Positions 1 through 64,000 of a stretch of DNA of 64,000 nt are shown one piece after another. This stretch comes from Flavobacteriales bacterium. Its GTDB lineage: Bacteria; Bacteroidota; Bacteroidia; Flavobacteriales_F; PHOS-HE28. How positions within the stretch are numbered: position 1 is the first letter of the stretch; each line of letters begins with the position of its first letter. Below the pieces are notes generated by a model. It was not told the origin of the DNA, did no database searches, and saw nothing but the letters and a program-made list of their open reading frames with translations. The position numbers and the translations under genes are program-made. The stretch covers positions 3,760,235 through 3,824,234 of the forward strand of contig CP129489.1 in NCBI GenBank assembly GCA_030584065.1. The letters are read 5' to 3'.

Positions 1-3000
1 AGCCGCCCACTGCGAGGTCCTGGATCGTCGCTCCGCTTGCCACGAATGCATCGGGCCCGCTCCAGGCGAAGGTGATGGGCGCGATGCCGCCGGAAACGGA
101 TGCGGAAAGGACACCATCGGATGCGCCGGCGCAGCTTGTGCCATAGCCATTGTAAAGCGCTGCGGTAATCGAGGTGGTCAGCGTGTCCGGCGCCGTGACC
201 TCGATCTGGGCCGATTCCCGGCATCCGTTGCTGTCCGTCACGGTGAGCAAGTAGGTGCCGGCCCCAAGGCCGCTGATATCCGCATCAGCGCTGGTGTACC
301 CACCCGGTCCTGACCAGGATACCGTGAGCGGTGCCGTGCCGCCTGAGATCGTGGCATCGATCGCCCCGTCCATTGCATCGGGGCAGCTCACGCCTGCGCC
401 GTTGTGATCGGCCACGGTGAGCGATATGACGATATCGCCCGGCTGGGTCACGGTGTAGGTGGCGGATGCGGTGCAGCCGTTGGCATCGGTGGCGACGAGC
501 TGGTAACTCCCGCTCGCCAATGCGCTGATGTCTTCCGTCGTAGCGGCGAATCCCTCAGGCCCGCTCCATGCAAAGCTCAACGCCCCTGTGCCGCCTGAGG
601 CTGCTGCATCGATGGCGCCGCTCGCCAGGCCGGAGCACTCGGCAGGGCTCACCGATGCGGTGACGGCGATCGCTGGGGGTTCGGTCAGCGTGAATGCGGT
701 GTCGTAGACGCACCCGAGCGCGTCGAAGGCATGCAGGTAGTAGACGGCCGGCCCGAGGCCCGTGAGGTCCTCGATGCCGGTGGCGTTGCCGAAGCTGTCG
801 CTCCACTGATGCGTGTAGGGCGCAAGGCCTCCGCTCATCTGCAGGTCCACGGCAGCATTCTCGGCCCCGTTGCAGCTGATCGGCGTTACCGCCAGGGTGA
901 CCGCCAGCGGACCCGCGGGACCAAGGATCGTGAGCGGCACGTACTTCGTTTCGTCACAGCCGTTGTTGTCCGACACGGCCACGAGGTAGTCGCCCGGGGC
1001 GAGCCCGGTGGCGGTGAGGCCGGTCTGTGGCGGAGCCGTGTTCCAGAGGATGCTGTAGGAGCCGCTGCCGCCGCTCACATCAAGCGTGGCGGTGCCATCG
1101 GCCTCGCCGAAGCAGGTGACGTGCGTGACGGATTCGAAGTAGGCCCAGAGCTCGGCGGAAGCGCCGCCCACGATCGCTGCCGCAGCCGTTTCGCAGCCGA
1201 GCGCATCGGTGACCGTCACGGTGTAGCTGCCCGCAAGGAGGCCTGTGGCGCTCGGACCGCCCTGTGCAGGGCTGGTGTTCCATGCAAAGGCATAAGGTGC
1301 GGTGCCTCCGGTGGCAGCAGCCTGTGCGCTGCCCGTGGCCGCATCGAAACACAGTGCATCGGTCGTGCCCGTGATTACGGCTTGGAGCGGCTGGAGCGGC
1401 TGGCCGATAACGGCTTCCGCGATTGCGGTGCAGCCATAGGCGTCCGTGATGGTGCAGGTGTAGGTGCCCGCGGCCAATCCGTCGGCCACCGTGCCGTCCT
1501 GACCGGGACTGGTGGACCATGCGTAGCTATAGGGTGCATTACCGCCCGCTGCCAGGATGGATGCCGAACCATCGTTGCCGCCATGGCAGCTGGCATCCGC
1601 AATGGAGGCCACGGTGCCCGTCAAGGGTGGTGGCTCAACCAGCATATACGTTGCCGTAGCGCTGCAGCCATGAGCGTCCGTCGCCGTCAGCTGATAGTTG
1701 CCGGCAGCGAGGCCGCTGAGGTTCTGCTGCACGGCTGAGAATCCGTTGGGGCCGGACCAGGCAAAGCCATAGGGCCCGGTCCCGCCATCGATGTTCGCAC
1801 TCAGCGCACCGGTGCTTTCGCCGCCACAGGCGATGTTCTGCCCGAAAGGGAGGATGGAAGGGGTGAGTGCGATGGAGAGCGGCGCCGGGCTGCCCACGTT
1901 GAATGCCCGCGTGTGGTTGCATCCATTCGCATCGGTGATGGTTACGGCATAGTCGCCGGTTCCGATCCCCACCAGGTCCTCGGTGGCGGCGGTGAATCCG
2001 TCGGGCCCCGTCCAAGCGAAGGAGTACGGCGCTTGGCCACCACCGATCGTCAAGCCGATCGCGCCGTTGGATGCACCATGGCAGAGGGGTTGGACGATGG
2101 TGCCGGTGATCACCGGGTCGCTCACCTCCACCATGCGACTGACCGTGCGGGTGCAGGCTCCCGAGGCAACGGTGAGCGAATAGGCTGTGGTTGAGGTCGG
2201 AGAGGCGATAGGATTCGGGCAATCGCTGCAGCTGAGTCCTGCTGCCGGGCTCCAGCTGTAGGTGGACCCTCCCGTCACGCTGATTGGCACGGATCCCCCC
2301 GGGCAGATGGTGGCATCGGGCGAAACCGCTACGGTGAGCGAGTCGGAGAGCGGCACGGTCAAGGAGTCGAGCACGGCACCCGCGCAATAGGGATTGCCCA
2401 AGAGGAACAGCAGCGTCTCAGCAGGCTCTTGCAGCCCGTCCACGATTGGTGTGATGGGGACATCCGCATGCGCAGCACCCGCGGGGATGACGATGGTTTT
2501 CGCCATGTCCGGGTCGGGGTCGCCGATGACGGCATAGTCCACACCGTTGATGGCCGAGCCTTGCAGGTAATAGGTCAATGTCACCGGGGTGGGCAGCACG
2601 GGATCGCGCGTGAACCGCACGAAGCCCGGGTTGCAGCCCTCCACGAGCTCGGCCCCGCCATTGGCGGTGACTGCGCTCAAGGTGATGCTGGGACTCTGGA
2701 TGCGCTCGATGAAGACCCAGCTGTCGAACTTGCGGTCGCTGGCATCCGCCACGATCAACTTGAGGTGGTAGGTCTGGCAGGGCTGAACCGGGGAGCGCGC
2801 CACCAGATTGCGCGTGAAGCCATCCATCTGCAGCTGCTGTCCGCCCGGGTTGTGCTGGAAGTGCGCGCTGTTCTGCCCTGCGTTCACATTGTTGATGGCC
2901 ACGGCGGTGCTCGTGCTGGGGATGAGCGCGATGTTCCGGTCGTTGCCGATGCCCGGGTCGCCGGTGATGCCTGGCCCGCTGATGAAGAACCCGAAAACGT

Positions 3001-3478
3001 CGTTGTATTGCGAGCCCACCCACTCGTTGTACTCCTCGCTGCCGAAGACGAAATTGAAGCTGAGGCTGTCGCCGCTGGGAATCACGTCGAATTCGAAGCG
3101 GCATGCATCATAAGTGGTGCGGCCGGTGACGGCATTGAGGATGGAGCTGCCCGGCGTGCCTTGCTGGAAGGTGCGGTTCTCCGCGTTGTTGGGGCCGATA
3201 GCGTCCGTGATGCGGCCGCTCGTCAGCACCACCCCGGCATCGAGCCCGAGCAGTCCGCCGCTGTTGGTGAATGAGCCGTAGCCCTCCCCATGGCAGGTGA
3301 TGGTCGGGTTCAGGATCTGAACGCCGTTGCCGGTGATCGTCTGGGCCAGCGCCTGCAGATCGGTCTGGGGCGCAACGCTCAGCTGAGCCCGTAGGCCTGA
3401 GGCGATGAGCACGACGCTGCTCGCCAGTGCCGCGCGGCGAAGCGCTTGGCGGATGCCGGGTTGCGCCTGCCGGATCAT
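1..3478 (-). CDS. Choice-of-anchor L / SprB-repeat surface adhesin (3' part outside window)
   Basis: Large secreted surface protein; 1159 residues are visible and the frame is still open at the left edge. The start at 3478 is followed by a signal peptide ending near GLRAQ. Residues about 26-253 form a choice-of-anchor L domain, recognised by FVFGSEEYNEWVGS and NDVFGFFISGPG. A Calx-beta-like stretch follows at about 279-359. From about 460 onward there are nine SprB-type repeats of roughly 80-85 residues, each starting with Cys-x-G and ending in TDAxGC with APYxxxWSGP in the middle. Such proteins are exported by the type IX system and act as cell-surface adhesins; the expected C-terminal sorting domain would lie beyond the window. 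The start overlaps the stop of the upstream gene by 4 bp (ATGA), implying translational coupling. The exact substrate or adhesion role cannot be read from sequence. Confidence 0.85.
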   Translation of the reverse strand, partial: MIRQAQPGIRQALRRAALASSVVLIASGLRAQLSVAPQTDLQALAQTITGNGVQILNPTITCHGEGYGSFTNSGGLLGLDAGVVLTSGRITDAIGPNNAENRTFQQGTPGSSILNAVTGRTTYDACRFEFDVIPSGDSLSFNFVFGSEEYNEWVGSQYNDVFGFFISGPGITGDPGIGNDRNIALIPSTSTAVAINNVNAGQNSAHFQHNPGGQQLQMDGFTRNLVARSPVQPCQTYHLKLIVADASDRKFDSWVFIERIQSPSITLSAVTANGGAELVEGCNPGFVRFTRDPVLPTPVTLTYYLQGSAINGVDYAVIGDPDPDMAKTIVIPAGAAHADVPITPIVDGLQEPAETLLFLLGNPYCAGAVLDSLTVPLSDSLTVAVSPDATICPGGSVPISVTGGSTYSWSPAAGLSCSDCPNPIASPTSTTAYSLTVASGACTRTVSRMVEVSDPVITGTIVQPLCHGASNGAIGLTIGGGQAPYSFAWTGPDGFTAATEDLVGIGTGDYAVTITDANGCNHTRAFNVGSPAPLSIALTPSILPFGQNIACGGESTGALSANIDGGTGPYGFAWSGPNGFSAVQQNLSGLAAGNYQLTATDAHGCSATATYMLVEPPPLTGTVASIADASCHGGNDGSASILAAGGNAPYSYAWSTSPGQDGTVADGLAAGTYTCTITDAYGCTAIAEAVIGQPLQPLQAVITGTTDALCFDAATGSAQAAATGGTAPYAFAWNTSPAQGGPSATGLLAGSYTVTVTDALGCETAAAAIVGGASAELWAYFESVTHVTCFGEADGTATLDVSGGSGSYSILWNTAPPQTGLTATGLAPGDYLVAVSDNNGCDETKYVPLTILGPAGPLAVTLAVTPISCNGAENAAVDLQMSGGLAPYTHQWSDSFGNATGIEDLTGLGPAVYYLHAFDALGCVYDTAFTLTEPPAIAVTASVSPAECSGLASGAIDAAASGGTGALSFAWSGPEGFAATTEDISALASGSYQLVATDANGCTASATYTVTQPGDIVISLTVADHNGAGVSCPDAMDGAIDATISGGTAPLTVSWSGPGGYTSADADISGLGAGTYLLTVTDSNGCRESAQIEVTAPDTLTTSITAALYNGYGTSCAGASDGVLSASVSGGIAPITFAWSGPDAFVASGATIQDLAVGG

Positions 3479-3846
3479 CGGTTGCGTTGTTGGGCGCAGG
3501 CCTCCTCGGCCTCCGACAGTCCATGGTCGACTTCGGTGATCCGTGCCGCGTGGATGCGCGCGCGCATCACCGGCAGGGAGCGTTCCTTCGCCATCGACCG
3601 GGGGCCGCCCTCGGTGGCCTCGAAGACCAGCAGCCCTGCAGGGACGCAGGCGAAGACCAGCTTCAATCCCGGCTCTGCGGCCAGTGAACGGGTCAGCGCA
3701 TCGCGGTCCTGTGTCGTAAGCCCTTCCACCTGAACGGCATAGGTGCGGTGGCCTTGTGACCCGGATTGTCCTTGGGCCTCTATGGAGGAGAGCAGGATGG
3801 CGGCCGCTACTGCAAGCATCCATCCGAAGCATGTGGTCTGCTTCAT
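3475..3846 (-). CDS. Small secreted protein, possible ferredoxin/HMA-like fold
   Basis: A 123-residue protein with a clear signal peptide (hydrophobic AVAAAILLSS, cleavage near IEAQG) and a mature part of about 95 residues. The alternating pattern (YAVQVEGLTTQDRDALTRSL, then KLVFACVPAGLLVFEA) resembles a beta-alpha-beta ferredoxin-like domain of the heavy-metal-associated type, but the CxxC metal motif is absent, so I do not assign metal binding. Its stop overlaps the start of the downstream adhesin gene by 4 bp, so the two are probably translated together and may work together at the envelope. The upstream neighbour is rlmB, 143 bp away, with no convincing promoter seen in that gap. I do not recognise a named family. 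Confidence 0.65.
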   Translation of the reverse strand: MKQTTCFGWMLAVAAAILLSSIEAQGQSGSQGHRTYAVQVEGLTTQDRDALTRSLAAEPGLKLVFACVPAGLLVFEATEGGPRSMAKERSLPVMRARIHAARITEVDHGLSEAEEACAQQRNR

Positions 3847-3989
3847 CGTCCTGATGTTCGGGGCTCTGCGGGGAGTGGTCCGCCGTAGCCGGTCAGTTCT
3901 GGACGCGTTATACCGCCGGAGGACCTTTAAGGTTCCTGTGGGGGGAGCGGGTGCAGGATCGGCACCCTGTCCAACGGCCGTTGAACAGG

Positions 3990-4727
3990 TCAGGCAGGGC
4001 GTCGGCTGAGGGCGGCATGCAGCGCGATGCCTGCCGCCACGCTCACGTTCAAGGAGCCTATGGCTCCGGCCATGGGGATGCGGGTCAGCTCATCGGCCAT
4101 GCGGAGCACCGCCTCGGAGAGCCCTTCACCCTCCGCGCCCAGCACCAGAACGAGTGGTCCGCCAAGGTCGGCTTTCTCCAGCGGAGTGGTGCCCTTCTCG
4201 GTGAGGGCGACGATCCGAAGGCCATGCGCTCGCGCGCGGTTCAGCCCGTCGGTGAGGCGTCCCACGCGGCACACGGGTTTGCGCACCAAGGCCCCTGCGC
4301 TGCTCTTCACGGCATCGCTGCCCAATCGTGCCGTGCCCTGCTTGGGCACCAGCAGGGCATGCGCGCCGAAGCACTCCGCACTGCGCGCGATGGCACCGAG
4401 GTTGCGCACATCCGTCACCTGGTCGAGCGCCACGATCAACGGGGTTTCGCCGCGCTCATAGGCCATGGCGATCACCTCGTCGAGGTCCTGTTCTTCCACC
4501 TGGCTCAGCAGGCCGATGACGCCCTGATGCTCCGTACGGGTGAGCCGATCGAGCTTCTCAACGGGCACGGGCTGCCAGGGGATGCCCCGCTCCAGGGCCA
4601 GCGCCCTGATCTCCCGTATGCCATCGCCTCCGGCTTCCCGGCGCAGGAGGATCTTCTCCACGTTCTTGCCCGCGCGGATCGCTTCGATCACGGGCCATAT
4701 CCCGCAGATGAGTTCCTTGTCAGCCAT
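3990..4727 (-). CDS. rlmB: 23S rRNA (guanosine-2'-O-)-methyltransferase RlmB-type (SpoU/TrmH family)
   Basis: SPOUT-fold RNA 2'-O-ribose methyltransferase of about 245 residues, the usual length. The N-terminal substrate-binding domain begins ELICGIWPVIEAI. The C-terminal knotted domain shows the three SpoU motifs: DVRNLGAIARSAECFGAH, VLGAEGEGLS and IPMAGAIGSLNVSVAAGIAL, which hold the catalytic Arg/Asn and the S-adenosylmethionine loop. RlmB methylates G2251 in the peptidyltransferase P-loop. I chose the start at 4727 (MADKEL) because the extension to 4859 is Pro/Cys-rich and unlike the family. Homologous TrmH proteins with other RNA targets exist, so the precise nucleotide is inferred. Confidence 0.88.
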   Translation of the reverse strand: MADKELICGIWPVIEAIRAGKNVEKILLRREAGGDGIREIRALALERGIPWQPVPVEKLDRLTRTEHQGVIGLLSQVEEQDLDEVIAMAYERGETPLIVALDQVTDVRNLGAIARSAECFGAHALLVPKQGTARLGSDAVKSSAGALVRKPVCRVGRLTDGLNRARAHGLRIVALTEKGTTPLEKADLGGPLVLVLGAEGEGLSEAVLRMADELTRIPMAGAIGSLNVSVAAGIALHAALSRRPA

Positions 4728-4807
4728 GGTCGGTTTGCGCTGCCCGCATCGGTTCGGAGCCTGCCGGGCGCAGTGGATTTGGGGCGTGGGGCATGGTGCG
4801 GACGGGC

Positions 4808-6088
4808 TCAGTTCTGGTGGACGCGGCCGTTTCGCCAGCTCTCCACATTGCGGTACCAAGCGCCCTTGAACATCGGATCGCGGTCCAGCCGGTAATCGTT
4901 GTCGCTGAGTGCGCTCGGGCGCTTCACGAAGTTGAAGGAAAGGCTCATGATGTTGTTCTCCTCCCCGTAGGTCCAGGTCTCGCCCGTTTCGCTCCGGTAG
5001 ATGGAGGTCGGCGTGCCGAAGATGATGTGCACGAGGCCACGATCGGTTCGCCAGCCCTCCACCACGGAGCTGAAATGCCGGTTGGCATTCTCCACGCGTC
5101 CGTAGTATATGCGGATGGCCTCCCTGGCGCGCTCGCGGTCACCGGCCGCGTCAAGCCAGAATCGCTCCATCGCCTTGCGTGCATCGGGTTCATTCGTCAT
5201 CCGCTCGTATTCCTGTGTGCTGGTGATGTAGCGCAAGGGGCGCAGCAGGTCGTGCGGCTCATCAACGTATGGAAAGGCGGTTTCCAGCACTGTGAGGACG
5301 TAGCAGTCCCCTTGGCCGGTAGCCGAATCCGCGCAGAACCGGTAGGCCCCCGGCCGCAAGCCGCCCAGGATGGCCTTGCCGGCAGAGTCGAGCGGCACCG
5401 TGAAGGCGGAATCCGCAGCGACATCGTCGTTATTGCGCGTATCCTGGCTGAACACGGGCATCGGTAACGCGGCATCCAAGGGGTGCCGTGTGACGCTGAT
5501 CGGACGCCCGGCCATCGCTTCATTCCTCAGCGCCACGGGCCTTCCGAGGGGCAGGTGGTCCTCGAAGAGCGGCAGCCCCGTCGCCGGGTCGATCGGCATG
5601 AAGTACTGCTGCGACCCGGGTGCTCCGTCGTGCACGCGCAGCATAACCACCGTTTCATTGTCTCGGTTGAGGTCGCGCGCGGCCACCTTCACCACGAAGC
5701 TGCTGCCCGGGCGCCGGCGCAGCTGCATGCTGCCGATCAGCTCGCGCTCTTCGCCAGGCGCATCGCTGCGGTCCTGTACCAGGGTGCTGGCGCTGTCGAT
5801 CACCTGGCGCGACGACCATGCGGCGAAGGCCCCGTAGGTGATGCGCACGCGGGCTTTGAACGGACCGCCCTCCCCATCGCCTTTGTAGAGCAGGTCGGCG
5901 GTGTTCAACTTGAAGTAAAGGGTCGTGAGTCCGGCGTCCGAGTGATGCACGCGCGCATCCAGTCGTATGGAGGCCGGTCCCCTGCCATAGACGTGGACCA
6001 GGTTGTCGCGCTGGAGCAGGGGGGGCCGCGAGCCGCAGCCCGCTGCGAGCAGTGCCAGGAGCACGAGGATGGTCGGTGCGGTCCGCAT
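4808..6088 (-). CDS. GWxTD domain-containing lipoprotein
   Basis: A 426-residue lipoprotein with a type II signal peptide and lipobox LLAAGC (acylated Cys18). The C-terminal third carries the diagnostic GWRTDRG motif followed by IFGTPTSIYRSETGETWTYG, typical of the GWxTD domain common in Bacteroidota. The N-terminal part is beta-rich and without recognisable enzymatic motifs. The start lies 2 bp after the stop of rmuC, so the two genes are almost certainly co-transcribed. Function of the family is unknown; the location suggests an envelope protein anchored in the inner leaflet of the outer membrane. Confidence 0.85.
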   Translation of the reverse strand: MRTAPTILVLLALLAAGCGSRPPLLQRDNLVHVYGRGPASIRLDARVHHSDAGLTTLYFKLNTADLLYKGDGEGGPFKARVRITYGAFAAWSSRQVIDSASTLVQDRSDAPGEERELIGSMQLRRRPGSSFVVKVAARDLNRDNETVVMLRVHDGAPGSQQYFMPIDPATGLPLFEDHLPLGRPVALRNEAMAGRPISVTRHPLDAALPMPVFSQDTRNNDDVAADSAFTVPLDSAGKAILGGLRPGAYRFCADSATGQGDCYVLTVLETAFPYVDEPHDLLRPLRYITSTQEYERMTNEPDARKAMERFWLDAAGDRERAREAIRIYYGRVENANRHFSSVVEGWRTDRGLVHIIFGTPTSIYRSETGETWTYGEENNIMSLSFNFVKRPSALSDNDYRLDRDPMFKGAWYRNVESWRNGRVHQN

Positions 6089-6090
6089 GG

Positions 6091-7395
6091 CTATTCCTCC
6101 AGGGACCGGGCCAGCAACTTCTCGTTGATGCTCTTGTTGGTCTTCGCGCCGAGCTCCTTGAGCATCTCTGCCTGCCGCACAAGGTTGCCCGCGCCGGTGG
6201 AGAGCTTCTTCATGGATTCCTGGTAGGTCTGCTGTGCGCTGCCGATCGCCGCGCCTACGGCGATCAAGTCGTTCGTGAAGCCGGTGAACTTGTCGTAGAG
6301 CAGGCCCGCGCGCTCAGCGATCTCCATGTGGTTGCGCGCGATGCGCTCGTTCTTCCAGATGCCGTGGATGGTCCGCAGTGTGGCCATCAGCGTGGAGTGG
6401 GTCACCATCACCACCTGCCGGTCATAGGCTTCCTGGAAGATCTCCGGCCGCTCGCGCAAGGCGAGGAGGAAGGCTGGCTCAATGGGCACGAACATGAGCA
6501 CGAAGTCCACGCTCCGAACCCCGTATAGCTTGGTGTAGTCCTTCTCGGATAGCCCCTTGGCGTGCGCGCGCAGGCTCTCCACGTGCAGCTTCAGCAGCCG
6601 GCCGCGCTCGGCCTCGTCGGAGGCCGCGGCGAACCGTTCGTAGTGCAGCAGCGAGACCTTGCTGTCGATCACCAGGTGCTTGTCCTCCGGGAGCATCACC
6701 ACGGCATCGGGCCGCAGCCGCGAGCCATCGTGGAGCGTGGTGCTCTCCTGCATGCTGTACTCCTGGCCTTTCATCAGCCCTGAGGATTCGAGCAGCTTCT
6801 CCAGGATCATCTCGCCCCAAGCGCCCTGGGCCTGGGTGTCGCCCTTGAGCGCCTTGGTAAGGTCGTTGGCCTCCTGGCTCAGCTTCTGGTTCTGCTCCAC
6901 CAAGCGGCCGATCTCCGCCTTCAGCGCGAATCGCTCGCGCCCCTCGGCCTCGTATGCCTTGCGAACCTGCTCCTCGAATTCTCTGATGCGCTGCTGGAGC
7001 GGCTGCAGAAGGGTGCCGAGCTTCTCCTGATGCTGGGCGTTGAGCGCTTTGCCCCGGTCCTCGAGCAACCGGTTGGCGATGAGCTCGAACTCCTTCGTCA
7101 TGCGCTCCTGCAGCTGCTCGATCTCGGCCTTCTGCTCCTGGAGCCGCTGCTGGGCGTGCGCGCTGCGCTGCTGCTCGGCTGCCAGTTGGGCGCCGATGCC
7201 GGCGGCTTCACGGGCCCGCGCATCGCCGCGCTCCTGTGCTTGGGCGAGCTGCTCCTGCAGGGAGGCCTTCTCATCCTGGTGCGTCGCGCGAAGGCCGGCC
7301 ACTGCCTCCTCCAGTGCCCCTTTGGAGCGCCAGGCCTGCACGCCGAATCCCGCGAGGATCCCGAGCAGGAGGCCGATGAGGATGCCGGTGAGCAT
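6091..7395 (-). CDS. rmuC: RmuC family DNA recombination protein
   Basis: 434 residues with the RmuC layout: an N-terminal membrane anchor (LTGILIGLLLGILAGFGVQA), a long coiled coil over about residues 25-190 rich in Glu/Gln, then the conserved RmuC nuclease-like domain with GAWGEMILEKLLESSGL, RPDAVVMLPEDKHLVIDSK and FVLMFVPIEPAFL. RmuC limits recombination at short inverted repeats in E. coli. This genome carries several palindromic elements (see findings), which makes RmuC an interesting neighbour, although no link can be shown. A TACCTTCG promoter element ends only 7 nt before the start codon. The gene is 2 bp upstream of the GWxTD lipoprotein gene. Confidence 0.92.
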   Translation of the reverse strand: MLTGILIGLLLGILAGFGVQAWRSKGALEEAVAGLRATHQDEKASLQEQLAQAQERGDARAREAAGIGAQLAAEQQRSAHAQQRLQEQKAEIEQLQERMTKEFELIANRLLEDRGKALNAQHQEKLGTLLQPLQQRIREFEEQVRKAYEAEGRERFALKAEIGRLVEQNQKLSQEANDLTKALKGDTQAQGAWGEMILEKLLESSGLMKGQEYSMQESTTLHDGSRLRPDAVVMLPEDKHLVIDSKVSLLHYERFAAASDEAERGRLLKLHVESLRAHAKGLSEKDYTKLYGVRSVDFVLMFVPIEPAFLLALRERPEIFQEAYDRQVVMVTHSTLMATLRTIHGIWKNERIARNHMEIAERAGLLYDKFTGFTNDLIAVGAAIGSAQQTYQESMKKLSTGAGNLVRQAEMLKELGAKTNKSINEKLLARSLEE

Positions 7396-7402
7396 GGTGC
7401 CA

Positions 7403-7410
7403 CGAAGGTA
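7403..7410 (-). promoter_or_regulatory. Bacteroidota -7 promoter element (TACCTTCG) for rmuC
   Basis: Minus-strand TACCTTCG matches TAnnTTYG, a variant of the Bacteroidota -7 element TAnnTTTG. It ends 7 nt before the rmuC ATG, predicting a leaderless or nearly leaderless mRNA. No matching -33 TTG was found. Confidence 0.5.
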
Positions 7411-7425
7411 GCGCGGGCCGGGTCC

Positions 7426-8049
7426 TCAATTGTCCAGCACCACCACCAGCGCGCCCACGGGCACCTCGTCGTACAGGGCGATGACATCCGTGTTGCGCAT
7501 GCGGATGCAGCCCATGGAGCTGGGCGTGCCCACCGTGCACTCGCTGGCCGTGCCATGGATGTAGATGTAGCGGCCCCGGCTGTCCACGCCAGGGCCTTGG
7601 TTCACGCCGGGCTCAAGTCCGTCCAGCCAGAGGATCCGCGATGTGATCCAGTCCTTGTCCGTGCCCTCGGGGTCCGGGTCGGCCAGCCGGCCGGTGTAGA
7701 CGCGGTCCTTCAGGATGCCCATGGGCGGCACATCGTCGCCGATCTTCTCCGCCACGCGGTGCAGGCCGGTCGGCGTGCGGTAGCTGTCCACGGCCGTGCC
7801 GAGGCCATTGCGGGCCGTGGCGATGGGGAAATCGGCCACCAAGCGGCCCTCGCGGACATGGAAGAGCCGCTGCCGGTGCACGGAGATGTACAGCACATCG
7901 CTGGTGGCCGGCTGTTGCGGGTAGCGCACCGACAGGTATTCGAGCAGCATATCCGCAAGGCCCTGCTGCGGGTGCGGGTCCAAGGCCCGTACCTGCCCGA
8001 GCGACCAAGCCGCTACCGCCAGGAAGGCCAGCACAAAGGCGCTCCGCAT
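7426..8049 (-). CDS. L,D-transpeptidase (YkuD domain), secreted
   Basis: 207-residue secreted protein with signal peptide MRSAFVLAFLAVAAWSLGQ. The YkuD catalytic core shows the motif H-x15-S-x-GC-x-R as IYIHGTASE followed by SSMGCIRM, where the Cys is the nucleophile and the His and Arg complete the active site. These enzymes form 3-3 cross-links in peptidoglycan or attach proteins to it. The start at 8049 was chosen because it gives a good signal peptide; the longer frame to 8247 overlaps the neighbouring gene and has no family character. It sits 17 bp downstream of the DUF4139 gene on the same strand, probably in one transcript. Confidence 0.88.
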   Translation of the reverse strand: MRSAFVLAFLAVAAWSLGQVRALDPHPQQGLADMLLEYLSVRYPQQPATSDVLYISVHRQRLFHVREGRLVADFPIATARNGLGTAVDSYRTPTGLHRVAEKIGDDVPPMGILKDRVYTGRLADPDPEGTDKDWITSRILWLDGLEPGVNQGPGVDSRGRYIYIHGTASECTVGTPSSMGCIRMRNTDVIALYDEVPVGALVVVLDN

Positions 8050-8066
8050 GCCTGCGAAGTTCGGCG

Positions 8067-9686
8067 CTATTCCAGCACCACCGGCATCTCCTTCGGGTGG
8101 CGCACGGAGTAGCTGAATCCCACCTTCCTCGTGGCCTTGGGCTCCAGGCGCAGGTTCCATGTCAGTGCGCCGCGGTTGTCGTCGCGTGCGGCTCCGGTGG
8201 CATCCTCCAGCTTCACTTCGATTTCGCTCTGCGGGCTCAGGGGCCATTGGTCGCGCAGCTCCAGGTCGACCATTGCGCCCTTGGTGTTGCGCACCGTGAT
8301 GTCCCAGCCGACTGTGACCGTGCGCTTGCCGCTCACGATGGCCTTCTCGTTGGTCGATTTGCGCCGCACGCGTTCGATCGCTACGCCCTTGTCCCGGCCC
8401 AGGCTGATGTCGAGGGTGTCCTTGGGCTCGTCGAGGTTCAGGTAGCTCTCCCCCACGAAGGTGCCCTCGAAGAACACATTGGCGGCGCCGGGCAGTAGGT
8501 TGAGGTCCTCCCAGCCCGTGGTGCGCGCATAGAGGAAAGCATCCTTGTCCAGCTTGGGCGTGGCGAAGTGCTTATAGGTCGCCGCGATGCTCTGGCTCTG
8601 CACGCCCACGGTGTGCGCCCGGCCATCGCTCGGGATGGTGAAGGGGGCATCGATCACGAATTCGCGCGTGGTGGTGCGAAAGGCCACGGTGTTCGCCACG
8701 ATGCTGCGGGCTTCCCTCTCCTGCAGGTCCATTTCGGCGCCGGCATGGGCGGGGGGGGCGGCCATCGGCGCTTCGGCTTTTTGCCGCGTGCGGCTCTCAA
8801 TGCTCACGGTCTGCAGCCGACGGGGCTGGTAGGTGTAGAGCGTCCAAGGGTTCAGCGCGGGCATCACCCCGCCGAGGGTAGGATTGCCGCTGCTCAGGCT
8901 CAAGCTCACCTTGCTCCAATCCTCGCCGGTATTGTTGGTCACCAGCGCCTTCATCAGCAGGTCGATGGGCTGTCCCACTCCCTTGGCCCGCAGGTCGTAG
9001 GCGGGCAGCCATCCGGCGCTGCCCACGAAGTAGGTGATGGTGAACGTGGCGGTCACCTCGGCACCGCTGGTGATCTCCACGACCACCTCGCTGGTGGGGC
9101 GCGGCGCCTGCGCCTGCAGGGAATTCAGCTGCTGGCGCAGCTTGTCGGCCTCCTGCCCGATGGCGGTGAGCTTCTCCTGCTGCGCCAGCCAGTTCGCCTT
9201 GGTGATCGTGAGCCGCTGGCGCACGTAGTCGTTCACTGCAGTGAGCTGTGCGGCCGTGAGTCCGTTCTGCTGCCCGCCGATGCTGCTGTTCTTGCCCAGC
9301 AGCTGCTCCTCGTTCACCCAAACATCCTGCATGGCCTTTTCGTAGGCCCAGTCCTTCTCCAGCTTCTTGATGCGCGCCTGCAGGTCCTCGATCTCCTTCT
9401 TCTTCGGGCTCTCCGTGAGGTAGTTGATGCGGTGGTTCACGCTCAGGATCTGGTAGCCGCCCTTGCCGGTCACGTGTATGCTCTGCGGGTCGAGCTGCTC
9501 GGCCAGGCCGGTGAAGGCCAGCACGCTGGTCCCCGCCGGGATGGAGGCGGTGGCGCTCCGCGTCACCTGCGCGCCGCTCAGGAAGACCTTGGCCTCGGCG
9601 ACCTTGCTGGGGATGGCTTTCTCGCCGTCGGCAGCGGACAGTGCGGTGAGGAGTGTGCAGGAGAGGAAGAGCGATGCAGTGCGCAT
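8067..9686 (-). CDS. DUF4139 / MuiA-family (mucoidy inhibitor A) secreted protein
   Basis: 539 residues. A signal peptide (SLFLSCTLLTALSAADG) is followed by the N-terminal DUF4140 domain (VAEAKVFLSGAQVTRSA and GLAEQLDPQSIHVTGKG), a coiled coil at about 90-200, and the C-terminal DUF4139 domain beginning near VGSAGWLPAYDLRA and ending VGFSYSVRHPK. This is the MuiA-like architecture widespread in Bacteroidota; the biochemical role is unknown. The start at 9686 gives the signal peptide; the upstream ATG at 9743 does not. A promoter-like TACCTTCA lies at 9707-9714. The L,D-transpeptidase gene follows after 17 bp. Confidence 0.88.
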   Translation of the reverse strand: MRTASLFLSCTLLTALSAADGEKAIPSKVAEAKVFLSGAQVTRSATASIPAGTSVLAFTGLAEQLDPQSIHVTGKGGYQILSVNHRINYLTESPKKKEIEDLQARIKKLEKDWAYEKAMQDVWVNEEQLLGKNSSIGGQQNGLTAAQLTAVNDYVRQRLTITKANWLAQQEKLTAIGQEADKLRQQLNSLQAQAPRPTSEVVVEITSGAEVTATFTITYFVGSAGWLPAYDLRAKGVGQPIDLLMKALVTNNTGEDWSKVSLSLSSGNPTLGGVMPALNPWTLYTYQPRRLQTVSIESRTRQKAEAPMAAPPAHAGAEMDLQEREARSIVANTVAFRTTTREFVIDAPFTIPSDGRAHTVGVQSQSIAATYKHFATPKLDKDAFLYARTTGWEDLNLLPGAANVFFEGTFVGESYLNLDEPKDTLDISLGRDKGVAIERVRRKSTNEKAIVSGKRTVTVGWDITVRNTKGAMVDLELRDQWPLSPQSEIEVKLEDATGAARDDNRGALTWNLRLEPKATRKVGFSYSVRHPKEMPVVLE

Positions 9687-9706
9687 GGCGGTCGGGTTTG
9701 CTCGGG

Positions 9707-9714
9707 TGAAGGTA
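9707..9714 (-). promoter_or_regulatory. Probable -7 element (TACCTTCA) for the DUF4139 gene
   Basis: Minus-strand TACCTTCA is one base from the TAnnTTYG element seen elsewhere in the window. It ends 20 nt before the ATG at 9686. Confidence 0.35.
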
Positions 9715-9770
9715 TCCGGTAGGACCGGTGCGATGCCGTACACGCGAGAAGCGTGCCGGTTCAGGGGCTC

Positions 9771-11651
9771 TCAGAGCCCTGCGCCCTGGTTTCGCCGCCA
9801 GAGCTGGAAGACCATCAGCGTCCAGAGCAGCTTGCGGTGGTTGGCCCGCCTGGCGAAGTGCTCCTGCTTCAGGCGCTCCACATGGGCGGGATCGAAGAGG
9901 CCGTCGCGTCGCAGCGCATCCGCGGAGAGCAGGTCCTCGCACAAAGGGCGCAGCGGCCGGCGCAGCCAGTCGCTGAGCGGGATGCCGAAGCCCTTCTTCG
10001 GCCGGTCGATGATGGCGTCGGGGATCTTGCCGCGCATGACCTGCTTCAGCAGCCATTTGCCGCCGATCCAGGGACGCTTGGCCGAAGCGGGCAGGCTGTT
10101 CAGCAGCTCCACAACCTCTACGTCCATGAAGGGCGCCCGCACCTCCAGTGACGTGTACATGCTGGCGCGGTCCACCTTCACCAGGATGTCGTCGAGCAGG
10201 TAAGTGAGCAGGTAGATGAGGATCGTGGAATCCAGCGGACCGTCCTTGCCGCCCCGTTCGCTCAGGAGCGCATCGATCGGTTCCAGCCCGGTGGCCGATC
10301 CAAGCTCAGCCCGCGCCTCGCGGGTGAACAGCTCCTGCTTCTCCTGTGGCGTGAAGCTGCCCAGCCACAGCGTATGCACATGCTGCGGCCCTTGGCCGAA
10401 GCCGCGCAGGAACTGCCTCACCTTGAAGTCGAGGCTGATGTTGCGGTCGCTCACGGGCAGCAGCCCTGAGGCGCGTTGCAGCAACCGCATCAGGCCATGG
10501 GGCAGGGCGGCCATGAGGCGGCGGTACCGGTCGGCGACGAATGTGGGGTAGCCCGCCAGCAACTCGTCGCTGCCATCGCCCCCCAGCGCCACGGTCACCT
10601 GCTGGCGGGCGAAGCGGCTGAGCAGGTGCGTGGGGATGAGCGACGCATCGGCGAAGGGCTCGTCCAGCGTGGCATAGAGCGGCGCGATAAGGTCCAGGCT
10701 GTCCTGCTCGGTGAGGACCTGTGCATGGTGCTCGGTGCCCAGGTGATCTGCCACCAGCCGGGCTTGGCTGCTCTCGTCATAACTCTTCTCCTCGAACCCG
10801 ATGGAAAAGGTCTTGATGCGGCTGGTGCTGCTGCGCTGCGCGTAGTAGGCCACGGTGCTGCTGTCCAGCCCGCCGCTCAGGAAGACACCCAGCGGCACAT
10901 CGCTCATGAGCCGGCGCTCGGTAGCCTTCAGCAGCGCCTCGTCCAGCCGGGCCATGGCCTCGGCCTCGGAGAGCGGAGCCTTGGTGAACCGAGGCGTCCA
11001 GTAGGGCCGCTCCCAGGCCACACGCCCCTCGAGCACTCTCATGCAATGGCCCGGCCTCAGCTTCCGCACGCCGCTCGCGATGCTGCGTGGCGTGGGCACG
11101 TACTCGAAGGTGAGGTATTGGTTCAGCGCATGCAGGTCCAAGCGGGCGTCCACCGCTGGGTGCGCGAGCACCGCCTTCAGCTCGCTTCCGAACACGAATG
11201 CGCCAGGCGCCTCGGCGTAGTGCAGGGGCTTCTTGCCCATGCGGTCCCGCGCCAGGAAGAGGCTGCCGTCCCGGGCATCATGGATGGCGAAGGCCCACAT
11301 GCCATTGAGCAGGGGCAGCATCGCTTCGCCATGCTCTGCGTAGAGGTGCAGCAGCACTTCGGTGTCGGAGGCCGTGCGGAACACGCGCCCCTTCGCCGCC
11401 AGTGCATCGCGCAGCGCGCGGTAGTTGTAGATCTCGCCGTTGAAGATGATGGTGAGCCGCCCCTCGTCATCGCGCATGGGCTGGTCGGCCCCATGGCTCA
11501 GGTCGATGATGCTCAGCCTGGCATGTGCCAGACCCGTCGCGCCGACCATCACGGCCTCCTGCAGGTCCGGCCCGCGGTAGGCGATGCGCGCGATCATGCG
11601 ACGGGCATCCTCCAGCCCTCCGCTGCCTTGGAATCCGGCGATGCCGCACAT
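9771..11651 (-). CDS. asnB: Asparagine synthase (glutamine-hydrolysing)
   Basis: 626-residue two-domain enzyme. The N-terminal class II glutamine amidotransferase domain starts MCGIAGF, with Cys2 as the nucleophile; the C-terminal AsnB synthase domain carries the PP-loop ATP motif SGGLDSST and ALGGDGSDELLAGY. It transfers glutamine-derived ammonia to an AMP-activated carboxylate. Bacterial AsnB paralogues of this length in polysaccharide loci often amidate sugar acids or act on unknown carboxylates rather than making free asparagine. Here the gene is the last of a run of methyltransferase and glycosyltransferase genes, so a role in surface-glycan modification is plausible; free asparagine synthesis is the alternative. 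Confidence 0.92.
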   Translation of the reverse strand: MCGIAGFQGSGGLEDARRMIARIAYRGPDLQEAVMVGATGLAHARLSIIDLSHGADQPMRDDEGRLTIIFNGEIYNYRALRDALAAKGRVFRTASDTEVLLHLYAEHGEAMLPLLNGMWAFAIHDARDGSLFLARDRMGKKPLHYAEAPGAFVFGSELKAVLAHPAVDARLDLHALNQYLTFEYVPTPRSIASGVRKLRPGHCMRVLEGRVAWERPYWTPRFTKAPLSEAEAMARLDEALLKATERRLMSDVPLGVFLSGGLDSSTVAYYAQRSSTSRIKTFSIGFEEKSYDESSQARLVADHLGTEHHAQVLTEQDSLDLIAPLYATLDEPFADASLIPTHLLSRFARQQVTVALGGDGSDELLAGYPTFVADRYRRLMAALPHGLMRLLQRASGLLPVSDRNISLDFKVRQFLRGFGQGPQHVHTLWLGSFTPQEKQELFTREARAELGSATGLEPIDALLSERGGKDGPLDSTILIYLLTYLLDDILVKVDRASMYTSLEVRAPFMDVEVVELLNSLPASAKRPWIGGKWLLKQVMRGKIPDAIIDRPKKGFGIPLSDWLRRPLRPLCEDLLSADALRRDGLFDPAHVERLKQEHFARRANHRKLLWTLMVFQLWRRNQGAGL

Positions 11652-11657
11652 CCGCGT

Positions 11658-12401
11658 TCAGGATTGGGCGCGCCGGGCCACGGCGATGATGCTCGATCCG
11701 GCAAGGCCGCCGGGCAGCACCGCGGCTTCCAGTGCGAAGAGCCTCCCGATGGCGTTGTGCGCGGCGCTGGCCGCCCCTGGTGCCGGCGCATGGAACCGCA
11801 CATTGCGCTTCCGCCCGCGCAGCGCGTTGTTCAGGGCAATGGCCGCATAGAGTCCGTGGAAGAAGTAGGCGCTCCATTCCGGCGACAGGCCCGCCGCCTC
11901 GAGTTCCTGCTGCAGCATGGGCCGGTCATAGCGGCGGAAGTGGCCGAAGTGGTCGTCGAAGGTGGTCCATAGTTCTTGGCGGGCCGGCACGGTCACCACC
12001 ACGGTGCGCGCATTCGGATAGGCCGCCAGAAGCCCGCGCAGGAACCCCGGCGCATCGGCGATGTGCTCGATCACATCGAAGAGCGCCAGCACCGTGATGC
12101 CTGCCCGGAAGTCCGCCGGCAGCGCCGTGGCATCAGCGCCCAGCATCAGGTGCTCCGCCGCATGGATCCCCCGTCGGGGAGTGCCCAGCTCAACGCCCTT
12201 GGCCTCCCAGCCGCAGGCCCTCAGGTGGTGCGTGACGATGCCGGTGCCGCAGCCCACCTCCAGGATGCGCTCCGTGCGCGGCACGGAGCGCTCGAAGGCG
12301 CGGGCCACTACCGCCTTGCGCGCGATCTGCCACCAAGTGCGCTCGATGCCGGGCGGATAGGCCTCACTGAACTGGTCCTGGTCGAAGTCCGTGCCCTTCA
12401 T
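11658..12401 (-). CDS. Class I SAM-dependent methyltransferase
   Basis: 247 residues with the Rossmann-fold methyltransferase motif I ILEVGCGTGIVTHHL, followed by motif II around LGADATALP and the post-motif DVIEHIADAPGFLRGLL. The C-terminal half has a hydrophobic patch (FFHGLYAAIALNNAL) often seen in the cell-envelope subset of this family. The start at 12401 overlaps the stop of the upstream methyltransferase gene by 4 bp (ATGA), and asnB begins 6 bp downstream of its stop. The substrate is unknown; the polysaccharide context suggests a sugar or lipid-linked intermediate. Confidence 0.85.
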   Translation of the reverse strand: MKGTDFDQDQFSEAYPPGIERTWWQIARKAVVARAFERSVPRTERILEVGCGTGIVTHHLRACGWEAKGVELGTPRRGIHAAEHLMLGADATALPADFRAGITVLALFDVIEHIADAPGFLRGLLAAYPNARTVVVTVPARQELWTTFDDHFGHFRRYDRPMLQQELEAAGLSPEWSAYFFHGLYAAIALNNALRGRKRNVRFHAPAPGAASAAHNAIGRLFALEAAVLPGGLAGSSIIAVARRAQS

Positions 12402-13228
12402 GCACTCCTCCGTTTGCCGCCGAACTTCCAGGAGTTGCCGTTGCGGAAGATGACGTAGGTGCTGCCGGGCTCCGCATCGGCCGTGCGCAGCCACTCCTCC
12501 ACGGTACCGCGCCGGATGTAGGCCGTCTGAGGCGTCACCAGCTGGTCGAAGGCCACGTGGCGGAAGAAGGCGAAGCCGCGCTGCGCGATCCACAGCGAGT
12601 AGTCATAGAGAGGAAGCCCGCGCAGGACGGGCCAGCGCAGTGCGTTCAGCGCCTTGGCATACACGTAGTAGGGGGCCACCAGCGGGGTGGCGATGCCGTA
12701 CTTGGTCAACCACCATGGCAGCGCCGAGGCCACCTTGCGGATGGGGTCCACCACCAAGCGGATAAGGCCGTTGCCCTCGTGCGCATACACCCAGCAGTGG
12801 AAGCGTCCGCCCGGCTTGGTGTTCCGCAGCACCGCCTCGAACCCCTTGCGCGGGTCCTTCAGGTGGTGCAGCACACCGATGCAGTAGACCAGGTCATACC
12901 GCGCCGGATCGTCGTACGTGGTCAGGTCGTGCTTCACGATCCGCCAGGCCTTGAACCCCGTGCGCCCCATGTTGCGCTCGGCCATCGCCACGCTGTCACC
13001 CAGGTCCACGCCCACCAGTTGGGCGGGCCGCCACTCGGCCATGTGGGTGAGCAGGTTGCCGCCGCCGCAGCCAAGCTCCAGCACGCGGCGCCCCTCGGCA
13101 TCGGCGCGCCCGAGCGGCGCGAACCACTCCTCGAACTGGGCCGTGCTGTACACCGACCCCTCGGGCAGGTTGTTCCACGAGGTGGCGAAGGCATCCGCCG
13201 TGCGCTGGTCGATCGGCTGCTCGCTCAT
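12398..13228 (-). CDS. Class I SAM-dependent methyltransferase
   Basis: 276 residues. Motif I is RVLELGCGGGNLLTHMA, the acidic ribose-binding position is in VGVDLGDSV, and the catalytic-core helix is LVYCIGVLHHLKDPRKGFEA. The C-terminal part is longer than the core domain and includes two hydrophobic stretches around LPWWLTKYGIATPLVAPYY. The start at 13228 gives ATGA overlap with the upstream gene, and its own stop overlaps the next gene in the same way, so three methyltransferase genes are translationally coupled. The target molecule cannot be inferred beyond a likely glycan or polyprenyl-linked precursor. Confidence 0.85.
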   Translation of the reverse strand: MSEQPIDQRTADAFATSWNNLPEGSVYSTAQFEEWFAPLGRADAEGRRVLELGCGGGNLLTHMAEWRPAQLVGVDLGDSVAMAERNMGRTGFKAWRIVKHDLTTYDDPARYDLVYCIGVLHHLKDPRKGFEAVLRNTKPGGRFHCWVYAHEGNGLIRLVVDPIRKVASALPWWLTKYGIATPLVAPYYVYAKALNALRWPVLRGLPLYDYSLWIAQRGFAFFRHVAFDQLVTPQTAYIRRGTVEEWLRTADAEPGSTYVIFRNGNSWKFGGKRRSA

Positions 13229-13791
13229 GGCTTGCGGAACCGGTATTCGATCTCCTCGAAGCCGCCCACCCAGAAGCACCACAGGCGGCTGCAGGCCATC
13301 GGGCTCAGGTTGGCGAAGAAGTTCACCACTGCGTTCACCCCGCGCATCAGGGCGATGGTGGCTCTGCCCACGCCCATGTACGGCAGCAGGTGGAAGAACG
13401 CGAAGTAGTGCAGCTCCATCCGCTGCAGCTCGAAGTGCACCCCGAAGTAGCCGCTCTTGGTGAACGTGGGGTCGAAGTACTTGGGGAAGGTGACGTCGAA
13501 GCCGGCCTTGTGCTCGGCGTGCGTGAAGCCCCGGCTGAAATGCGGCACCTTCACGATCAGCGTGCCGCCCGGTTTCAGGATGCGGTGCAGCTCCTGCATC
13601 ACCACGAAAGGGCGGTCGAGGTGCTCCAGCACGTGCGAGGCCAGCACATGGTCGAAGCTCGCATCCGCGAAGGGGTAGGGAAAGCTGTTCAGGTCGTGCT
13701 GCACGTCGATGTCCACGTGGCTGTGGAAATCCACATTCACGTAGCCCTCGCGGAAGTCCTCGCCGCAGCCCAGGTTCAGTTTGCGCTCCAT
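13225..13791 (-). CDS. Small SAM-dependent methyltransferase
   Basis: 188 residues, a compact methyltransferase of the kind found in O-antigen loci. It begins directly with motif I (KLNLGCGEDFREGYVNVD), has HVLEHLDRPFVVMQELHRI as the post-motif helix and LKPGGTLIVKVPHFS. The start at 13791 coincides with the stop of the GT2 gene (1-bp overlap), and its stop overlaps the next methyltransferase by 4 bp, so the cluster is tightly coupled. Substrate unknown. Confidence 0.82.
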   Translation of the reverse strand: MERKLNLGCGEDFREGYVNVDFHSHVDIDVQHDLNSFPYPFADASFDHVLASHVLEHLDRPFVVMQELHRILKPGGTLIVKVPHFSRGFTHAEHKAGFDVTFPKYFDPTFTKSGYFGVHFELQRMELHYFAFFHLLPYMGVGRATIALMRGVNAVVNFFANLSPMACSRLWCFWVGGFEEIEYRFRKP

Positions 13792-14732
13792 CAGAGGTTG
13801 ACCTTTCGTCGGATGGTGAAGGTGGTCTTGCCCTGGCTCTCGAAGTAGGTGCGCATCATCATCTCCGCCAGTACGCCGAGCAGGATCATGAGCAGCCCGA
13901 TGATGAAGAACATGGAGGTGATCACCGGCAGCGGCGTCTGCACGAAATCCTTGCGACCGGTGAGCTTGAACCAGAGCATGAGGGCGAAGGCGAAGAACGC
14001 CACGCCGAAGGAAAGGAAGCCCGCTCCGCCGAAGAAGTGGATGGGCTTGGTCATGTGCTTGTCCAGGAACTTGATCAGCAGCAGGTCCAGCATCACCTTG
14101 TAGGTGCGGAAGAGCCCATAGTTGCTGCGGCCGAACTGGCGCGGCTGGTAGCGTACCGGCAACTCGCCCACGCGCCCCCCCTGCCAGCTGCAGTACACGG
14201 GTATGAAGCGGTGCATCTGCCCGTAGAGCACCACGTCCTTGATCACGTCGCGTCGGTAGGCCTTCAGCGTGCAGCCGTAGTCGTGCAGCTTCACCCCGCT
14301 GATGGAGCTGATCAGCCGATTGGCCATCAGCGAGGGCAGCTTCCGCGTCAGGAACTGGCCCTTCCAGCGGTCGCGCCGCCAGCCGCTGACCACGTCATAG
14401 CCCTCGTCGAGCTTGGCCAGCAGCAGCGGTATGTCCGCCGGGTCGTTCTCCAGGTCGCTGTCCATCAGCACCAGTACATCGCCCTTGGCATGCTGGATGC
14501 CCGCATTGATGGCCGCCGTCTGCCCGAAGTTGCGGCGGAAGTCGATGGCGCGCAACCGCCCATCAGCGGCGCAGGCCTCCGCCAGCACGCGGAAGGAATC
14601 GTCCTTCGACCCGTCGTTCACCAGGATCACCTCGTAATCCAGCGCATCCAGTGCGCCCTTGATGCGCTCCAGCAGCAGGGGCAGGCTCTTCGCCTCGTTG
14701 TACACCGGAATGATGAGCGAGATGTGCGGCAT
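13791..14732 (-). CDS. Glycosyltransferase family 2, polyprenyl-phosphate sugar transferase type
   Basis: 313 residues. The GT-A domain shows the nucleotide-binding start ISLIIPVYNEAKSL, VNDGSKDDS, and the metal-binding DSDLENDP, followed by NFGQTAAINAG. The C-terminus has two membrane segments (about 235-260 and 270-290). This is the DPM1/GtrB/ArnC-like layout, enzymes that move a sugar from a nucleotide to undecaprenyl phosphate on the cytoplasmic face. The lipid-linked sugar would then be used by a GT-C enzyme; the adjacent membrane protein at 14737-16185 is the obvious candidate. The specific sugar is unknown. Confidence 0.9.
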   Translation of the reverse strand: MPHISLIIPVYNEAKSLPLLLERIKGALDALDYEVILVNDGSKDDSFRVLAEACAADGRLRAIDFRRNFGQTAAINAGIQHAKGDVLVLMDSDLENDPADIPLLLAKLDEGYDVVSGWRRDRWKGQFLTRKLPSLMANRLISSISGVKLHDYGCTLKAYRRDVIKDVVLYGQMHRFIPVYCSWQGGRVGELPVRYQPRQFGRSNYGLFRTYKVMLDLLLIKFLDKHMTKPIHFFGGAGFLSFGVAFFAFALMLWFKLTGRKDFVQTPLPVITSMFFIIGLLMILLGVLAEMMMRTYFESQGKTTFTIRRKVNL

Positions 14733-14736
14733 GGCG

Positions 14737-16185
14737 TCAGGGGCGGGGCGCGAAGCGACGATGCAGGCCCACGAAGGCGCATAGCAGCATCACGGGGATG
14801 AAGAGCACCAGGTAGCGGTGCTCGGCGAAGCGCAGCACCAGGGGGAATATGAGGAGGCCGAACGGAACGATCAGCGCTGGAACCGCTGCCATCGCCTGCT
14901 CCTCGGGCCGCCGCACCCAGAGCCAGGCTCCCGCAAGGCCGCACAGCAGCGTGGCCCAGTGCAGCCCGAAGTGGAACAGCTTCATCGCCTTCTGGTGTAG
15001 CGGCATCGCGCGGAAGGTGAGGTCATAAGCCACGGGGTTGCCCGTCTGCAAGACGTAGCGCCTCAGTGCGAGCAGCCTCGAGAGCACGTAATACTGGAAG
15101 GGATGCTCGTCGATGAAGGCGGCCGTCCATCGCTCGAAGCGCGCGTTCAGCGCCCGGTTGCGGGCCTCCAGATAAGCGGCGGACACCGTGTCGTGCTTCA
15201 GCGCGAGGATCTCATCGGCCGCGGCGCGCAGGCTGTCCATGGTGTACGCGCTCGTGAGGATGCGGTCGGGCAGCTGGATGGAACCGGCGTTGGTGCGCCC
15301 TGGCACCTGGTCCAGGCCGGTGTTGAAGAAGCGCATCTCCGCCTGCGGGTCGGTCCACCAGGTGATGTCGCCACCGATGGCCTGCACGAATACCATGGCC
15401 GTCAGCGCCGGGGTGGGGGAGTCCTCATCCACATAGAGCGTGCGGGTCACCGGTATGAAGGAGCCGTAGCGGATTGCGTTGCGGATGATCCAGGCTCCAT
15501 CGGCCACCGCTAACGGCAGCAGGAAGAGCACCGCATGACGGAGCGCCCCGGCGCGCTGCCGGCGGCCCAGCCAGAGTGCCACCAGCACGAATGCGGGCAC
15601 GGGGGCGAGCACCGGCTTCAGGAATATGCCCCACGCCAGCCAGGCGCCCGCGATCACCAGGTCCGCCGTGCGGCCCTGCCGGTTCCACGCCACCCAGCGG
15701 TCCAGGAAGAAGATCATCGCCGAGGTGCAGAAGCTCTCGGTGAGGATCACCGCATCGTACCACTGTACCGAGATGCTCACCGCATACACCGCCAGCAGGC
15801 CTGCGAACAGGGCCTTCGATCCGGTGAGCCGGTACGCCAGGCGCGCCAGCACGTACATGCTCACCGCGGCCAGCAGCGTTTGCAGCAGCACCAGCGCATC
15901 GTAGGTCAGGGGCGGCTCCGTGAAGAGGCGGACCAGCAGGTATACCGCGCCATAGCCCGGCATGCGCACGTCCGGCGTGTAGTCGCCGCCCCGCAGAAGT
16001 GATTCGATGGGCTCGAAGTACGTGGGCGCATCCGTCCACCAAACCCCCAGCCATCCCGCATTGCCCAAGCCGATTCCGCCCACCTGCATCAGGATCGTGA
16101 GCGTTGCGGCCTTGATCGCCAGGGTCACCACGAGCCATGCGCCCCAGCGCTCGGGATCGGGAAGTCGGTCGAGTAAACGGCGCAT
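14737..16185 (-). CDS. Polytopic membrane protein, putative GT-C (family 39-like) glycosyltransferase
   Basis: 482 residues with about ten predicted membrane helices. An early periplasmic-type loop carries acidic residues (WWTDAPTYFEPIESLL), as expected for the catalytic Asp loop of GT-C/PMT-like enzymes that use polyprenyl-phosphate sugars, and a large soluble segment (about residues 270-370) precedes the last helices. The start at 16185 was chosen because the preceding in-frame sequence to 16422 overlaps the divergent epimerase start region and has no membrane character. It is separated by 4 bp from the GT2 gene. Family assignment is tentative; a flippase or polymerase-like role is possible. 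Confidence 0.7.
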   Translation of the reverse strand: MRRLLDRLPDPERWGAWLVVTLAIKAATLTILMQVGGIGLGNAGWLGVWWTDAPTYFEPIESLLRGGDYTPDVRMPGYGAVYLLVRLFTEPPLTYDALVLLQTLLAAVSMYVLARLAYRLTGSKALFAGLLAVYAVSISVQWYDAVILTESFCTSAMIFFLDRWVAWNRQGRTADLVIAGAWLAWGIFLKPVLAPVPAFVLVALWLGRRQRAGALRHAVLFLLPLAVADGAWIIRNAIRYGSFIPVTRTLYVDEDSPTPALTAMVFVQAIGGDITWWTDPQAEMRFFNTGLDQVPGRTNAGSIQLPDRILTSAYTMDSLRAAADEILALKHDTVSAAYLEARNRALNARFERWTAAFIDEHPFQYYVLSRLLALRRYVLQTGNPVAYDLTFRAMPLHQKAMKLFHFGLHWATLLCGLAGAWLWVRRPEEQAMAAVPALIVPFGLLIFPLVLRFAEHRYLVLFIPVMLLCAFVGLHRRFAPRP

Positions 16186-16222
16186 CAGGGAGGGCAGCCC
16201 GGAGCCGCCGATGGTCGATGCG

Positions 16223-16230
16223 CAAATAAA
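16223..16230 (-). promoter_or_regulatory. Probable -7 element (TTTATTTG) for the polysaccharide operon
   Basis: An A/T-rich island in a very G+C-rich intergenic region. Minus-strand TTTATTTG is one base from TAnnTTTG and lies 37 nt before the start at 16185. The same octamer occurs upstream of topA. Confidence 0.4.
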
Positions 16231-16375
16231 GGCAAAATGCCCCGCCTGCCCGGAGCCGCGCCCGGCCCACCGGTACCGCGTGGAATGGCGCTGCATACAT
16301 TCGCCGGCCTCGTTCGGCATCAGCATCCGGGCTCCGGCCCAGGCGTGCATGGTGCAGCCGATCGTCGCAGCGCCG

Positions 16376-17362
16376 ATGGCCACTGTACCCCATGCCCTTG
16401 TCACAGGCGGTGCCGGATTCATCGGCAGTCATGTCGTGGACAGGCTTCTGGCCGAGGGCTGGCGCGTCACCGCCATCGACGATTTCGACCCCTTCTATGC
16501 GGCCGCCATCAAGCGCGCCAACGTGGCCGAGCACCTGAGGCACCCCGCCTACCGCCTGGTGGAGGGAGACCTGCTCAACTCCGCCGTGCTCGCGGCCGCC
16601 GAGCCCGCCGATGCACCCTTCACCGTGGTGGTCCACTTGGCCGCCAAGGCCGGCGTCCGCCCCAGCCTCATCGACCCCATGGCCTACCACCGGGCCAACG
16701 TCACGGGCACGCTTGTTATGCTCGGCCGGGCCCTGGCTTGGGGCGCTCCGCACATCGTGCTCGCCAGCAGCAGCAGCGTCTACGGCGAGGACCCCGGGGT
16801 GCCATGGCGCGAACAGGACTGCCGGGAACGGCCCATCAGCCCCTACGCGGCTACCAAGGTGATGGCCGAGCGCTATGCGCGCGAGCATGCGCACCGCACC
16901 GGCCTGCGCACCACGGCGCTCCGCTTCTTCACGGTATACGGGCCGAGGCAGCGGCCCGACCTGGCCATCCATCAGTTCACGCGCGCCATCATCGAGGGCC
17001 GGCCCATCAAGCGTTTCGGTGATGGCGGCACGCGCCGCGACTACACCTACATCGACGACATCGTCAATGGCGTCATGGGAGCCATTCGGCGCTCCGCCGG
17101 CGAGGCATTCGAGGTCTACAACCTCGGCAACTCGGGCACCGTCACGCTCAATGAGCTCATCGCTGCCATCGAGCGCACCGTGGGACGCAAGGCCGTCATC
17201 GAGCAGCATCCTGAGCAGCCAGGCGATGTGCCACAGACCTACGCCGATGTCTCCAAGGCGGGCCTGCACCTCGGCTTCGTGCCCTCCACCCCGCTCAGCG
17301 TCGGCCTCGAGGCCTTCCACCGCTGGTTCCTGCAGGCCAAGGAACTGGGCATCCTGCCCTAG
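16376..17362 (+). CDS. NAD-dependent sugar-nucleotide epimerase (UDP-glucuronate 4-epimerase-like)
   Basis: 328-residue extended short-chain dehydrogenase. The N-terminal Rossmann motif is VTGGAGFIGSHVVDRL, the catalytic Ser/Tyr/Lys set is visible in LASSSSVYGE and SPYAATK, and the substrate-side motif is RFFTVYGPRQRPD, followed by GTRRDYTYIDD. This pattern is closest to UDP-glucuronate/UDP-galacturonate 4-epimerases and related UDP-sugar epimerases. The start at 16376 was chosen because the family begins directly at the Rossmann strand; the longer frame back to 16007 is not conserved-looking. It is divergent from the polysaccharide operon and convergent with the condensin operon (23-bp gap), and probably supplies a sugar nucleotide to the former. 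Confidence 0.88.
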   Translation: MATVPHALVTGGAGFIGSHVVDRLLAEGWRVTAIDDFDPFYAAAIKRANVAEHLRHPAYRLVEGDLLNSAVLAAAEPADAPFTVVVHLAAKAGVRPSLIDPMAYHRANVTGTLVMLGRALAWGAPHIVLASSSSVYGEDPGVPWREQDCRERPISPYAATKVMAERYAREHAHRTGLRTTALRFFTVYGPRQRPDLAIHQFTRAIIEGRPIKRFGDGGTRRDYTYIDDIVNGVMGAIRRSAGEAFEVYNLGNSGTVTLNELIAAIERTVGRKAVIEQHPEQPGDVPQTYADVSKAGLHLGFVPSTPLSVGLEAFHRWFLQAKELGILP

Positions 17363-17385
17363 CTCCCAGCCCGCGCCTTGGGCGC

Positions 17386-20115
17386 TCAGGCCTCCGCCTC
17401 CACCTCGTCGAACTTCACGCCCACCCGCAACTCGTTGCGCACCACCAGGCGGCCGTTCTGCGGGCGCAGGAAGTAGAGCGCGTCCACCTCGCTCACAGGC
17501 TCCGGCGCGGCCGTGATGGCCATGAAGCCCAGGTCGCGCGCCATGCCTAGCACGGCCTTGCGGTTGATGGCATCCAGGCTGTGCACCTCGTCCAGGAAGA
17601 AGGGCACGCGGCTCAGCGGCTGGTGCGTCACCGCATCCTCCTTCAGCATGCTGCGCAGCACCAGCAGGTTGAACAGCACCTTGATGGTGATGGCCGTGCC
17701 GTGGCTCTCCACCTGCAGATTGTCGTAGTGGTGCACGCGGCCGCCCTTGATGGCCACGCTGAAGCGCAGCGTGAAGAGGTCGCCGTAGTGCAGCGTGATG
17801 CGCTCGCTGAGGCGGTTGCGGAAGCTCGCGTAGGCGGCATCCAGCTTCTTGCTGTCATCGAAGAGGCCGGTGTGGTCGGTCTCGGCCAGCTCGCGCAGCG
17901 GCTCCACCAGGTCGCTCTGCTCCATCACCTCCATGCGCAGGCTTTCGAGGTTCGAGACGCTCACCGTGCTGAAGCGGCGGTTCAGCTGCTCGGCGGCCTG
18001 CTTGATGTCGTGCAGCCCGTTCAGCACGTTGGCGAAGCTGGCGCGCAGCAGGTGCAGGTAGTTGTCCCAGTCCTTGCGCAGCGCCTCCTCGAAGGCCGGC
18101 AGGCCATCCAGCTGCTCGCGCATCAGGCGCACGGTATCGGCCTCCGTGGCGCCGATGATGTCGCCCTTCAGCACGTTCTCGATCTTGCTGCGCAGGCCAT
18201 CCATCTCGCGGCTCAGGTCCTTGTGCTCCACGGTGAGCTTCAGGTACAGCGCGATGGCATCCTCCGGGTCGTTGGGCACGCTGATGGGTTCCAGCGGCTT
18301 GGCCTCCGCATCGGGCGGCGGCGCGCATTGCTCCATCAGCCGCAGCAGACGGTTGAAGCGCTCGTCCTCCTTGTTCAGCGCGTTGCGCTGCTCATAGAGC
18401 TTCACGCTCAGTTCATCCAGCTTCTGGCGGGCCTCCACGCGCTGCGTCTCCGCGCCCGACTTCTCCTTGTTCAGCTCGGCCAGGCGCTTCTTCAGCTTCG
18501 GCTCGTCCTTGCGCTCCTCCTGCAGGCGTTCCCAGCGGCCCAGCCCATCGGCGATGCGGTCCACCGCCTTCTGCGCGGCGTCGCGCTCGGCCACCAGCTT
18601 GTCGCGGTTCTCGATCGCCGCCATCAGCTGCGTCAGGCGCTCCAGCTCGTGCTTGTGGTCGGCCAGCGACTTCTTCAGCGCCTTCACGTCCACCAGGTCC
18701 TTCCACGCATGGCTGTTGTCGGGCAGCGGCAGGCTCAGCACCGCGTCGCTGTACTTGCCGTCTTTGATGTTGGCGGCCAGCTCCTTCAGCAGGGCCTCCA
18801 GCTGCTTCTTCTTCTTGATCTCCACGCCGCCCTTGGCCACCGGCAGCTTCAGCAGGTCGATGTTGAAGAGCCGCGACACATCGTGCAGGCTCTGCTCGTC
18901 GATGCTGGCGCGCAGCGTGGTGATCAGTGCATGGTCGAATCCGGCGATGGCCTTCTCGGTGCTCGCCACGCGGTGCTTCGCCTCGGCCAGCGCGCGCTCG
19001 GTGCGGGCACGGTCGGCGCTCTGCGCGTTGCCCAGGCTGCGGTCCAGCAGCGCCAGCTTCTCCTTGGCATTGGCCAGGGCCTCGCGCTCCAGCTGCTCGC
19101 TGAAGTCCTCCAGGCCCTTGCCCAATTGCACCAGCCGGGCCATGTCGCCATCCACACGGCCCTTCATCCCGGCCAGCTCGGCGATCCGGTCGTCCAGGTT
19201 CTGCAGCCCGGCCACCATGCCCTCGCGCTCGCGCTCCAGCAGCTCGGTCTTGGCCACGATGGCCTCCTTCACGTGCTTGTTGTGGTCGTGGGCCTTGCGC
19301 CGCTTCTCCATCAGGTCGGCATGCACCACGGCCAGCCGCCCTTCCAGCTCGCTGCGCAGCGTGCTGCGCTCGATGTAGGTGCGCAGCCGGTCCTGCTCCG
19401 CCTTCAGCGTGTTCAGCTTCAGGCGGCGGTCGCGGATGCGCTCGAATTCCTCCGTCATCAGCTTGTTGGCCTCCAGCGCGGGCTTGCTAGGCGGCAGGCT
19501 GGCCAGCATCAGCAGGCTCCGCTTCATCTCATGCTGGTCGATGCTGCGCAGGCTCAGCAGGTTCTTCAGCACCTCCTTGAAGTGGGCGTACCGCTCGGTC
19601 TCGGTGAGCTGCACGATGCCCAGGCCGTTGCTCTCGCCCTTCGTGGCCACCAGCAGCGCCTCGCGGTGCAGCTGCGGCTCCTTCAGCTCGCGGTACTGCT
19701 TGCCCGCCAGGCGGCTCAGCACGTGCTTGGGCTCCGCCACGCGGCCGTCCTCGGTCAGGTAGTCGGCCACATCGTAGCCGCCATCATACGTGAAGCGCAC
19801 GGGGTCGCCGCTGCTGGCCTTGCTCACGCCGCGCCAGCCCAGCATGTAGGTGCCGCGCGGGCCGTTGCACTCGAACAGCAGGTAGCTGTAGTGGTCGGGG
19901 AAGTAGTACTCGCGCGTGGCCTCCATGTCGTGGTCGCCGAACACCATCTGGTTGCGGTGATCCAGGTAGAGGAACTGCAACGTGTTGATCAGCGTGGTCT
20001 TGCCCGCGTTGTTGGGGCCCACCAGCTGCAGGCTGCTGCCCAGCTCGATCTCAGCATAGTCGTAGCTGCCCGAGCGGATGGCGATGAGTTTCGAGGGTCC
20101 TAGTTGCATGTGCAT
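17386..20115 (-). CDS. mksB: SMC-like condensin ATPase, MksB/JetC-type
   Basis: 909 residues. The Walker A motif is GPNNAGKTT at 33-41, the signature region is ESHGTAITIKVLFNLL near 803, and Walker B is VPFFLDEVHSLD with the catalytic Glu at 843. The intervening sequence is long coiled coil with a short central region, giving an arm shorter than in canonical SMC. The N-terminal segment FPDHYSYLLFECNG and the GT-rich signature instead of LSGG match the MukB/MksB branch rather than Smc or Rad50. It would form the ATPase of a loop-extruding complex with the two upstream gene products. ATG at 20109 is an alternative start. A palindromic repeat separates it from the upstream gene. Confidence 0.75.
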   Translation of the reverse strand: MHMQLGPSKLIAIRSGSYDYAEIELGSSLQLVGPNNAGKTTLINTLQFLYLDHRNQMVFGDHDMEATREYYFPDHYSYLLFECNGPRGTYMLGWRGVSKASSGDPVRFTYDGGYDVADYLTEDGRVAEPKHVLSRLAGKQYRELKEPQLHREALLVATKGESNGLGIVQLTETERYAHFKEVLKNLLSLRSIDQHEMKRSLLMLASLPPSKPALEANKLMTEEFERIRDRRLKLNTLKAEQDRLRTYIERSTLRSELEGRLAVVHADLMEKRRKAHDHNKHVKEAIVAKTELLEREREGMVAGLQNLDDRIAELAGMKGRVDGDMARLVQLGKGLEDFSEQLEREALANAKEKLALLDRSLGNAQSADRARTERALAEAKHRVASTEKAIAGFDHALITTLRASIDEQSLHDVSRLFNIDLLKLPVAKGGVEIKKKKQLEALLKELAANIKDGKYSDAVLSLPLPDNSHAWKDLVDVKALKKSLADHKHELERLTQLMAAIENRDKLVAERDAAQKAVDRIADGLGRWERLQEERKDEPKLKKRLAELNKEKSGAETQRVEARQKLDELSVKLYEQRNALNKEDERFNRLLRLMEQCAPPPDAEAKPLEPISVPNDPEDAIALYLKLTVEHKDLSREMDGLRSKIENVLKGDIIGATEADTVRLMREQLDGLPAFEEALRKDWDNYLHLLRASFANVLNGLHDIKQAAEQLNRRFSTVSVSNLESLRMEVMEQSDLVEPLRELAETDHTGLFDDSKKLDAAYASFRNRLSERITLHYGDLFTLRFSVAIKGGRVHHYDNLQVESHGTAITIKVLFNLLVLRSMLKEDAVTHQPLSRVPFFLDEVHSLDAINRKAVLGMARDLGFMAITAAPEPVSEVDALYFLRPQNGRLVVRNELRVGVKFDEVEAEA

Positions 20116-20121
20116 CGGTTA

Positions 20122-20245
20122 TTCACCACAGAGGCACAGAGGGCACAGAGCATGAACGGAAGGTCCATGCGTCTTAGCTGCGATCGTGCGTGTGATGTCT
20201 TGCATTCTTTGATTTCCTCCGTGTCCTCTGTGCCTCTGTGGTGAA
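20122..20245. repeat. Inverted-repeat intergenic element (29-bp arms)
   Basis: The left arm at 20122-20150 and right arm at 20217-20245 are inverted copies with 27 of 29 positions identical (core CACAGAGGCACAGAGG). They flank about 66 bp of unique sequence. The element fills nearly all of the space between the MksE-like and SMC genes. Palindromes with this core occur in many environmental bacterial genomes as dispersed non-coding repeats; the origin is unknown. In RNA it would form a long stem-loop. Confidence 0.85.
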
Positions 20246-20250
20246 GCGCA

Positions 20251-20823
20251 CTAATTCATCTCCGGGTTGATCTCCCCGTCCTTCAGCGCGCTCCGGTGCT
20301 CCTGCTCGGCCACCTGGCTGATCTCCTGGCACTTGTCGAACACGCGGTGGAAGGGGCGCAGGAAGCGGAAGGTGTCATCCGGGAAGTACTCGGCCCAGCC
20401 CATGCGCGCCATGCTCTTGATCAGCTTGCGCATGCTCGCCTCATCGTCGATGCCCACGGCCTTCATGTGCGCCTTGAAGCGGTCGCTCGTCAGGTGCGGC
20501 AGGCCGGCCACGCTGAAGCGCTCGGTGAGCAGGTACTCTTCCACCGGACGGCCCTCGTTCGCGGTGGCCTCGATGAGGATGAAGCAGAACACGGCGATGG
20601 GAGGGAGGCTCGCTGGTGGTGGGGTGGCCTCGGCGGTCTCCGTGCGGAAGTAGAAGAAGTCGCGCGGGTGCCGCACCAGGTCCAGCCCCAGCGGCTTGAA
20701 GTACTCAGCGTACGCATCGTAGCGCTCGGTCAGCGGTCCATGCAGGTTGCCCTGCTCGTGCGTGATGTAGGCGCCCTGGCGCAGCTTGTCGAAGATGTCC
20801 TTGACGTAGGGAAGCTCGTTCAT
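20251..20823 (-). CDS. mksE: MksE/JetB-like condensin subunit
   Basis: 190 residues, acidic, largely alpha-helical, with two predicted winged-helix-like segments (PHLTSDRFKAHMKAVGIDD and MRKLIKSMARMGWAEYFPDD). No signal peptide or membrane segment. Size, fold pattern and position between a kleisin-like gene and an SMC-like gene identify it as the MukE/MksE/JetB-type subunit that binds the kleisin as a dimer. The start at 20823 overlaps the stop of the kleisin gene by 4 bp (ATGA). Primary sequence similarity within this family is low, so the call rests mainly on context. Confidence 0.65.
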   Translation of the reverse strand: MNELPYVKDIFDKLRQGAYITHEQGNLHGPLTERYDAYAEYFKPLGLDLVRHPRDFFYFRTETAEATPPPASLPPIAVFCFILIEATANEGRPVEEYLLTERFSVAGLPHLTSDRFKAHMKAVGIDDEASMRKLIKSMARMGWAEYFPDDTFRFLRPFHRVFDKCQEISQVAEQEHRSALKDGEINPEMN

Positions 20824-22043
20824 GGCTTGCTGATGCTGAAGGTGGTGGCCTCGATCACGCCGTCGCGCGTGCGGTAGGCCTTGGGCTTCCCGTGCTTGAA
20901 GGTCACGGTGAGCTCGGGGTCGAAGAGGATCCGGCTCAGGCCCAGCAGCGCGTCGCTGGTGCCCTTGTCCGGATAGGTCCTCACCATCCAATCGGTCAGG
21001 TCCTTAACCGGCAGCTCGGCGGCCAGGGCATCGGGCAGGGCCTTCAGCCACAGCAGGCGCACGTAGTCCGGCGGCGTCTCGGCGCTCTCCTCCATCCGCA
21101 GGCTCGGCGGCGGCTGCGGTGGGTGCGCCGCCACATGGTGTATGGTGCGCTTCAGCACCGCATCCGTGGGCGGGCACTCGATCGATGCCCGCTCGGCCTG
21201 CGGCACGTAGTGGGCCACCCAATCGTCCAGCTTCATGTGGCGCAGGCGCCCAAGCGCCAGCGTGGCCCCGTGGGCGATGGCGCTGCTGCGGCGCAGCACC
21301 TCATACAGCGGCTGCAGCTCCTTGCGGCTCTCGTTCAGCGTGTGGATGGCCCGGCGGCGCAGCGCACGGATCTGCCGCTCGTTGCGCAGCAGCGGCGCCA
21401 GCTCGGCGAACACCCCGGCCTCGCGCGCCGCGCTCAGCGCCGCATCCAGCTCGTTCAGCGTGTCCACCAGCTGGCCGTCCACGCGAACGATGTCCACCAG
21501 CGGCTGCACGTACAGGTCCATCAGCCGGACGATCCGCAGGTAGCGCTCGCGCACGCTCACGCTGCTCCGGTCCGCCTTGTACCGCGCCACCTCCGCCATC
21601 ACCGCGCGGTGCGTGGCGTCCAGGTCCTCTTGCATCCGGCGCAGCGTGTGGTCCACCTCCGTGGCCGCCAGCCCCACGCTCAGCGTGTCGAAGGCCTGAG
21701 TCCCGCTCGCGATCCGCTTGCGCGCGCTCTCCAGCGCCGCCGTGTAGCCCTGGATGATCTCCGGGCTCGTTGGCAGCGCATCATCGTGCAGGTAGTTCAT
21801 CAGCTGCAGCAGCGGCTGCGCCAGCACATAGTGGCTGCTGCCTTCCTCCAGCGGCACCAGGATCTGCAGCTCCAGCAGCCGTTGCCAAGTCGTTTCCGGC
21901 TGCTCGGTGGCGGTGTCGCAATGGGTGCGGATCAGCTGCCGTACCTGCGCTTCGCTCACATCGCCCGGCTTCGTGGCAATGGCGTGCAGCAGCGGCACAT
22001 GGCTGGCGCAGAAGTCGAAGAAGCGTTTCGGCGCTATGGGCAT
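20820..22043 (-). CDS. mksF: MksF/JetA-like kleisin subunit
   Basis: 407 residues, soluble and mainly helical. The N-terminal about 90 residues look like a winged helix (EAQVRQLIRTHCDTATEQ, WQRLLELQILVPL), followed by a helical bundle with coiled-coil character (about 100-260) and a C-terminal winged-helix-like region ending in VIEATTFSISKP. This is the arrangement of MukF/MksF/JetA kleisins. It is the first gene of a three-gene run and overlaps the MksE-like gene by 4 bp. Assignment is by domain layout and operon position; a search against MksF and DUF3375 profiles would settle the subtype. Confidence 0.6.
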   Translation of the reverse strand: MPIAPKRFFDFCASHVPLLHAIATKPGDVSEAQVRQLIRTHCDTATEQPETTWQRLLELQILVPLEEGSSHYVLAQPLLQLMNYLHDDALPTSPEIIQGYTAALESARKRIASGTQAFDTLSVGLAATEVDHTLRRMQEDLDATHRAVMAEVARYKADRSSVSVRERYLRIVRLMDLYVQPLVDIVRVDGQLVDTLNELDAALSAAREAGVFAELAPLLRNERQIRALRRRAIHTLNESRKELQPLYEVLRRSSAIAHGATLALGRLRHMKLDDWVAHYVPQAERASIECPPTDAVLKRTIHHVAAHPPQPPPSLRMEESAETPPDYVRLLWLKALPDALAAELPVKDLTDWMVRTYPDKGTSDALLGLSRILFDPELTVTFKHGKPKAYRTRDGVIEATTFSISKP

Positions 22044-22177
22044 CGGTGCTTGCGAAAAGGTCCGCCCTGAGTGGAACGGACCTCTATTGGCCGGTGAAAG
22101 TAGACGGGTGCCGCCGCGTGAGGAGGGGCGAGTTTTCCACGGCTGTTAGTAAACCCGTGCACCCCTGCCTTCCTCCC

Positions 22178-22720
22178 ATGCTCCGCCTCCAGGTCTCCGG
22201 CTTCCCCAAGCATCGACCCCCGCGCCCCCCTCTTTGCGGACGCGAACTACGAGCGCAGCATGCACGTCCCGGCCAGCAGGCGTGCCACCTCCCTGAGCGG
22301 GGCCAGCGAACGGCTCGAGCGGATCATGGAGGAACGCTCCGCTGCGCGGGGCCTCAGCGGGGTCTAAGCCCTCAAGTACCTCTCCCAGGGTCGGGGGCAT
22401 CGGTCTCTACCGCCTCAATTCCAAGTCCCGCGGTGTAAAGGTCGGGGGCAAACAGGTGCTGGAGCACTGGGGCAGGGGCTTGATGCGTGAGGCGCTCTGC
22501 GCGGTCATCGGGCGCACCTTGGAATCCATGAGCTCACACCGTATCGAGTCCATGGCCGACCCACGCAATACCCGCTGGCGCGCCTGCTCGCGCTTCACGG
22601 CTATGTGCTGGAGGGCATTCAGCGCGAAATCCGAAATGGGGAGGGTCGCTACACCGGCATCGCTTAGTACGCCGGGCTGGCTGGCCGTTGGGGCCGACCC
22701 TGCAAGGCGCAGGGCGAATA
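22178..22720 (+). pseudogene. Decayed GNAT (RimJ/RimL-type) acetyltransferase
   Basis: Remnants in shifting plus-strand frames spell out a GNAT acetyltransferase: ASERLERIMEERSAARGLSG (then a stop), IGLYRLNSKSRGVKVGGKQV, LEHWGRGLMREALCAVIG (the acetyl-CoA loop), SHRIESMADPRNTRW, and after a frameshift LHGYVLEGIQREIRNGEGRY. The order and spacing are those of an intact RimJ-like protein, but at least one in-frame stop and two frameshifts separate the pieces. The 687-bp gap at 22044-22730 holds nothing else I can identify. Confidence 0.72.
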
Positions 22721-22730
22721 ATCGCGTGCC

Positions 22731-23954
22731 TTACTGTTTCACCACCCTCCCGGTTCGCACCGAGCCGTCGGCGCTGTGCGCTTCCACGGTGTAGAGGCCG
22801 GCGGGTAGCGCACCCAGGTCGAGCATGAGCATCGAAGCGGTGAGCGCATCCTGCTGCAGGGCGCAGCGACCGGTGGCATCCAGAAGGCGCACCATGCGAA
22901 GGGGCTGCTCAGCGCTCAGTTGCACCCGGTCCAGGGTGGGGTTGGGGTAGATCGCTTCCGCTGGTAGCACCAGGGCGTTCAGGCTCGTGGAACCTCCTGT
23001 GTACTCCACGGCAGCACCGGGAATGGTGTTGTGGCCACCATTGGGTCCGGTGTTGCCGGGCTGCACCGTACCGTAGTACTGCGGCCCAAGCACATAGGGG
23101 AAGGCGGGTTCATATTGGTCGTTCAGCGTCACGAAGTAGGCGTAGGTTCCGGCCGGGTATTCGGGCGTGATGCAGAAGCGGCCGTTGTGCACGTCCAAGT
23201 CGCCGCTGCCCGCCACGTATTCATAGTCCTCCAGGAAGGCGCCCAACGCGTATTGCCCGCCGATGGCCGGTCCGTACTGGTTGGCTTGCAGCACCTTGCC
23301 GTTGGGCAATGTGGTGCGCTCGGTAATGGCGCGCAACTGATAGCTGCTGCGCATGCGGATGATGCCGCCGCTGCCATCAGGGTTCGCGTAACCATGCGCC
23401 CCGTAGATGGGGTAGCCATCGAACGCGTAGCCGATCAGGTCGCTGTGCTGCTCATCGTCCAGGTGGTCGTAGAGGCAGTTGGGGCTCACATGGTGGTGGT
23501 ACTCGCCGTTGGGGGCGGGATGTCCCAGGCACGCATCGAAGCTGATGCCCTCCCACACCAGTGCATCGCGGTTCCAGATGCCCTGGTTGTTGTAGCTCAT
23601 GCCGTCCTTGGCGTTGAAGATGCTCACGCCGTTGCGCCACACGCCGATGTGACCGAGCGGGGTGTTCACCAAGGTGCCCGTGTTGAGCGTGGGGTTGCGC
23701 GTGATGTGGAAGCAGAAGTCCTGGTTGGCGGGCAGGTTGGGGTTGGCCGCCCAGGGCCCGATGTCGTAGCCGGGGATGCATGTGCTGGTCACGTAGACAT
23801 CGTTGGCGGTGTAGTGCACGCTGAGCACATTGGTGGCGATGCCGCCGTAGCCCGTTTCGCTGCCGGGGTTGATGATCCAGGAGGTGATCACCGGGGATTG
23901 GGCGGTGGTGCCCAGGCCCAGCAACAGGCCCAAGGTGTTCAGGAGGATTCGCAT
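22731..23954 (-). CDS. YHYH domain protein with T9SS type A sorting domain
   Basis: 407 residues. A signal peptide (ILLNTLGLLLGLGTTAQS) leads into a YHYH domain recognised by NGEYHHHVSPNCLYDH and YAFDGYPIYGAHGY. The last about 75 residues form a type A sorting domain (AEAIYPNPTLDRVQLSAE, then DLGALPAGLYTVEAH and a basic end VRTGRVVKQ), which directs outer-membrane translocation and cell-surface attachment by the T9SS encoded at 39112-49550. The function of the YHYH domain is unknown; the conserved His cluster suggests metal binding. It lies 45 bp downstream of the CotH-family gene on the same strand. Confidence 0.88.
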   Translation of the reverse strand: MRILLNTLGLLLGLGTTAQSPVITSWIINPGSETGYGGIATNVLSVHYTANDVYVTSTCIPGYDIGPWAANPNLPANQDFCFHITRNPTLNTGTLVNTPLGHIGVWRNGVSIFNAKDGMSYNNQGIWNRDALVWEGISFDACLGHPAPNGEYHHHVSPNCLYDHLDDEQHSDLIGYAFDGYPIYGAHGYANPDGSGGIIRMRSSYQLRAITERTTLPNGKVLQANQYGPAIGGQYALGAFLEDYEYVAGSGDLDVHNGRFCITPEYPAGTYAYFVTLNDQYEPAFPYVLGPQYYGTVQPGNTGPNGGHNTIPGAAVEYTGGSTSLNALVLPAEAIYPNPTLDRVQLSAEQPLRMVRLLDATGRCALQQDALTASMLMLDLGALPAGLYTVEAHSADGSVRTGRVVKQ

Positions 23955-23999
23955 GGCGATTGGACCGATGGAAGAAGGAAAGGTTCGATTGCCCGTGGT

Positions 24000-26330
24000 T
24001 CAATACACCACCACGCGTCCCACCCGCGCAACCTGCCCATCGCGGCGCAGCGTGTAGAGGTAGGTGCCGGCCCCGGGCAGTTCAAGCGGCGTGTCGCAGA
24101 GCCCGGGTGGCAGCCGCAGCTGCGTCACGGGTCGGCCCACCGCATCATGGATGTTCAGCGTCCAATCGGCATCGGCATCCAGCATGCCGCGGAAGCGCAC
24201 GAGGCCATCGGAGGGGTTGGGCAGGCAGGTGAATTCCGGCGCGGTCCGATCGGGCACGCCCACGCCTTGGCAGAGGCCGGGGATGTTCGCATCCAGCCAG
24301 GCCAGGCGCAGGTCGATCCAGTGCTTCAGGGTATCCAGCTCGGCGGCATAGGTGGTGGCGCAGGGCAGCACCTCGGGCGCGGGGCCGCTCACGCCGAGGA
24401 TGGGCCACTTCTGGAAGTGCCGTTCCTGCGCCTCGGCCACCAGCGTGCCCACGCTGTCGATCCACGCGTGGATGGAAGCGTTGGACAGCACACCGGTGCG
24501 GTGCTCCTCGTAGGTGCAGCGCAGTTCGTTCGCGAAGGTGCTGTCCTGCATCAGACGAATGGCCCACCCGGTGGAGTAGTTGTCGGTGACGCAATCGTTG
24601 ATGCGGTGCGCCCAGCCGCTACCGTCGGTGTTGCTGAAGAGCTCGCAACCCCACAGGTTCTTCCAGGCCCAGTCGAAGTCCCACACGGGCCCGGCCTTGA
24701 GCTTGCCGTCGTTGCTGTTGCGGTCCTTGTGGAAGAACACGCTCTTCTTGAAGCCATCGTTGTTGCGCGCCAGCTCGTTCACCAGGAAGTAGTTGATGAA
24801 GGAGGGCACGTCCAGGTAGGCGCGGTAGCCGGTGGCCGGGTCGGTGAATGTGCTGCTGTAGAGCGCGGTCTCCAGGGTGTCCACGAAGGAGGCGATGTAG
24901 GCCTTCTGCGCATCGGTGATCACATCGGGCTCGGGGTAGTCGTAGAGGAAGTGCACATCGAAGCCGGGATGGTCGATGGGGGAATAATTGGACTGGAAGC
25001 TGTTCTGCGGGTTCCAGAGGTTCTGCTCCAGGATGTAGCCGCCGGTGCGGGGTTCGCCGGTGTTCTCGATGCTGTCCAGGCGGGCGATGTCCACGCGGCC
25101 GTTGTCGCGCTTGATGGTCTCGGCGAGCACATAGATGCCGCGGTAGGCGCTATCGAGCAGCACTTCGCACAGGTGCATGCGCGGCGCATATTGCCCCATG
25201 GCGCGCGCCAGGTGCGTGGCCAGCGCGTTGCGCACCAGCGAGCGGTCGTTGTAATTGCTCAGGAGCGCCCAGTCGTTCTCAGCGGGCATGCCCAGCAGCG
25301 GCACGTTGTTGTTGCTGCCGTCGGCGTTGCGCGTCTCGATGCTGAAGGGCGTCTGCGGATATCCGGCGGAGGTGGCGCCCCGGATGCCGATGCCGATGGT
25401 GCCGTTGTACTCATTGCTGGGGTCGGTGACCTGCGTGAAGGTGCCGGGCCCGTTGTACATCACCTCCATCTGCGCGGTGATCTTGCCGGTGTAGGGGATC
25501 GGCTGCCCCTGAGTGTGCAGGAGCACGATGGGCAGACGTGTGCTGTCCAGTTGCACCACGCCCAGGTCCTCCACGCAGAGCTCGAAGGCGCCCGCACCGC
25601 CACCATAGCCGAACACCTGGATGAAGAGCGTCTGGCCGGCCGGGAGCTCGTTGGCCGTGAGGCGCGAGAAGTAGCCTTCGCCGCCATCGTCATCGCATCC
25701 CTGCAGCGCGAGGCTGAAGCAGCTGGGGCCGGTCCACAGCGCCACGCCGGTGTCGTTGAGGCCGCCCGTGCTGGCGGTGCTCACGAGCACATTGCCCGAG
25801 GGCGGCACGGGCATGGCGTACCAGATATCCTGTCCGTTGTAGTTGGCACACCCGGGGTTGAAGCCGCTGCCCGGGGCGCCGCTGTTGTTGGTCACCACGC
25901 AATCCACCGTGTCGATGGGCAGCGCGGTGCAGGGCACGGTGCCGGGCAGGGGCACCACGGAGCAATCCGCCGTGCCGGTGAATACCGTGCCGGTGGCGGG
26001 CTCCGGTCCATCGGCGAAGAGCACATTGCCGTAGGTGCCCACCAGCTGGTAGGTGTTCTCGTTCTCCCAGTCGCCGCTGCTGTAGATGAGCTGGATGGCA
26101 TCGCCGGTGCACGCGGTGAACACGGCGGTGCTGGCTTCACCCGCAGCAGCGAACACGCCCACGGAGGTCCCGTTTATCCGTACTTCCAACTGGCCGCCGT
26201 TCCAGCCGTCGCCGTAGCTGTCCTGCATCAGCAGGTGGTGGTCGCAGCATTGGGCGTGCAGGGCGGTGGGGGCCAAGCCGGACAGGGGGAGCAACGCCCG
26301 GCATAGAAGCGCGCGCATGGAGAGGGGCAT
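24000..26330 (-). CDS. CotH kinase family protein, T9SS-exported
   Basis: 776 residues. A signal peptide ends near TALHAQ; next comes a Bacteroidota surface domain with QDSYGDGWNGGQLEV (about 30-110), then a second beta-rich domain with YNGQDIWYAMP (about 130-240), then the CotH kinase domain (about 260-660) with YRGIYVLAETIKRDNGRVD, RTGGYILEQN and the metal/ATP motif AGPVWDFDWAWKN. The C-terminal about 75 residues resemble a T9SS sorting domain (CLPNPSDGLVRFRG, GAGTYLYTLRRDG). CotH proteins phosphorylate secreted proteins on Ser in spore coats; a surface protein kinase is therefore possible here. ATG at 26318 is an alternative start. Confidence 0.85.
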   Translation of the reverse strand: MPLSMRALLCRALLPLSGLAPTALHAQCCDHHLLMQDSYGDGWNGGQLEVRINGTSVGVFAAAGEASTAVFTACTGDAIQLIYSSGDWENENTYQLVGTYGNVLFADGPEPATGTVFTGTADCSVVPLPGTVPCTALPIDTVDCVVTNNSGAPGSGFNPGCANYNGQDIWYAMPVPPSGNVLVSTASTGGLNDTGVALWTGPSCFSLALQGCDDDGGEGYFSRLTANELPAGQTLFIQVFGYGGGAGAFELCVEDLGVVQLDSTRLPIVLLHTQGQPIPYTGKITAQMEVMYNGPGTFTQVTDPSNEYNGTIGIGIRGATSAGYPQTPFSIETRNADGSNNNVPLLGMPAENDWALLSNYNDRSLVRNALATHLARAMGQYAPRMHLCEVLLDSAYRGIYVLAETIKRDNGRVDIARLDSIENTGEPRTGGYILEQNLWNPQNSFQSNYSPIDHPGFDVHFLYDYPEPDVITDAQKAYIASFVDTLETALYSSTFTDPATGYRAYLDVPSFINYFLVNELARNNDGFKKSVFFHKDRNSNDGKLKAGPVWDFDWAWKNLWGCELFSNTDGSGWAHRINDCVTDNYSTGWAIRLMQDSTFANELRCTYEEHRTGVLSNASIHAWIDSVGTLVAEAQERHFQKWPILGVSGPAPEVLPCATTYAAELDTLKHWIDLRLAWLDANIPGLCQGVGVPDRTAPEFTCLPNPSDGLVRFRGMLDADADWTLNIHDAVGRPVTQLRLPPGLCDTPLELPGAGTYLYTLRRDGQVARVGRVVVY

Positions 26331-26337
26331 GTTGCCG

Positions 26338-26345
26338 TGAAAGTA
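26338..26345 (-). promoter_or_regulatory. Possible -7 element (TACTTTCA) for the CotH gene
   Basis: Minus-strand TACTTTCA, one base from TAnnTTYG, ends 7 nt before the start at 26330. The same octamer occurs at 22095-22102 upstream of the kleisin-like gene. Confidence 0.3.
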
Positions 26346-26400
26346 GGGGAGCGGCACCATTCTCAGCCGGCCACCCCTGGCCGTTGACGCCGTGCCGCGT

Positions 26401-26709
26401 TCATCCAGGGTGCGTCCCCAGCTTGCGCACCATTTCCTGCGTCAGGGCCGAGGCATCAGGCCCATAGGCGTTCACCAGCGTGCCCTTGATGCGCCCGTCC
26501 TTGGAGCGGATGGCGTAGACGATGCTCTGGTCGTCGGGGTCGTTCATGCCCTCGAAGCGGTGGAACTCATCGATTTCGAACGCCGCAGGATCCAGGCTTA
26601 TGCCGTGCGCGTCGCATACCAGGCAATGGCCGCCCAAGGCCAGGTCGTCCGTGTAGCCGCGGCGCTGCAGGTCGGTTACGGCTTCCGAGAGGGTGGAATA
26701 GGTGCGCAT
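26401..26709 (-). CDS. Small conserved Bacteroidota protein (often labelled phosphoribosylpyrophosphate synthetase)
   Basis: 102-residue soluble protein starting MRTYSTLSEAVTDLQRRGY. It contains CLVCDAHGISLDP, DEFHRFEGMNDPDDQSIVYA and a C-terminal NAYGPDASALTQEMVRKL. The family is common in Bacteroidota and often carries the label phosphoribosylpyrophosphate synthetase in databases, but it is far too short for that enzyme and lacks its PRPP and ATP motifs; I regard the label as a misannotation and the function as unknown. The pair of Cys (CLVC) is a possible metal or redox site. The start at 26709 was chosen over 26781 because the extension runs into the groL terminator. Confidence 0.75.
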   Translation of the reverse strand: MRTYSTLSEAVTDLQRRGYTDDLALGGHCLVCDAHGISLDPAAFEIDEFHRFEGMNDPDDQSIVYAIRSKDGRIKGTLVNAYGPDASALTQEMVRKLGTHPG

Positions 26710-26760
26710 AACTGCAAGATAGGCCGCCTGGCGACGGAGCGGACCCGCGGCGGCCGCACC

Positions 26761-26794
26761 CAAAGCAACGGGCCCCGGCATTCACCGGGGCCCG
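26761..26794 (-). terminator. Terminator-like hairpin after groL
   Basis: On the minus strand CGGGCCCCGG and CCGGGGCCCG form a perfect 10-bp stem with a 6-nt loop, followed by TTGCTTTG. It lies about 33 bp after the groL stop. The T-tract is short, so efficiency is uncertain. Confidence 0.6.
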
Positions 26795-26826
26795 CGCCAT
26801 GAAGAGATGCGTTCGTTGGACAGGAC

Positions 26827-28479
<1,653 letters not shown>

Positions 28480-28541
28480 TTAGGGTTGGATGAAGGACGC
28501 TATGCTCCGGGCATGGCCCGGAATCGCGTCCGGGGCGATTC

Positions 28542-28832
<291 letters not shown>

Positions 28833-28873
28833 TGTGGTGTGATTTGAGAGGATTGGTTGATTGTCGTTAACGA

Positions 28874-28980
28874 CGACGCCCCGCCTGACAACGTGCGTGC
28901 CAAGCGGGGCGTCGGGTGGCCGGGCTGACAGGATCTCAGTGCCGGCCTTCGGATCGTCAGGCCCTGCTGTCAGCCTGACA
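28874..28980. promoter_or_regulatory. CTGACA repeat array and hairpin upstream of groS
   Basis: Three direct copies of CTGACA (28885-28890, 28925-28930, 28975-28980) and a perfect TGTCAG-C-CTGACA palindrome (28968-28980) lie between secG and groS. The same stretch holds an 11-bp stem (28874-28884 with 28904-28914). The arrangement suggests a stress-response operator or promoter region; this is inference from repetition and position. Confidence 0.5.
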
Positions 28981-28986
28981 AGGTGC

Positions 28987-29307
28987 CTAAAGGCCCTCCT
29001 CGCCCGTCTCGGGGGCTGCGCCATCGCTGGCAGCGCCTTCGCCCTCCACCTGCTCGATGGGGGTGTCCAGCTCATTCCCGCTGGCGCCGGTGCCCTGGAT
29101 CCCCGCAGAGATCAGGCACAGCACCATCAGCAGGCCGCTGAGCGTCCAGGTCGACTTCTCCAGGAAGTCGGCGGTACGCTGCACGCCCCCGATCTGCTGG
29201 GCGCCGGTGAAGCCGGCCGCCAGGCCGCCGCCTTTCGGGTTCTGAGCCAGCACAACCAGGGCAAGCAGGGCACAGACGATGATGATGAGAACGGTGATGA
29301 CGACCAT
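28987..29307 (-). CDS. secG: Preprotein translocase subunit SecG
   Basis: 106 residues with the SecG layout: a first membrane helix ([21 protein letters not shown]), the conserved loop [11 protein letters not shown], and a second helix ([18 protein letters not shown]). The C-terminal about 30 residues are acidic and low complexity. SecG is the small helper subunit of SecYEG. It follows the TPR-like gene by 3 bp, in a gene order typical for Bacteroidota. Confidence 0.92.
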
Positions 29308-29310
29308 GGC

Positions 29311-30408
29311 TCAGGGGTTCGGTTGCTCCTCCAGTTTTTTTTGAAGGGCCGCAAAGTAAGCGGCTTTTTCCGGGTACTTCAAGGCCAGCCTGCGGTAGGC
29401 ATCGATGGCCTTGGCCATATTCCCCTGCTGCTCATAGATCCGGGCCAGCGTCTCGGTCACCAGCCCCGCCGTGTCATCGAGGCTCTTCTTGGCCGCCTGC
29501 TGGGGCGTGAAGAAGGCCGGCTTGGGGGGGATCGCGGAAGGCTCCTGCCGGATGAAACGGTCAATCAAGTCCTTGGCGTCCAGAGCCCCGGGAGGGGAGG
29601 ATTCCGTGACGGGGCGAGGGGCGGCCAGGGGCGATTCCGGGGTCGGCGGGCGCCCGGGCACGCGCATCAGCGGCGCAGCGGGAGCGGACTCCTCCGCAGC
29701 CTGCAGCCACTCGGAGAATCGCAAGCGGCCGCCGGCCTCAACCCGAACAGGCTCGGGTGCCTGCGGTGCTGGCAGGGTGGCAGGGGAGGGCTGGGCGTGC
29801 GGCTCTGCCGCCGGAGCGGCCGTTGCCACCGATACCTGCCAGGTGAGGTCATAGGCCGAAGCCAAGGCGGCCTTCGTGATCACATCGTCCAGGAATTCCG
29901 CATCCGGGTCATTGCTGGCCGGGGTTTCCTGGGCTGCTGGTGCAGGCTCAGGTTCCGGAGTGGGCGAAGGCTCCCCGTCAGGCCCAGCCGGCGCCGCGGC
30001 CGGTTCAGGCACTTCCGCCACCACAGCGGAGGGCGGCGCGGTCGGCGCTTCACCCTGGGCTTCGGTTGCGGCAGGGGGCGCAGGCCCTGCAGCCGGCTCC
30101 TCGATGCGGGATTCCGGTTGGGGGGGAGGGGCCGGGTCGGTCTTCACCACGCGCAGCGGGGCGGGGCGCCGTTGACCCGGGTCCGCGATCAGGTCCGCCA
30201 GGGCGGCGCGGCTGGGGAGGTGTGCACTGGCCGACCGCAGGGTCTCGTCGGCCAGCACATCGCCATGGCTCCGCTCACCGGCGGCGCGCAGCAGTTGGGC
30301 GCCCGTGAACCACGGATAGCGCTCGGCCATGGCCTTCAGGTCGCGCAGATCCTCTCGGGCCATGCGCCCGGGCCCATCCAGCAGCCGTGTCAGTCGTTCG
30401 CGCTCCAT
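29311..30408 (-). CDS. TPR-like protein with Pro/Ala-rich linker
   Basis: 365 residues. The N-terminal about 80 residues are helical and conserved-looking (RLTRLLDGPGRMAREDLRDL, then MAERYPWFTGAQLLRAA). A long Pro/Ala/Glu-rich low-complexity section occupies about 90-270. The C-terminus holds a single tetratricopeptide-like unit (LARIYEQQGNMAKAIDAYRR, then LALKYPEKAAYFAALQ). No signal peptide. Proteins with this layout sit between lptE and secG in many Bacteroidota, but no function is known to me. Protein-protein interaction is the only safe inference. The start lies 1 bp after the lptE stop. Confidence 0.75.
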   Translation of the reverse strand: MERERLTRLLDGPGRMAREDLRDLKAMAERYPWFTGAQLLRAAGERSHGDVLADETLRSASAHLPSRAALADLIADPGQRRPAPLRVVKTDPAPPPQPESRIEEPAAGPAPPAATEAQGEAPTAPPSAVVAEVPEPAAAPAGPDGEPSPTPEPEPAPAAQETPASNDPDAEFLDDVITKAALASAYDLTWQVSVATAAPAAEPHAQPSPATLPAPQAPEPVRVEAGGRLRFSEWLQAAEESAPAAPLMRVPGRPPTPESPLAAPRPVTESSPPGALDAKDLIDRFIRQEPSAIPPKPAFFTPQQAAKKSLDDTAGLVTETLARIYEQQGNMAKAIDAYRRLALKYPEKAAYFAALQKKLEEQPNP

Positions 30409-30409
30409 C

Positions 30410-30940
30410 CTACCAGTTGCCCAAGGTGCGGTCGAAGATATCCTGCGCCAGCTGCTTGCTGATCTCGTTCACCAGCTGGGCCTCCACGGCGGTGAGGTCC
30501 TGGCCGCTGCTGTAGTCTGCGAAGCGGCTCACGGTGAACTCCGTGTTCTTCTTGGGCTCCAGTGCGTTCACGTAGGTCACGCTGGCCGTGATGGTCAGCC
30601 GGTTCAGGGCGGCGGTCTCGTTGGCCTGGATGTTCACCGGCTGCACATCGTACCCGGTGATGCTGCCGCTGTACTGCACATCGCCGCGCTCGCGCGCCAG
30701 CTTGAGCGGCGTCTGCGCCAGCAGCACATCGCGCACCGTCTCGGTCAGCAGCTGCGCGCTGCCCGGCGTGGCCAGCGGCGCGCGTGCCTGGAAGAGCTCC
30801 ACCGTCAGCGTGCGGGCCTCGCCCACATCGCCGCCCGTGAAGGAGTAGTTCACGCGGCAGGAGGGGAGCAGCGCGAGCGACGCGATGGCCGCGGCCAGCC
30901 ACCGGCCGCCGGCCCGCAACCGTTCATTCCCCCGCCTCAT
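30410..30940 (-). CDS. lptE: LptE-family lipopolysaccharide assembly lipoprotein
   Basis: 176 residues. The N-terminal region is basic, then a hydrophobic segment ends in a lipobox (LALLPSC, Cys near 28). The mature part opens with VNYSFTGGDVGEARTLTVE and contains TETVRDVLLAQTPLKLA and GDVQYSGSITGYDVQPV, the pattern of Bacteroidota LptE-like proteins, which plug the LptD barrel that inserts LPS in the outer membrane. It overlaps the sigma-54 activator gene by 4 bp (ATGA). The symbol reflects family; the interaction with LptD is inferred. Confidence 0.85.
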   Translation of the reverse strand: MRRGNERLRAGGRWLAAAIASLALLPSCRVNYSFTGGDVGEARTLTVELFQARAPLATPGSAQLLTETVRDVLLAQTPLKLARERGDVQYSGSITGYDVQPVNIQANETAALNRLTITASVTYVNALEPKKNTEFTVSRFADYSSGQDLTAVEAQLVNEISKQLAQDIFDRTLGNW

Positions 30941-32148
30941 ATCCCGTATTCCTTGATCTTGCGGTAGAGCGTGCGCTCGCTGATGCCCAGCTCCTTGGCG
31001 GCGCCCTTCCGCTTGTTGCGGTGCTTGATGAGGGCCTTGCGGATCAGCTCCTTCTCCTTCTCCTCCAGGCTCAGCACCTCCTCCACCTCGGTGTGCTCCA
31101 CTTCCTCGTCATCGGCCTGCGCTGCGGGCACGATGCTCACCGTGCCCGGCACGGAGGCAGGGCGATGCGGCAGCAGGATCTCCTCGCGGCTCAAGGGCGG
31201 CACCATGGTCGGCAGCGGCTGACCGCTGGTCAGCGCGCTCACCTTCTCCTTCAGCGCGTTCAGGTCGCTCTTCATGTCGAAGAGGAACTTGAAGATGAGC
31301 TCGCGCTCGCTCACGCTGTCCATGCCGCCTGCCGCGCCGATCCCGCCCGCCGGCACCAGTGCGGTGCTCTCCTCGGGCAGGTAGCCGCGCAGGGTGGCAG
31401 CGGTGATCTGGCGGTCGCGCTCGATCACGCTCATCTGCTCCACGATGTTGCGCAGCTGGCGCACGTTTCCGGGCCAGCGGTAGCTCACCAGCTGCTGCTG
31501 CGCATCGTCGGCCAGGGTGATGGGCGGCGCCTTGTACTTGGTGGCCGCCTGCTGCGCGAACCAGCGGAAGAGCAGGTGGATGTCCTCCTTCCGCTCGCGC
31601 AGCGAAGGGATGTGGATGGGCACCGTGTTCAGGCGGTAGTACAGGTCCTCGCGGAAAGTGCCGCGCGCCACGGCCTGCAGCATGTTCACGTTGGTGGCGG
31701 CCACCACGCGCACGTTGGTCTTCTGGCTCTTGCTGCTGCCCACGCGGATGAATTCGCCGGTCTCCAGCACCCGAAGCAGGCGCACCTGGGTGCTCAGCGG
31801 CAGCTCGCCTACCTCGTCGAGGAAGAGCGTGCCGCCGTTGGCCGTCTCGAAATAGCCTTTACGCGCCTCATGCGCACCGGTGAAGCTGCCCTTCTCGTGG
31901 CCGAAGAGCTCGCTGTCGATGGTCCCCTCGGGGATGGCCCCGCAGTTCACCGCATGGTAGGGGCCGTGCTTGCGCGCACTGTAGGCGTGGATGATCTTGC
32001 TCATCACCTCCTTGCCGCTGCCGCTCTCGCCCTGCACCAGCACGCTCAGCTCGGTGGGCGCCACCTGCACGGCGATCTCGATGGCACGGTCCAGCAGCGG
32101 CGATGCGCCGATGATCTCGAAGCGTTGCTTGACGGCTTGCACGTTCAT
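30937..32148 (-). CDS. Sigma-54 interacting transcriptional activator without receiver domain
   Basis: 403 residues. The protein starts almost directly with the AAA+ domain: Walker A QGESGSGKEVM, the sigma-54 contact loop as GSFTGA, Walker B GGTLFLDEVGELP, and WPGNVRQLRNIVEQM. A coiled-coil region (about 280-370) precedes a Fis-type helix-turn-helix (AAKELGISERTLYRKIKEYG). There is no N-terminal receiver or ligand domain, so activity is probably set by abundance or a partner. The targets are unknown; the conserved location next to lptE suggests envelope genes. It is linked by 4-bp overlaps to miaB upstream and lptE downstream. Confidence 0.9.
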   Translation of the reverse strand: MNVQAVKQRFEIIGASPLLDRAIEIAVQVAPTELSVLVQGESGSGKEVMSKIIHAYSARKHGPYHAVNCGAIPEGTIDSELFGHEKGSFTGAHEARKGYFETANGGTLFLDEVGELPLSTQVRLLRVLETGEFIRVGSSKSQKTNVRVVAATNVNMLQAVARGTFREDLYYRLNTVPIHIPSLRERKEDIHLLFRWFAQQAATKYKAPPITLADDAQQQLVSYRWPGNVRQLRNIVEQMSVIERDRQITAATLRGYLPEESTALVPAGGIGAAGGMDSVSERELIFKFLFDMKSDLNALKEKVSALTSGQPLPTMVPPLSREEILLPHRPASVPGTVSIVPAAQADDEEVEHTEVEEVLSLEEKEKELIRKALIKHRNKRKGAAKELGISERTLYRKIKEYGI

Positions 32149-33611
32149 GCGGTCACGGGTTGAAGGTCCTTCACTTCGAGCACCTCTCCCTGCAGGCTGC
32201 CCGCTGTGGCGCTGGTGATCCGCACGTTCACGAAGTCGCCGGGCTGCAGGCTGCGGGAGCCTTCAACATTCAACCTCCAACCCTCGACCTGCCGCGGCAC
32301 GATCACCACCGCATTCTGCGTGTTCCGGCCATACAGGTGCTCCGCGCTGCGCTTGCTCACGCCCTCGATCAGCACCTGGTGCACCTGGCCCACGTAGCCC
32401 GCCATGCGCTCGGCGCTCTTGCGCTTCTGCAGGTCGATGATTTCCTGCAGCCGGCGGCCCTTCACGTCATCGGGCACGTCATCGGGGTACTTGCGCGCCG
32501 CCAGGGTCTTGGGGCGCTCGCTGTACTTGAACATGAAGGCCATGTCGAAGCCCACCGCTTCCATCAGCGAAAGCGTCTGCCGGTGGTCCTCCTCGGTCTC
32601 GCCGCAATAGCCCGCGATGATGTCGGTGCTCAGCGCGCAATCGGGCATGTGGCGGCGGATGCTGGCGATGCGCTCCAGGTACCACTCGCGCGTGTAGCCG
32701 CGGTTCATGCGCTTCAGCACATCGCTGCTGCCGCTCTGCACGGGCAGGTGGATGTACTTGCAGATGTTGTCGTACCGCGCCATCACCGCCAGCACCTTGT
32801 CGGTCATGTCCTTCGGGTGACTGGTGCTGTACCGGATTCGCAGGGTGGGGCAGGCCAGGGCCACCATTTCCAGCAGGTCGGCGAAATCAACTGCGGCGCT
32901 GGCCTCGGGCTGCGGGCCTCGGGCTGCGGGCAAGGCGCCATCAGCCCGAGGCTCGAGGCCCGCAGCCCGGGGCCCTGTATCTGCCCGCCACTTGTAAGAG
33001 TCCACATTCTGCCCCAGCAGCATCACCTCGCGGTAGCCCTGCTCCACCAGCTTGCGGCATTCGTCAACGATGCTCTGCGGGTCGCGGCTGCGCTCACGCC
33101 CCCGGGTGAAGGGCACCACGCAGAAGGCGCACATGTTGTCGCAGCCCCGCATGATGGTGACGAAGGCGGTGACGCCGTTCGTATCCAAGCGCACCGGCTC
33201 GATCTCCGCGTAGGTCTCCTCGCGGCTCAGCAGCACGTTCACGGCTTTCTGACCTGTGCCCACCTTCTCCAGCAGCTCGGGCAAGGTGCGGTAGGCGTCG
33301 GGGCCCACCACCAGATCCACCACCTTCTTCTTCTCCAGCAGGTCCTCACGCATGCGTTCGGCCATGCAGCCCAGCACGCCCACCTTCAGGCCCTTGTTCC
33401 GGGCCTTCAGGTTGTTCATCTCGTTGATGCGCTGCAGCACGGTGTACTCGGCCTTCTCGCGGATGCTGCACGTGTTCAGCAGCACCAGGTCGGCCTCCTC
33501 AGCGCGCTCTACCGGGGTGTAGCCGTCCTTGGCCAGGATGCTCGCCACGACCTCGCTGTCGCTCACGTTCATCTGGCAGCCGTAGCTCTCGATATAGACC
33601 TTCTTGGGCAC
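32145..33611 (-). CDS. miaB: tRNA-2-methylthio-N6-dimethylallyladenosine synthase MiaB
   Basis: 488 residues, longer than usual. The MTTase N-domain has IESYGCQMNVSDSE and LLNTCSIREKAE (auxiliary cluster Cys); the radical-SAM cluster motif is CDNMCAFCVVPFTRGRE; a TRAM domain ends the protein. MiaB adds the methylthio group to i6A37 of tRNA. Two segments are foreign to the family: about residues 210-236 (RADTGPRAAGLEPRADGALP and on), encoded by a palindrome, and about 440-452 (QVEGWRLNVEGSRS) inside the TRAM region, encoded by a sequence that recurs upstream of topA. Both keep the frame, so the protein is probably functional. A perfect TATCTTTG promoter element lies 20 nt upstream. Confidence 0.93.
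   Translation of the reverse strand: MPKKVYIESYGCQMNVSDSEVVASILAKDGYTPVERAEEADLVLLNTCSIREKAEYTVLQRINEMNNLKARNKGLKVGVLGCMAERMREDLLEKKKVVDLVVGPDAYRTLPELLEKVGTGQKAVNVLLSREETYAEIEPVRLDTNGVTAFVTIMRGCDNMCAFCVVPFTRGRERSRDPQSIVDECRKLVEQGYREVMLLGQNVDSYKWRADTGPRAAGLEPRADGALPAARGPQPEASAAVDFADLLEMVALACPTLRIRYSTSHPKDMTDKVLAVMARYDNICKYIHLPVQSGSSDVLKRMNRGYTREWYLERIASIRRHMPDCALSTDIIAGYCGETEEDHRQTLSLMEAVGFDMAFMFKYSERPKTLAARKYPDDVPDDVKGRRLQEIIDLQKRKSAERMAGYVGQVHQVLIEGVSKRSAEHLYGRNTQNAVVIVPRQVEGWRLNVEGSRSLQPGDFVNVRITSATAGSLQGEVLEVKDLQPVTA
32261..32291. repeat. Dispersed-repeat copy inside miaB (TRAM region)
   Basis: Plus-strand CTTCAACATTCAACCTCCAA followed by CCCTCGACCTG. A near-identical core TTCAACCTCCAGCCTCGACC occurs at 34984-35003 in the intergenic region before topA. 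In miaB it is translated in frame. Confidence 0.6.
32901..32975. repeat. Palindromic element inserted in frame in miaB
   Basis: Two tandem 15-bp copies of GCCTCGGGCTGCGGG (32902-32931) are followed by inverted copies (32943-32973, AGCCCGAGGC and GAGGCCCGCAGCCCG). The whole element would form a long hairpin and encodes about 25 extra residues in MiaB. Confidence 0.75.
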
Positions 33612-33631
33612 CGTGTTGCGGGAAAGGCCCG

Positions 33632-33639
33632 CAAAGATA
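33632..33639 (-). promoter_or_regulatory. -7 promoter element (TATCTTTG) for the miaB operon
   Basis: Minus-strand TATCTTTG is an exact match to TAnnTTTG and ends 20 nt before the miaB start. It is the probable promoter of the miaB to groL run. Confidence 0.55.
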
Positions 33640-33678
33640 CCCGGAAAGCGGCAGGACTGACAGGGTGGCAGGCGTCGC

Positions 33679-34143
33679 TCAGCTCCCCTTCTTCTCCTTC
33701 TTCTCCTTCACCTCCTCCTTCAGCAGTTTCCCATCCGGCAGGAAGAAGAGCTCGGCCTTCTCCTTCTCCGATTCCAGCTTCACCTTGAAGAGACTCGCAT
33801 GCTCCGTCGTGGTGTGCTCCTCGGCGTCATCGATCTTCCAGCCGCTGTATTTGCCGGCGATCAGCGCCACATGCACGGCCTTGGGCAGCTCCTCCTTCCG
33901 TATGTCGTGCTCCGTGCGCACCCAGGCGCCTTCGGTGGTGTACACGGCGGTGTGCTTCTCGCCCTTCAGCGTGAACTCGGCGCGGAAGAGCTTGGTGCCC
34001 TGCTTCCACTCCTTCACGGTGGCCTTGGGGTAGGTCTGCGCGAGATGCGCCTTCGCGGAAGCGGGTGGAACGACGGACTGCGGCTTCTGGGCAAGCAGCG
34101 GCGCGCTGATGAGAAGGGCTGTGGCTAGGATGGTACTGCGCAT
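33679..34143 (-). CDS. PepSY-like periplasmic protein
   Basis: 154 residues with a signal peptide (STILATALLISAPLLAQ). The mature part has HLAQTYPKATVKEWKQGTKL, FRAEFTLKGEKHTAVYTTEG and GAWVRTEHDI, the pattern of the PepSY-like (BLIP-fold) proteins of Bacteroidota, with a second half-repeat (VALIAGKYSGWKIDDAEEH). The C-terminus is very Lys/Glu-rich. Such proteins are thought to bind or inhibit partners in the periplasm, but none is known for this subgroup. The start at 34143 gives the signal peptide. TAGCTTCA at 34152-34159 is a possible promoter element. Confidence 0.75.
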   Translation of the reverse strand: MRSTILATALLISAPLLAQKPQSVVPPASAKAHLAQTYPKATVKEWKQGTKLFRAEFTLKGEKHTAVYTTEGAWVRTEHDIRKEELPKAVHVALIAGKYSGWKIDDAEEHTTTEHASLFKVKLESEKEKAELFFLPDGKLLKEEVKEKKEKKGS

Positions 34144-34251
34144 AGTGAGCGTGAAGCTAGATGAACTGGGATGTATCCCTGTGGTATTGATTCGCACCAA
34201 CGCGAAGACCGCGAAGCGGTTCAGGGGTTCAACGTGCCGACCTGACCAGGC

Positions 34252-34803
34252 TCACTTCTTCCCGATGAACTCCAGGCTCACACTGTTGATGCAATAGCGA
34301 AGGCCCGTCGGCTCCGGACCATCATCGAATACATGGCCGAGGTGCGCGCCGCAGCGGCCGCAGGTGGTCTCGGTGCGCACCATGCCCCAGCTGCGGTCCT
34401 CGTGGTAGAGGATGGCGTCCTTGCGCGCGGGTTGGAAGAAGCTGGGCCAGCCGCAGCTGCTGGCGAACTTGCTGTCGGCCTGGAAGAGCACGTTGCCGCA
34501 CACCGCACAGGCATAGGTGCCGATGCCCTCGAAGTCCCAGTACTTGCCGGTGAAGGCGCGCTCGGTGCCCTTTTCGAAGGCGATGTAATAAAGCTCCGCC
34601 GGGAGCAGCTTCTTCCACTCGCTCAGCGGCACGTTCAGCTTGGCGGTGTCGATGTGCGAGTAGTACGGATTGCCGCTATGGTCGTATTGGCTCATGTCGT
34701 TCAGGCTCATGGCAGGTGCTTTCGGTGCTTGGCCGTTGCTGCTTCCGCAGGCCATGAGGAGCAGCGAGGCGAACAGGGTGGGGGTGATGCTTCGCGAGTT
34801 CAT
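34252..34803 (-). CDS. msrB: Peptide-methionine (R)-S-oxide reductase MsrB, lipoprotein
   Basis: 183 residues. A lipobox (LLLMACGSS) shows that the protein is membrane anchored on the periplasmic side. The MsrB domain has zinc Cys pairs CAVCGNVLF and CGRCGAHLGHVF and the catalytic motif RYCINSVSLEF. It reduces methionine-R-sulfoxide in oxidised proteins; the anchor indicates repair of envelope proteins. No msrA or electron-transfer partner is adjacent. It is divergent from topA, with a 319-bp region between them that contains a repeat. Confidence 0.95.
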   Translation of the reverse strand: MNSRSITPTLFASLLLMACGSSNGQAPKAPAMSLNDMSQYDHSGNPYYSHIDTAKLNVPLSEWKKLLPAELYYIAFEKGTERAFTGKYWDFEGIGTYACAVCGNVLFQADSKFASSCGWPSFFQPARKDAILYHEDRSWGMVRTETTCGRCGAHLGHVFDDGPEPTGLRYCINSVSLEFIGKK

Positions 34804-34903
34804 GCCCGTTGGTCGGATGCGTGCGGCACGCAGTACAAAGGTTGCACCGTCAACTCACGAGAGTGGGGTTCGGTTCGGTTTCCTTTGGATCGGTTGAAGG
34901 TTC

Positions 34904-35010
34904 TGGCTAGCGCATGGGCCGCAGCCGAGTGTGGAGGGTTGCAGGTTGATTCAACCCTCAACTTCCACCAACTCCCAACCATCTTCAACCTCCAGCCTCG
35001 ACCCCCAACC
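34904..35010. repeat. Degenerate CAACC-rich repeat region upstream of topA
   Basis: Contains an 8-bp hairpin (GAGGGTTG with CAACCCTC) and repeated TCAACCCTCAACTT / CAACTCCCAACC / TTCAACCTCCAGCC units. The last unit matches the sequence inside miaB. No gene is present in 34804-35122 apart from this and the promoter. Confidence 0.55.
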
Positions 35011-35090
35011 CTGTTGAAATTTTCCTTCCCCTTTAGGGGAAGAGCGCCCGGCCTCGGAAATGGGCGATCCGAATCCGCCGGACCTGACCT

Positions 35091-35098
35091 TTTATTTG
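35091..35098 (+). promoter_or_regulatory. Probable -7 element (TTTATTTG) for topA
   Basis: TTTATTTG, one base from TAnnTTTG, is 24 nt before the topA ATG. The same octamer is found upstream of the polysaccharide operon. Confidence 0.4.
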
Positions 35099-35122
35099 CC
35101 GCCCTGAAATCTTCGGGGAAGC

Positions 35123-37693
35123 ATGGCCAAGAAGAGCGCAAGCGGTGATCTGGTGATCGTGGAGTCGCCCGCCAAGGCGAAGACCATCGAGAAGTACCTG
35201 GGCGAAGGATTCAAGGTGCTCAGCAGCTACGGCCATGTGCGCGACCTGCCCGAGCGCGACCTGAGCGTGGACATCGAGAACGGATTCGAGCCCACCTACA
35301 TCATCCCCGATGACAAGAAAGGCCGCCTGGCCGAGCTGAAGAAGGCCAGCGACAGCGCCGCCACCGTATGGCTCGCGACTGATGAAGACCGCGAAGGGGA
35401 GGCCATCAGCTGGCACCTGAAGGAGGCGCTGAAGCTCCCCGACGACAAGGTGAAGCGCATCACCTTCAACGAGATCACCAAGCAGGCCGTGACCAAGGCC
35501 ATGGAGCGGCCGCGCACCATCGATATCCACTTGGTGGATGCCCAGCAGGCCCGCCGCGTGCTCGACCGCTTGGTGGGCTACGAGCTCAGCCCCGTGCTCT
35601 GGCGCAAGGTGAAGCCCAGCCTCAGCGCGGGCCGTGTGCAGAGCGTGGCGGTGCGCCTCATCGTGGAGCGCGAGCGCGAGATCCTGGGTTTCGATAGCAA
35701 GAGCGCGTTCAAGGTCACGGCGGTGCTGCTGAATGAGAAAGGGCAGCTGGTCAAGGCAGAATTGCCGCAGCGCTTCGCCACCGAGGCCGAGGCGCTGGGC
35801 TTCCTGCAGGGCTGCATCGGCGCCGGCTACACGGTGAGCGCCATCGAGAAGAAGCCCGGCAAGCGCACGCCCGCCGCGCCCTTCACCACCAGCACCCTGC
35901 AGCAGGAGGCCAGCCGCAAGCTCGGCTATGGCGTGGACCGCACCATGCGCATCGCGCAGGGCCTCTACGAGCAAGGGCACATCACCTACATGCGTACCGA
36001 CTCGGTGAACCTGAGCGAGCAGGCCGTCGCAGCGGCCGCCGCGCAGATCGGCGCGCAGTACGGCGAGCGCTACAGCAAGCCGCGCCGCTTCGCCACCAAG
36101 AGCAAGGGCGCGCAGGAGGCGCACGAGGCCATCCGTCCCACCGACATGGCCGTGCGCAATGCCGGCAGCGACACCGACGCCGAGCGCCTCTACGACCTGA
36201 TCTGGAAGCGCACCCTCGCCAGCCAGATGGCCGATGCGGAATTGGAGAAGACCGTGGTGGACATTGCCATCAGCACGCGTCCCGGCGAGCAGCTGCGCGC
36301 GCAGGGCGAGGTGATCCTCTTCGATGGCTTCCTCAAGGTGTACATGGAAGGCCGTGACGATGAAGGCGACGAGGAGCAAGAAGGTCTCCTGCCTGAGATG
36401 CGCCAAGGCGAAGCGCTGCAACTCCGCGAGATGACCGCCACGCAGCGCTATGAGCGGCCCGCGCCACGCTACACCGAAGCCAGCCTGGTGAAGAAGCTCG
36501 AGGAGCTCGGCATCGGCCGCCCGAGCACCTACGCGCCCACCATCAGCACCGTGCAGAAGCGCGGCTACGTGGTGAAGGAGAGCCGCGAGGGTACCCCGCG
36601 CGCCTACCGCATCCTCACACTGGCCGAGGGCGAGATCGCCGAGCGCACCGCCACCGAGAACGCCGGCGCCGAGAAGCAGAAGCTCTTCCCCACGGACATC
36701 GGCATGGTGGTGAACGACTTCCTCGTGGAGCACTTCCCCAGCATCGTGGACCTCAACTTCACGGCGAAGGTGGAGGAGGAGTTCGACGTGATCGCCGAGG
36801 GCAAGGAGAACTGGCGCGAGATGATCGCCCGCTTCTACAAGCCCTTCCACGCCACGCTGGGCACTGTGAAGGACACGGCCGACCGCGCCACCGGCGCTCG
36901 AGTGCTGGGCAAGGACCCCGTGAGCGGCAAGGACGTGGTGGCCCGCATCGGCCGCTTCGGTCCCATGATCCAGATCGGCAGCGCCGACGACGAGGACAAG
37001 CCGCGCTTCGCCAGCCTGCGCAAGGACCAGAGCATCCAGACCATCACCTTCGAGGAGGCCATGAACCTCTTCAAGCTGCCGCGCACCCTGGGCGAGCGCG
37101 ACGGCGAGGTCTGCTCCGTGGGCATCGGCCGCTTCGGGCCCTACGTGCGCCTGGGCAGCACCTATGCCAGCCTTACGCCCGACGATGACCCCTTGGAGAT
37201 CACGCTGCAGCGGGCCATCGAGCTCATCGACCTGAAGAAGGCCGCTAGCGCCACCCGTGACTTGGGCGAGTACAAGGGCGAGATGATCGTGCAGGGCCGC
37301 GGCCGTTTCGGGCCCTTCGTGAAGTTCGGGAAGACCTACGCCAACATCCCGAAAGGGGAGGAGCCATCAACTGTGACGCTTGAGCGTGGCATTGAGCTCA
37401 TCGAGGCCAAGCTGGCCGGCGCGCGCCAGAACATCCTGAAGGAGTTCGAGGGCTCGGCCATCCAGGTGCTGGCCGGTCGTTACGGCCCGTACATCACCGA
37501 TGGCGGCAAGAACGCCAACGTGCCCAAGGACAAGCAGCCCGAGGAGCTGACCCTGGAGGAGGCCACGGCCCTGCTAGCGGCGGCGCCGGAGAAGAAGGGC
37601 GGCAAGAAGGGGGGGCGCGCCACGAAGGCCCCGGCGAAGAAGGCGGCCCCGAAGAAGGCGGCAGCGAAGAAGGCGGCGAAGCGGAAAGCCTGA
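35123..37693 (+). CDS. topA: DNA topoisomerase I
   Basis: 856 residues. The Toprim domain starts VIVESPAKAKTIEKYLG with the acidic LATDEDREGEAISWHL; the active-site Tyr is in YMRTDSVNLSEQA. Instead of zinc ribbons the C-terminus has four Topo_C repeats (RIGRFGPMIQIG, GIGRFGPYVRLGS, RGRFGPFVKFGK, AGRYGPYITDGG), as usual in Bacteroidota, and then a Lys/Ala-rich tail of about 30 residues likely to bind DNA. It relaxes negative supercoils. It is the first gene of the plus-strand block that leads into the T9SS genes, a neighbourhood found in other Bacteroidota. Confidence 0.97.
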   Translation: MAKKSASGDLVIVESPAKAKTIEKYLGEGFKVLSSYGHVRDLPERDLSVDIENGFEPTYIIPDDKKGRLAELKKASDSAATVWLATDEDREGEAISWHLKEALKLPDDKVKRITFNEITKQAVTKAMERPRTIDIHLVDAQQARRVLDRLVGYELSPVLWRKVKPSLSAGRVQSVAVRLIVEREREILGFDSKSAFKVTAVLLNEKGQLVKAELPQRFATEAEALGFLQGCIGAGYTVSAIEKKPGKRTPAAPFTTSTLQQEASRKLGYGVDRTMRIAQGLYEQGHITYMRTDSVNLSEQAVAAAAAQIGAQYGERYSKPRRFATKSKGAQEAHEAIRPTDMAVRNAGSDTDAERLYDLIWKRTLASQMADAELEKTVVDIAISTRPGEQLRAQGEVILFDGFLKVYMEGRDDEGDEEQEGLLPEMRQGEALQLREMTATQRYERPAPRYTEASLVKKLEELGIGRPSTYAPTISTVQKRGYVVKESREGTPRAYRILTLAEGEIAERTATENAGAEKQKLFPTDIGMVVNDFLVEHFPSIVDLNFTAKVEEEFDVIAEGKENWREMIARFYKPFHATLGTVKDTADRATGARVLGKDPVSGKDVVARIGRFGPMIQIGSADDEDKPRFASLRKDQSIQTITFEEAMNLFKLPRTLGERDGEVCSVGIGRFGPYVRLGSTYASLTPDDDPLEITLQRAIELIDLKKAASATRDLGEYKGEMIVQGRGRFGPFVKFGKTYANIPKGEEPSTVTLERGIELIEAKLAGARQNILKEFEGSAIQVLAGRYGPYITDGGKNANVPKDKQPEELTLEEATALLAAAPEKKGGKKGGRATKAPAKKAAPKKAAAKKAAKRKA

Positions 37694-37806
37694 GCAGCAC
37701 GCTGCCAACAGTGGCCTGTGGGCAGTTCGCCTGCAGGAGTCGGGCAGACCGGGCACGTGCCGCTGCACCTTCGTCGGCAGGCGCCTGGCCGTGCGGCGCG
37801 CTTCGC

Positions 37807-38979
37807 ATGGATATCAGCATCTATTTCCAGCCTTCAGAGGCTTTCGGACGCCATCGGCCCGAGTGGAATGCCCACACGCTGGGGGATACGACCACCTTTC
37901 ACACGCAGGGCAGGGGCTTCCCCGCGCTGGAGGGCTTCCAGGTCGCGCTGTTCGGAGTGCTGGATGATCCCGGCCATGCCCGTCCGCGCGCCTGCGTTTC
38001 CGCACCCGACGCCATCCGGGCGGAGCTCTATGCGCTGCATCACACGGCCGCGCCCGTGCCCGTGGTCGACCTCGGCGATATCCGGCCCGGCGCCACGTCG
38101 GCGGACACCCAGCATGCCGTGGCCGAGACCCTCGCCGAGCTCATGCGCATGAACATCGTGCCCATCCTGCTCGGCGGCGGGCAGGGACATACCTTTTCGC
38201 AGTACCTGGCCTACGAGAAGCTCGAGCGCACGGCGAACCTGGTGTGCGTGGATGCCCGGTTCGACCTTGGGGAGCCCGGCCAGGCCCTGGCCGATACCAG
38301 CTACCTCAGCCACATCGTGCTCCGCCAGCCGAACTACCTGTTCAACTACAGCAACCTCGGCTACCAGACCTACCTCGTGGACCAGCCCGGCATCGAGCTC
38401 ATGGAGCGCCTGCTCTTCGATGCGCACCGGCTGGGAGAGCTGCGCAGCAACATCGCCGATGCGGAGCCCGTGCTCCGGAATGCCGACACCCTGAGCGTGG
38501 ATATGTCCGCGATCCGACGTAGCGATGCACCCGGCACCACGCGCCCCGGCCCCAACGGGTTCCACGGCGAGGAGGTCTGCCAGCTCATGCGCTATGCCGG
38601 CGTGAGCGAGAAGATCACGTCGCTGGGCATCTACGAGCTGGATCCGGAACGGGACGAGGAGCAGGTGACGGCGCAGCTCGCCGCGCAGATGGTCTGGTGC
38701 TTCCTCGATGGCTTCCGCAGCCGAACCAATGACCTGCCGTGGCTGGACCGCAAGCGCTTCACGCGGTTCCGCATCCCCATCCGCGGCCACGAGCAGGAAC
38801 TGGTGTTCTACAAGAGTTCCGTAAGCGACCGCTGGTGGATGGATGTGCCCTACAAGGCCGAGCAGGAGGCCCGCTTCGAGCGCCACCACTTGGTGCCCTG
38901 CTCCTACAGCGACTACCAGGCCGCCTGCCGCGAGGAGGTGCCGGACCGCTGGTGGCGCACCTTCCAGAAACTGGCCTGA
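37807..38979 (+). CDS. Arginase-fold (formimidoylglutamase-like) protein with eroded metal site
   Basis: 390 residues of the ureohydrolase superfamily. The three metal-binding segments are in the right places but altered: GGGQGHT near residue 122 (family GGGH), VDARFDLGEPG near 148 (family DAHxD) and SVDMSAIRRSDAPG near 230 (family SxDxDxxDP). Several Mn ligands (His, Asp) are missing, so hydrolase activity is doubtful. Proteins of this type, labelled formimidoylglutamase, sit between topA and gldK in other Bacteroidota, and no hut genes are present here, suggesting a structural or regulatory role connected with the T9SS. The start at 37807 removes a non-conserved Ala/Arg-rich extension. Confidence 0.8.
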   Translation: MDISIYFQPSEAFGRHRPEWNAHTLGDTTTFHTQGRGFPALEGFQVALFGVLDDPGHARPRACVSAPDAIRAELYALHHTAAPVPVVDLGDIRPGATSADTQHAVAETLAELMRMNIVPILLGGGQGHTFSQYLAYEKLERTANLVCVDARFDLGEPGQALADTSYLSHIVLRQPNYLFNYSNLGYQTYLVDQPGIELMERLLFDAHRLGELRSNIADAEPVLRNADTLSVDMSAIRRSDAPGTTRPGPNGFHGEEVCQLMRYAGVSEKITSLGIYELDPERDEEQVTAQLAAQMVWCFLDGFRSRTNDLPWLDRKRFTRFRIPIRGHEQELVFYKSSVSDRWWMDVPYKAEQEARFERHHLVPCSYSDYQAACREEVPDRWWRTFQKLA

Positions 38980-39010
38980 CCCCCAGGGGCCAAGCCGGAT
39001 GCGGCCGGAT

Positions 39011-39039
39011 TTGGTGGGTAAGGGGATTTGCTATATTGG
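39011..39039 (+). promoter_or_regulatory. Putative promoter of the porP-gldKLMN operon
   Basis: TTG at 39011-39013 and TATATTGG at 39032-39039 are separated by 18 bp, close to the Bacteroidota -33/-7 arrangement (TTG, about 19 bp, TAnnTTTG) with one mismatch. Confidence 0.4.
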
Positions 39040-39111
39040 CGCCGGTTCCGGGGGCAGGCCCTGCCTTGTTCCCGGCTTTCGTCAGGCACCACCACCGAAC
39101 GGAACAACAGC

Positions 39112-40041
39112 ATGAGGGGGATAGTTACCGCAGCTTTTTGCGTGGCATTGGCGGGCGTGTCGTTCGCTCAGCAGGACCCGCAGTTCACGCAGTACATGTT
39201 CGACCGGCTGTCCATCAACCCGGCCGTTGCCGGCACCACGGGCGAACTCTGCGGCACCCTGCTGCTTCGCCAGCAATGGACCGGTTTCGATGGCGCCCCG
39301 AAGACCGCCCTGCTCAACGTTCACGGCAACGTGAAGAAGATCAGCTCCGGCCTCGGCCTATCGGTGTTCCTCGATGAGCTCGGCCAGCAGAAGAGCACCT
39401 ATGCCCGCTTCCACTATTCCTTCCATCGCAAGCTGGGTCCCGGGACTTTCGGCATCGGTCTCTCAGCCGGCATGATGAGCCATACCCTCGGCAATAAATG
39501 GCAGGCCACCGACGGGGTGGCCAATGATGAGTTCATCCCCGCCAACGGGAACTCCGATATGGGCTGGGACCTCGCCGCAGGCCTGTATTACGTGAGCCCC
39601 ACCCTGTGGGCCGGCATCTCCAGCACCCACCTCACCGAAGTGGAGCTCCGCAACGTGAGCATCCAGCAGCGCCGCCACTACTTCGTGCAGGCCGGCTACA
39701 ACTGGAAGATCAAGGGCGACCAGAAGTACATCCTTCAGCCCAGCGTGCTCATGAAGAGCGACGGCACCTCCACGCAGTTCGACATCACGGGCACCTTCCT
39801 CTATAATAACATGGTCTGGCTGGGCGTTTCGTACCGTACGGAGGACGCCATCGCCCCCCTGATCGGTTACCAGTTCAAGCCCACCGCGAAGTCCATGCTC
39901 CGCATCGGGTACAGCTACGATGTGACGACCTCCCAGCTCAGGAACTACAGCAGCGGCAGCCACGAGATCATGGCGAACTTCTGTGTGCTCCTGGTGAAAC
40001 CGCCTGATGTGCACAGGCATAGCAGCGTCCGCTTCCTCTGA
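39112..40041 (+). CDS. PorP/SprF-family T9SS outer-membrane protein
   Basis: 309 residues. Signal peptide (IVTAAFCVALAGVSFAQ) followed by the diagnostic QDPQFTQYMFDRLSINPAVAG. The rest alternates like a beta barrel with terminal strand MANFCVLLV. PorP/SprF proteins are outer-membrane partners of the T9SS; SprF is needed to export SprB-type adhesins, such as the one at 1-3478, whereas PorP links to the PorK/N ring. Location directly before gldK fits either. The start at 39112 was chosen for the signal peptide. The 120-bp gap to gldK contains inverted repeats. Confidence 0.9.
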   Translation: MRGIVTAAFCVALAGVSFAQQDPQFTQYMFDRLSINPAVAGTTGELCGTLLLRQQWTGFDGAPKTALLNVHGNVKKISSGLGLSVFLDELGQQKSTYARFHYSFHRKLGPGTFGIGLSAGMMSHTLGNKWQATDGVANDEFIPANGNSDMGWDLAAGLYYVSPTLWAGISSTHLTEVELRNVSIQQRRHYFVQAGYNWKIKGDQKYILQPSVLMKSDGTSTQFDITGTFLYNNMVWLGVSYRTEDAIAPLIGYQFKPTAKSMLRIGYSYDVTTSQLRNYSSGSHEIMANFCVLLVKPPDVHRHSSVRFL

Positions 40042-40070
40042 TACCCGTAACCTCAGAACCCCAACTGCCG

Positions 40071-40117
40071 TAAAGTGCCTCGTCCTAGGTGTTCGCTTAC
40101 CCGTAGCACTTTAGGAC
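40071..40117 (+). other. Inverted repeats in the porP-gldK spacer
   Basis: TAAAGTGC (40071-40078) pairs with GCACTTTA (40106-40113), and GTCCTA (40082-40087) with TAGGAC (40112-40117); the two pairings are mutually exclusive in part. This may be an RNA structure controlling read-through or processing. Confidence 0.4.
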
Positions 40118-40161
40118 AAGGGTCCCTGCAAGGAAGAACCGATCGGCAAAACAGGAAGAAC

Positions 40162-41523
40162 ATGCAACGTCCCATCATGTATCTCGGCGCCATCGGCTTG
40201 CTGGCGAGCTGTGGCGGTGGCGGGCAAGGGCAGCTCACCGGCGTTCTGGGAAGGCCGGAGTGGTACCAGGTAGACCCCTATGGGATGAACTACATCCCCA
40301 TGGGCAGCTATGTCATGGGCCCCAGCGACCAGGATGTCCCCTATGCCCTGGTCACCAAGAGCAAGACCGTTTCGGTGCAGGCATTCTACATCGACCAGAC
40401 GGAGATCACCAACAACGAGTACCGCCAGTTCGTGTATTATGTGCGCGACTCGATCGCCAAGCGCATCCTCGGCGATGAGGATATCGGCGACCACGTGATC
40501 GCGGAAGACGAATACGGCGAGGAGCTGGATCCCCCGGTGCTGAACTGGCGGACCCGGATCGACTGGTACGGCGACGAGGAGCGGGAGGCCTTGGCGGACA
40601 TGTTCCTCAGCGAGAGCGAGCGTTTCTACCGCCGGAAGGAGATCGATACGCGGAAGCTCATGTTCGAGTACTACTGGATCGACCTCAAGGAGGCGGCCCG
40701 GAAAGGCACCCCGAGCAACTGGGCCCGCGACCTCGACCTCAGTTACACCAACAGCAAGGGCCAGAACAACGCCATCCGCGGCCATAGCGACCGCAGCAAG
40801 TTCATCATCAAGGAGGTGATCAACGTCTACCCCGACACGCTCGTGTGGGTGCATGACTTCACCTACTCCTTCAATGAGCCGATGACGGAGAACTACTTCT
40901 GGCACCCGGCCTACGATGATTATCCGGTGGTGGGTGTCACCTGGGTGCAGGCCACGGCGTTCAACGTCTGGCGCACGCAGCTCATGAACAGCTGGCTGGA
41001 GAGCAATGGCGAGGCATTCGTCAACCGCTTCCGGTTGCCCACCGAGGCCGAGTGGGAATACGCATCGCGCGGCGGCCTCGACCTGGCTCCGTTCCCTTGG
41101 GGCGGCCCCTACGTCCGTAACCGCCAGGGCTGTTTCCTGGGCAACTTCAAGCCCCTGCATGGCAACTATGTGGACGATGGCGGCTTCCACACCGTGCCCG
41201 TTGACAGCTACACCCCGAACGACTACGGCCTGTACCAGATGGCCGGCAACGTGAGCGAGTGGACGAGCACGGCCTTCGACGAGAGCGTGTACGACTTCGA
41301 CCACGACCTGAACCCGGAGTACAGCTACGATGCCCTGGCCACCGATGCCCCTTCGCTGAAGCGCAAGGTGATTCGCGGCGGCTCATGGAAGGACATCGGC
41401 TACTACATGCAGACCGGTACCCGCAGCTACGAGTACCAGGATACCACCAAGGCCTACATCGGGTTCCGCTCGGTGATGACCTTCCTGGGCCGCGGTAAAG
41501 CCGTGAACGCCGAGGACCTCTAG
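40162..41523 (+). CDS. gldK: T9SS ring lipoprotein GldK
   Basis: 453 residues. Lipobox GLLASC (Cys17). The rest is a formylglycine-generating-enzyme-like fold: YIPMGSYVMGPSDQD, IDQTEITNNEYRQFV, VGVTWVQATAFNVWR, RLPTEAEWEYASRGG, GLYQMAGNVSEWTS and VIRGGSWKD. In Bacteroidota this fold, fused to a lipobox and followed by gldL, is GldK/PorK, which with GldN forms the large periplasmic ring attached to the outer membrane. The FGE-type active site is not expected to be catalytic. The ATG at 40162 gives the lipoprotein signal. Confidence 0.95.
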   Translation: MQRPIMYLGAIGLLASCGGGGQGQLTGVLGRPEWYQVDPYGMNYIPMGSYVMGPSDQDVPYALVTKSKTVSVQAFYIDQTEITNNEYRQFVYYVRDSIAKRILGDEDIGDHVIAEDEYGEELDPPVLNWRTRIDWYGDEEREALADMFLSESERFYRRKEIDTRKLMFEYYWIDLKEAARKGTPSNWARDLDLSYTNSKGQNNAIRGHSDRSKFIIKEVINVYPDTLVWVHDFTYSFNEPMTENYFWHPAYDDYPVVGVTWVQATAFNVWRTQLMNSWLESNGEAFVNRFRLPTEAEWEYASRGGLDLAPFPWGGPYVRNRQGCFLGNFKPLHGNYVDDGGFHTVPVDSYTPNDYGLYQMAGNVSEWTSTAFDESVYDFDHDLNPEYSYDALATDAPSLKRKVIRGGSWKDIGYYMQTGTRSYEYQDTTKAYIGFRSVMTFLGRGKAVNAEDL

Positions 41524-41616
41524 ACCTGGAATCAGCGACCGTTACCGAACCAGCGCGGCCGCATTCATAGACCATTCCCCCAACCTTCAGACGAACCCTA
41601 AACGCAAGGACGAACG

Positions 41617-42405
41617 ATGAAACCCGGCAGCAAGAAGTGGAAGAACTTCATGGCCAAACTGTACGGTATCGGTGCAGCGGTCGTGATTGTGGGCGCGCTC
41701 TTCAAGATTCAGCACTGGCCGCTGGCCAGTCTATTCCTCATCCTCGGCCTCAGTACCGAGGCGATCATCTTCTTCTTCTCCGCGTTCGAGCCTCCCCATG
41801 AGGATCCGGACTGGAGCCTGGTCTACCCCGAGCTGGCGACGGGCGAGAAGGCCGAAGGCGATGAGTTCAGGAAAGAGGACCAGCGCTCGATCACCGAGCA
41901 GCTGGACGACATGCTGGAGAGCGCCAAGATCGAGCCCGAGCTCATCGCCAGCCTGGGCGAGGGCATGCGTTCGCTGAGCGACCAGGCCCGGCAGATGGGC
42001 CAGGTGACCGGTGCCGCCTCCGCCACCAACGAGTACGCAAACAGCCTGAAGGACGCGGCCACCAAGGTGAGCAGCCTGAGCGACACCTATGCCAAGGCCA
42101 GCGAGAGCCTGGTGGGGCTGACCACCAACGTGGACGCAGGCCGCACCGCCGGCGCCAGCCTGCAGAAGATGAGCGAGAACCTCTCCGCGCTCAACGAGAT
42201 GTACGAATTCCAGTTGCGCACCAGCCGGGAGAAGCTGGAGGCCGCCAACCAGATGTTCGAGGGTATGGGCGAGATGCTCACCAACCTCCGCAACTCGGTT
42301 GATGATACCAAGCGCTACAAGGAGAACATCGCGGAGCTGAGCGACAACCTGCAGAAGCTCAACACCGTGTACGGCAACATGCTTGCCGCGATGACCGTGC
42401 GCTGA
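41617..42405 (+). CDS. gldL: T9SS/gliding motor stator protein GldL
   Basis: 262 residues. Two membrane helices near the N-terminus (about 14-30 and 36-55) contain the motor residues of the family: Lys30, His33 and a buried Glu48 (LGLSTEAIIFFF), equivalent to the essential Glu49 of F. johnsoniae GldL. The cytoplasmic remainder is helical and ends in coiled coil. GldL forms a pentamer round a GldM dimer and converts the proton gradient into rotation. Only one gldL is visible in the window although gldM and gldN are duplicated. Confidence 0.96.
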   Translation: MKPGSKKWKNFMAKLYGIGAAVVIVGALFKIQHWPLASLFLILGLSTEAIIFFFSAFEPPHEDPDWSLVYPELATGEKAEGDEFRKEDQRSITEQLDDMLESAKIEPELIASLGEGMRSLSDQARQMGQVTGAASATNEYANSLKDAATKVSSLSDTYAKASESLVGLTTNVDAGRTAGASLQKMSENLSALNEMYEFQLRTSREKLEAANQMFEGMGEMLTNLRNSVDDTKRYKENIAELSDNLQKLNTVYGNMLAAMTVR

Positions 42406-42450
42406 CCGTCCTTGACCCACCAGGAACCATAACCCAAACCCGGTCAAGAG

Positions 42451-44091
42451 ATGGCAAGTGGCAAGCAGACGCCCAGGCAGAAGATGATCAACATGATGTA
42501 CCTCGTGTTGACCGCTCTGCTGGCGATGAACGTGTCGAAGGAGATCCTGGACAGCTTCATCACCGTGAACAACGGACTGGAGAACACCAAGCTCTCGCTC
42601 AACGACAAGATGACGGCCCAGTACACCAGCTTCGAGGCCTTCGCCAAGGAGAATCCGGCCAAGTACGGGGCTGCCTGGGAGGAGGCCAAGAGGATCAAGA
42701 CCGCTGGCGCGGACCTGGTCGCCTACATCGATTCCATCAAGGCCAAGGCCATCATCACGGCCGAGGGCTGGCCGCGTGACAGCGTGGTGCTCGGCGACGG
42801 CCGCATCGTGGATCTGGCCAAGGTGACCAAGAAGGACAGCCATGACGAGCTGACCAACCTGCTCATCGGCGGGGAGCCGGCTAACCCGAAGGACGGGCCC
42901 TTCAGCGCGAAGGAGCTCAGGGCCAAGCTCGAGGCCTTCCGCGACCAGGTGAAGAGCAGCCGCAAGGAGGACGCCGACCTGGCAGCCGCCATGGACCGCA
43001 TCTTCAACTTCGAGGACCGCAAGGACGCCTCGGGCACCATGAACAATTGGGAGAGCATCAACTTCTACCACGTTCCCCTCGCTGCAGGCATCACGATCCT
43101 CAGCAAGATCCAGAGCGACGTGCGCAACGCCGAAGGCGAGGTGGTGAAGCGGATGATGGACGCAGTGGAGGGCCAGAGCTTCAAGTTCAACAAGCTCACC
43201 GCCATCGTGAAGCCTCAGAGCAGCTACGTGACGGTTGGGGCGAAGTACACGGCCGAGATCTTCCTGGGCGCCTATGACGACCAGAACGCCCCGGAGGTGT
43301 ACATCTGCGGCCCTGGGGCCCGGGTGGACACGGCGAAGAAGGAGATCATCGGGGAGGCCATCAAGCTGCCCATGAACGGCGCAAAGGCCATCTTGGAGCG
43401 GACTGCGGGAAGCGCTGGCCTTAACACCGTCAGCGGGATCATCAAGTACAAGCCGGTGGGCGGGGAGCTCCAGACCGAGGTCTTCAGCACCGAATACGAG
43501 GTGGCCGCGCCGAACCTGGTGGTGAGCCCGACGAAGATGAACGTGTTCTACCGCGGGGTGGACAACCCGGTCTCCATCAGCGTATCCGGCTACAGCGACA
43601 AGAACATCGCGCCCAGCATGACCAACGGCTCCCTTGCCCGCGGCGGCGACGGTTGGATCGTGAAGCCGGGGAAGGAGAGCGAGGCCGTGATCAGCGCCAC
43701 CGTGACCAACCCCGATGGTTCCAAGAAGCCGATGCCGGGCATGAAGTTCCGCGTGAAGAACGTTCCGAACCCCACGCCCTACTTCGCCGGCAAGAGCGTG
43801 AACGACGAGAACATCAAGAAGGCGGAGCTCACGGCCGCGGCCGGTGTCATCGCCAAGATGGTGGACTTCGACTTCGACCTGAAGTTCGAGGTGGTGGAGT
43901 TCAAGGTGACGATGATCGTGGGCGGAACGCCCATCGAGAAGCTCGCCAAGGGCGCCGCCGTATCGGGCGACATGAAGGAGATGTTCCAGAAGGCCAAGCC
44001 AGGCCAGAAGATCTACATCGAGGGCATCAAGGCCAGGGGGCCGGACGGCACCGTAAGGAACCTGGGCTCGCTCTCGTTCAAGGTGGTGTAA
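42451..44091 (+). CDS. gldM: T9SS/gliding motor protein GldM
   Basis: 546 residues. One N-terminal membrane helix (MINMMYLVLTALLAMNVSKE) carries Glu31, the position that in F. johnsoniae pairs with GldL for proton flow. The periplasmic part forms the four elongated domains D1-D4; motifs shared with the second copy are DASGTMNNWESINFY, VPLAAG and SPTKMNVFYRGVDNP. GldM transmits rotation to the GldK/GldN ring. It lies 45 bp after gldL and 16 bp before gldN. Confidence 0.96.
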   Translation: MASGKQTPRQKMINMMYLVLTALLAMNVSKEILDSFITVNNGLENTKLSLNDKMTAQYTSFEAFAKENPAKYGAAWEEAKRIKTAGADLVAYIDSIKAKAIITAEGWPRDSVVLGDGRIVDLAKVTKKDSHDELTNLLIGGEPANPKDGPFSAKELRAKLEAFRDQVKSSRKEDADLAAAMDRIFNFEDRKDASGTMNNWESINFYHVPLAAGITILSKIQSDVRNAEGEVVKRMMDAVEGQSFKFNKLTAIVKPQSSYVTVGAKYTAEIFLGAYDDQNAPEVYICGPGARVDTAKKEIIGEAIKLPMNGAKAILERTAGSAGLNTVSGIIKYKPVGGELQTEVFSTEYEVAAPNLVVSPTKMNVFYRGVDNPVSISVSGYSDKNIAPSMTNGSLARGGDGWIVKPGKESEAVISATVTNPDGSKKPMPGMKFRVKNVPNPTPYFAGKSVNDENIKKAELTAAAGVIAKMVDFDFDLKFEVVEFKVTMIVGGTPIEKLAKGAAVSGDMKEMFQKAKPGQKIYIEGIKARGPDGTVRNLGSLSFKVV

Positions 44092-44107
44092 CCAACGCTG
44101 ATCCACG

Positions 44108-44968
44108 ATGAGGACCATGAGGAACCTGCTGCTGTCGATGGCCATGGCTGCCGTCGCACTCTGCGCCGCGCTGCCCGCGGCCGCCCAGACGGTGCTGGAT
44201 GGCGCCTACATCAAGGAGCACACCAAGACCAAGCGCGTGGTGCCCTACACCCATATCCGCGAAGCGGATGTGATGTGGGCCCGCCGCGTATGGCGCACCA
44301 TCGACCTGCGCGAGAAGGTGAACCATCCGCTGTACTACCCCACCGAGCCCATCAACGACCGCAAGAGCCTCTTCGATGTCATCCGGCAGGGCCTGCTCGT
44401 GGACGGCTCCATCACCGCCTATGACCCCGGTCCGCTCCTCACGGATGACGAGTTCAAGAAGCCGCTGCTGGCACCCGAGCTGAAGGATCTCTTCACCCGG
44501 ATGGACACGCAGTACACCGAGTCGCTCACCACCGGCGATATGGAAATGGTGGTGCAGCCCATCAACCTGGAGAGCCGGGATATCAAGATGTACAAGATCA
44601 AGGAGGACTGGATCTTCGACAAGCAGCGGAGCACCATGGACATCCGCATCATCGGCATCGCGCCCATGAAGGAGGTGCGCGGCGAGGACGGCGAGGTCCG
44701 GGGCTATGCGCCGATCTTCTGGCTCTATTACCCGGAATGCCGGTACGTCTTCGCCAACTGGGACGCCTTCAATCGCGAGAACGATGCTGAGCGCCGCAGC
44801 TACGAGGACATCTTCTGGAAGCGCCAGTTCAGCAGTTACATCACCAAGTGGAGCAACGTCTACGACCGCCAGCTGAACGACTACAAGACGGGGCTCGATG
44901 CCCTGCTCGAAGGCGAGGAGATCAAGCAGGCGCTGTTCGAGTTCGAGCACGACCTCTGGAACTTCTGA
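44108..44968 (+). CDS. gldN: T9SS ring protein GldN
   Basis: 286 residues. Signal peptide (NLLLSMAMAAVALCAALPA), then the family motifs YTHIREADVMWARRVWRTID, IKEDWIFDKQRSTMDIRI, IAPMKEVRGEDGEVRGYAPI and SSYITKWSNVYDRQ. GldN combines with GldK lipoprotein to build the 30-plus-subunit periplasmic ring. It is followed by a strong rho-independent terminator, which marks the end of the core operon. Confidence 0.96.
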   Translation: MRTMRNLLLSMAMAAVALCAALPAAAQTVLDGAYIKEHTKTKRVVPYTHIREADVMWARRVWRTIDLREKVNHPLYYPTEPINDRKSLFDVIRQGLLVDGSITAYDPGPLLTDDEFKKPLLAPELKDLFTRMDTQYTESLTTGDMEMVVQPINLESRDIKMYKIKEDWIFDKQRSTMDIRIIGIAPMKEVRGEDGEVRGYAPIFWLYYPECRYVFANWDAFNRENDAERRSYEDIFWKRQFSSYITKWSNVYDRQLNDYKTGLDALLEGEEIKQALFEFEHDLWNF

Positions 44969-44989
44969 GCGCAACGGATCCATGAGAGG

Positions 44990-45020
44990 GCCCCTGCATC
45001 GCTGCAGGGGCTTTCTTTTT
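44990..45020 (+). terminator. Rho-independent terminator after gldN
   Basis: Perfect 9-bp stem GCCCCTGCA / TGCAGGGGC with a 4-nt loop, followed by TTTCTTTTT. It separates the core gld operon from the paralogous genes. Confidence 0.88.
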
Positions 45021-45065
45021 CCGTTCCGGCATATGCTGGCGGAGGGCGACGGCGTTCGATGGTGG

Positions 45066-45848
45066 ATGATGCGAACGACCAGCCATTCGGGGTCAGCCAT
45101 CCCCCTGGCCTTGATGCTCGCGGCCTTGGCGGGGCAGGCCCAGCCGGTTCTGGAGCCCCCCGACTGCGGGGCCGATGGACGGTTTGAGCCCTACCATCCG
45201 TTGCGGGAGGCGGATGTGGCCTGGGAGCGGCGTGTATGGCGCGTCCTCGATATCGCCGACCCGGCGAATGCAGCGCTGAGACGGCCGGTGGGTGACCTTC
45301 CGGGATGCAGCGGGCTGTTCGACCTGGTGCGGCAGGCAGCCCAGGGCGGCCGGTTGACCGTCTATGCCCCGGCGGATGATGGATTCGACGATGCCTTCCG
45401 TGCACCGATGACCCCGCAGGCGATGGAGTCCCGCATCACTGCGTTGGGCGTAGCGGAGGAGGCCATCGCCCGCTGGATGCTGAAGGAGGACTGGCTCTTC
45501 GACCGGGCGCGGTCCACCATGGAGGCACGTATCATCGCCCTTGCACCGATGGCCGAGGTCCGCGGCACCGAAGGGGAGCTGCGCGGCTACGCGCCCATCC
45601 TCTGGGTCCACTACCCGTCGAGCAGGGCCCTCTTGGCACGCCATGCCGCCATGCGCCGAACCGACGGTGAAAGGCTTTCCTATGAGGCCTGGTTCGCTGA
45701 GCGCTTCTTCAGCGGCGCGATCCTCAAGGTGGCGGGCATGCATGATGCTGCGATTCCAGCGGTCTCCACTGGCCTCGACGCGCTCATCCGAAGTGAGGCC
45801 GAGCGTGAGCGGCTCCAGCGGATGGGATTCGATCTCTGGAACCATTGA
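45066..45848 (+). CDS. Second GldN-like protein (GldN/GldO paralogue)
   Basis: 260 residues, clearly homologous to the preceding gldN product: YHPLREADVAWERRVWRVLD, LKEDWLFDRARSTMEARI, LAPMAEVRGTEGELRGYAPI and the ending FDLWNH. A signal peptide precedes the mature part (AIPLALMLAALAGQAQ). Divergence is large, so the duplication is not recent. F. johnsoniae also has a paralogue pair (GldN and the partially redundant GldO), but here a terminator lies between the two genes. ATG at 45069 or 45033 are alternative starts. The copy may build a ring of different composition or timing. Confidence 0.88.
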   Translation: MMRTTSHSGSAIPLALMLAALAGQAQPVLEPPDCGADGRFEPYHPLREADVAWERRVWRVLDIADPANAALRRPVGDLPGCSGLFDLVRQAAQGGRLTVYAPADDGFDDAFRAPMTPQAMESRITALGVAEEAIARWMLKEDWLFDRARSTMEARIIALAPMAEVRGTEGELRGYAPILWVHYPSSRALLARHAAMRRTDGERLSYEAWFAERFFSGAILKVAGMHDAAIPAVSTGLDALIRSEAERERLQRMGFDLWNH

Positions 45849-45886
45849 ACAGCAGCTTCGGGCGAGGGCAGGCCGCCATGAAGCGC

Positions 45887-45894
45887 TAATTTCG
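45887..45894 (+). promoter_or_regulatory. -7 element (TAATTTCG) for the ABC-F gene
   Basis: Exact match to TAnnTTYG, ending 17 nt before the ATG at 45912. Confidence 0.45.
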
Positions 45895-45911
45895 CGCGCT
45901 TTTCCGCAGCG

Positions 45912-47834
45912 ATGATCACCGTCCAGGGCCTCACCCTCCACTTCGGCCAGCGGCCCATGTTCGATGGCGTCTCGTTCTTCATCGGGACCGACGATCGCAT
46001 CGGCCTGGTGGGCCGCAACGGCGCCGGCAAGAGCACCCTCCTGAAGATCCTCGCCGGCAAGCAGCCCTTCGACAAGGGCACCATCGGCAAGCCCAAGGAG
46101 CTCACCCTCGGCTACCTGCCGCAGGAGATGGCACACAACCTGGAGCTCACGCCCTGGCAGGTGGCCGAGAAGGCCTTCGAGGAGGCCCTCACCCTGCAGG
46201 CCTCGCTGGAGCGCATCGAGAAGGACCTGGAGAAGGCCACCACCGACGAGGAGGCCATGGAGCTGGCCACGCTGCTCGCCCATGCGCACGAGCGGCTCAA
46301 CACCATCGGCGCGGCCGACCACGACATGCAGATCGAGCGGATGCTGAAGGGCATCGGCTTCGTGGGCGCCGACATGCACCGCCTGATGAGCGAGCTGAGC
46401 GGCGGCTGGCGGATGCGTGCCGAGCTCGCCCGCATCCTGCTGATGCAGCCCGACCTGCTGCTGCTGGACGAACCCACCAACCACCTCGACCTGCCCGCCA
46501 TCCAGTGGCTGGAGGATTTGCTGCGCACCTATCCGTCCGCGCTGGTGCTCATCTCGCACGACAAGACCTTCCTCGACCGCCTCACCAAGCGCACCATCGA
46601 GGTCACCGGCGGCCGCATCATCGACCGCAAGGCCTCCTGGAGCCAGTACGTGGAGCTGCGCAAGGTGGAACGTGAGCAGCAGTCCGCCGCCGCCAAGGAC
46701 CAGCAGCGCTACATCAAGGAGACCGAGGCGCTCATCAACAAGTTCCGTGCGAAGGCCAGCAAGGCCGCGTTCGCCCAGAGCCTCATCACCAAGCTGGAGA
46801 AGCTGGAGCGCATCGAGGAGGAGGACGAGGACCTGCGCAAGATGCTGGTGAAGTTCCCGCCCGCGCCCAGTTCCGGCAAGATCGTGTGCGAGGTGAAGGA
46901 CGTGAGCAAGGCCTATGGGGCGAAGACGATCTTCAGCCACGCCGAGCTCACCATCGCCAAGGGCGAGCACCTGGCCCTGGTGGGCGCCAACGGCACCGGC
47001 AAGTCCACGCTGGTGCGGATGATCATGGGCGAGGAGCCCTTCGACGGCGAGATCCGCCTGGGTCACAACGTGATCGTGGGCTACTATGCGCAGGACATGC
47101 CCGAGCGCATGAGCCCGCAACGCACCGTGCTGGAGACCGCCGAGGATGCGGCCAGCGAGGAGAACCGGGTGCGTGTGCGCGCCATGCTCGGCGCCTTCAT
47201 GTTCAGCGGCGAGGACGTGGACAAGAAGGTGAAGGTGCTGAGCGGCGGTGAACGCGCACGCCTGGCGCTGTGCTGCATGCTGCTGAAGCCGCTCAACTTC
47301 CTCATCCTCGACGAACCCACGCACCACCTGGACATCCAGAGCAAGGACGTGCTGAAGGAGGCGCTGAAGAACTACGACGGCACCTTCCTGCTCGTGAGCC
47401 ATGACCGGGATTTCCTCACCGGCCTCACCAACCGCATCCTCGAGCTCGACGAGTTCCGCATTCGCGACCAGCACATGGACATCCTGGAGCTGATCGAGAG
47501 GCGCAAGGCCCTGCAGAGCGCGGACATCGGCCGTTCATCGGCGCGCGTGAAGGAGGAGAAGGCGGCGCGCAACAGCGATCAGCGCGACAAGCGCGACCGC
47601 GACAGGGAGCGTCGTCGCGTGCAGAGCCAGGTGCTCCGCCTGGAGGAACAGCTGGCCGCGCTGGAGCAGGAGGAGAAGCAGCTCCAGGCCGAGGTGATGA
47701 GGAGCGGCCTTTCCGCCGAAGCCTTGCAGAACGGCTACGATCGCCTGGGCAAGTTGGCCGAACGCATCGCCGCGGTGATGGGCGATTGGGAGCGGGCCTC
47801 CGCACAGCTGCAGGAGCTCGGCGAGGGCGTGTGA
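45912..47834 (+). CDS. ABC-F family ATPase (ribosome-associated)
   Basis: 640 residues with two ATPase domains and no membrane segment. The first has Walker A GRNGAGKST, signature LSGGWRMRAELARIL and Walker B LLLDEPTNHLDLPA; the second GANGTGKST, LSGGERARLALCCM and LILDEPTHHLDIQ. The inter-domain linker (residues about 240-300) is charged and helical, and a C-terminal coiled coil is present (Uup/YbiT-like). ABC-F proteins bind the ribosomal E-site and relieve stalling; some confer drug resistance, but nothing here points to that. It sits between the gldN and gldM paralogues without obvious functional connection. Confidence 0.93.
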   Translation: MITVQGLTLHFGQRPMFDGVSFFIGTDDRIGLVGRNGAGKSTLLKILAGKQPFDKGTIGKPKELTLGYLPQEMAHNLELTPWQVAEKAFEEALTLQASLERIEKDLEKATTDEEAMELATLLAHAHERLNTIGAADHDMQIERMLKGIGFVGADMHRLMSELSGGWRMRAELARILLMQPDLLLLDEPTNHLDLPAIQWLEDLLRTYPSALVLISHDKTFLDRLTKRTIEVTGGRIIDRKASWSQYVELRKVEREQQSAAAKDQQRYIKETEALINKFRAKASKAAFAQSLITKLEKLERIEEEDEDLRKMLVKFPPAPSSGKIVCEVKDVSKAYGAKTIFSHAELTIAKGEHLALVGANGTGKSTLVRMIMGEEPFDGEIRLGHNVIVGYYAQDMPERMSPQRTVLETAEDAASEENRVRVRAMLGAFMFSGEDVDKKVKVLSGGERARLALCCMLLKPLNFLILDEPTHHLDIQSKDVLKEALKNYDGTFLLVSHDRDFLTGLTNRILELDEFRIRDQHMDILELIERRKALQSADIGRSSARVKEEKAARNSDQRDKRDRDRERRRVQSQVLRLEEQLAALEQEEKQLQAEVMRSGLSAEALQNGYDRLGKLAERIAAVMGDWERASAQLQELGEGV

Positions 47835-47924
47835 GCGCGCGTCACGGCGTTACCCTTCCGAGGTCGCGGCATTCGTGTTGTTGGCGGAGCGCATGGAGCG
47901 TTCCCTCTCCAACACCGAGCAGCC

Positions 47925-49550
47925 ATGGCCAGCATGAAGATGCCTCCCCGGCAGAAGATGATCAACATGATGTACCTCGTGCTCACCGCCATGTTGGCGA
48001 TGAATGTGAGCAAGGAGGTGCTGGACGCGTTCGCCATCATGGACGCCGAACTGGTGCGCAGCGAGCGGGCGCACGAGCAGCGTTCGCGGGTGGAGTACAC
48101 CGTGTTCGCGGAGGCGGCCCAGCGCTTCCCGGACAAGTTCGGTGCTTCGCACCAGCGGGCCTTGCGCGTGCAGGCCATGGCCGATTCGCTGGTGCGTCAC
48201 ATCCAAGGCATGAAGCTGCAGGCCTTGGCCTCCGCCGATGGGCTGGAAGTGAACGCGCTGCAGGGACGCGATGCCGACGGCCGGGATACCCTGCGCGCCC
48301 TGCTGGCCCTGGAAGCGAAGGACGACCGCGATGTGCTGACGCGCGAGCTGGTGGGCAGCGAGCCCGCCACGCCGAAGCAGGGGCCCGGCACGGCGCATGA
48401 CCTGCGCTTGCGCATCGCCGCCTTCCGCGACAGCCTGAAGGCGATGGCCGGTGAGCGCGGCCAGGCCCTCGCCTCGGCGCTGGACCAGCTCTTCGACCAG
48501 GGCGACCGGCGCGATGCCTCGGGCACCTGGAACAACTGGGAGAGCACCAACTTCTACGATGTGCCGCTGGCGGCCGGGGTTGCCACGCTGAGCAAGCTGC
48601 AGGCCGACATACGCGCGGCGGAGAACGACATGGTGAAGTGGCTCTACCGCAGCGCCGAGATGGACGATTACCGGTTCGGCACGCTCACCGGTGCCGTGGT
48701 GCCGCAGAGCAACCTCGTCATGGCCGGCGATTCCTTCCGCGCCGATGTGTTCCTGGCGGCCTACGATCCGGAGAATCCGGCCCGCGTGCTGCTGAAGGAC
48801 GGCCGTGCGCTTCCCGTGGGGACCGATGGCAAGGCCAAGCTGCGCGTGCGTGCCGATGCCGTCGGTGAGCAGCGCGTGGAGGGTGTGATGCACTTCGAGG
48901 GCCCCAACGGTGCGGTGGAGGTGCCCTATGCCACCACCTACCAGGTGATGGCGCCGCTTCTGGTGGCCTCGCCCACCAAGATGAACGTGCTTTACCGCGG
49001 GGTGGACAATCCCATCGAGCTGTCCGTACCGGGCGTGCCGGCCGAGCGGGTCCAGGCGGGCATCAGCACGGGGCGCATCGTGCGCAGTGGTCAGGGCTGG
49101 GTGGCCAGTGGCATGAGCGGGAGCACGGCCGAGGTGTTCGCCACAGTGACCCTGCCCGATGGCAGCACCCGGCGGGTGGGCCCCATGCGGTTCCGGGTGA
49201 AGGACCTGCCACCACCGATGGCGTTCGTCGCCGGCAAGAGCGCTCTGGATGCCCGCATCAAGAAGGCCGAGCTGCAAGCCGCCCGGGCCGTTTTCGCCAA
49301 GCTGCCCGACAGCGAGTTCGGCGCCAAGTACGAGGTGCTTCGCTTCAGGATGATCGTGGAGCGCGGCTCCCAGCCGATCGACCGGCAAGTGACGGGCGCC
49401 GCCTTCGATGCCAACCTGCAGACCGTGCTCGGCAAGCTGCGGAACGGCGACCGGGTGATCTTCGAGGACATCAAGGCCCGGCTGGAGGGTGCTCCGGCAG
49501 GGACACGCACCTACGATCTGGCTCCCATTTCCTGGAAAGTCGTGGATTAG
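47925..49550 (+). CDS. Second GldM-like T9SS motor protein
   Basis: 541 residues. The N-terminal helix MINMMYLVLTAMLAMNVSKE keeps Glu31, the motor residue. The periplasmic part shares DASGTWNNWESTNFYDVPLA, AGVATLSKLQADIRAAEN and SPTKMNVLYRGVDNPIELSV with gldM, and has the same overall length, so all four domains are probably retained. Most other positions differ, indicating an old duplication. A functional stator would need a GldL partner; only one gldL is visible, so this copy may share it. The second gldN two genes upstream is the likely ring partner. Confidence 0.9.
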   Translation: MASMKMPPRQKMINMMYLVLTAMLAMNVSKEVLDAFAIMDAELVRSERAHEQRSRVEYTVFAEAAQRFPDKFGASHQRALRVQAMADSLVRHIQGMKLQALASADGLEVNALQGRDADGRDTLRALLALEAKDDRDVLTRELVGSEPATPKQGPGTAHDLRLRIAAFRDSLKAMAGERGQALASALDQLFDQGDRRDASGTWNNWESTNFYDVPLAAGVATLSKLQADIRAAENDMVKWLYRSAEMDDYRFGTLTGAVVPQSNLVMAGDSFRADVFLAAYDPENPARVLLKDGRALPVGTDGKAKLRVRADAVGEQRVEGVMHFEGPNGAVEVPYATTYQVMAPLLVASPTKMNVLYRGVDNPIELSVPGVPAERVQAGISTGRIVRSGQGWVASGMSGSTAEVFATVTLPDGSTRRVGPMRFRVKDLPPPMAFVAGKSALDARIKKAELQAARAVFAKLPDSEFGAKYEVLRFRMIVERGSQPIDRQVTGAAFDANLQTVLGKLRNGDRVIFEDIKARLEGAPAGTRTYDLAPISWKVVD

Positions 49551-49573
49551 GCGGAGGATGAGCCGCCGATGCC

Positions 49574-49581
49574 TATATTTG
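49574..49581 (+). promoter_or_regulatory. -7 promoter element (TATATTTG) of the initiator tRNA gene
   Basis: Exact match to the Bacteroidota -7 consensus TAnnTTTG, ending 8 nt before the first base of the tRNA. Confidence 0.6.
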
Positions 49582-49589
49582 CGGTCCAT

Positions 49590-49662
49590 TGCGGGGTGGA
49601 GCAGATGGTAGCTCGTCGGGCTCATAACCCGAAGGCCGCAGGTTCGAGTCCTGCCCCCGCTA
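49590..49662 (+). tRNA. Initiator tRNA-fMet (anticodon CAT)
   Basis: A complete cloverleaf of 73 nt. The anticodon loop is CTCATAA. Initiator hallmarks are present: three consecutive G:C pairs in the anticodon stem (TCGGG with CCCGA), an A11:T24 pair in the D stem, and a non-pairing 1:72 position (T1 against T72). The CCA end is not encoded. It is flanked by a -7 promoter element and a terminator, so it is its own transcription unit. Confidence 0.93.
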
Positions 49663-49667
49663 CGAAG

Positions 49668-49700
49668 GAAGGCCCGGTCAACCCCGGGCCTTCGCTTTTC
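49668..49700 (+). terminator. Rho-independent terminator after tRNA-fMet
   Basis: 10-bp stem GAAGGCCCGG / CCGGGCCTTC, 6-nt loop, followed by GCTTTTCC. Confidence 0.75.
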
Positions 49701-49714
49701 CATCCGCACGCTCC

Positions 49715-50620
49715 ATGAGCCAAGGCGGCGATATTCGCGAAGGCATGCCGCACAAGGCTGGATACGTCAACATCATCGGGGAGCCCAATGTGGGGAAGAG
49801 CACCCTGCTCAACGCTCTACTCGGCGAGCAGCTGGTGATCGCCAACCCCAAGGCGCAGACCACGCGGCACCGCATCCTGGGCATCCTCAATGGCGATGAC
49901 TACCAACTGGTGCTGAGCGATACCCCGGGCATCCTCGACCCCCAGTACAAGATGCACGAGCGCATGATGAGCGTCGTGGACGAGGCCCTCATCGATGCTG
50001 ATATCCTTGTCGTGCTGGTGGAGGTGGGGCAGAAGCCCGAGAAGGCCGAGAACGTGCTCAAGCGCGCGCGCCGCTTCAAGGGCCGCAAGGTGCTGCTGGT
50101 GAACAAGGTGGACGCCGCTAAGGAGGAGCTGGTGCTGCCTGCGCTGGAGGCATGGCAGGCGGCTCTGCCCGAGTCGAAAGTGGTGCCCTTGAGCGCGCTG
50201 CATGGCCTCAATGTGGCGGAGCTGAAGGCCTGGCTCATCGCGCACCTGCCGGAGCATCCCGCCTACTTTCCGAAGGATGAGCTGAGCGACCGCAACATGC
50301 GCTTCTTCGTGAGCGAGATCATCCGGGAGAAGATGCTCACCTTCTACAAGCAGGAGATCCCATACAGCTCCCAAGTGGTGGTGAACAGCTATGAGGAAGG
50401 GGGGGCGCTGGTGCGCATCCAGGCCGATGTGATCGTGATGCGCGAGAGCCAGAAGGGGATCGTGATCGGCGAGGGCGGCAGGGCTTTGCGCAGATTGGGC
50501 ACCGAGGCGCGCCTGGCCATCGAGCGCTTCATCGGCACCAAGGTCTTCCTGGACCTGAAGGTGAAGGTGGACCCCGACTGGCGGGAAGATGAAGCGAAAC
50601 TGAAGCGATACGGATATTGA
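49715..50620 (+). CDS. era: GTPase Era
   Basis: 301 residues. The GTPase motifs are GEPNVGKST (G1), the effector loop KAQTTRHRI, DTPGI (G3) and NKVD (G4); a KH RNA-binding domain follows (GIVIGEGGRALRRLGTEAR). Era binds the 3' end of 16S rRNA in the assembling 30S subunit. ATG at 49745 is a possible alternative start. It is followed by der after a 107-bp spacer containing a palindromic element. Confidence 0.96.
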   Translation: MSQGGDIREGMPHKAGYVNIIGEPNVGKSTLLNALLGEQLVIANPKAQTTRHRILGILNGDDYQLVLSDTPGILDPQYKMHERMMSVVDEALIDADILVVLVEVGQKPEKAENVLKRARRFKGRKVLLVNKVDAAKEELVLPALEAWQAALPESKVVPLSALHGLNVAELKAWLIAHLPEHPAYFPKDELSDRNMRFFVSEIIREKMLTFYKQEIPYSSQVVVNSYEEGGALVRIQADVIVMRESQKGIVIGEGGRALRRLGTEARLAIERFIGTKVFLDLKVKVDPDWREDEAKLKRYGY

Positions 50621-50625
50621 TAATG

Positions 50626-50717
50626 CAGGGTGAATGGTCAATGGCGATATGCGAATGGAGGCTCTTGCCCAAGTGATGCCTCTGTCCATTCACCAATGAC
50701 CATCCGCCATTCACCCT
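50626..50717. repeat. Imperfect palindromic element between era and der
   Basis: Outer arms CAGGGTGAATGG (50626-50637) and CCATTCACCCTG (50706-50717) are perfect inverted copies, with further inner pairing (GAATGGA with TCCATTC). It fills almost the whole spacer. The CCATTCACC core resembles non-coding palindromes found dispersed in other Bacteroidota. Confidence 0.7.
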
Positions 50718-50727
50718 GAGCTGAACC

Positions 50728-52032
50728 ATGGGAAACATCGTCGCCATCGTAGGCCGCCCCAACGTGGGCAAGAGCACGCTCTTCAACCGCTTGATCGAGC
50801 GGCGCGAAGCCATCACCGACCCCACGGCCGGCACCACGCGCGACCGCCACTACGGCAAAAGCGAATGGAACGGCATCGTCTTCAGCGTCATCGATACGGG
50901 GGGGTACATCAGCGGAACCGATGACCTATTCGAGTCCGAGATCCGCAAGCAGGTCAGGCTCGCCATCGAGGAGTCCGATACCATCCTCTTCATGGTCGAT
51001 GTCAATGGCGGCATCACCGGCGCGGATGAGGCCATCGCGGAGATGCTCCGGAAGGCGAAGAAACCGGTGATCCTCGCAGCCAACAAGGTGGACACCCATG
51101 ACCGCCAATACCTGGCAGCCGATTTCTACGCCTTGGGCCTGGGCGAGGTGCATGCGATCGCAGCTGCCAGCGGCGCAGGCACAGGCGATCTCCTCGATGA
51201 GCTGCTGAAGACCTTCAAGAAGCCCAGCGAGGAGGCCGATCCGGACATCCCCAAGCTGGCGATCGTGGGCCGCCCCAATGTGGGCAAGTCATCCCTGGTG
51301 AACGCCCTGCTGGGCCGGGAGCAGAGCATCGTCACCCCGGTGGCGGGCACCACGCGCGACCCCATCAACACGCGCTGGAGCGTCTTCGGCCATGACCTCA
51401 TCCTGCTCGACACCGCCGGTATCCGCAGGAAGGCCAAGGTGGATGAGGACATCGAGTTCTACAGCGTGATGCGCTCCATCCGCGCCATCGAGGAGAGCGA
51501 TGTATGCCTGCTCATGCTCGATGCGCGCGAAGCCATGCAGCAGCAGGACCTCCACATCCTCTCCATCATCCAGAAGAACGGCAAGGGGCTGGTGGTGGTG
51601 GTGAACAAGTGGGACCTTGTAGAAAAGGAGACCAACACCATGCGCGACTTCGAGGCGGAGGTGAAGCGGCGTATGGAGCCCTTCACCGACGTGCCCGTGG
51701 TATTCACCAGCGTGCTGGAGAAGCAGCGCCTGCTGAAGGTGATGGAGGTGGCCATGCAGGTCTATGAGGACCGCAAGCGCCGAATCCCCACGCGCAAGCT
51801 GAACGATGCCCTGCTGCCCGAGATCGAGCGCCAGCCGCCGCCGATGTACAAGGCCAAGGAGGTGAGCATCAAGTTCGTGCAGCAGCTGCCGGTGCATGTG
51901 CCCACCTTCGTCTTCTACTGCAATCTGCCGCAGTACATCAAGCCCAGCTACGAGCGATTCCTCGAGAACCGCCTGCGCGAGCATTGGCGCTTCACGGGGG
52001 TGCCGATACGGCTCTTCTTCCGGAAGAAGTAG
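50728..52032 (+). CDS. der: GTPase Der (EngA)
   Basis: 434 residues, with two consecutive GTPase domains (GRPNVGKSTLFNRL and GRPNVGKSSLVNALLG, each with NKxD: AANKVDTHD and VNKWDLVE) and a KH-like C-terminal domain. Der is required for 50S subunit maturation. Pairing with era in one locus is common. The C-terminus ends VPIRLFFRKK, as in the family. Confidence 0.97.
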   Translation: MGNIVAIVGRPNVGKSTLFNRLIERREAITDPTAGTTRDRHYGKSEWNGIVFSVIDTGGYISGTDDLFESEIRKQVRLAIEESDTILFMVDVNGGITGADEAIAEMLRKAKKPVILAANKVDTHDRQYLAADFYALGLGEVHAIAAASGAGTGDLLDELLKTFKKPSEEADPDIPKLAIVGRPNVGKSSLVNALLGREQSIVTPVAGTTRDPINTRWSVFGHDLILLDTAGIRRKAKVDEDIEFYSVMRSIRAIEESDVCLLMLDAREAMQQQDLHILSIIQKNGKGLVVVVNKWDLVEKETNTMRDFEAEVKRRMEPFTDVPVVFTSVLEKQRLLKVMEVAMQVYEDRKRRIPTRKLNDALLPEIERQPPPMYKAKEVSIKFVQQLPVHVPTFVFYCNLPQYIKPSYERFLENRLREHWRFTGVPIRLFFRKK

Positions 52033-52052
52033 GGAAGCCGGCCGTCACCGCT

Positions 52053-52060
52053 TAGCTTCG
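52053..52060 (+). promoter_or_regulatory. -7 element (TAGCTTCG) for the DUF3857-like gene
   Basis: Exact TAnnTTYG match, ending 16 nt before the ATG at 52077. The identical octamer precedes ctaA and the EamA gene. Confidence 0.5.
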
Positions 52061-52076
52061 GGTGGCTGTTCCACCC

Positions 52077-54251
52077 ATGAGCGCTCGATCGCTACGGTTC
52101 GTCATCGTGCTCACCACATGCTGCGCGGCCGTATCGGTCCGCGCGCAGCTCCCATTCACCTGGGGTGACACGGCCGTTTGGGACACCACTTGGGAGCAAG
52201 GCCGCACCCTCGCCTCGGAGGTCCTCGACGATGAGTTCTCCATCCGTATCCGGAATGTGAAGCCGGAGTTCCTGGCGCTCTTCTTCGAGCGGCGCCGGGT
52301 GGTCCGCTTCGCCAGCCAGGAGGACATCAAGCGCTACGCCCCCGTTGTTCTCCCCGAGAGCCTCGACCCGCCCTACGATGAGCATGGAAAGCCCTACGAG
52401 CGCCTGGAGACGCGCCCCTATCCGCTGCTCTTCAACCTGCGCGTCGATCATTTCGCGGCGCGCGTGATCCGGCCTGATGGCTCTTGGACTGAGCTGCCGG
52501 TTGACACCCGCGCCGCGAAGGGCTTCCTGGGCAATCCCCTGTCGCTGCAGGCCACCATGGCCATCACGCATTACCCCGTTGGCATCATGCCCGGCGATGT
52601 GGTGGAGTACCGGTGGAAGTACATGCTGCCCTATGACAGCAATGCGCCGCACACCTACGGCATGCGTGGCCTGCTCTGGATGGACAACTGGGCACGGCTC
52701 ACCAATTGGCGTGTGTTCTTCAACGGTCCGCTGCCGGTGCGCGAGCAGCGCATGGAGCTGCGCTACCACGCGAAGCACGGCATTGAGCTGGGCGGTGCCC
52801 CACCGGATGGCGTGGAGCGCAGCGGCGATGAGCGGACCGCTCGCTGGCATCGCACCGATCTGTCCGGATGCATGGACGAGGTGAATGGCGACCAGGGGCG
52901 CGGGCTGCCGCATATCGTGGTCACCTGGATGCCCGATGACCTGCGCTACTGGCGCCGCGAGCGCCTCAGCGGCCTGCCCATCCCGCAGCAGCCCTGGCTG
53001 CAGGTGGTGCGCCTGCGCGAGGCCAAGGCCGAATGGTGGCGGCGCGTGGCGCTGAAGCGCATCCCCGACCGGCAGAGCACCTTGATGAAGCGCTTCATCG
53101 AGCGCACCTGCTCAGGCATTTCAGACAGCCTGAGGGCGCGGCGCGTGGAGGCCCTGCACGAGCGCATCGCACGTGATTTCGACTATGCCAGCGACCGAGG
53201 GTGGTACCTGGATGCCGATCGTGACCTGGAACGCATGGGCGACCAGGTGGAGGCGATGCGCCTGCGCGACATCAGCCGCTACAACCTCTACAGCAAGCTG
53301 ATCCAGATGGAGCGGCTGCCCTATGTCACGGCCTATGTGCTCGACAGGCGCTCCGGCGCGCTCAACGAGCGCTTCACCACGCCCATGTGGGATGCCGAGT
53401 GGCTCTTCGGCGTGAGGGACGGCGAGGGGATGCTCTGGATGCACCCGAAGCGGCAGCGGCACGGCTGGTTCGCCAACGAGCTGCCCTTCTATTGGGAGGG
53501 CACCATGGCCCTGCTCATCGACCGTCAGCGCCTGATCGAGGACGACCCGCGGCCACCGCTCTACGTCGAGCTTCCGGTGAGCGACGGATCGGCCAACGTG
53601 CGTGCCATCGAGCATCGGATCCGCATCGGTCTGGGGGAGCCCGACGCGGAAAGCGAAGCGCGGATCTTCCTGAGCGGGCAGTTCAGCACCTTGGGACGCG
53701 CGGCCTTCCTCGGCGACCGCAGCGACAGCACCGTGCATCCGAACTATGGCCACCTGCCCGCGCGCATGCCCGGAGCGGATGCGCATCGCCTTGGCGAGCA
53801 TGAGCTGAGCAGCGATCCGCCCTTCCGCTACCGTGAGCAGCAGGCGCTGCGCCTCTCCGGGTTCCGCCGCGATGAGGGCGATGGATGGTTCGCTTTCGAC
53901 CTGAGGCCCTTCCTGGCGCATGCCGTTCCTGGCCGCTTCAGCGGCGAGGGTCGCCACCTCCCGTTCTGGTGGGACTTCGCGCAGACGGACCGCTTCATCC
54001 TCGACATCGAGTTCGCCGAGCCGGTGGAGGTGATGGACCTCACGCGCCTGCAGGAAAGCTTCAGCACGCCGGGAGCCCGCTACACGTTGGAGGCCACCCG
54101 TATCGATGCGCGCAACGTTCGGGTCGAAAGCCGTTTCGAGGTGCTGCGCGAGCAGGAGGAGGCCGATGCTGCCATGGCCATCGAGGCGCTCCTGCGCGCA
54201 ATGAATGACCCGGGCCGGCTGCTGCGCGTGCGTCCCGGGCCGATGCCCTGA
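52077..54251 (+). CDS. DUF3857/transglutaminase-like secreted protein with degenerate active site
   Basis: 724 residues with a signal peptide (FVIVLTTCCAAVSVRAQ). The region about 100-290 resembles DUF3857 (HFAARVIRPDGSWTELPV and PGDVVEYRWKYMLPYDS). The region about 350-470 is placed like a transglutaminase-like domain (RVEALHERIARDFDYASDRG, then YNLYSKLIQMERLPYVTAYV), but the catalytic GxCxD is replaced by MRLRDISRYN and no matching His/Asp pair is visible, so enzymatic activity is unlikely. The C-terminal 250 residues are beta-rich. Related Bacteroidota proteins are periplasmic or surface proteins of unknown role. Confidence 0.65.
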   Translation: MSARSLRFVIVLTTCCAAVSVRAQLPFTWGDTAVWDTTWEQGRTLASEVLDDEFSIRIRNVKPEFLALFFERRRVVRFASQEDIKRYAPVVLPESLDPPYDEHGKPYERLETRPYPLLFNLRVDHFAARVIRPDGSWTELPVDTRAAKGFLGNPLSLQATMAITHYPVGIMPGDVVEYRWKYMLPYDSNAPHTYGMRGLLWMDNWARLTNWRVFFNGPLPVREQRMELRYHAKHGIELGGAPPDGVERSGDERTARWHRTDLSGCMDEVNGDQGRGLPHIVVTWMPDDLRYWRRERLSGLPIPQQPWLQVVRLREAKAEWWRRVALKRIPDRQSTLMKRFIERTCSGISDSLRARRVEALHERIARDFDYASDRGWYLDADRDLERMGDQVEAMRLRDISRYNLYSKLIQMERLPYVTAYVLDRRSGALNERFTTPMWDAEWLFGVRDGEGMLWMHPKRQRHGWFANELPFYWEGTMALLIDRQRLIEDDPRPPLYVELPVSDGSANVRAIEHRIRIGLGEPDAESEARIFLSGQFSTLGRAAFLGDRSDSTVHPNYGHLPARMPGADAHRLGEHELSSDPPFRYREQQALRLSGFRRDEGDGWFAFDLRPFLAHAVPGRFSGEGRHLPFWWDFAQTDRFILDIEFAEPVEVMDLTRLQESFSTPGARYTLEATRIDARNVRVESRFEVLREQEEADAAMAIEALLRAMNDPGRLLRVRPGPMP

Positions 54252-54256
54252 CCGGC

Positions 54257-55414
54257 TCAGATGCGCTCCAGCGCCTGGGCCAGGTCGGCGATCAAGGCAT
54301 CCGCATCCTCCAGCCCGATGTAGAGACGCACCATGGTGAACGGCAGGTCGGTGTAATAGCCGCTGGGCCCCTGCAATGCGCACACCGGCCATTGCAGGCT
54401 CTCGTAGCCGCCCCAGCTCACGGCGATCAGGAAGCGCTCGAGGCTGTCGCAGAAGCGCTCCACGGCGGGCACGTCGGGCGCATCCAGCTCGATGGTCATC
54501 AAGCCCGCCACGCGCTTCATCTGCTTCAGGGCCAGCGCATGCTGCGGATGCGAGGGCAAGCCCGGCCAATGCACACGCTTCACCTTCGGGTGCGCCTCGA
54601 GGAAGCGCGCCACCTTCTCGGCGCTGTCGGCGCTGCGGTTCACGCGCAGCTCCAAGGTGCGCAGGCCGCGCATCAGCAGCCAGGCATCGTGCGGTGAGGG
54701 CGCCGCGCCCAGCGTCATGAGCTCCCGGCTCATGACCTGACGCATGTGCGTCTTCGACCCGGCGAGCACGCCCGCCACCACATCGCTGTGCCCGTTCAGG
54801 TACTTGGTGGCGCTGTGCGCGACCATGTCGCAGCCCAGTTCGATCGGGTTCTGGAAGAGCGGGCTGCTGAAGCTGTTGTCGCAGAGCGTGATGATGCCGC
54901 GCTCCTTCGCGATGGCGCACACGGCGGCGATGTCCTGCAGCTCGAAGGTGAGCGAGTTGGGGCTCTCCAGGATGAAGAAGGTCGTATTCGGACGGATGGC
55001 TTTCCGGTAGTTCTCCGCATCGGTGCCGTCCACGAAGGTGTGCTCCACGCCGAAGCGCGCGAGCAGGTCAACGAGCAGCTTGCGGGTCCAGCTGTAGGGC
55101 TTGTGCACGCAGACGATGTGGTCGCCGGCCTTGGTGAAGGCGATCACCGCCGCCGCGATGGCCGCGCTGCCGCTGCTGAAGACGAGCGCGTCCTCGGCCC
55201 CTTCGAGCGCCGCGACCTTCCGCCGCAGCATGGCCACCGTGGGATTGAAGCCGCGCGTGTACAGCGGCCGGTCGAATTCATGCTGCACCACGGCGCGCAT
55301 CGCGGCCACGGTCGCGTAGGTGAAATTGCCGCTCTGCACGATGGGCGGCACCACGGCATCGAGGCCGCGCTCGCGGTCTTCGCCGAGGTGGGTGAGGATG
55401 TCGCTCAGGTCCAT
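54257..55414 (-). CDS. PLP-dependent trans-sulfuration-type enzyme (Cys/Met metabolism family)
   Basis: 385 residues. Fold type I PLP motifs are present: SSGSAAIAAAVIAF for the phosphate loop, LESPNSLTFELQDI, the cofactor Asp in TLCDNSFSSPLFQNP, and the Schiff-base Lys in HSATKYLNGHSDVVAG. These identify the cystathionine gamma-synthase/beta-lyase family. I cannot distinguish lyase, synthase or sulfhydrylase activities from sequence alone; the opening residues LDAVVPPIVQSGNF are compatible with cystathionine beta-lyase or gamma-synthase. It is preceded by a terminator that ends the neighbouring gene. Confidence 0.88.
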   Translation of the reverse strand: MDLSDILTHLGEDRERGLDAVVPPIVQSGNFTYATVAAMRAVVQHEFDRPLYTRGFNPTVAMLRRKVAALEGAEDALVFSSGSAAIAAAVIAFTKAGDHIVCVHKPYSWTRKLLVDLLARFGVEHTFVDGTDAENYRKAIRPNTTFFILESPNSLTFELQDIAAVCAIAKERGIITLCDNSFSSPLFQNPIELGCDMVAHSATKYLNGHSDVVAGVLAGSKTHMRQVMSRELMTLGAAPSPHDAWLLMRGLRTLELRVNRSADSAEKVARFLEAHPKVKRVHWPGLPSHPQHALALKQMKRVAGLMTIELDAPDVPAVERFCDSLERFLIAVSWGGYESLQWPVCALQGPSGYYTDLPFTMVRLYIGLEDADALIADLAQALERI

Positions 55415-55427
55415 GCAGCGAATGTGC

Positions 55428-55461
55428 GGAAAGAAGGAGGGCGCCGAACGGGCGCCCTCCT
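55428..55461 (-). terminator. Rho-independent terminator after the T9SS cargo gene
   Basis: On the minus strand an 11-bp stem AGGAGGGCGCC / GGCGCCCTCCT with a 5-nt loop is followed by TCTTTCC. Confidence 0.8.
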
Positions 55462-55480
55462 GGGAAATGATGGTGCGTGG

Positions 55481-57283
55481 TCAGCGCTGGATGACGAAGC
55501 GCGCCCAGGCCTCGGTGGCGCCGCTGAGCCTTGCCACGTAGCTTCCTGCGGGCAGGATGCTGAGGTCAAGGCTGAGCGAATTCGTGCTCGTGGTCATGGA
55601 TGTGGTGTGCACCACGCGGCCCAAGGCGTCGGTCACGGTCAGGCGCGCGTTGTTCAGCCGGGCATCGTTCCAGCAGAGGTTCACCAGGCCGCTGCTGGGC
55701 GAGGGCGATACCGCCAGGCCATGACGCGCCGGGCCTTCCGCGATCGCCGTGCTCAGCTCAACGGTGGTCACGGTGGTGTTGGTGAGCACGGGCGCATTGT
55801 AGTCGAAGTAGATGTCCGCGCGGTTCGTGAGCTGGTCCCCGAGCATCAAGGTGGTCTTGGGCGCCATGCGGTAGTGGATGCTGCCGTGGCTTTCGGGCTC
55901 GTTGGTGCTGCTGTCGGGCAGCATGATGTTGGCGAAGGTCCAAATGGCGACCTCTTCATTGATCGTGAGCGTGTACGGGTGCGTGGCGCCGATCATCTCG
56001 AAGGTGCTGAGGTCCCAATCGGCGTCGAGGCTGTCCTTGATCACGATGTTCACGGCCGGGGCGGTGCCGGTATTCTGGAAGTTGATCGTGTAAGCGAGCT
56101 TCTCCTGCGCGATCACCTCATCCGGGGTGATGCTCACGGCGCTCACGTGCTTGTCATTCGGGTCGATGGCCGTGACGGCGGTCGCGTGCTGGTCGTCCAC
56201 GTTGTTCGTCGGGTCGATGTCGTCCTCCACGGCTGTGAGCACCACGTAATTGAGCACGGGGGCCTGCGGGGCGGTGGTGATGGACGTGAACACGGTGACG
56301 TTGATGACGCCTTGGCTGAAGGGGGCCAGGGTGGGCAAGGCCCAGATGATGGTCTGTCCATTCACGCTCGTGGGCGCCACGCTCGCCGAGACGAAGCTCA
56401 GCGCCAGGTCCAGGGTCAGGCTGACGGTGGCATTCACAGGCTCGCTCCCGAGGTTCTGGTAGCCTACATGCAACTGGGTGTTGTTGCCGATCCAGGCGTT
56501 CTGGCCCCAGAGGTTCACGGCAGCATCATAGATGCCGGGTATGGGCTGGAAGCCGAAGTCCATCCCAACGACCTGCGTGCCTTGCACGGGCACCGAGTAG
56601 CTCTGCGAGGCCGGGGTGACCGTGTGGTATTGCGGTGGGATGGCGGTGATGGTGTAGTTGCCCAATGCGCTGCAGAAGGAGTAGGGGTCATCGCCGGAAT
56701 AGCTGTTGAGGCCGCCGGGGTTGATGGTGAGCATGGCGTCCACCTGCGGCTCGCCGCTGTCGCGCATGCCATTGCTGTTCAGGTCGCGGTAGGTAACGCC
56801 TGTCACCGTGCCGGCGCACTCGCGCAGCTCCCACCAGAACGAATCGCCGTCGAACGTGTCGGTCCACACGATGAAATAGTCCTGACCGGAAGTCACACTC
56901 ACAACCATCTGCGAGGCGAAACTGTAGCCCGGGCAGGCCTGGGAGCCCATGTCATCATTGAACCCGATGCACGTCAGGTTGCCGCATGTGCCCGTGAACA
57001 CCTTCAAGTAGGTGTCATCATCCTGTTGGTTGTTCAGTGGATGACAGCTTGTGATGACGATGGTTCCAGTGAAATTCGGCGTGTACCGGTACCAATCGCC
57101 GTCCTGGCCACCACCGCAGTTAACGCCGCCTTGGCCGTCCCCGGTGGCTGGCCCATCAGCGAGATGAAGTCCATTCCCCACGATCAGCGCCGTGGTGCAC
57201 GTGTCGCCCTGCGCCAGCCCGCGGAAGGGGATGGCTAGCAGGATCGCGATCGCGAGGAGCTTGAACGGGGTCAAGTGGATCAT
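55481..57283 (-). CDS. Secreted protein with DUF11-like repeat and T9SS sorting domain
   Basis: 600 residues. Signal peptide (KLLAIAILLAIPFRGLAQG), an N-terminal beta domain with GDWYRYTPNFTGTIVIT (about 30-150), a SdrD_B-like domain (VTYRDLNSNGMRDSGEP), then a DUF11-like or DUF7619 conserved region with IDPNDKHVSAVSITPDEV, YTINFQNTGTAPAVNIVIKD and RADIYFDYNAPVLTNT. The C-terminus is a T9SS sorting domain (VSPSPSSGLVNLCW, LPAGSYVARLSG). This is a large surface protein exported by the T9SS; ligand unknown. A TACCTTCG element lies 20 nt upstream and a terminator downstream. Confidence 0.85.
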   Translation of the reverse strand: MIHLTPFKLLAIAILLAIPFRGLAQGDTCTTALIVGNGLHLADGPATGDGQGGVNCGGGQDGDWYRYTPNFTGTIVITSCHPLNNQQDDDTYLKVFTGTCGNLTCIGFNDDMGSQACPGYSFASQMVVSVTSGQDYFIVWTDTFDGDSFWWELRECAGTVTGVTYRDLNSNGMRDSGEPQVDAMLTINPGGLNSYSGDDPYSFCSALGNYTITAIPPQYHTVTPASQSYSVPVQGTQVVGMDFGFQPIPGIYDAAVNLWGQNAWIGNNTQLHVGYQNLGSEPVNATVSLTLDLALSFVSASVAPTSVNGQTIIWALPTLAPFSQGVINVTVFTSITTAPQAPVLNYVVLTAVEDDIDPTNNVDDQHATAVTAIDPNDKHVSAVSITPDEVIAQEKLAYTINFQNTGTAPAVNIVIKDSLDADWDLSTFEMIGATHPYTLTINEEVAIWTFANIMLPDSSTNEPESHGSIHYRMAPKTTLMLGDQLTNRADIYFDYNAPVLTNTTVTTVELSTAIAEGPARHGLAVSPSPSSGLVNLCWNDARLNNARLTVTDALGRVVHTTSMTTSTNSLSLDLSILPAGSYVARLSGATEAWARFVIQR

Positions 57284-57303
57284 GAGGCGTGCGGTTTGGC
57301 CAT

Positions 57304-57311
57304 CGAAGGTA
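57304..57311 (-). promoter_or_regulatory. -7 element (TACCTTCG) for the T9SS cargo gene
   Basis: Exact TAnnTTYG on the minus strand, 20 nt before the start at 57283; identical to the rmuC element. Confidence 0.5.
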
Positions 57312-57330
57312 CCCGCGCTGCCCGGAATTC

Positions 57331-58974
57331 CTAGGGAATCCGCTCCCAGAATATGAACCCGTTCTTCCGGTAGAGCTCTGTGAAGGTCCCTAGCTGCTCC
57401 ACCTCCTCCGCGTGCGTCACCTTGCAGGCCAGGTACACCGGGCGGTCGATCGGGCCGCGCCAGAGCGTGGCCTCATCTGGCTGCGCCTCCTTCACCCGGC
57501 CGTAGAACTCGGGCACATAGCTCTTGTAGCCCTTGGTGATCAACCAGCAGCGATCGTCGGCCTTGCCAGCGAAGAACTCCACCGCGGCGCGCTGCGAGTA
57601 GCCCTCGATGTTCCGGATGAAGAAGAAGAGCGTGGTGGTGACGAAGAGCGCCCCGCCTGCGAAGACGCTGAGCACGGCCGCACGGAACTTCCTGCGCCCA
57701 TGGAGCGCATGCCCGGTGAGCAGGCCGGCCAACAGCACGAGCCCGGCAATCGCTTCGAGTCCCGTCCACTTCACCTCCGCATCGAGGTTCGCGATCGCGA
57801 AGGGGTCCTGCGCGAAGAGGGGCTTGATCGCATCGATGCTCATGCCGGCGAACGGGACCGCGATCACGAGCAGGGCGATCGCCGTGCCCAGGCCGCCGAG
57901 CAGGAAGCGGCTCCAGCCGAAGCCCTCCTGCTTCCTCCAGATGCGCTCCAGCTGCAGCGCGGCGAGGTAGGTGAGCGGGAAGTAGCACAGGCTGCTGTAG
58001 TGCACGATCTTGGTCTTCACGATGCTGAAGAGGATGAGCACCACCCAGAAGAGGATCACCATCCAGTGGCGGTGGTCACTTACATGGGCGTCGTTGCTTC
58101 GTGTGGGCCTCAGCAGTTCCTGCAAGGCGAACACCGAGGCCGGGAAGCAACCGAGCAGCAGCACTACGAAGTGGTAGCCCACGAACCCGCCGTGGCCGGC
58201 ATCCTCGGTGGTGAGCATGGCCACCTGGCGCCAGAAGAAGGCGATCATGAACTCGGGGCCGTTGCGCAGCAGGTCGATTAGCGCCCAAGTGGAAACAGTT
58301 AGGGCAGTGGCGAGCGCGACGATGCCGATGCGGCGCAGGCTGAGCACGAAGCGGAAGCGCTTCCAGGCCCAGAACGCGCCCACCACCAGCCCGGGCACCA
58401 GCACACCCACGGGCCCCTTGGTGAGCACGGCCAGGCCCAGGAAGAAACCCCCGATCCAGGCGTGGCGGTCGCTGCGCGCGTTCATGGCGTTGGGGTCGCG
58501 CTTGGGGTCGCGTTGCACCAGCGTGATGATGGCGTGCAGCCCGAGGAAGATGAGCAGATTGAACCACGGGTCGATGATGCCGCTCCGGAAGTAGAGGTGG
58601 GGCAGGATGGATCCGATGTAGGCCAGCGCCCACAGCATGCCGAAGACGCGTCCTTGTGTTTGCTCGCCGATTCGGTAGAGCAGCCACAGCGTGAGGACGC
58701 CGCAGATGGCGTTGGGGAATCGCGCGGCGAATTCGCCCACGCCGAAGGCCTTCATGCTGAGGGCCTGCAGCCACATGAACAGGGGCGGCTTCTCGTGGAA
58801 GGCCTCGAAGTGCATCTGCGGGCGCAGCCAATCGCCGCTCGCGACCATCTCGCGCGCGATCTCCGCGAAGTTGATCTCGTCCCAGTCGAAGAGGTGGACA
58901 GCGCCCAGGCCGGGGATGAGGAGCAGCGCGGCGACCGCGATGATCAGTAGCTGCAGGCGGCCATGGGTCGGCAT
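57331..58974 (-). CDS. ArnT-like glycosyltransferase (GT39/GT83 type)
   Basis: 547 residues with about 11-12 membrane helices. The first periplasmic loop has the catalytic-type motif DEINFAEIAREMVASGDWL, as in ArnT and PMT, and EKPPLFMWLQALSM is the conserved second motif. These enzymes take a sugar from undecaprenyl phosphate and add it to lipid A or other acceptors. The adjacent GT2 gene (45 bp upstream) would make the lipid-linked donor. Acceptor and sugar are unknown. A TACCTTGG element at 58979-58986 ends 4 nt before the start. Confidence 0.88.
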   Translation of the reverse strand: MPTHGRLQLLIIAVAALLLIPGLGAVHLFDWDEINFAEIAREMVASGDWLRPQMHFEAFHEKPPLFMWLQALSMKAFGVGEFAARFPNAICGVLTLWLLYRIGEQTQGRVFGMLWALAYIGSILPHLYFRSGIIDPWFNLLIFLGLHAIITLVQRDPKRDPNAMNARSDRHAWIGGFFLGLAVLTKGPVGVLVPGLVVGAFWAWKRFRFVLSLRRIGIVALATALTVSTWALIDLLRNGPEFMIAFFWRQVAMLTTEDAGHGGFVGYHFVVLLLGCFPASVFALQELLRPTRSNDAHVSDHRHWMVILFWVVLILFSIVKTKIVHYSSLCYFPLTYLAALQLERIWRKQEGFGWSRFLLGGLGTAIALLVIAVPFAGMSIDAIKPLFAQDPFAIANLDAEVKWTGLEAIAGLVLLAGLLTGHALHGRRKFRAAVLSVFAGGALFVTTTLFFFIRNIEGYSQRAAVEFFAGKADDRCWLITKGYKSYVPEFYGRVKEAQPDEATLWRGPIDRPVYLACKVTHAEEVEQLGTFTELYRKNGFIFWERIP

Positions 58975-58978
58975 GGCG

Positions 58979-58986
58979 CCAAGGTA
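58979..58986 (-). promoter_or_regulatory. Possible -7 element (TACCTTGG) for the ArnT-like gene
   Basis: One base from TAnnTTYG, ending 4 nt before the ATG. If used, the transcript would start at or within the start codon. Confidence 0.3.
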
Positions 58987-59019
58987 GAAGCCGTGCGGCC
59001 AGCGGTCGCGGTCGGGCGG

Positions 59020-59778
59020 TCAGGCCTGCGGCCGCCGGGCACCCAGCAGCTTCCAGCCCATGATTCCCGTGCGCGCCAGGAAGTAGCGCCAGCTCACGTT
59101 GAGCACGCCGAAGCCGTAGGTCATGCTGCGGCTGAAGTTGATGCTGCTGGCCTCATCGAAGTATTTCGTGGGGCAGGTGATCTCGGCGATGTCGAAGCCC
59201 TGCCAGAAGATCTGGCCGATCATTTGGTTGTCGAAGACGAAGTCGTCCGAGCACAGGTGGTAGGGGCAGGCATCGAGCACCTTGCGGTGGAAGGCGCGGT
59301 AGCCCGTGTGATACTCGCTCAGCTTCTGGCCGCAGAGCAGGTTCTGCGTGAAGGTGAGCCAGCGGTTGGCGATGTACTTGTACATGGGCATGCCGCCCTT
59401 CAGCGCGCCTTTGCCCAGGATGCGCGACCCGAAGACCACCGGGTACACGCCGTTGCCGATCAGCGCGATCATGCTGGTCAGCAGCTTCGGGGTGTACTGG
59501 TAGTCGGGATGCAGCATCACCACGATGTCGGCGCCCAGCTTCTTCGCGGTGTCGTAGCAGGTCTTCTGGTTGCCGCCGTAGCCGCGGTTCACCTCGTGCT
59601 GAACCACATGCCTGATGCCCAGCTTCCGGGCCACTTCCACGGTGTTGTCCGGGCTTTTATCGTCCACGAGCACCACCTCGTCCACGATGTCGAAGGGGAT
59701 TTCCCGATAGGTCTGCTCCAGGGTGAGGGCCGCCCGGTAGGCGGGGAGCACCACTACGACTTTCTGTCCGAGGTACAT
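59020..59778 (-). CDS. Glycosyltransferase family 2, polyprenyl-phosphate type
   Basis: 252 residues of the GT-A fold. Nucleotide-binding start KVVVVLPAYRAALTLEQTY, acidic motifs VDDKSPDNT and MLHPDYQYTP, and the family segment GYGGNQKTCYDTA. Lacks the C-terminal membrane helices of the other GT2 in the window, as in soluble DPM1-like enzymes. It lies directly before an ArnT-like GT-C gene and probably makes its undecaprenyl-phosphate-sugar donor. Confidence 0.9.
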   Translation of the reverse strand: MYLGQKVVVVLPAYRAALTLEQTYREIPFDIVDEVVLVDDKSPDNTVEVARKLGIRHVVQHEVNRGYGGNQKTCYDTAKKLGADIVVMLHPDYQYTPKLLTSMIALIGNGVYPVVFGSRILGKGALKGGMPMYKYIANRWLTFTQNLLCGQKLSEYHTGYRAFHRKVLDACPYHLCSDDFVFDNQMIGQIFWQGFDIAEITCPTKYFDEASSINFSRSMTYGFGVLNVSWRYFLARTGIMGWKLLGARRPQA

Positions 59779-59880
59779 GGGTCCAAAATTGGTCGGGTTC
59801 TTACGCCATCAGGGGGCGCCCTGTTTCGTTCCTTCCATACGGCGCGGTTGATAAGGGTCCTTCCGGGCCCCGCGGGGGCG

Positions 59881-60777
59881 CTATCCTGATCGTTCGGCGC
59901 TGCTCACCAGGTAAACCGCTGCGAGCACCAGCCCGATGAGGGCCAAGCGGCTCCAGCCGATGGCTTCTCCATCCAGCAGCCCCCAGCCGATGGCCACCAC
60001 GGGCATCAGGTAGGTCACCGTGCTCGCGCGCAAGGCGGTGGTGCGCTGCAGGAGCATGTTCCACAGGATCAGCGCCACAGCGGAGCTCATCACCGCCAGG
60101 ACAGCCACATACCCCAATGCTGTCGCAGCGCGCGGATCCGTCGCCAATTTCTCGGGCAGCCCGCTGGCCAGGGCTAGGCCAATGGCCGGCGGCCCCACCC
60201 AAGTGAGTGCCAGCGCCGAGGTGGCCGCAGGCGGCAGGCCGTAGAGGTGCCGTTTCACGATGTTGCCGCTGAATCCGTAGCCCAGTGTGCCCAGCACCGG
60301 CAGCAGCGCGAACCACGACCAGCCGTGCCCTGTACCCGAGCCGGTATAGACCAGGCCTGCGGCACCGAACAAGCCCAGGAGGATGGCCGCCAGGTGCACG
60401 CCGCGCACGCGAAGGGCGAAGAAGAGCGCACCGGTGACCATGGTCATCAGGGGCGTCAGGCTGTTCAGCATCCCGCTGAGGGCGCTGTCGATGCGCGTCT
60501 GTGCCGTGGCGAAGAGCAGGGCCGGCAGCCCGTTGCCCAGCAGCCCCGACCCCAGGAGCGGCAACCAGTGGCGGCGGAGCAGGCCGGCGTGGCGCAGCAG
60601 GATCGGGCTCAGCGCCAGCCAGGCCATGGCGATGCGGGCGGTGGCCATCTGCCATGGGGTGAGCACCGGCACCCCTTCGTGGTAGAGGCCCCGCTTCATG
60701 AGAATGAAGCTGCTGCCCCAGATGAGCGCAAGGGCACCCAGCAGGAGCCAGGTGCGCTGGCTGCGGTCGGTCCTCAT
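59881..60777 (-). CDS. EamA/DMT-family transporter
   Basis: 298 residues with ten membrane helices in two EamA repeats (GALALIWGSSFILMKRGLYH starting the first, TLGYGFSGNIVKRH the second; later YLMPVVAIGWGLLDGEAIGW). These are inner-membrane metabolite exporters or exchangers; the substrate cannot be predicted. Divergent from the HMA lipoprotein gene, with overlapping promoter regions. TAGCTTCG lies 13 nt upstream of its start. Confidence 0.88.
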   Translation of the reverse strand: MRTDRSQRTWLLLGALALIWGSSFILMKRGLYHEGVPVLTPWQMATARIAMAWLALSPILLRHAGLLRRHWLPLLGSGLLGNGLPALLFATAQTRIDSALSGMLNSLTPLMTMVTGALFFALRVRGVHLAAILLGLFGAAGLVYTGSGTGHGWSWFALLPVLGTLGYGFSGNIVKRHLYGLPPAATSALALTWVGPPAIGLALASGLPEKLATDPRAATALGYVAVLAVMSSAVALILWNMLLQRTTALRASTVTYLMPVVAIGWGLLDGEAIGWSRLALIGLVLAAVYLVSSAERSG

Positions 60778-60790
60778 CGGAATGGCGGCG

Positions 60791-60798
60791 CGAAGCTA
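60791..60798 (-). promoter_or_regulatory. -7 element (TAGCTTCG) for the EamA gene
   Basis: Exact TAnnTTYG on the minus strand, ending 13 nt before the ATG at 60777. Confidence 0.5.
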
Positions 60799-60817
60799 TC
60801 TTCCCGGTTGAGCATCA

Positions 60818-60825
60818 TACATTTG
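60818..60825 (+). promoter_or_regulatory. -7 promoter element (TACATTTG) for the HMA lipoprotein gene
   Basis: Exact match to TAnnTTTG, 53 nt before the ATG at 60879, in the divergent 101-bp region. Confidence 0.5.
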
Positions 60826-60878
60826 TAACCTCCCGGCAGGGCTGTGCGTCCCATCATCGAGTCAACCCCCATCGTGCC

Positions 60879-61397
60879 ATGAAAGCGCTCCTCCTTCCCG
60901 CCTTGGTCGCCTTCCTCCTCACCTTCGTCGCGTGCAGCGGCCCGGCGGTTCAGGACAAGGCGGTTGCCGGCATCGAGCGCGTGGAGATGGAGGAGGTCGT
61001 CACCAGCGGCGAGCCTTTGGCCACTGCGGACTTCGCCATAGAGGGCATGAGCTGCGAGATGATGTGCGGCGGCTCCATCAAGAAGGCTCTGGCCGGCCTC
61101 GGCGCCGTGAGCACGGAGATCAAGATGGATGAGGAGGGCCCGGATCACGCCATCGTCACCTACGATGCCGCGAAGCTCAATGATGCCCAGATGGTAGAGG
61201 CCATTCAGGCGCTCTATGACGGCCAGTACAAGGTGATCTCCATTGCGGTCACCAAGCGGGTGAAGGGCGAGGGTTCTGTGACCGGAAGCGAGGGTGCCTC
61301 GTCGGCCCAAGCGCGTTCCGACCTTGGCCGCATCTCGGCCCGGGAGGTGGTGCTTCCCAGCGTGCTGGCCATTCTTTCCCGGCTCCTGCGCTTCTGA
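60879..61397 (+). CDS. HMA-like lipoprotein with CxxxC motif
   Basis: 172 residues. Lipobox FLLTFVACSG. The mature part has a heavy-metal-associated domain, ADFAIEGMSCEMMCGGSIKK followed by ALAGLGAVSTEIKMD and AIVTYDAAKLNDAQMVEAIQ. The usual CxxC is CEMMC (Cys-x3-Cys) plus Met residues, giving a site that may prefer Cu(I). The C-terminal about 50 residues are unlike HMA domains. The protein is probably an outer- or inner-membrane lipoprotein that binds copper. It precedes the heme A synthase gene, which fits copper-heme oxidase assembly, but this is inference. Confidence 0.78.
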   Translation: MKALLLPALVAFLLTFVACSGPAVQDKAVAGIERVEMEEVVTSGEPLATADFAIEGMSCEMMCGGSIKKALAGLGAVSTEIKMDEEGPDHAIVTYDAAKLNDAQMVEAIQALYDGQYKVISIAVTKRVKGEGSVTGSEGASSAQARSDLGRISAREVVLPSVLAILSRLLRF

Positions 61398-61479
61398 GCG
61401 CCCTTGCAGCCTGCATATCTGTTCAGCGCGTGTTGGAGTGCTGGTACCCGCCCGCACCTTTCACGGCCAGTGGTGTTGA

Positions 61480-61487
61480 TAGCTTCG
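61480..61487 (+). promoter_or_regulatory. -7 element (TAGCTTCG) for ctaA
   Basis: Exact TAnnTTYG, ending 7 nt before the ATG at 61495; leaderless transcription predicted. Confidence 0.5.
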
Positions 61488-61494
61488 CAGGCTC

Positions 61495-62550
61495 ATGATG
61501 GATGAGGAGCGTAGGCGATTGCGGCCCGTGACGGCCTGGCTGGCAACCGGGTGCGTGCTTATCGCGCTCATGGTTGTGATCGGCGGCATCACTCGCCTTA
61601 CCGGCAGTGGCCTTAGCATCACCGAATGGGACCCCATCATGGGCGCGCTGCCGCCCCTTGACGAGGCCGCCTGGCAAGAAGCCTTCGAGAAGTACAAGCG
61701 CATCCCCGAGTACAGGTTGGTGAACAGCCATATGGACCTGGAGGGCTTCAAGCGGATCTTCTTCTGGGAGTGGATGCACCGCAACTGGGGCCGCCTCATG
61801 GGCATCATCTTCATCGTCCCCTTCGCACTGTTCTGGCGCCGTGGACTTCTCAAGGGCTGGCTGCTGCGGCGTGCCATGTGGATCATGCTCGGCGGAGCCA
61901 TCGTGGCCAGCCTAGGCTGGTTCATGGTGCTGAGCGGCCTGGTGGACCTTCGCGATGCCAACGGGCAGCTGCTGGTGAACGTGAGCCATTTCCGGCTCGC
62001 CATCCACCTCTGCGGGGCCTTCACGGTGTTCTGCATGGTGCTCTGGACGGTCTTCGACATCCGGCTGGGGCGCAAGGGCTTCGCTCCGGAGCGGAGCCCT
62101 GCGGGCGGCTGGGCACGTGGGCTGCTCGCATTGCTGGCGCTGCAGATCGTGTGGGGCGCCTTCACCGCCGGGCTCGATGCGGGCCGCATCTACAACACCT
62201 GGCCGCTGATGAACGGCGCGTTCATGCCCGAGAACATCACGGCCTTCAGCTCACTCTGGCAGAACCTTGCCGACCACCGGGACGGGGTGCAATTCGTGCA
62301 TCGCAACCTGGCCTGGCTGGTGGCCGCCGCCTTCGTGGGCTTTGCCTGGCGCTTCCGCACCGTGCCCGGCCTGCACTGGCGCTGGCTGATCGCCGCCGTC
62401 GCCATGCAGTTCGTGCTGGGCGTACTCACCGTGCTCACCCATGTCAGCCTCGCCCTGGGCGTGCTGCACCAGTTCGGTGCACTCTTCCTGCTGGCGGTCC
62501 TGGTCAGCGTGCTGCACGCTACCGGCCGGCCTGCGCCCAGCGCAACGTAG
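61495..62550 (+). CDS. ctaA: Heme A synthase (COX15/CtaA family)
   Basis: 351 residues with eight predicted membrane helices. The conserved motif GLSITEWDPIMGALPP, the heme-ligand histidines in WMHRNWGRLMG, HFRLAIHLCGAF, QFVHRNLAWL and VLHQFGALFLL are all present in the type-2 (COX15-like) order. It oxidises heme O to heme A for cytochrome aa3 oxidase. No ctaB is nearby in the window. Its stop codon lies inside the 3' end of gldD (32-bp convergent overlap). ATG at 61498 is also possible. Confidence 0.95.
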   Translation: MMDEERRRLRPVTAWLATGCVLIALMVVIGGITRLTGSGLSITEWDPIMGALPPLDEAAWQEAFEKYKRIPEYRLVNSHMDLEGFKRIFFWEWMHRNWGRLMGIIFIVPFALFWRRGLLKGWLLRRAMWIMLGGAIVASLGWFMVLSGLVDLRDANGQLLVNVSHFRLAIHLCGAFTVFCMVLWTVFDIRLGRKGFAPERSPAGGWARGLLALLALQIVWGAFTAGLDAGRIYNTWPLMNGAFMPENITAFSSLWQNLADHRDGVQFVHRNLAWLVAAAFVGFAWRFRTVPGLHWRWLIAAVAMQFVLGVLTVLTHVSLALGVLHQFGALFLLAVLVSVLHATGRPAPSAT

Positions 62551-63094
62551 CTGCGAAGTGGCGCATGTCAGCGCGCAGGCGCTCGGTCACCGGTGCCAGG
62601 GAATCGGCGTTCGGCCGCGCATCGAAGTAGAGCGCCCCGTAGAGGAAGTGCTGCGCGCTGTCGGTGAGGTAGAACACGAAGGGGCTGGCCACATCGCCCT
62701 CCACATCGAAGAGGGTGCCGAAGACGCGTTCATCGTGCCGCAGCACGCGCTCGCTCCGGATGCGGACGGCCTTCGCCTCGTGCTTGCGCTTGAAGTCGTG
62801 GGCATCCTCGATCAGTGCGGGCAGGTCGCCGCGAACAGGGCTGTAGGTGAGGTGCACCGTTGCGCGCTGGCCCTTGAAGCGCAGGTCGTACCAGCGGGCA
62901 CTGTCCTGCCGGGGGCGCTCCACGAGGCTGGCATAGGCCGGTCGTTCGGCCGTAAAGGCCGCTTCCGCCTGTTCCGCGTAGGCCACGGGAGGCAGGTCGA
63001 TGCGCGGCCAGCCCTTGGGCTTGGGCACCGGATCCTCGCCGCAGCCGATCAGCAGCGCCGCGAACAGCACCGGCAGGCTAGGAGCGGGCCTCAT
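62519..63094 (-). CDS. gldD: Gliding-motility lipoprotein GldD
   Basis: 191 residues. Lipobox LLIGCGED, directly followed by the family motif PVPKPKGWPRIDLPP. Further family motifs are ARWYDLRFKGQRATVHLTYS, VEGDVASPFVFYLTDSAQHF and YGALYFDARPNADS. GldD is required for gliding and for T9SS function in F. johnsoniae, where it is also encoded next to gldE. It overlaps the gldE stop by 17 bp and ctaA by 32 bp at its 3' end. Confidence 0.93.
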   Translation of the reverse strand: MRPAPSLPVLFAALLIGCGEDPVPKPKGWPRIDLPPVAYAEQAEAAFTAERPAYASLVERPRQDSARWYDLRFKGQRATVHLTYSPVRGDLPALIEDAHDFKRKHEAKAVRIRSERVLRHDERVFGTLFDVEGDVASPFVFYLTDSAQHFLYGALYFDARPNADSLAPVTERLRADMRHFAATLRWAQAGR

Positions 63095-64000
63095 CGTTCA
63101 TGGTCAGCTTCACGCGGCGGATGCGCTTGTTGTCCGAGGCCTCGATGGCAAAGGTGAAGTTGCGCAGCGATACCACCTCGCCCTTCTTGGGGATGCGGCC
63201 CGTGAGCTCCAGCACGAAGCCCCCGAGGGTGCCGCTGTCGCCCTTGTGGTCCTCGAAGACCTGCCCGTCGATGCCCAGCACGCGGTACACATCGGTGAGG
63301 GGCGCCCTGCCCTCGAACACCCAGGTGCGGTCGTCGAGCTTGCTGTAGATGAGGTCCTCCTCATCGAACTCGTCGGTGATCTCGCCCACGATCTCCTCGA
63401 TCACGTCCTCCAAGGTGATGATGCCGCTGGTGCCCCCGTGCTCGTCCACCACCACGGCAAGGTGCACCTGCTCGGTCTGGAAATCCTTCAGCAGGTCGTC
63501 CAGCTTCTTGTTCTCCGGCACGAAGTAGGGCTCGCGCAGCAGCGCGTGCCAGTCGAAGTCCTCCTTGGCGATGTGGGGCAGCACGTCCTTGATGTAGAGG
63601 ATGCCGCTCACGCGGTCCAGGGTCTCCTCGTACACGGGCACGCGCGAGAAGCCGCTGTCCACGATGGCGGCCAGGAGCTGCTTGAAGGTGAGGTCGCGCT
63701 CGAATCCCACCACTTCGGTGCGCGGCCGCATGATCTGGCGCGCCTCGAAGTTGCCGAACTTCACGATGCCCCGCAGGATGCGCTGTTCCTCGGCGGTGGT
63801 GCTGGCATCCTTGGTGAGCTCCAGTGCATGGCCGAGGGCGTCGACTGAGATGCCCTGCGAAGCGCGCTTGCGGTAGCGCTTCTCGATCCAGGTGGTGCTG
63901 CGCACGAGTGTCTCGCTCACGGGCTTCAATGCCCAGCGCAGGGCGGTGAGGGGGCCGGCCATGTGCTGGGCCACGCGCATGGCGTTCGCTGTTGCATAGA
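63078..64000 (-). CDS. gldE: GldE, CNNM/CBS-type membrane protein (5' part outside window)
   Basis: 307 codons are visible; the frame is open to the right edge (YATANA before the Met at 63980), so the N-terminal DUF21 membrane domain is mostly outside. The visible part has two CBS repeats (IMRPRTEVVGFERD, VSGILYIKDVLPHI, HLAVVVDEHGGTSGIITLED) and a C-terminal CorC/HlyC domain (GDSGTLGGFVLELTGRIP). Upstream of gldD this identifies GldE. The family includes Mg/Co efflux and hemolysin-like proteins; the gliding role is established only for Flavobacterium homologues. Confidence 0.9.
   Translation of the reverse strand, partial: YATANAMRVAQHMAGPLTALRWALKPVSETLVRSTTWIEKRYRKRASQGISVDALGHALELTKDASTTAEEQRILRGIVKFGNFEARQIMRPRTEVVGFERDLTFKQLLAAIVDSGFSRVPVYEETLDRVSGILYIKDVLPHIAKEDFDWHALLREPYFVPENKKLDDLLKDFQTEQVHLAVVVDEHGGTSGIITLEDVIEEIVGEITDEFDEEDLIYSKLDDRTWVFEGRAPLTDVYRVLGIDGQVFEDHKGDSGTLGGFVLELTGRIPKKGEVVSLRNFTFAIEASDNKRIRRVKLTMNDEARS

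Follow-up and report, generated by a model that had tools for sequence, protein, structure and literature searches.

The stretch of DNA analysed here (the window, 64,000 nucleotides) belongs to the genome of a Flavobacteriales bacterium (G000), a single contig of 3.92 Mb with 99.97% completeness, and carries a three-gene operon on the reverse strand. The first gene (20820..22043) encodes a MukF/JetA-like kleisin of 407 aa matching NF040857 (E=1.9e-20). It is followed by the gene of the kite subunit MksE (20251..20823; 190 aa; PF21980, E=1.8e-25), whose start overlaps the kleisin stop by 4 nt (ATGA), and by that of an MksB-type SMC ATPase (17386..20115; 909 aa; NF040859, E=8.4e-37). These profile matches confirmed the original prediction of a kleisin-like, an MksE-like and an MksB-branch SMC protein. 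MksE scored 90.6 bits against PF21980, well above the Pfam threshold (cut-off 27). The NCBIfam Mks models, whose names are swapped relative to common usage ('MksB' for the kleisin and 'MksF' for the SMC), covered most or nearly all of the length of each protein; the scores stayed far below the equivalog cut-offs, which represent P. aeruginosa MksBEF (126.5, 69.7 and 73 bits vs 1900, 400 and 750). The PADLOC JetC model matched the SMC weakly (E=0.0024), with the best stretch near Walker A. Sequence profiles searched against the PDB returned nothing useful, but fold comparison did give matches: an AlphaFold model of the kleisin (mean pLDDT 77) yielded 13 PDB matches at E<0.001, all of them MukF-containing MukBEF/MukEF entries (best 4e-8), and the next match was chain A of PA14 JetABC (E=0.022). 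The overall TM-scores were low, as expected of a flexible kleisin, so that the fold match supports homology and not detailed structure. With a MukB-like SMC ATPase, an MksE kite and a MukF/MksF-type kleisin, the operon encodes an MksBEF condensin.

Wadjet systems detect small circles through JetABC and cut them with JetD (PMC10586767). The operon resembles these JetABCD (MksBEFG) systems in its kleisin, kite and MukB-like SMC, but differs from them in that JetD is missing. The Pfam model of JetD, PF09983, had no match in G000 or in 34 other genomes of the genus (first sample). As a sole test, this model proved too insensitive, matching at E<=0.01 in only 9 of 46 genomes of relatives, while a profile of short JetD proteins found a gene adjoining smc in most loci of the same 46 genomes. 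Since PF09983 is weak on short JetDs, such profiles had been built from the relatives' own fourth genes. They had no match in the window or at about 40 loci of the genus, even at E<1, which bore out the earlier statement that no nuclease gene lies on either side of the operon; the whole G000 genome was likewise negative. By both PF09983 and the short-JetD profiles, window and genome were negative for the JetD/MksG Toprim nuclease of Wadjet systems.

Among the 19 genomes of the genus that carry smc, a short JetD was present in one (G060) and missing from the other 18. This orphan gene (L212:6578-7420, contig C90) is intact, adjoins a type II cas9 (L212:1467-5855) and lies on a different contig from, and thus unlinked to, the G060 mksBEF operon. 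Its product is 37-42% identical to the JetD proteins of the relatives, which is compatible with a JetD-bearing ancestor. The orphan also lends some substance to the idea, raised in the original prediction, that plasmids are cut with the help of a borrowed nuclease encoded at another locus. In G000 this idea found no support, as no JetD-type nuclease was found anywhere in the one-contig assembly by either kind of profile; although a nuclease of an unrelated family might escape recognition by sequence, we hold borrowing to be very unlikely.

Relatives were sought by an SMC-alignment scan of 84,980 species genomes, of which the best 80 loci were used. Among these, the nearest relatives outside the genus were systems of Verrucomicrobiota and Acidobacteriota, with 36-43% identity along the whole SMC, together with an Anaerolineae MAG whose SMC is 32% identical. 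The kleisin (39-46%) and MksE (43-50%) of the Verrucomicrobiota/Acidobacteriota systems agreed with the SMC affinity, so that identity to the nearest relatives of all three groups ranges roughly from 32 to 50% by subunit. Ten close relatives from outside the genus have an intact locus (Verrucomicrobiota, Acidobacteriota and Anaerolineae; the decayed L145 was excluded), and every one of them shows the order kleisin-mksE-smc-jetD, mostly with overlapping genes. The Verrucomicrobiota/Acidobacteriota systems (L129-L138) hence share the gene order of the window operon and differ from it by a fourth Toprim gene directly behind smc. In the relatives, this gene overlaps or abuts the smc stop and encodes a protein of ~285 aa with a conserved Toprim glutamate, a DxD pair and a C-terminal LEQE. 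It matched JetD_C and DUF7281 weakly, and a structural model of it had topoisomerase VI subunit A as the only PDB matches below E=0.001. At the position of the MksE IFDR motif, a reported JetD contact (PMC10586767), the genus has IFDK and the relatives mostly I/VFD/ER, a conservative change.

In an SMC tree of 73 rows, the 10 rows of the genus, none of which has JetD, grouped with 34 rows that all possess it. A smaller and more careful tree united the genus with the Verrucomicrobiota/Acidobacteriota systems with full support, and a grouping with the common Bacteroidota MksB clade was rejected on it (AU p=0.0185). Because the genus is nested in an otherwise entirely JetD-positive part of the tree, loss of JetD is the best reading of its absence. 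The simplest course would be a single loss in the common ancestor of the genus clade, the direction being set by outgroup parsimony. The earlier suggestion of a module that had lost its nuclease, and with it a putative JetABCD-like ancestor, is well supported by the four-gene relatives and the SMC tree.

The remaining subunits bear the marks of selection. Walker A (GPNNAGKT, SMC residues 33-40; 19996..20019), the ABC signature (SHGT, residues 804-807; 17695..17706) and Walker B (D842-E843; 17587..17592) are all present on the reverse strand, and N35, N36, G38, K39, S804, G806, T807, D842 and E843 were invariant in an alignment of the window SMC with others (A1, nine diverse SMC sequences). Across the genus, the reading frames are intact and the ATPase motifs invariant at 72-76% protein identity. 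Kleisin, mksE and smc are under purifying selection with dN/dS of 0.07-0.46, similar to neighbouring genes, the dS in this estimate being uncertain owing to a GC3 above 0.9. Such conservation is hard to reconcile with a decaying remnant left behind by JetD loss, a reading that could draw on the lost nuclease itself, on genus members that lack the operon, on a copy in G018 (C19) whose match was reported to contain a TGA, and on an smc fragment in G061; we consider it most improbable. With JetD gone and the other subunits under selection, a function independent of JetD cutting probably keeps the genes.

The MksBEF operon was detected in 19 of 45 genomes of the genus and was missing from the other 26. 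Where the contig extends far enough, it mostly lies behind groEL (in the window at 26827..28464, reverse strand; Cpn60_TCP1), a chromosomal neighbour whose conserved synteny shows where the operon is inserted in this genus. The sister genomes G062 and G015 show a clean presence/absence of the operon between groEL and a DUF4139 gene. Mapped on a groEL tree, a single gene that may itself recombine, its presence required about nine changes, at least five of them forced by well-supported branches and hardly fewer than with shuffled labels, the pattern of gain and loss that accessory genes and defence genes show. A recent foreign origin by composition was rejected, GC and GC3 of the operon matching those of its neighbours; between G000 and G018, operon dS resembles flank dS and gives no sign of a recent transfer.

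Several features of individual loci were recorded as well. Between groEL and the kleisin gene, the window holds YHYH and CotH genes and a small ORF (22731-26781); by tblastn, none of these was detected in the corresponding interval of the other genus loci. The mksE-smc spacer (20116..20250, reverse strand) contains a near-perfect inverted repeat with two exact arms holding CACCACAGAGGCACAGAGG (fold -63 kcal/mol, z -8.2). It was seen only in this species and was absent from the other genus loci; it could be a small mobile repeat or could influence smc expression. No Bacteroidota promoter consensus was found 5' of the kleisin gene. In G061, the C-terminal smc fragment (L214:7192-7299) lies ~2 kb downstream of the intact operon and is a vestige of another copy.

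Smc5/6 restricts extrachromosomal DNA. By analogy, the operon might still serve defence, with MksBEF loading on small circular foreign DNA and silencing, sequestering or compacting it without cutting. Its patchy distribution, with repeated gain and loss in the genus, and its kinship to nuclease-bearing systems of the Wadjet kind fit this idea. However, whether or not the operon is present, the groEL site does not resemble a defence island (a judgement on its neighbours made partly by eye), and the occurrence of nuclease-less MksBEF across several families of Bacteroidia looks like that of a core function, so that we regard non-cutting defence as rather unlikely.

The chromosomal background was assessed by searching for ScpA with PF02616 and for full-length Smc with TIGR02168 at its cut-off. 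Neither was detected in any of the 35 genus genomes searched, G000 and 34 others. The original prediction had assumed that Bacteroidota usually have Smc-ScpAB and had called the presence of an MksBEF operon notable on that ground. A survey of 236 Bacteroidia genomes of >=95% completeness overturned both points: ScpA was found in 54 and MksE in 74 of them. What is unusual about the window operon is instead its loss of JetD together with its kinship to Verrucomicrobiota/Acidobacteriota systems. Full-length Smc over cut-off occurred only in the four ScpA-positive genomes among the genomes searched. MksE and ScpA were found together in 9 of the 236 genomes, fewer than expected (Fisher OR 0.36, p=0.008; the test ignores phylogeny). 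A short JetD was present in 8 of the 74 MksE-positive genomes, and all nine such genes lay within ~6 kb of MksE on the same contig. The remaining 66 genomes are an upper bound on nuclease-less systems, as long or divergent JetDs (G035, G054) escape the profile. Nuclease-less MksBEF was seen in numerous genomes and genera spread over several families of Bacteroidia.

The short MksBEF common in Bacteroidota (L055, L056, L172) is likewise nuclease-less, with an SMC of ~870-900 aa, and two of these loci (L055, L056) sit in ScpA-less genomes, as the window operon does. It differs from the latter in gene order (smc-kleisin-mksE) and forms a separate clade, other Bacteroidota MksB proteins being only ~22% identical to the window SMC. 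JetD-positive members of this common clade have the order smc-jetD-kleisin-mksE, and repeated loss of JetD seems to have taken place there, too. P. aeruginosa MksBEF, a nuclease-less chromosomal condensin (PMC7485682, PMC10586767), has been proposed to derive from JetABCD through loss of JetD (PMC10586767). Like the window operon, it has three subunits with a MukB-like SMC, and no JetD/MksG is reported there; unlike the window operon, it belongs to an organism that also has Smc-ScpAB, which is undetectable in the genus of the window, and the sequences of the two are far apart (the window SMC scored 126 bits with NF040859, whose curated cut-off is 1900). Nuclease-less MksBEF was thus known already, and the window operon is a further, phylogenetically separate case.

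Taken together, we think it probable that the operon encodes an MksBEF complex derived from a four-gene MksBEFG/JetABCD-like system minus its nuclease, and that this complex would act as a loop extruder, mainly on the chromosome, as an optional condensin. According to this proposal, the gene lost from the ancestral system would be the fourth one, coding for a short Toprim nuclease (JetD/DUF7281 type), and kleisin, MksE and SMC would form a machine that uses ATP to extrude DNA loops but has ceased to cut. ATP-dependent loop extrusion is expected of the complex from its homology to MukBEF, to JetABC and to the MksBEF of P. aeruginosa. Its site of action would most likely be the chromosome of a lineage without detectable Smc-ScpAB: a chromosomal role is favoured by the absence of Smc-ScpAB, by a neighbourhood unlike that of defence genes and by the wider pattern in the class, whereas the patchy distribution speaks for an optional or defence-like one. 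As the 26 genus genomes without MksBEF, where searched, lack Smc-ScpAB as well, the operon is not an essential condensin. A broader version of the proposal, possible though tentative, is that nuclease-less MksBEFs arising by repeated JetD loss are the main chromosome condensins of ScpAB-less Bacteroidia, the genus being a separate case of a change from defence to condensin.

No known condensin was found in two Bacteroidetes mapped by Hi-C (PMC10197239), and which condensin folds the Bacteroidota chromosome is an open question on which the genus bears. It offers close relatives with and without nuclease-less MksBEF at one conserved site and no confounding Smc-ScpAB, and the idea that chromosomal MksBEF arose from plasmid-cutting systems via nuclease loss becomes directly testable there. 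Moreover, short JetD-like Toprim proteins near DUF7281 are often missed by PF09983, and some systems that count as 'nuclease-less' by this model may be misfiled.

Short Toprim proteins of ~265-330 aa were seen behind the mks smc at L129, L131, L135, L150, L164, L189 and other loci; they mostly matched DUF7281 better than JetD_C, and PF09983 missed many of them. A second Bacteroidia type (L053, L058, L060, L061) combines a MukB-like SMC of 825-1204 aa with a kleisin and MksE, with no JetD seen alongside; the two SMCs tested matched the MukB N-terminal model PF04310. A weak JetD_C match was noted behind smc at L059. Finally, Nonlabens, Arenibacter and another member of the Flavobacteriaceae (L164, L175, L187) carry very similar smc-jetD-kleisin-mksE operons, and the differing neighbours of the L164 and L187 operons suggest recent horizontal spread.
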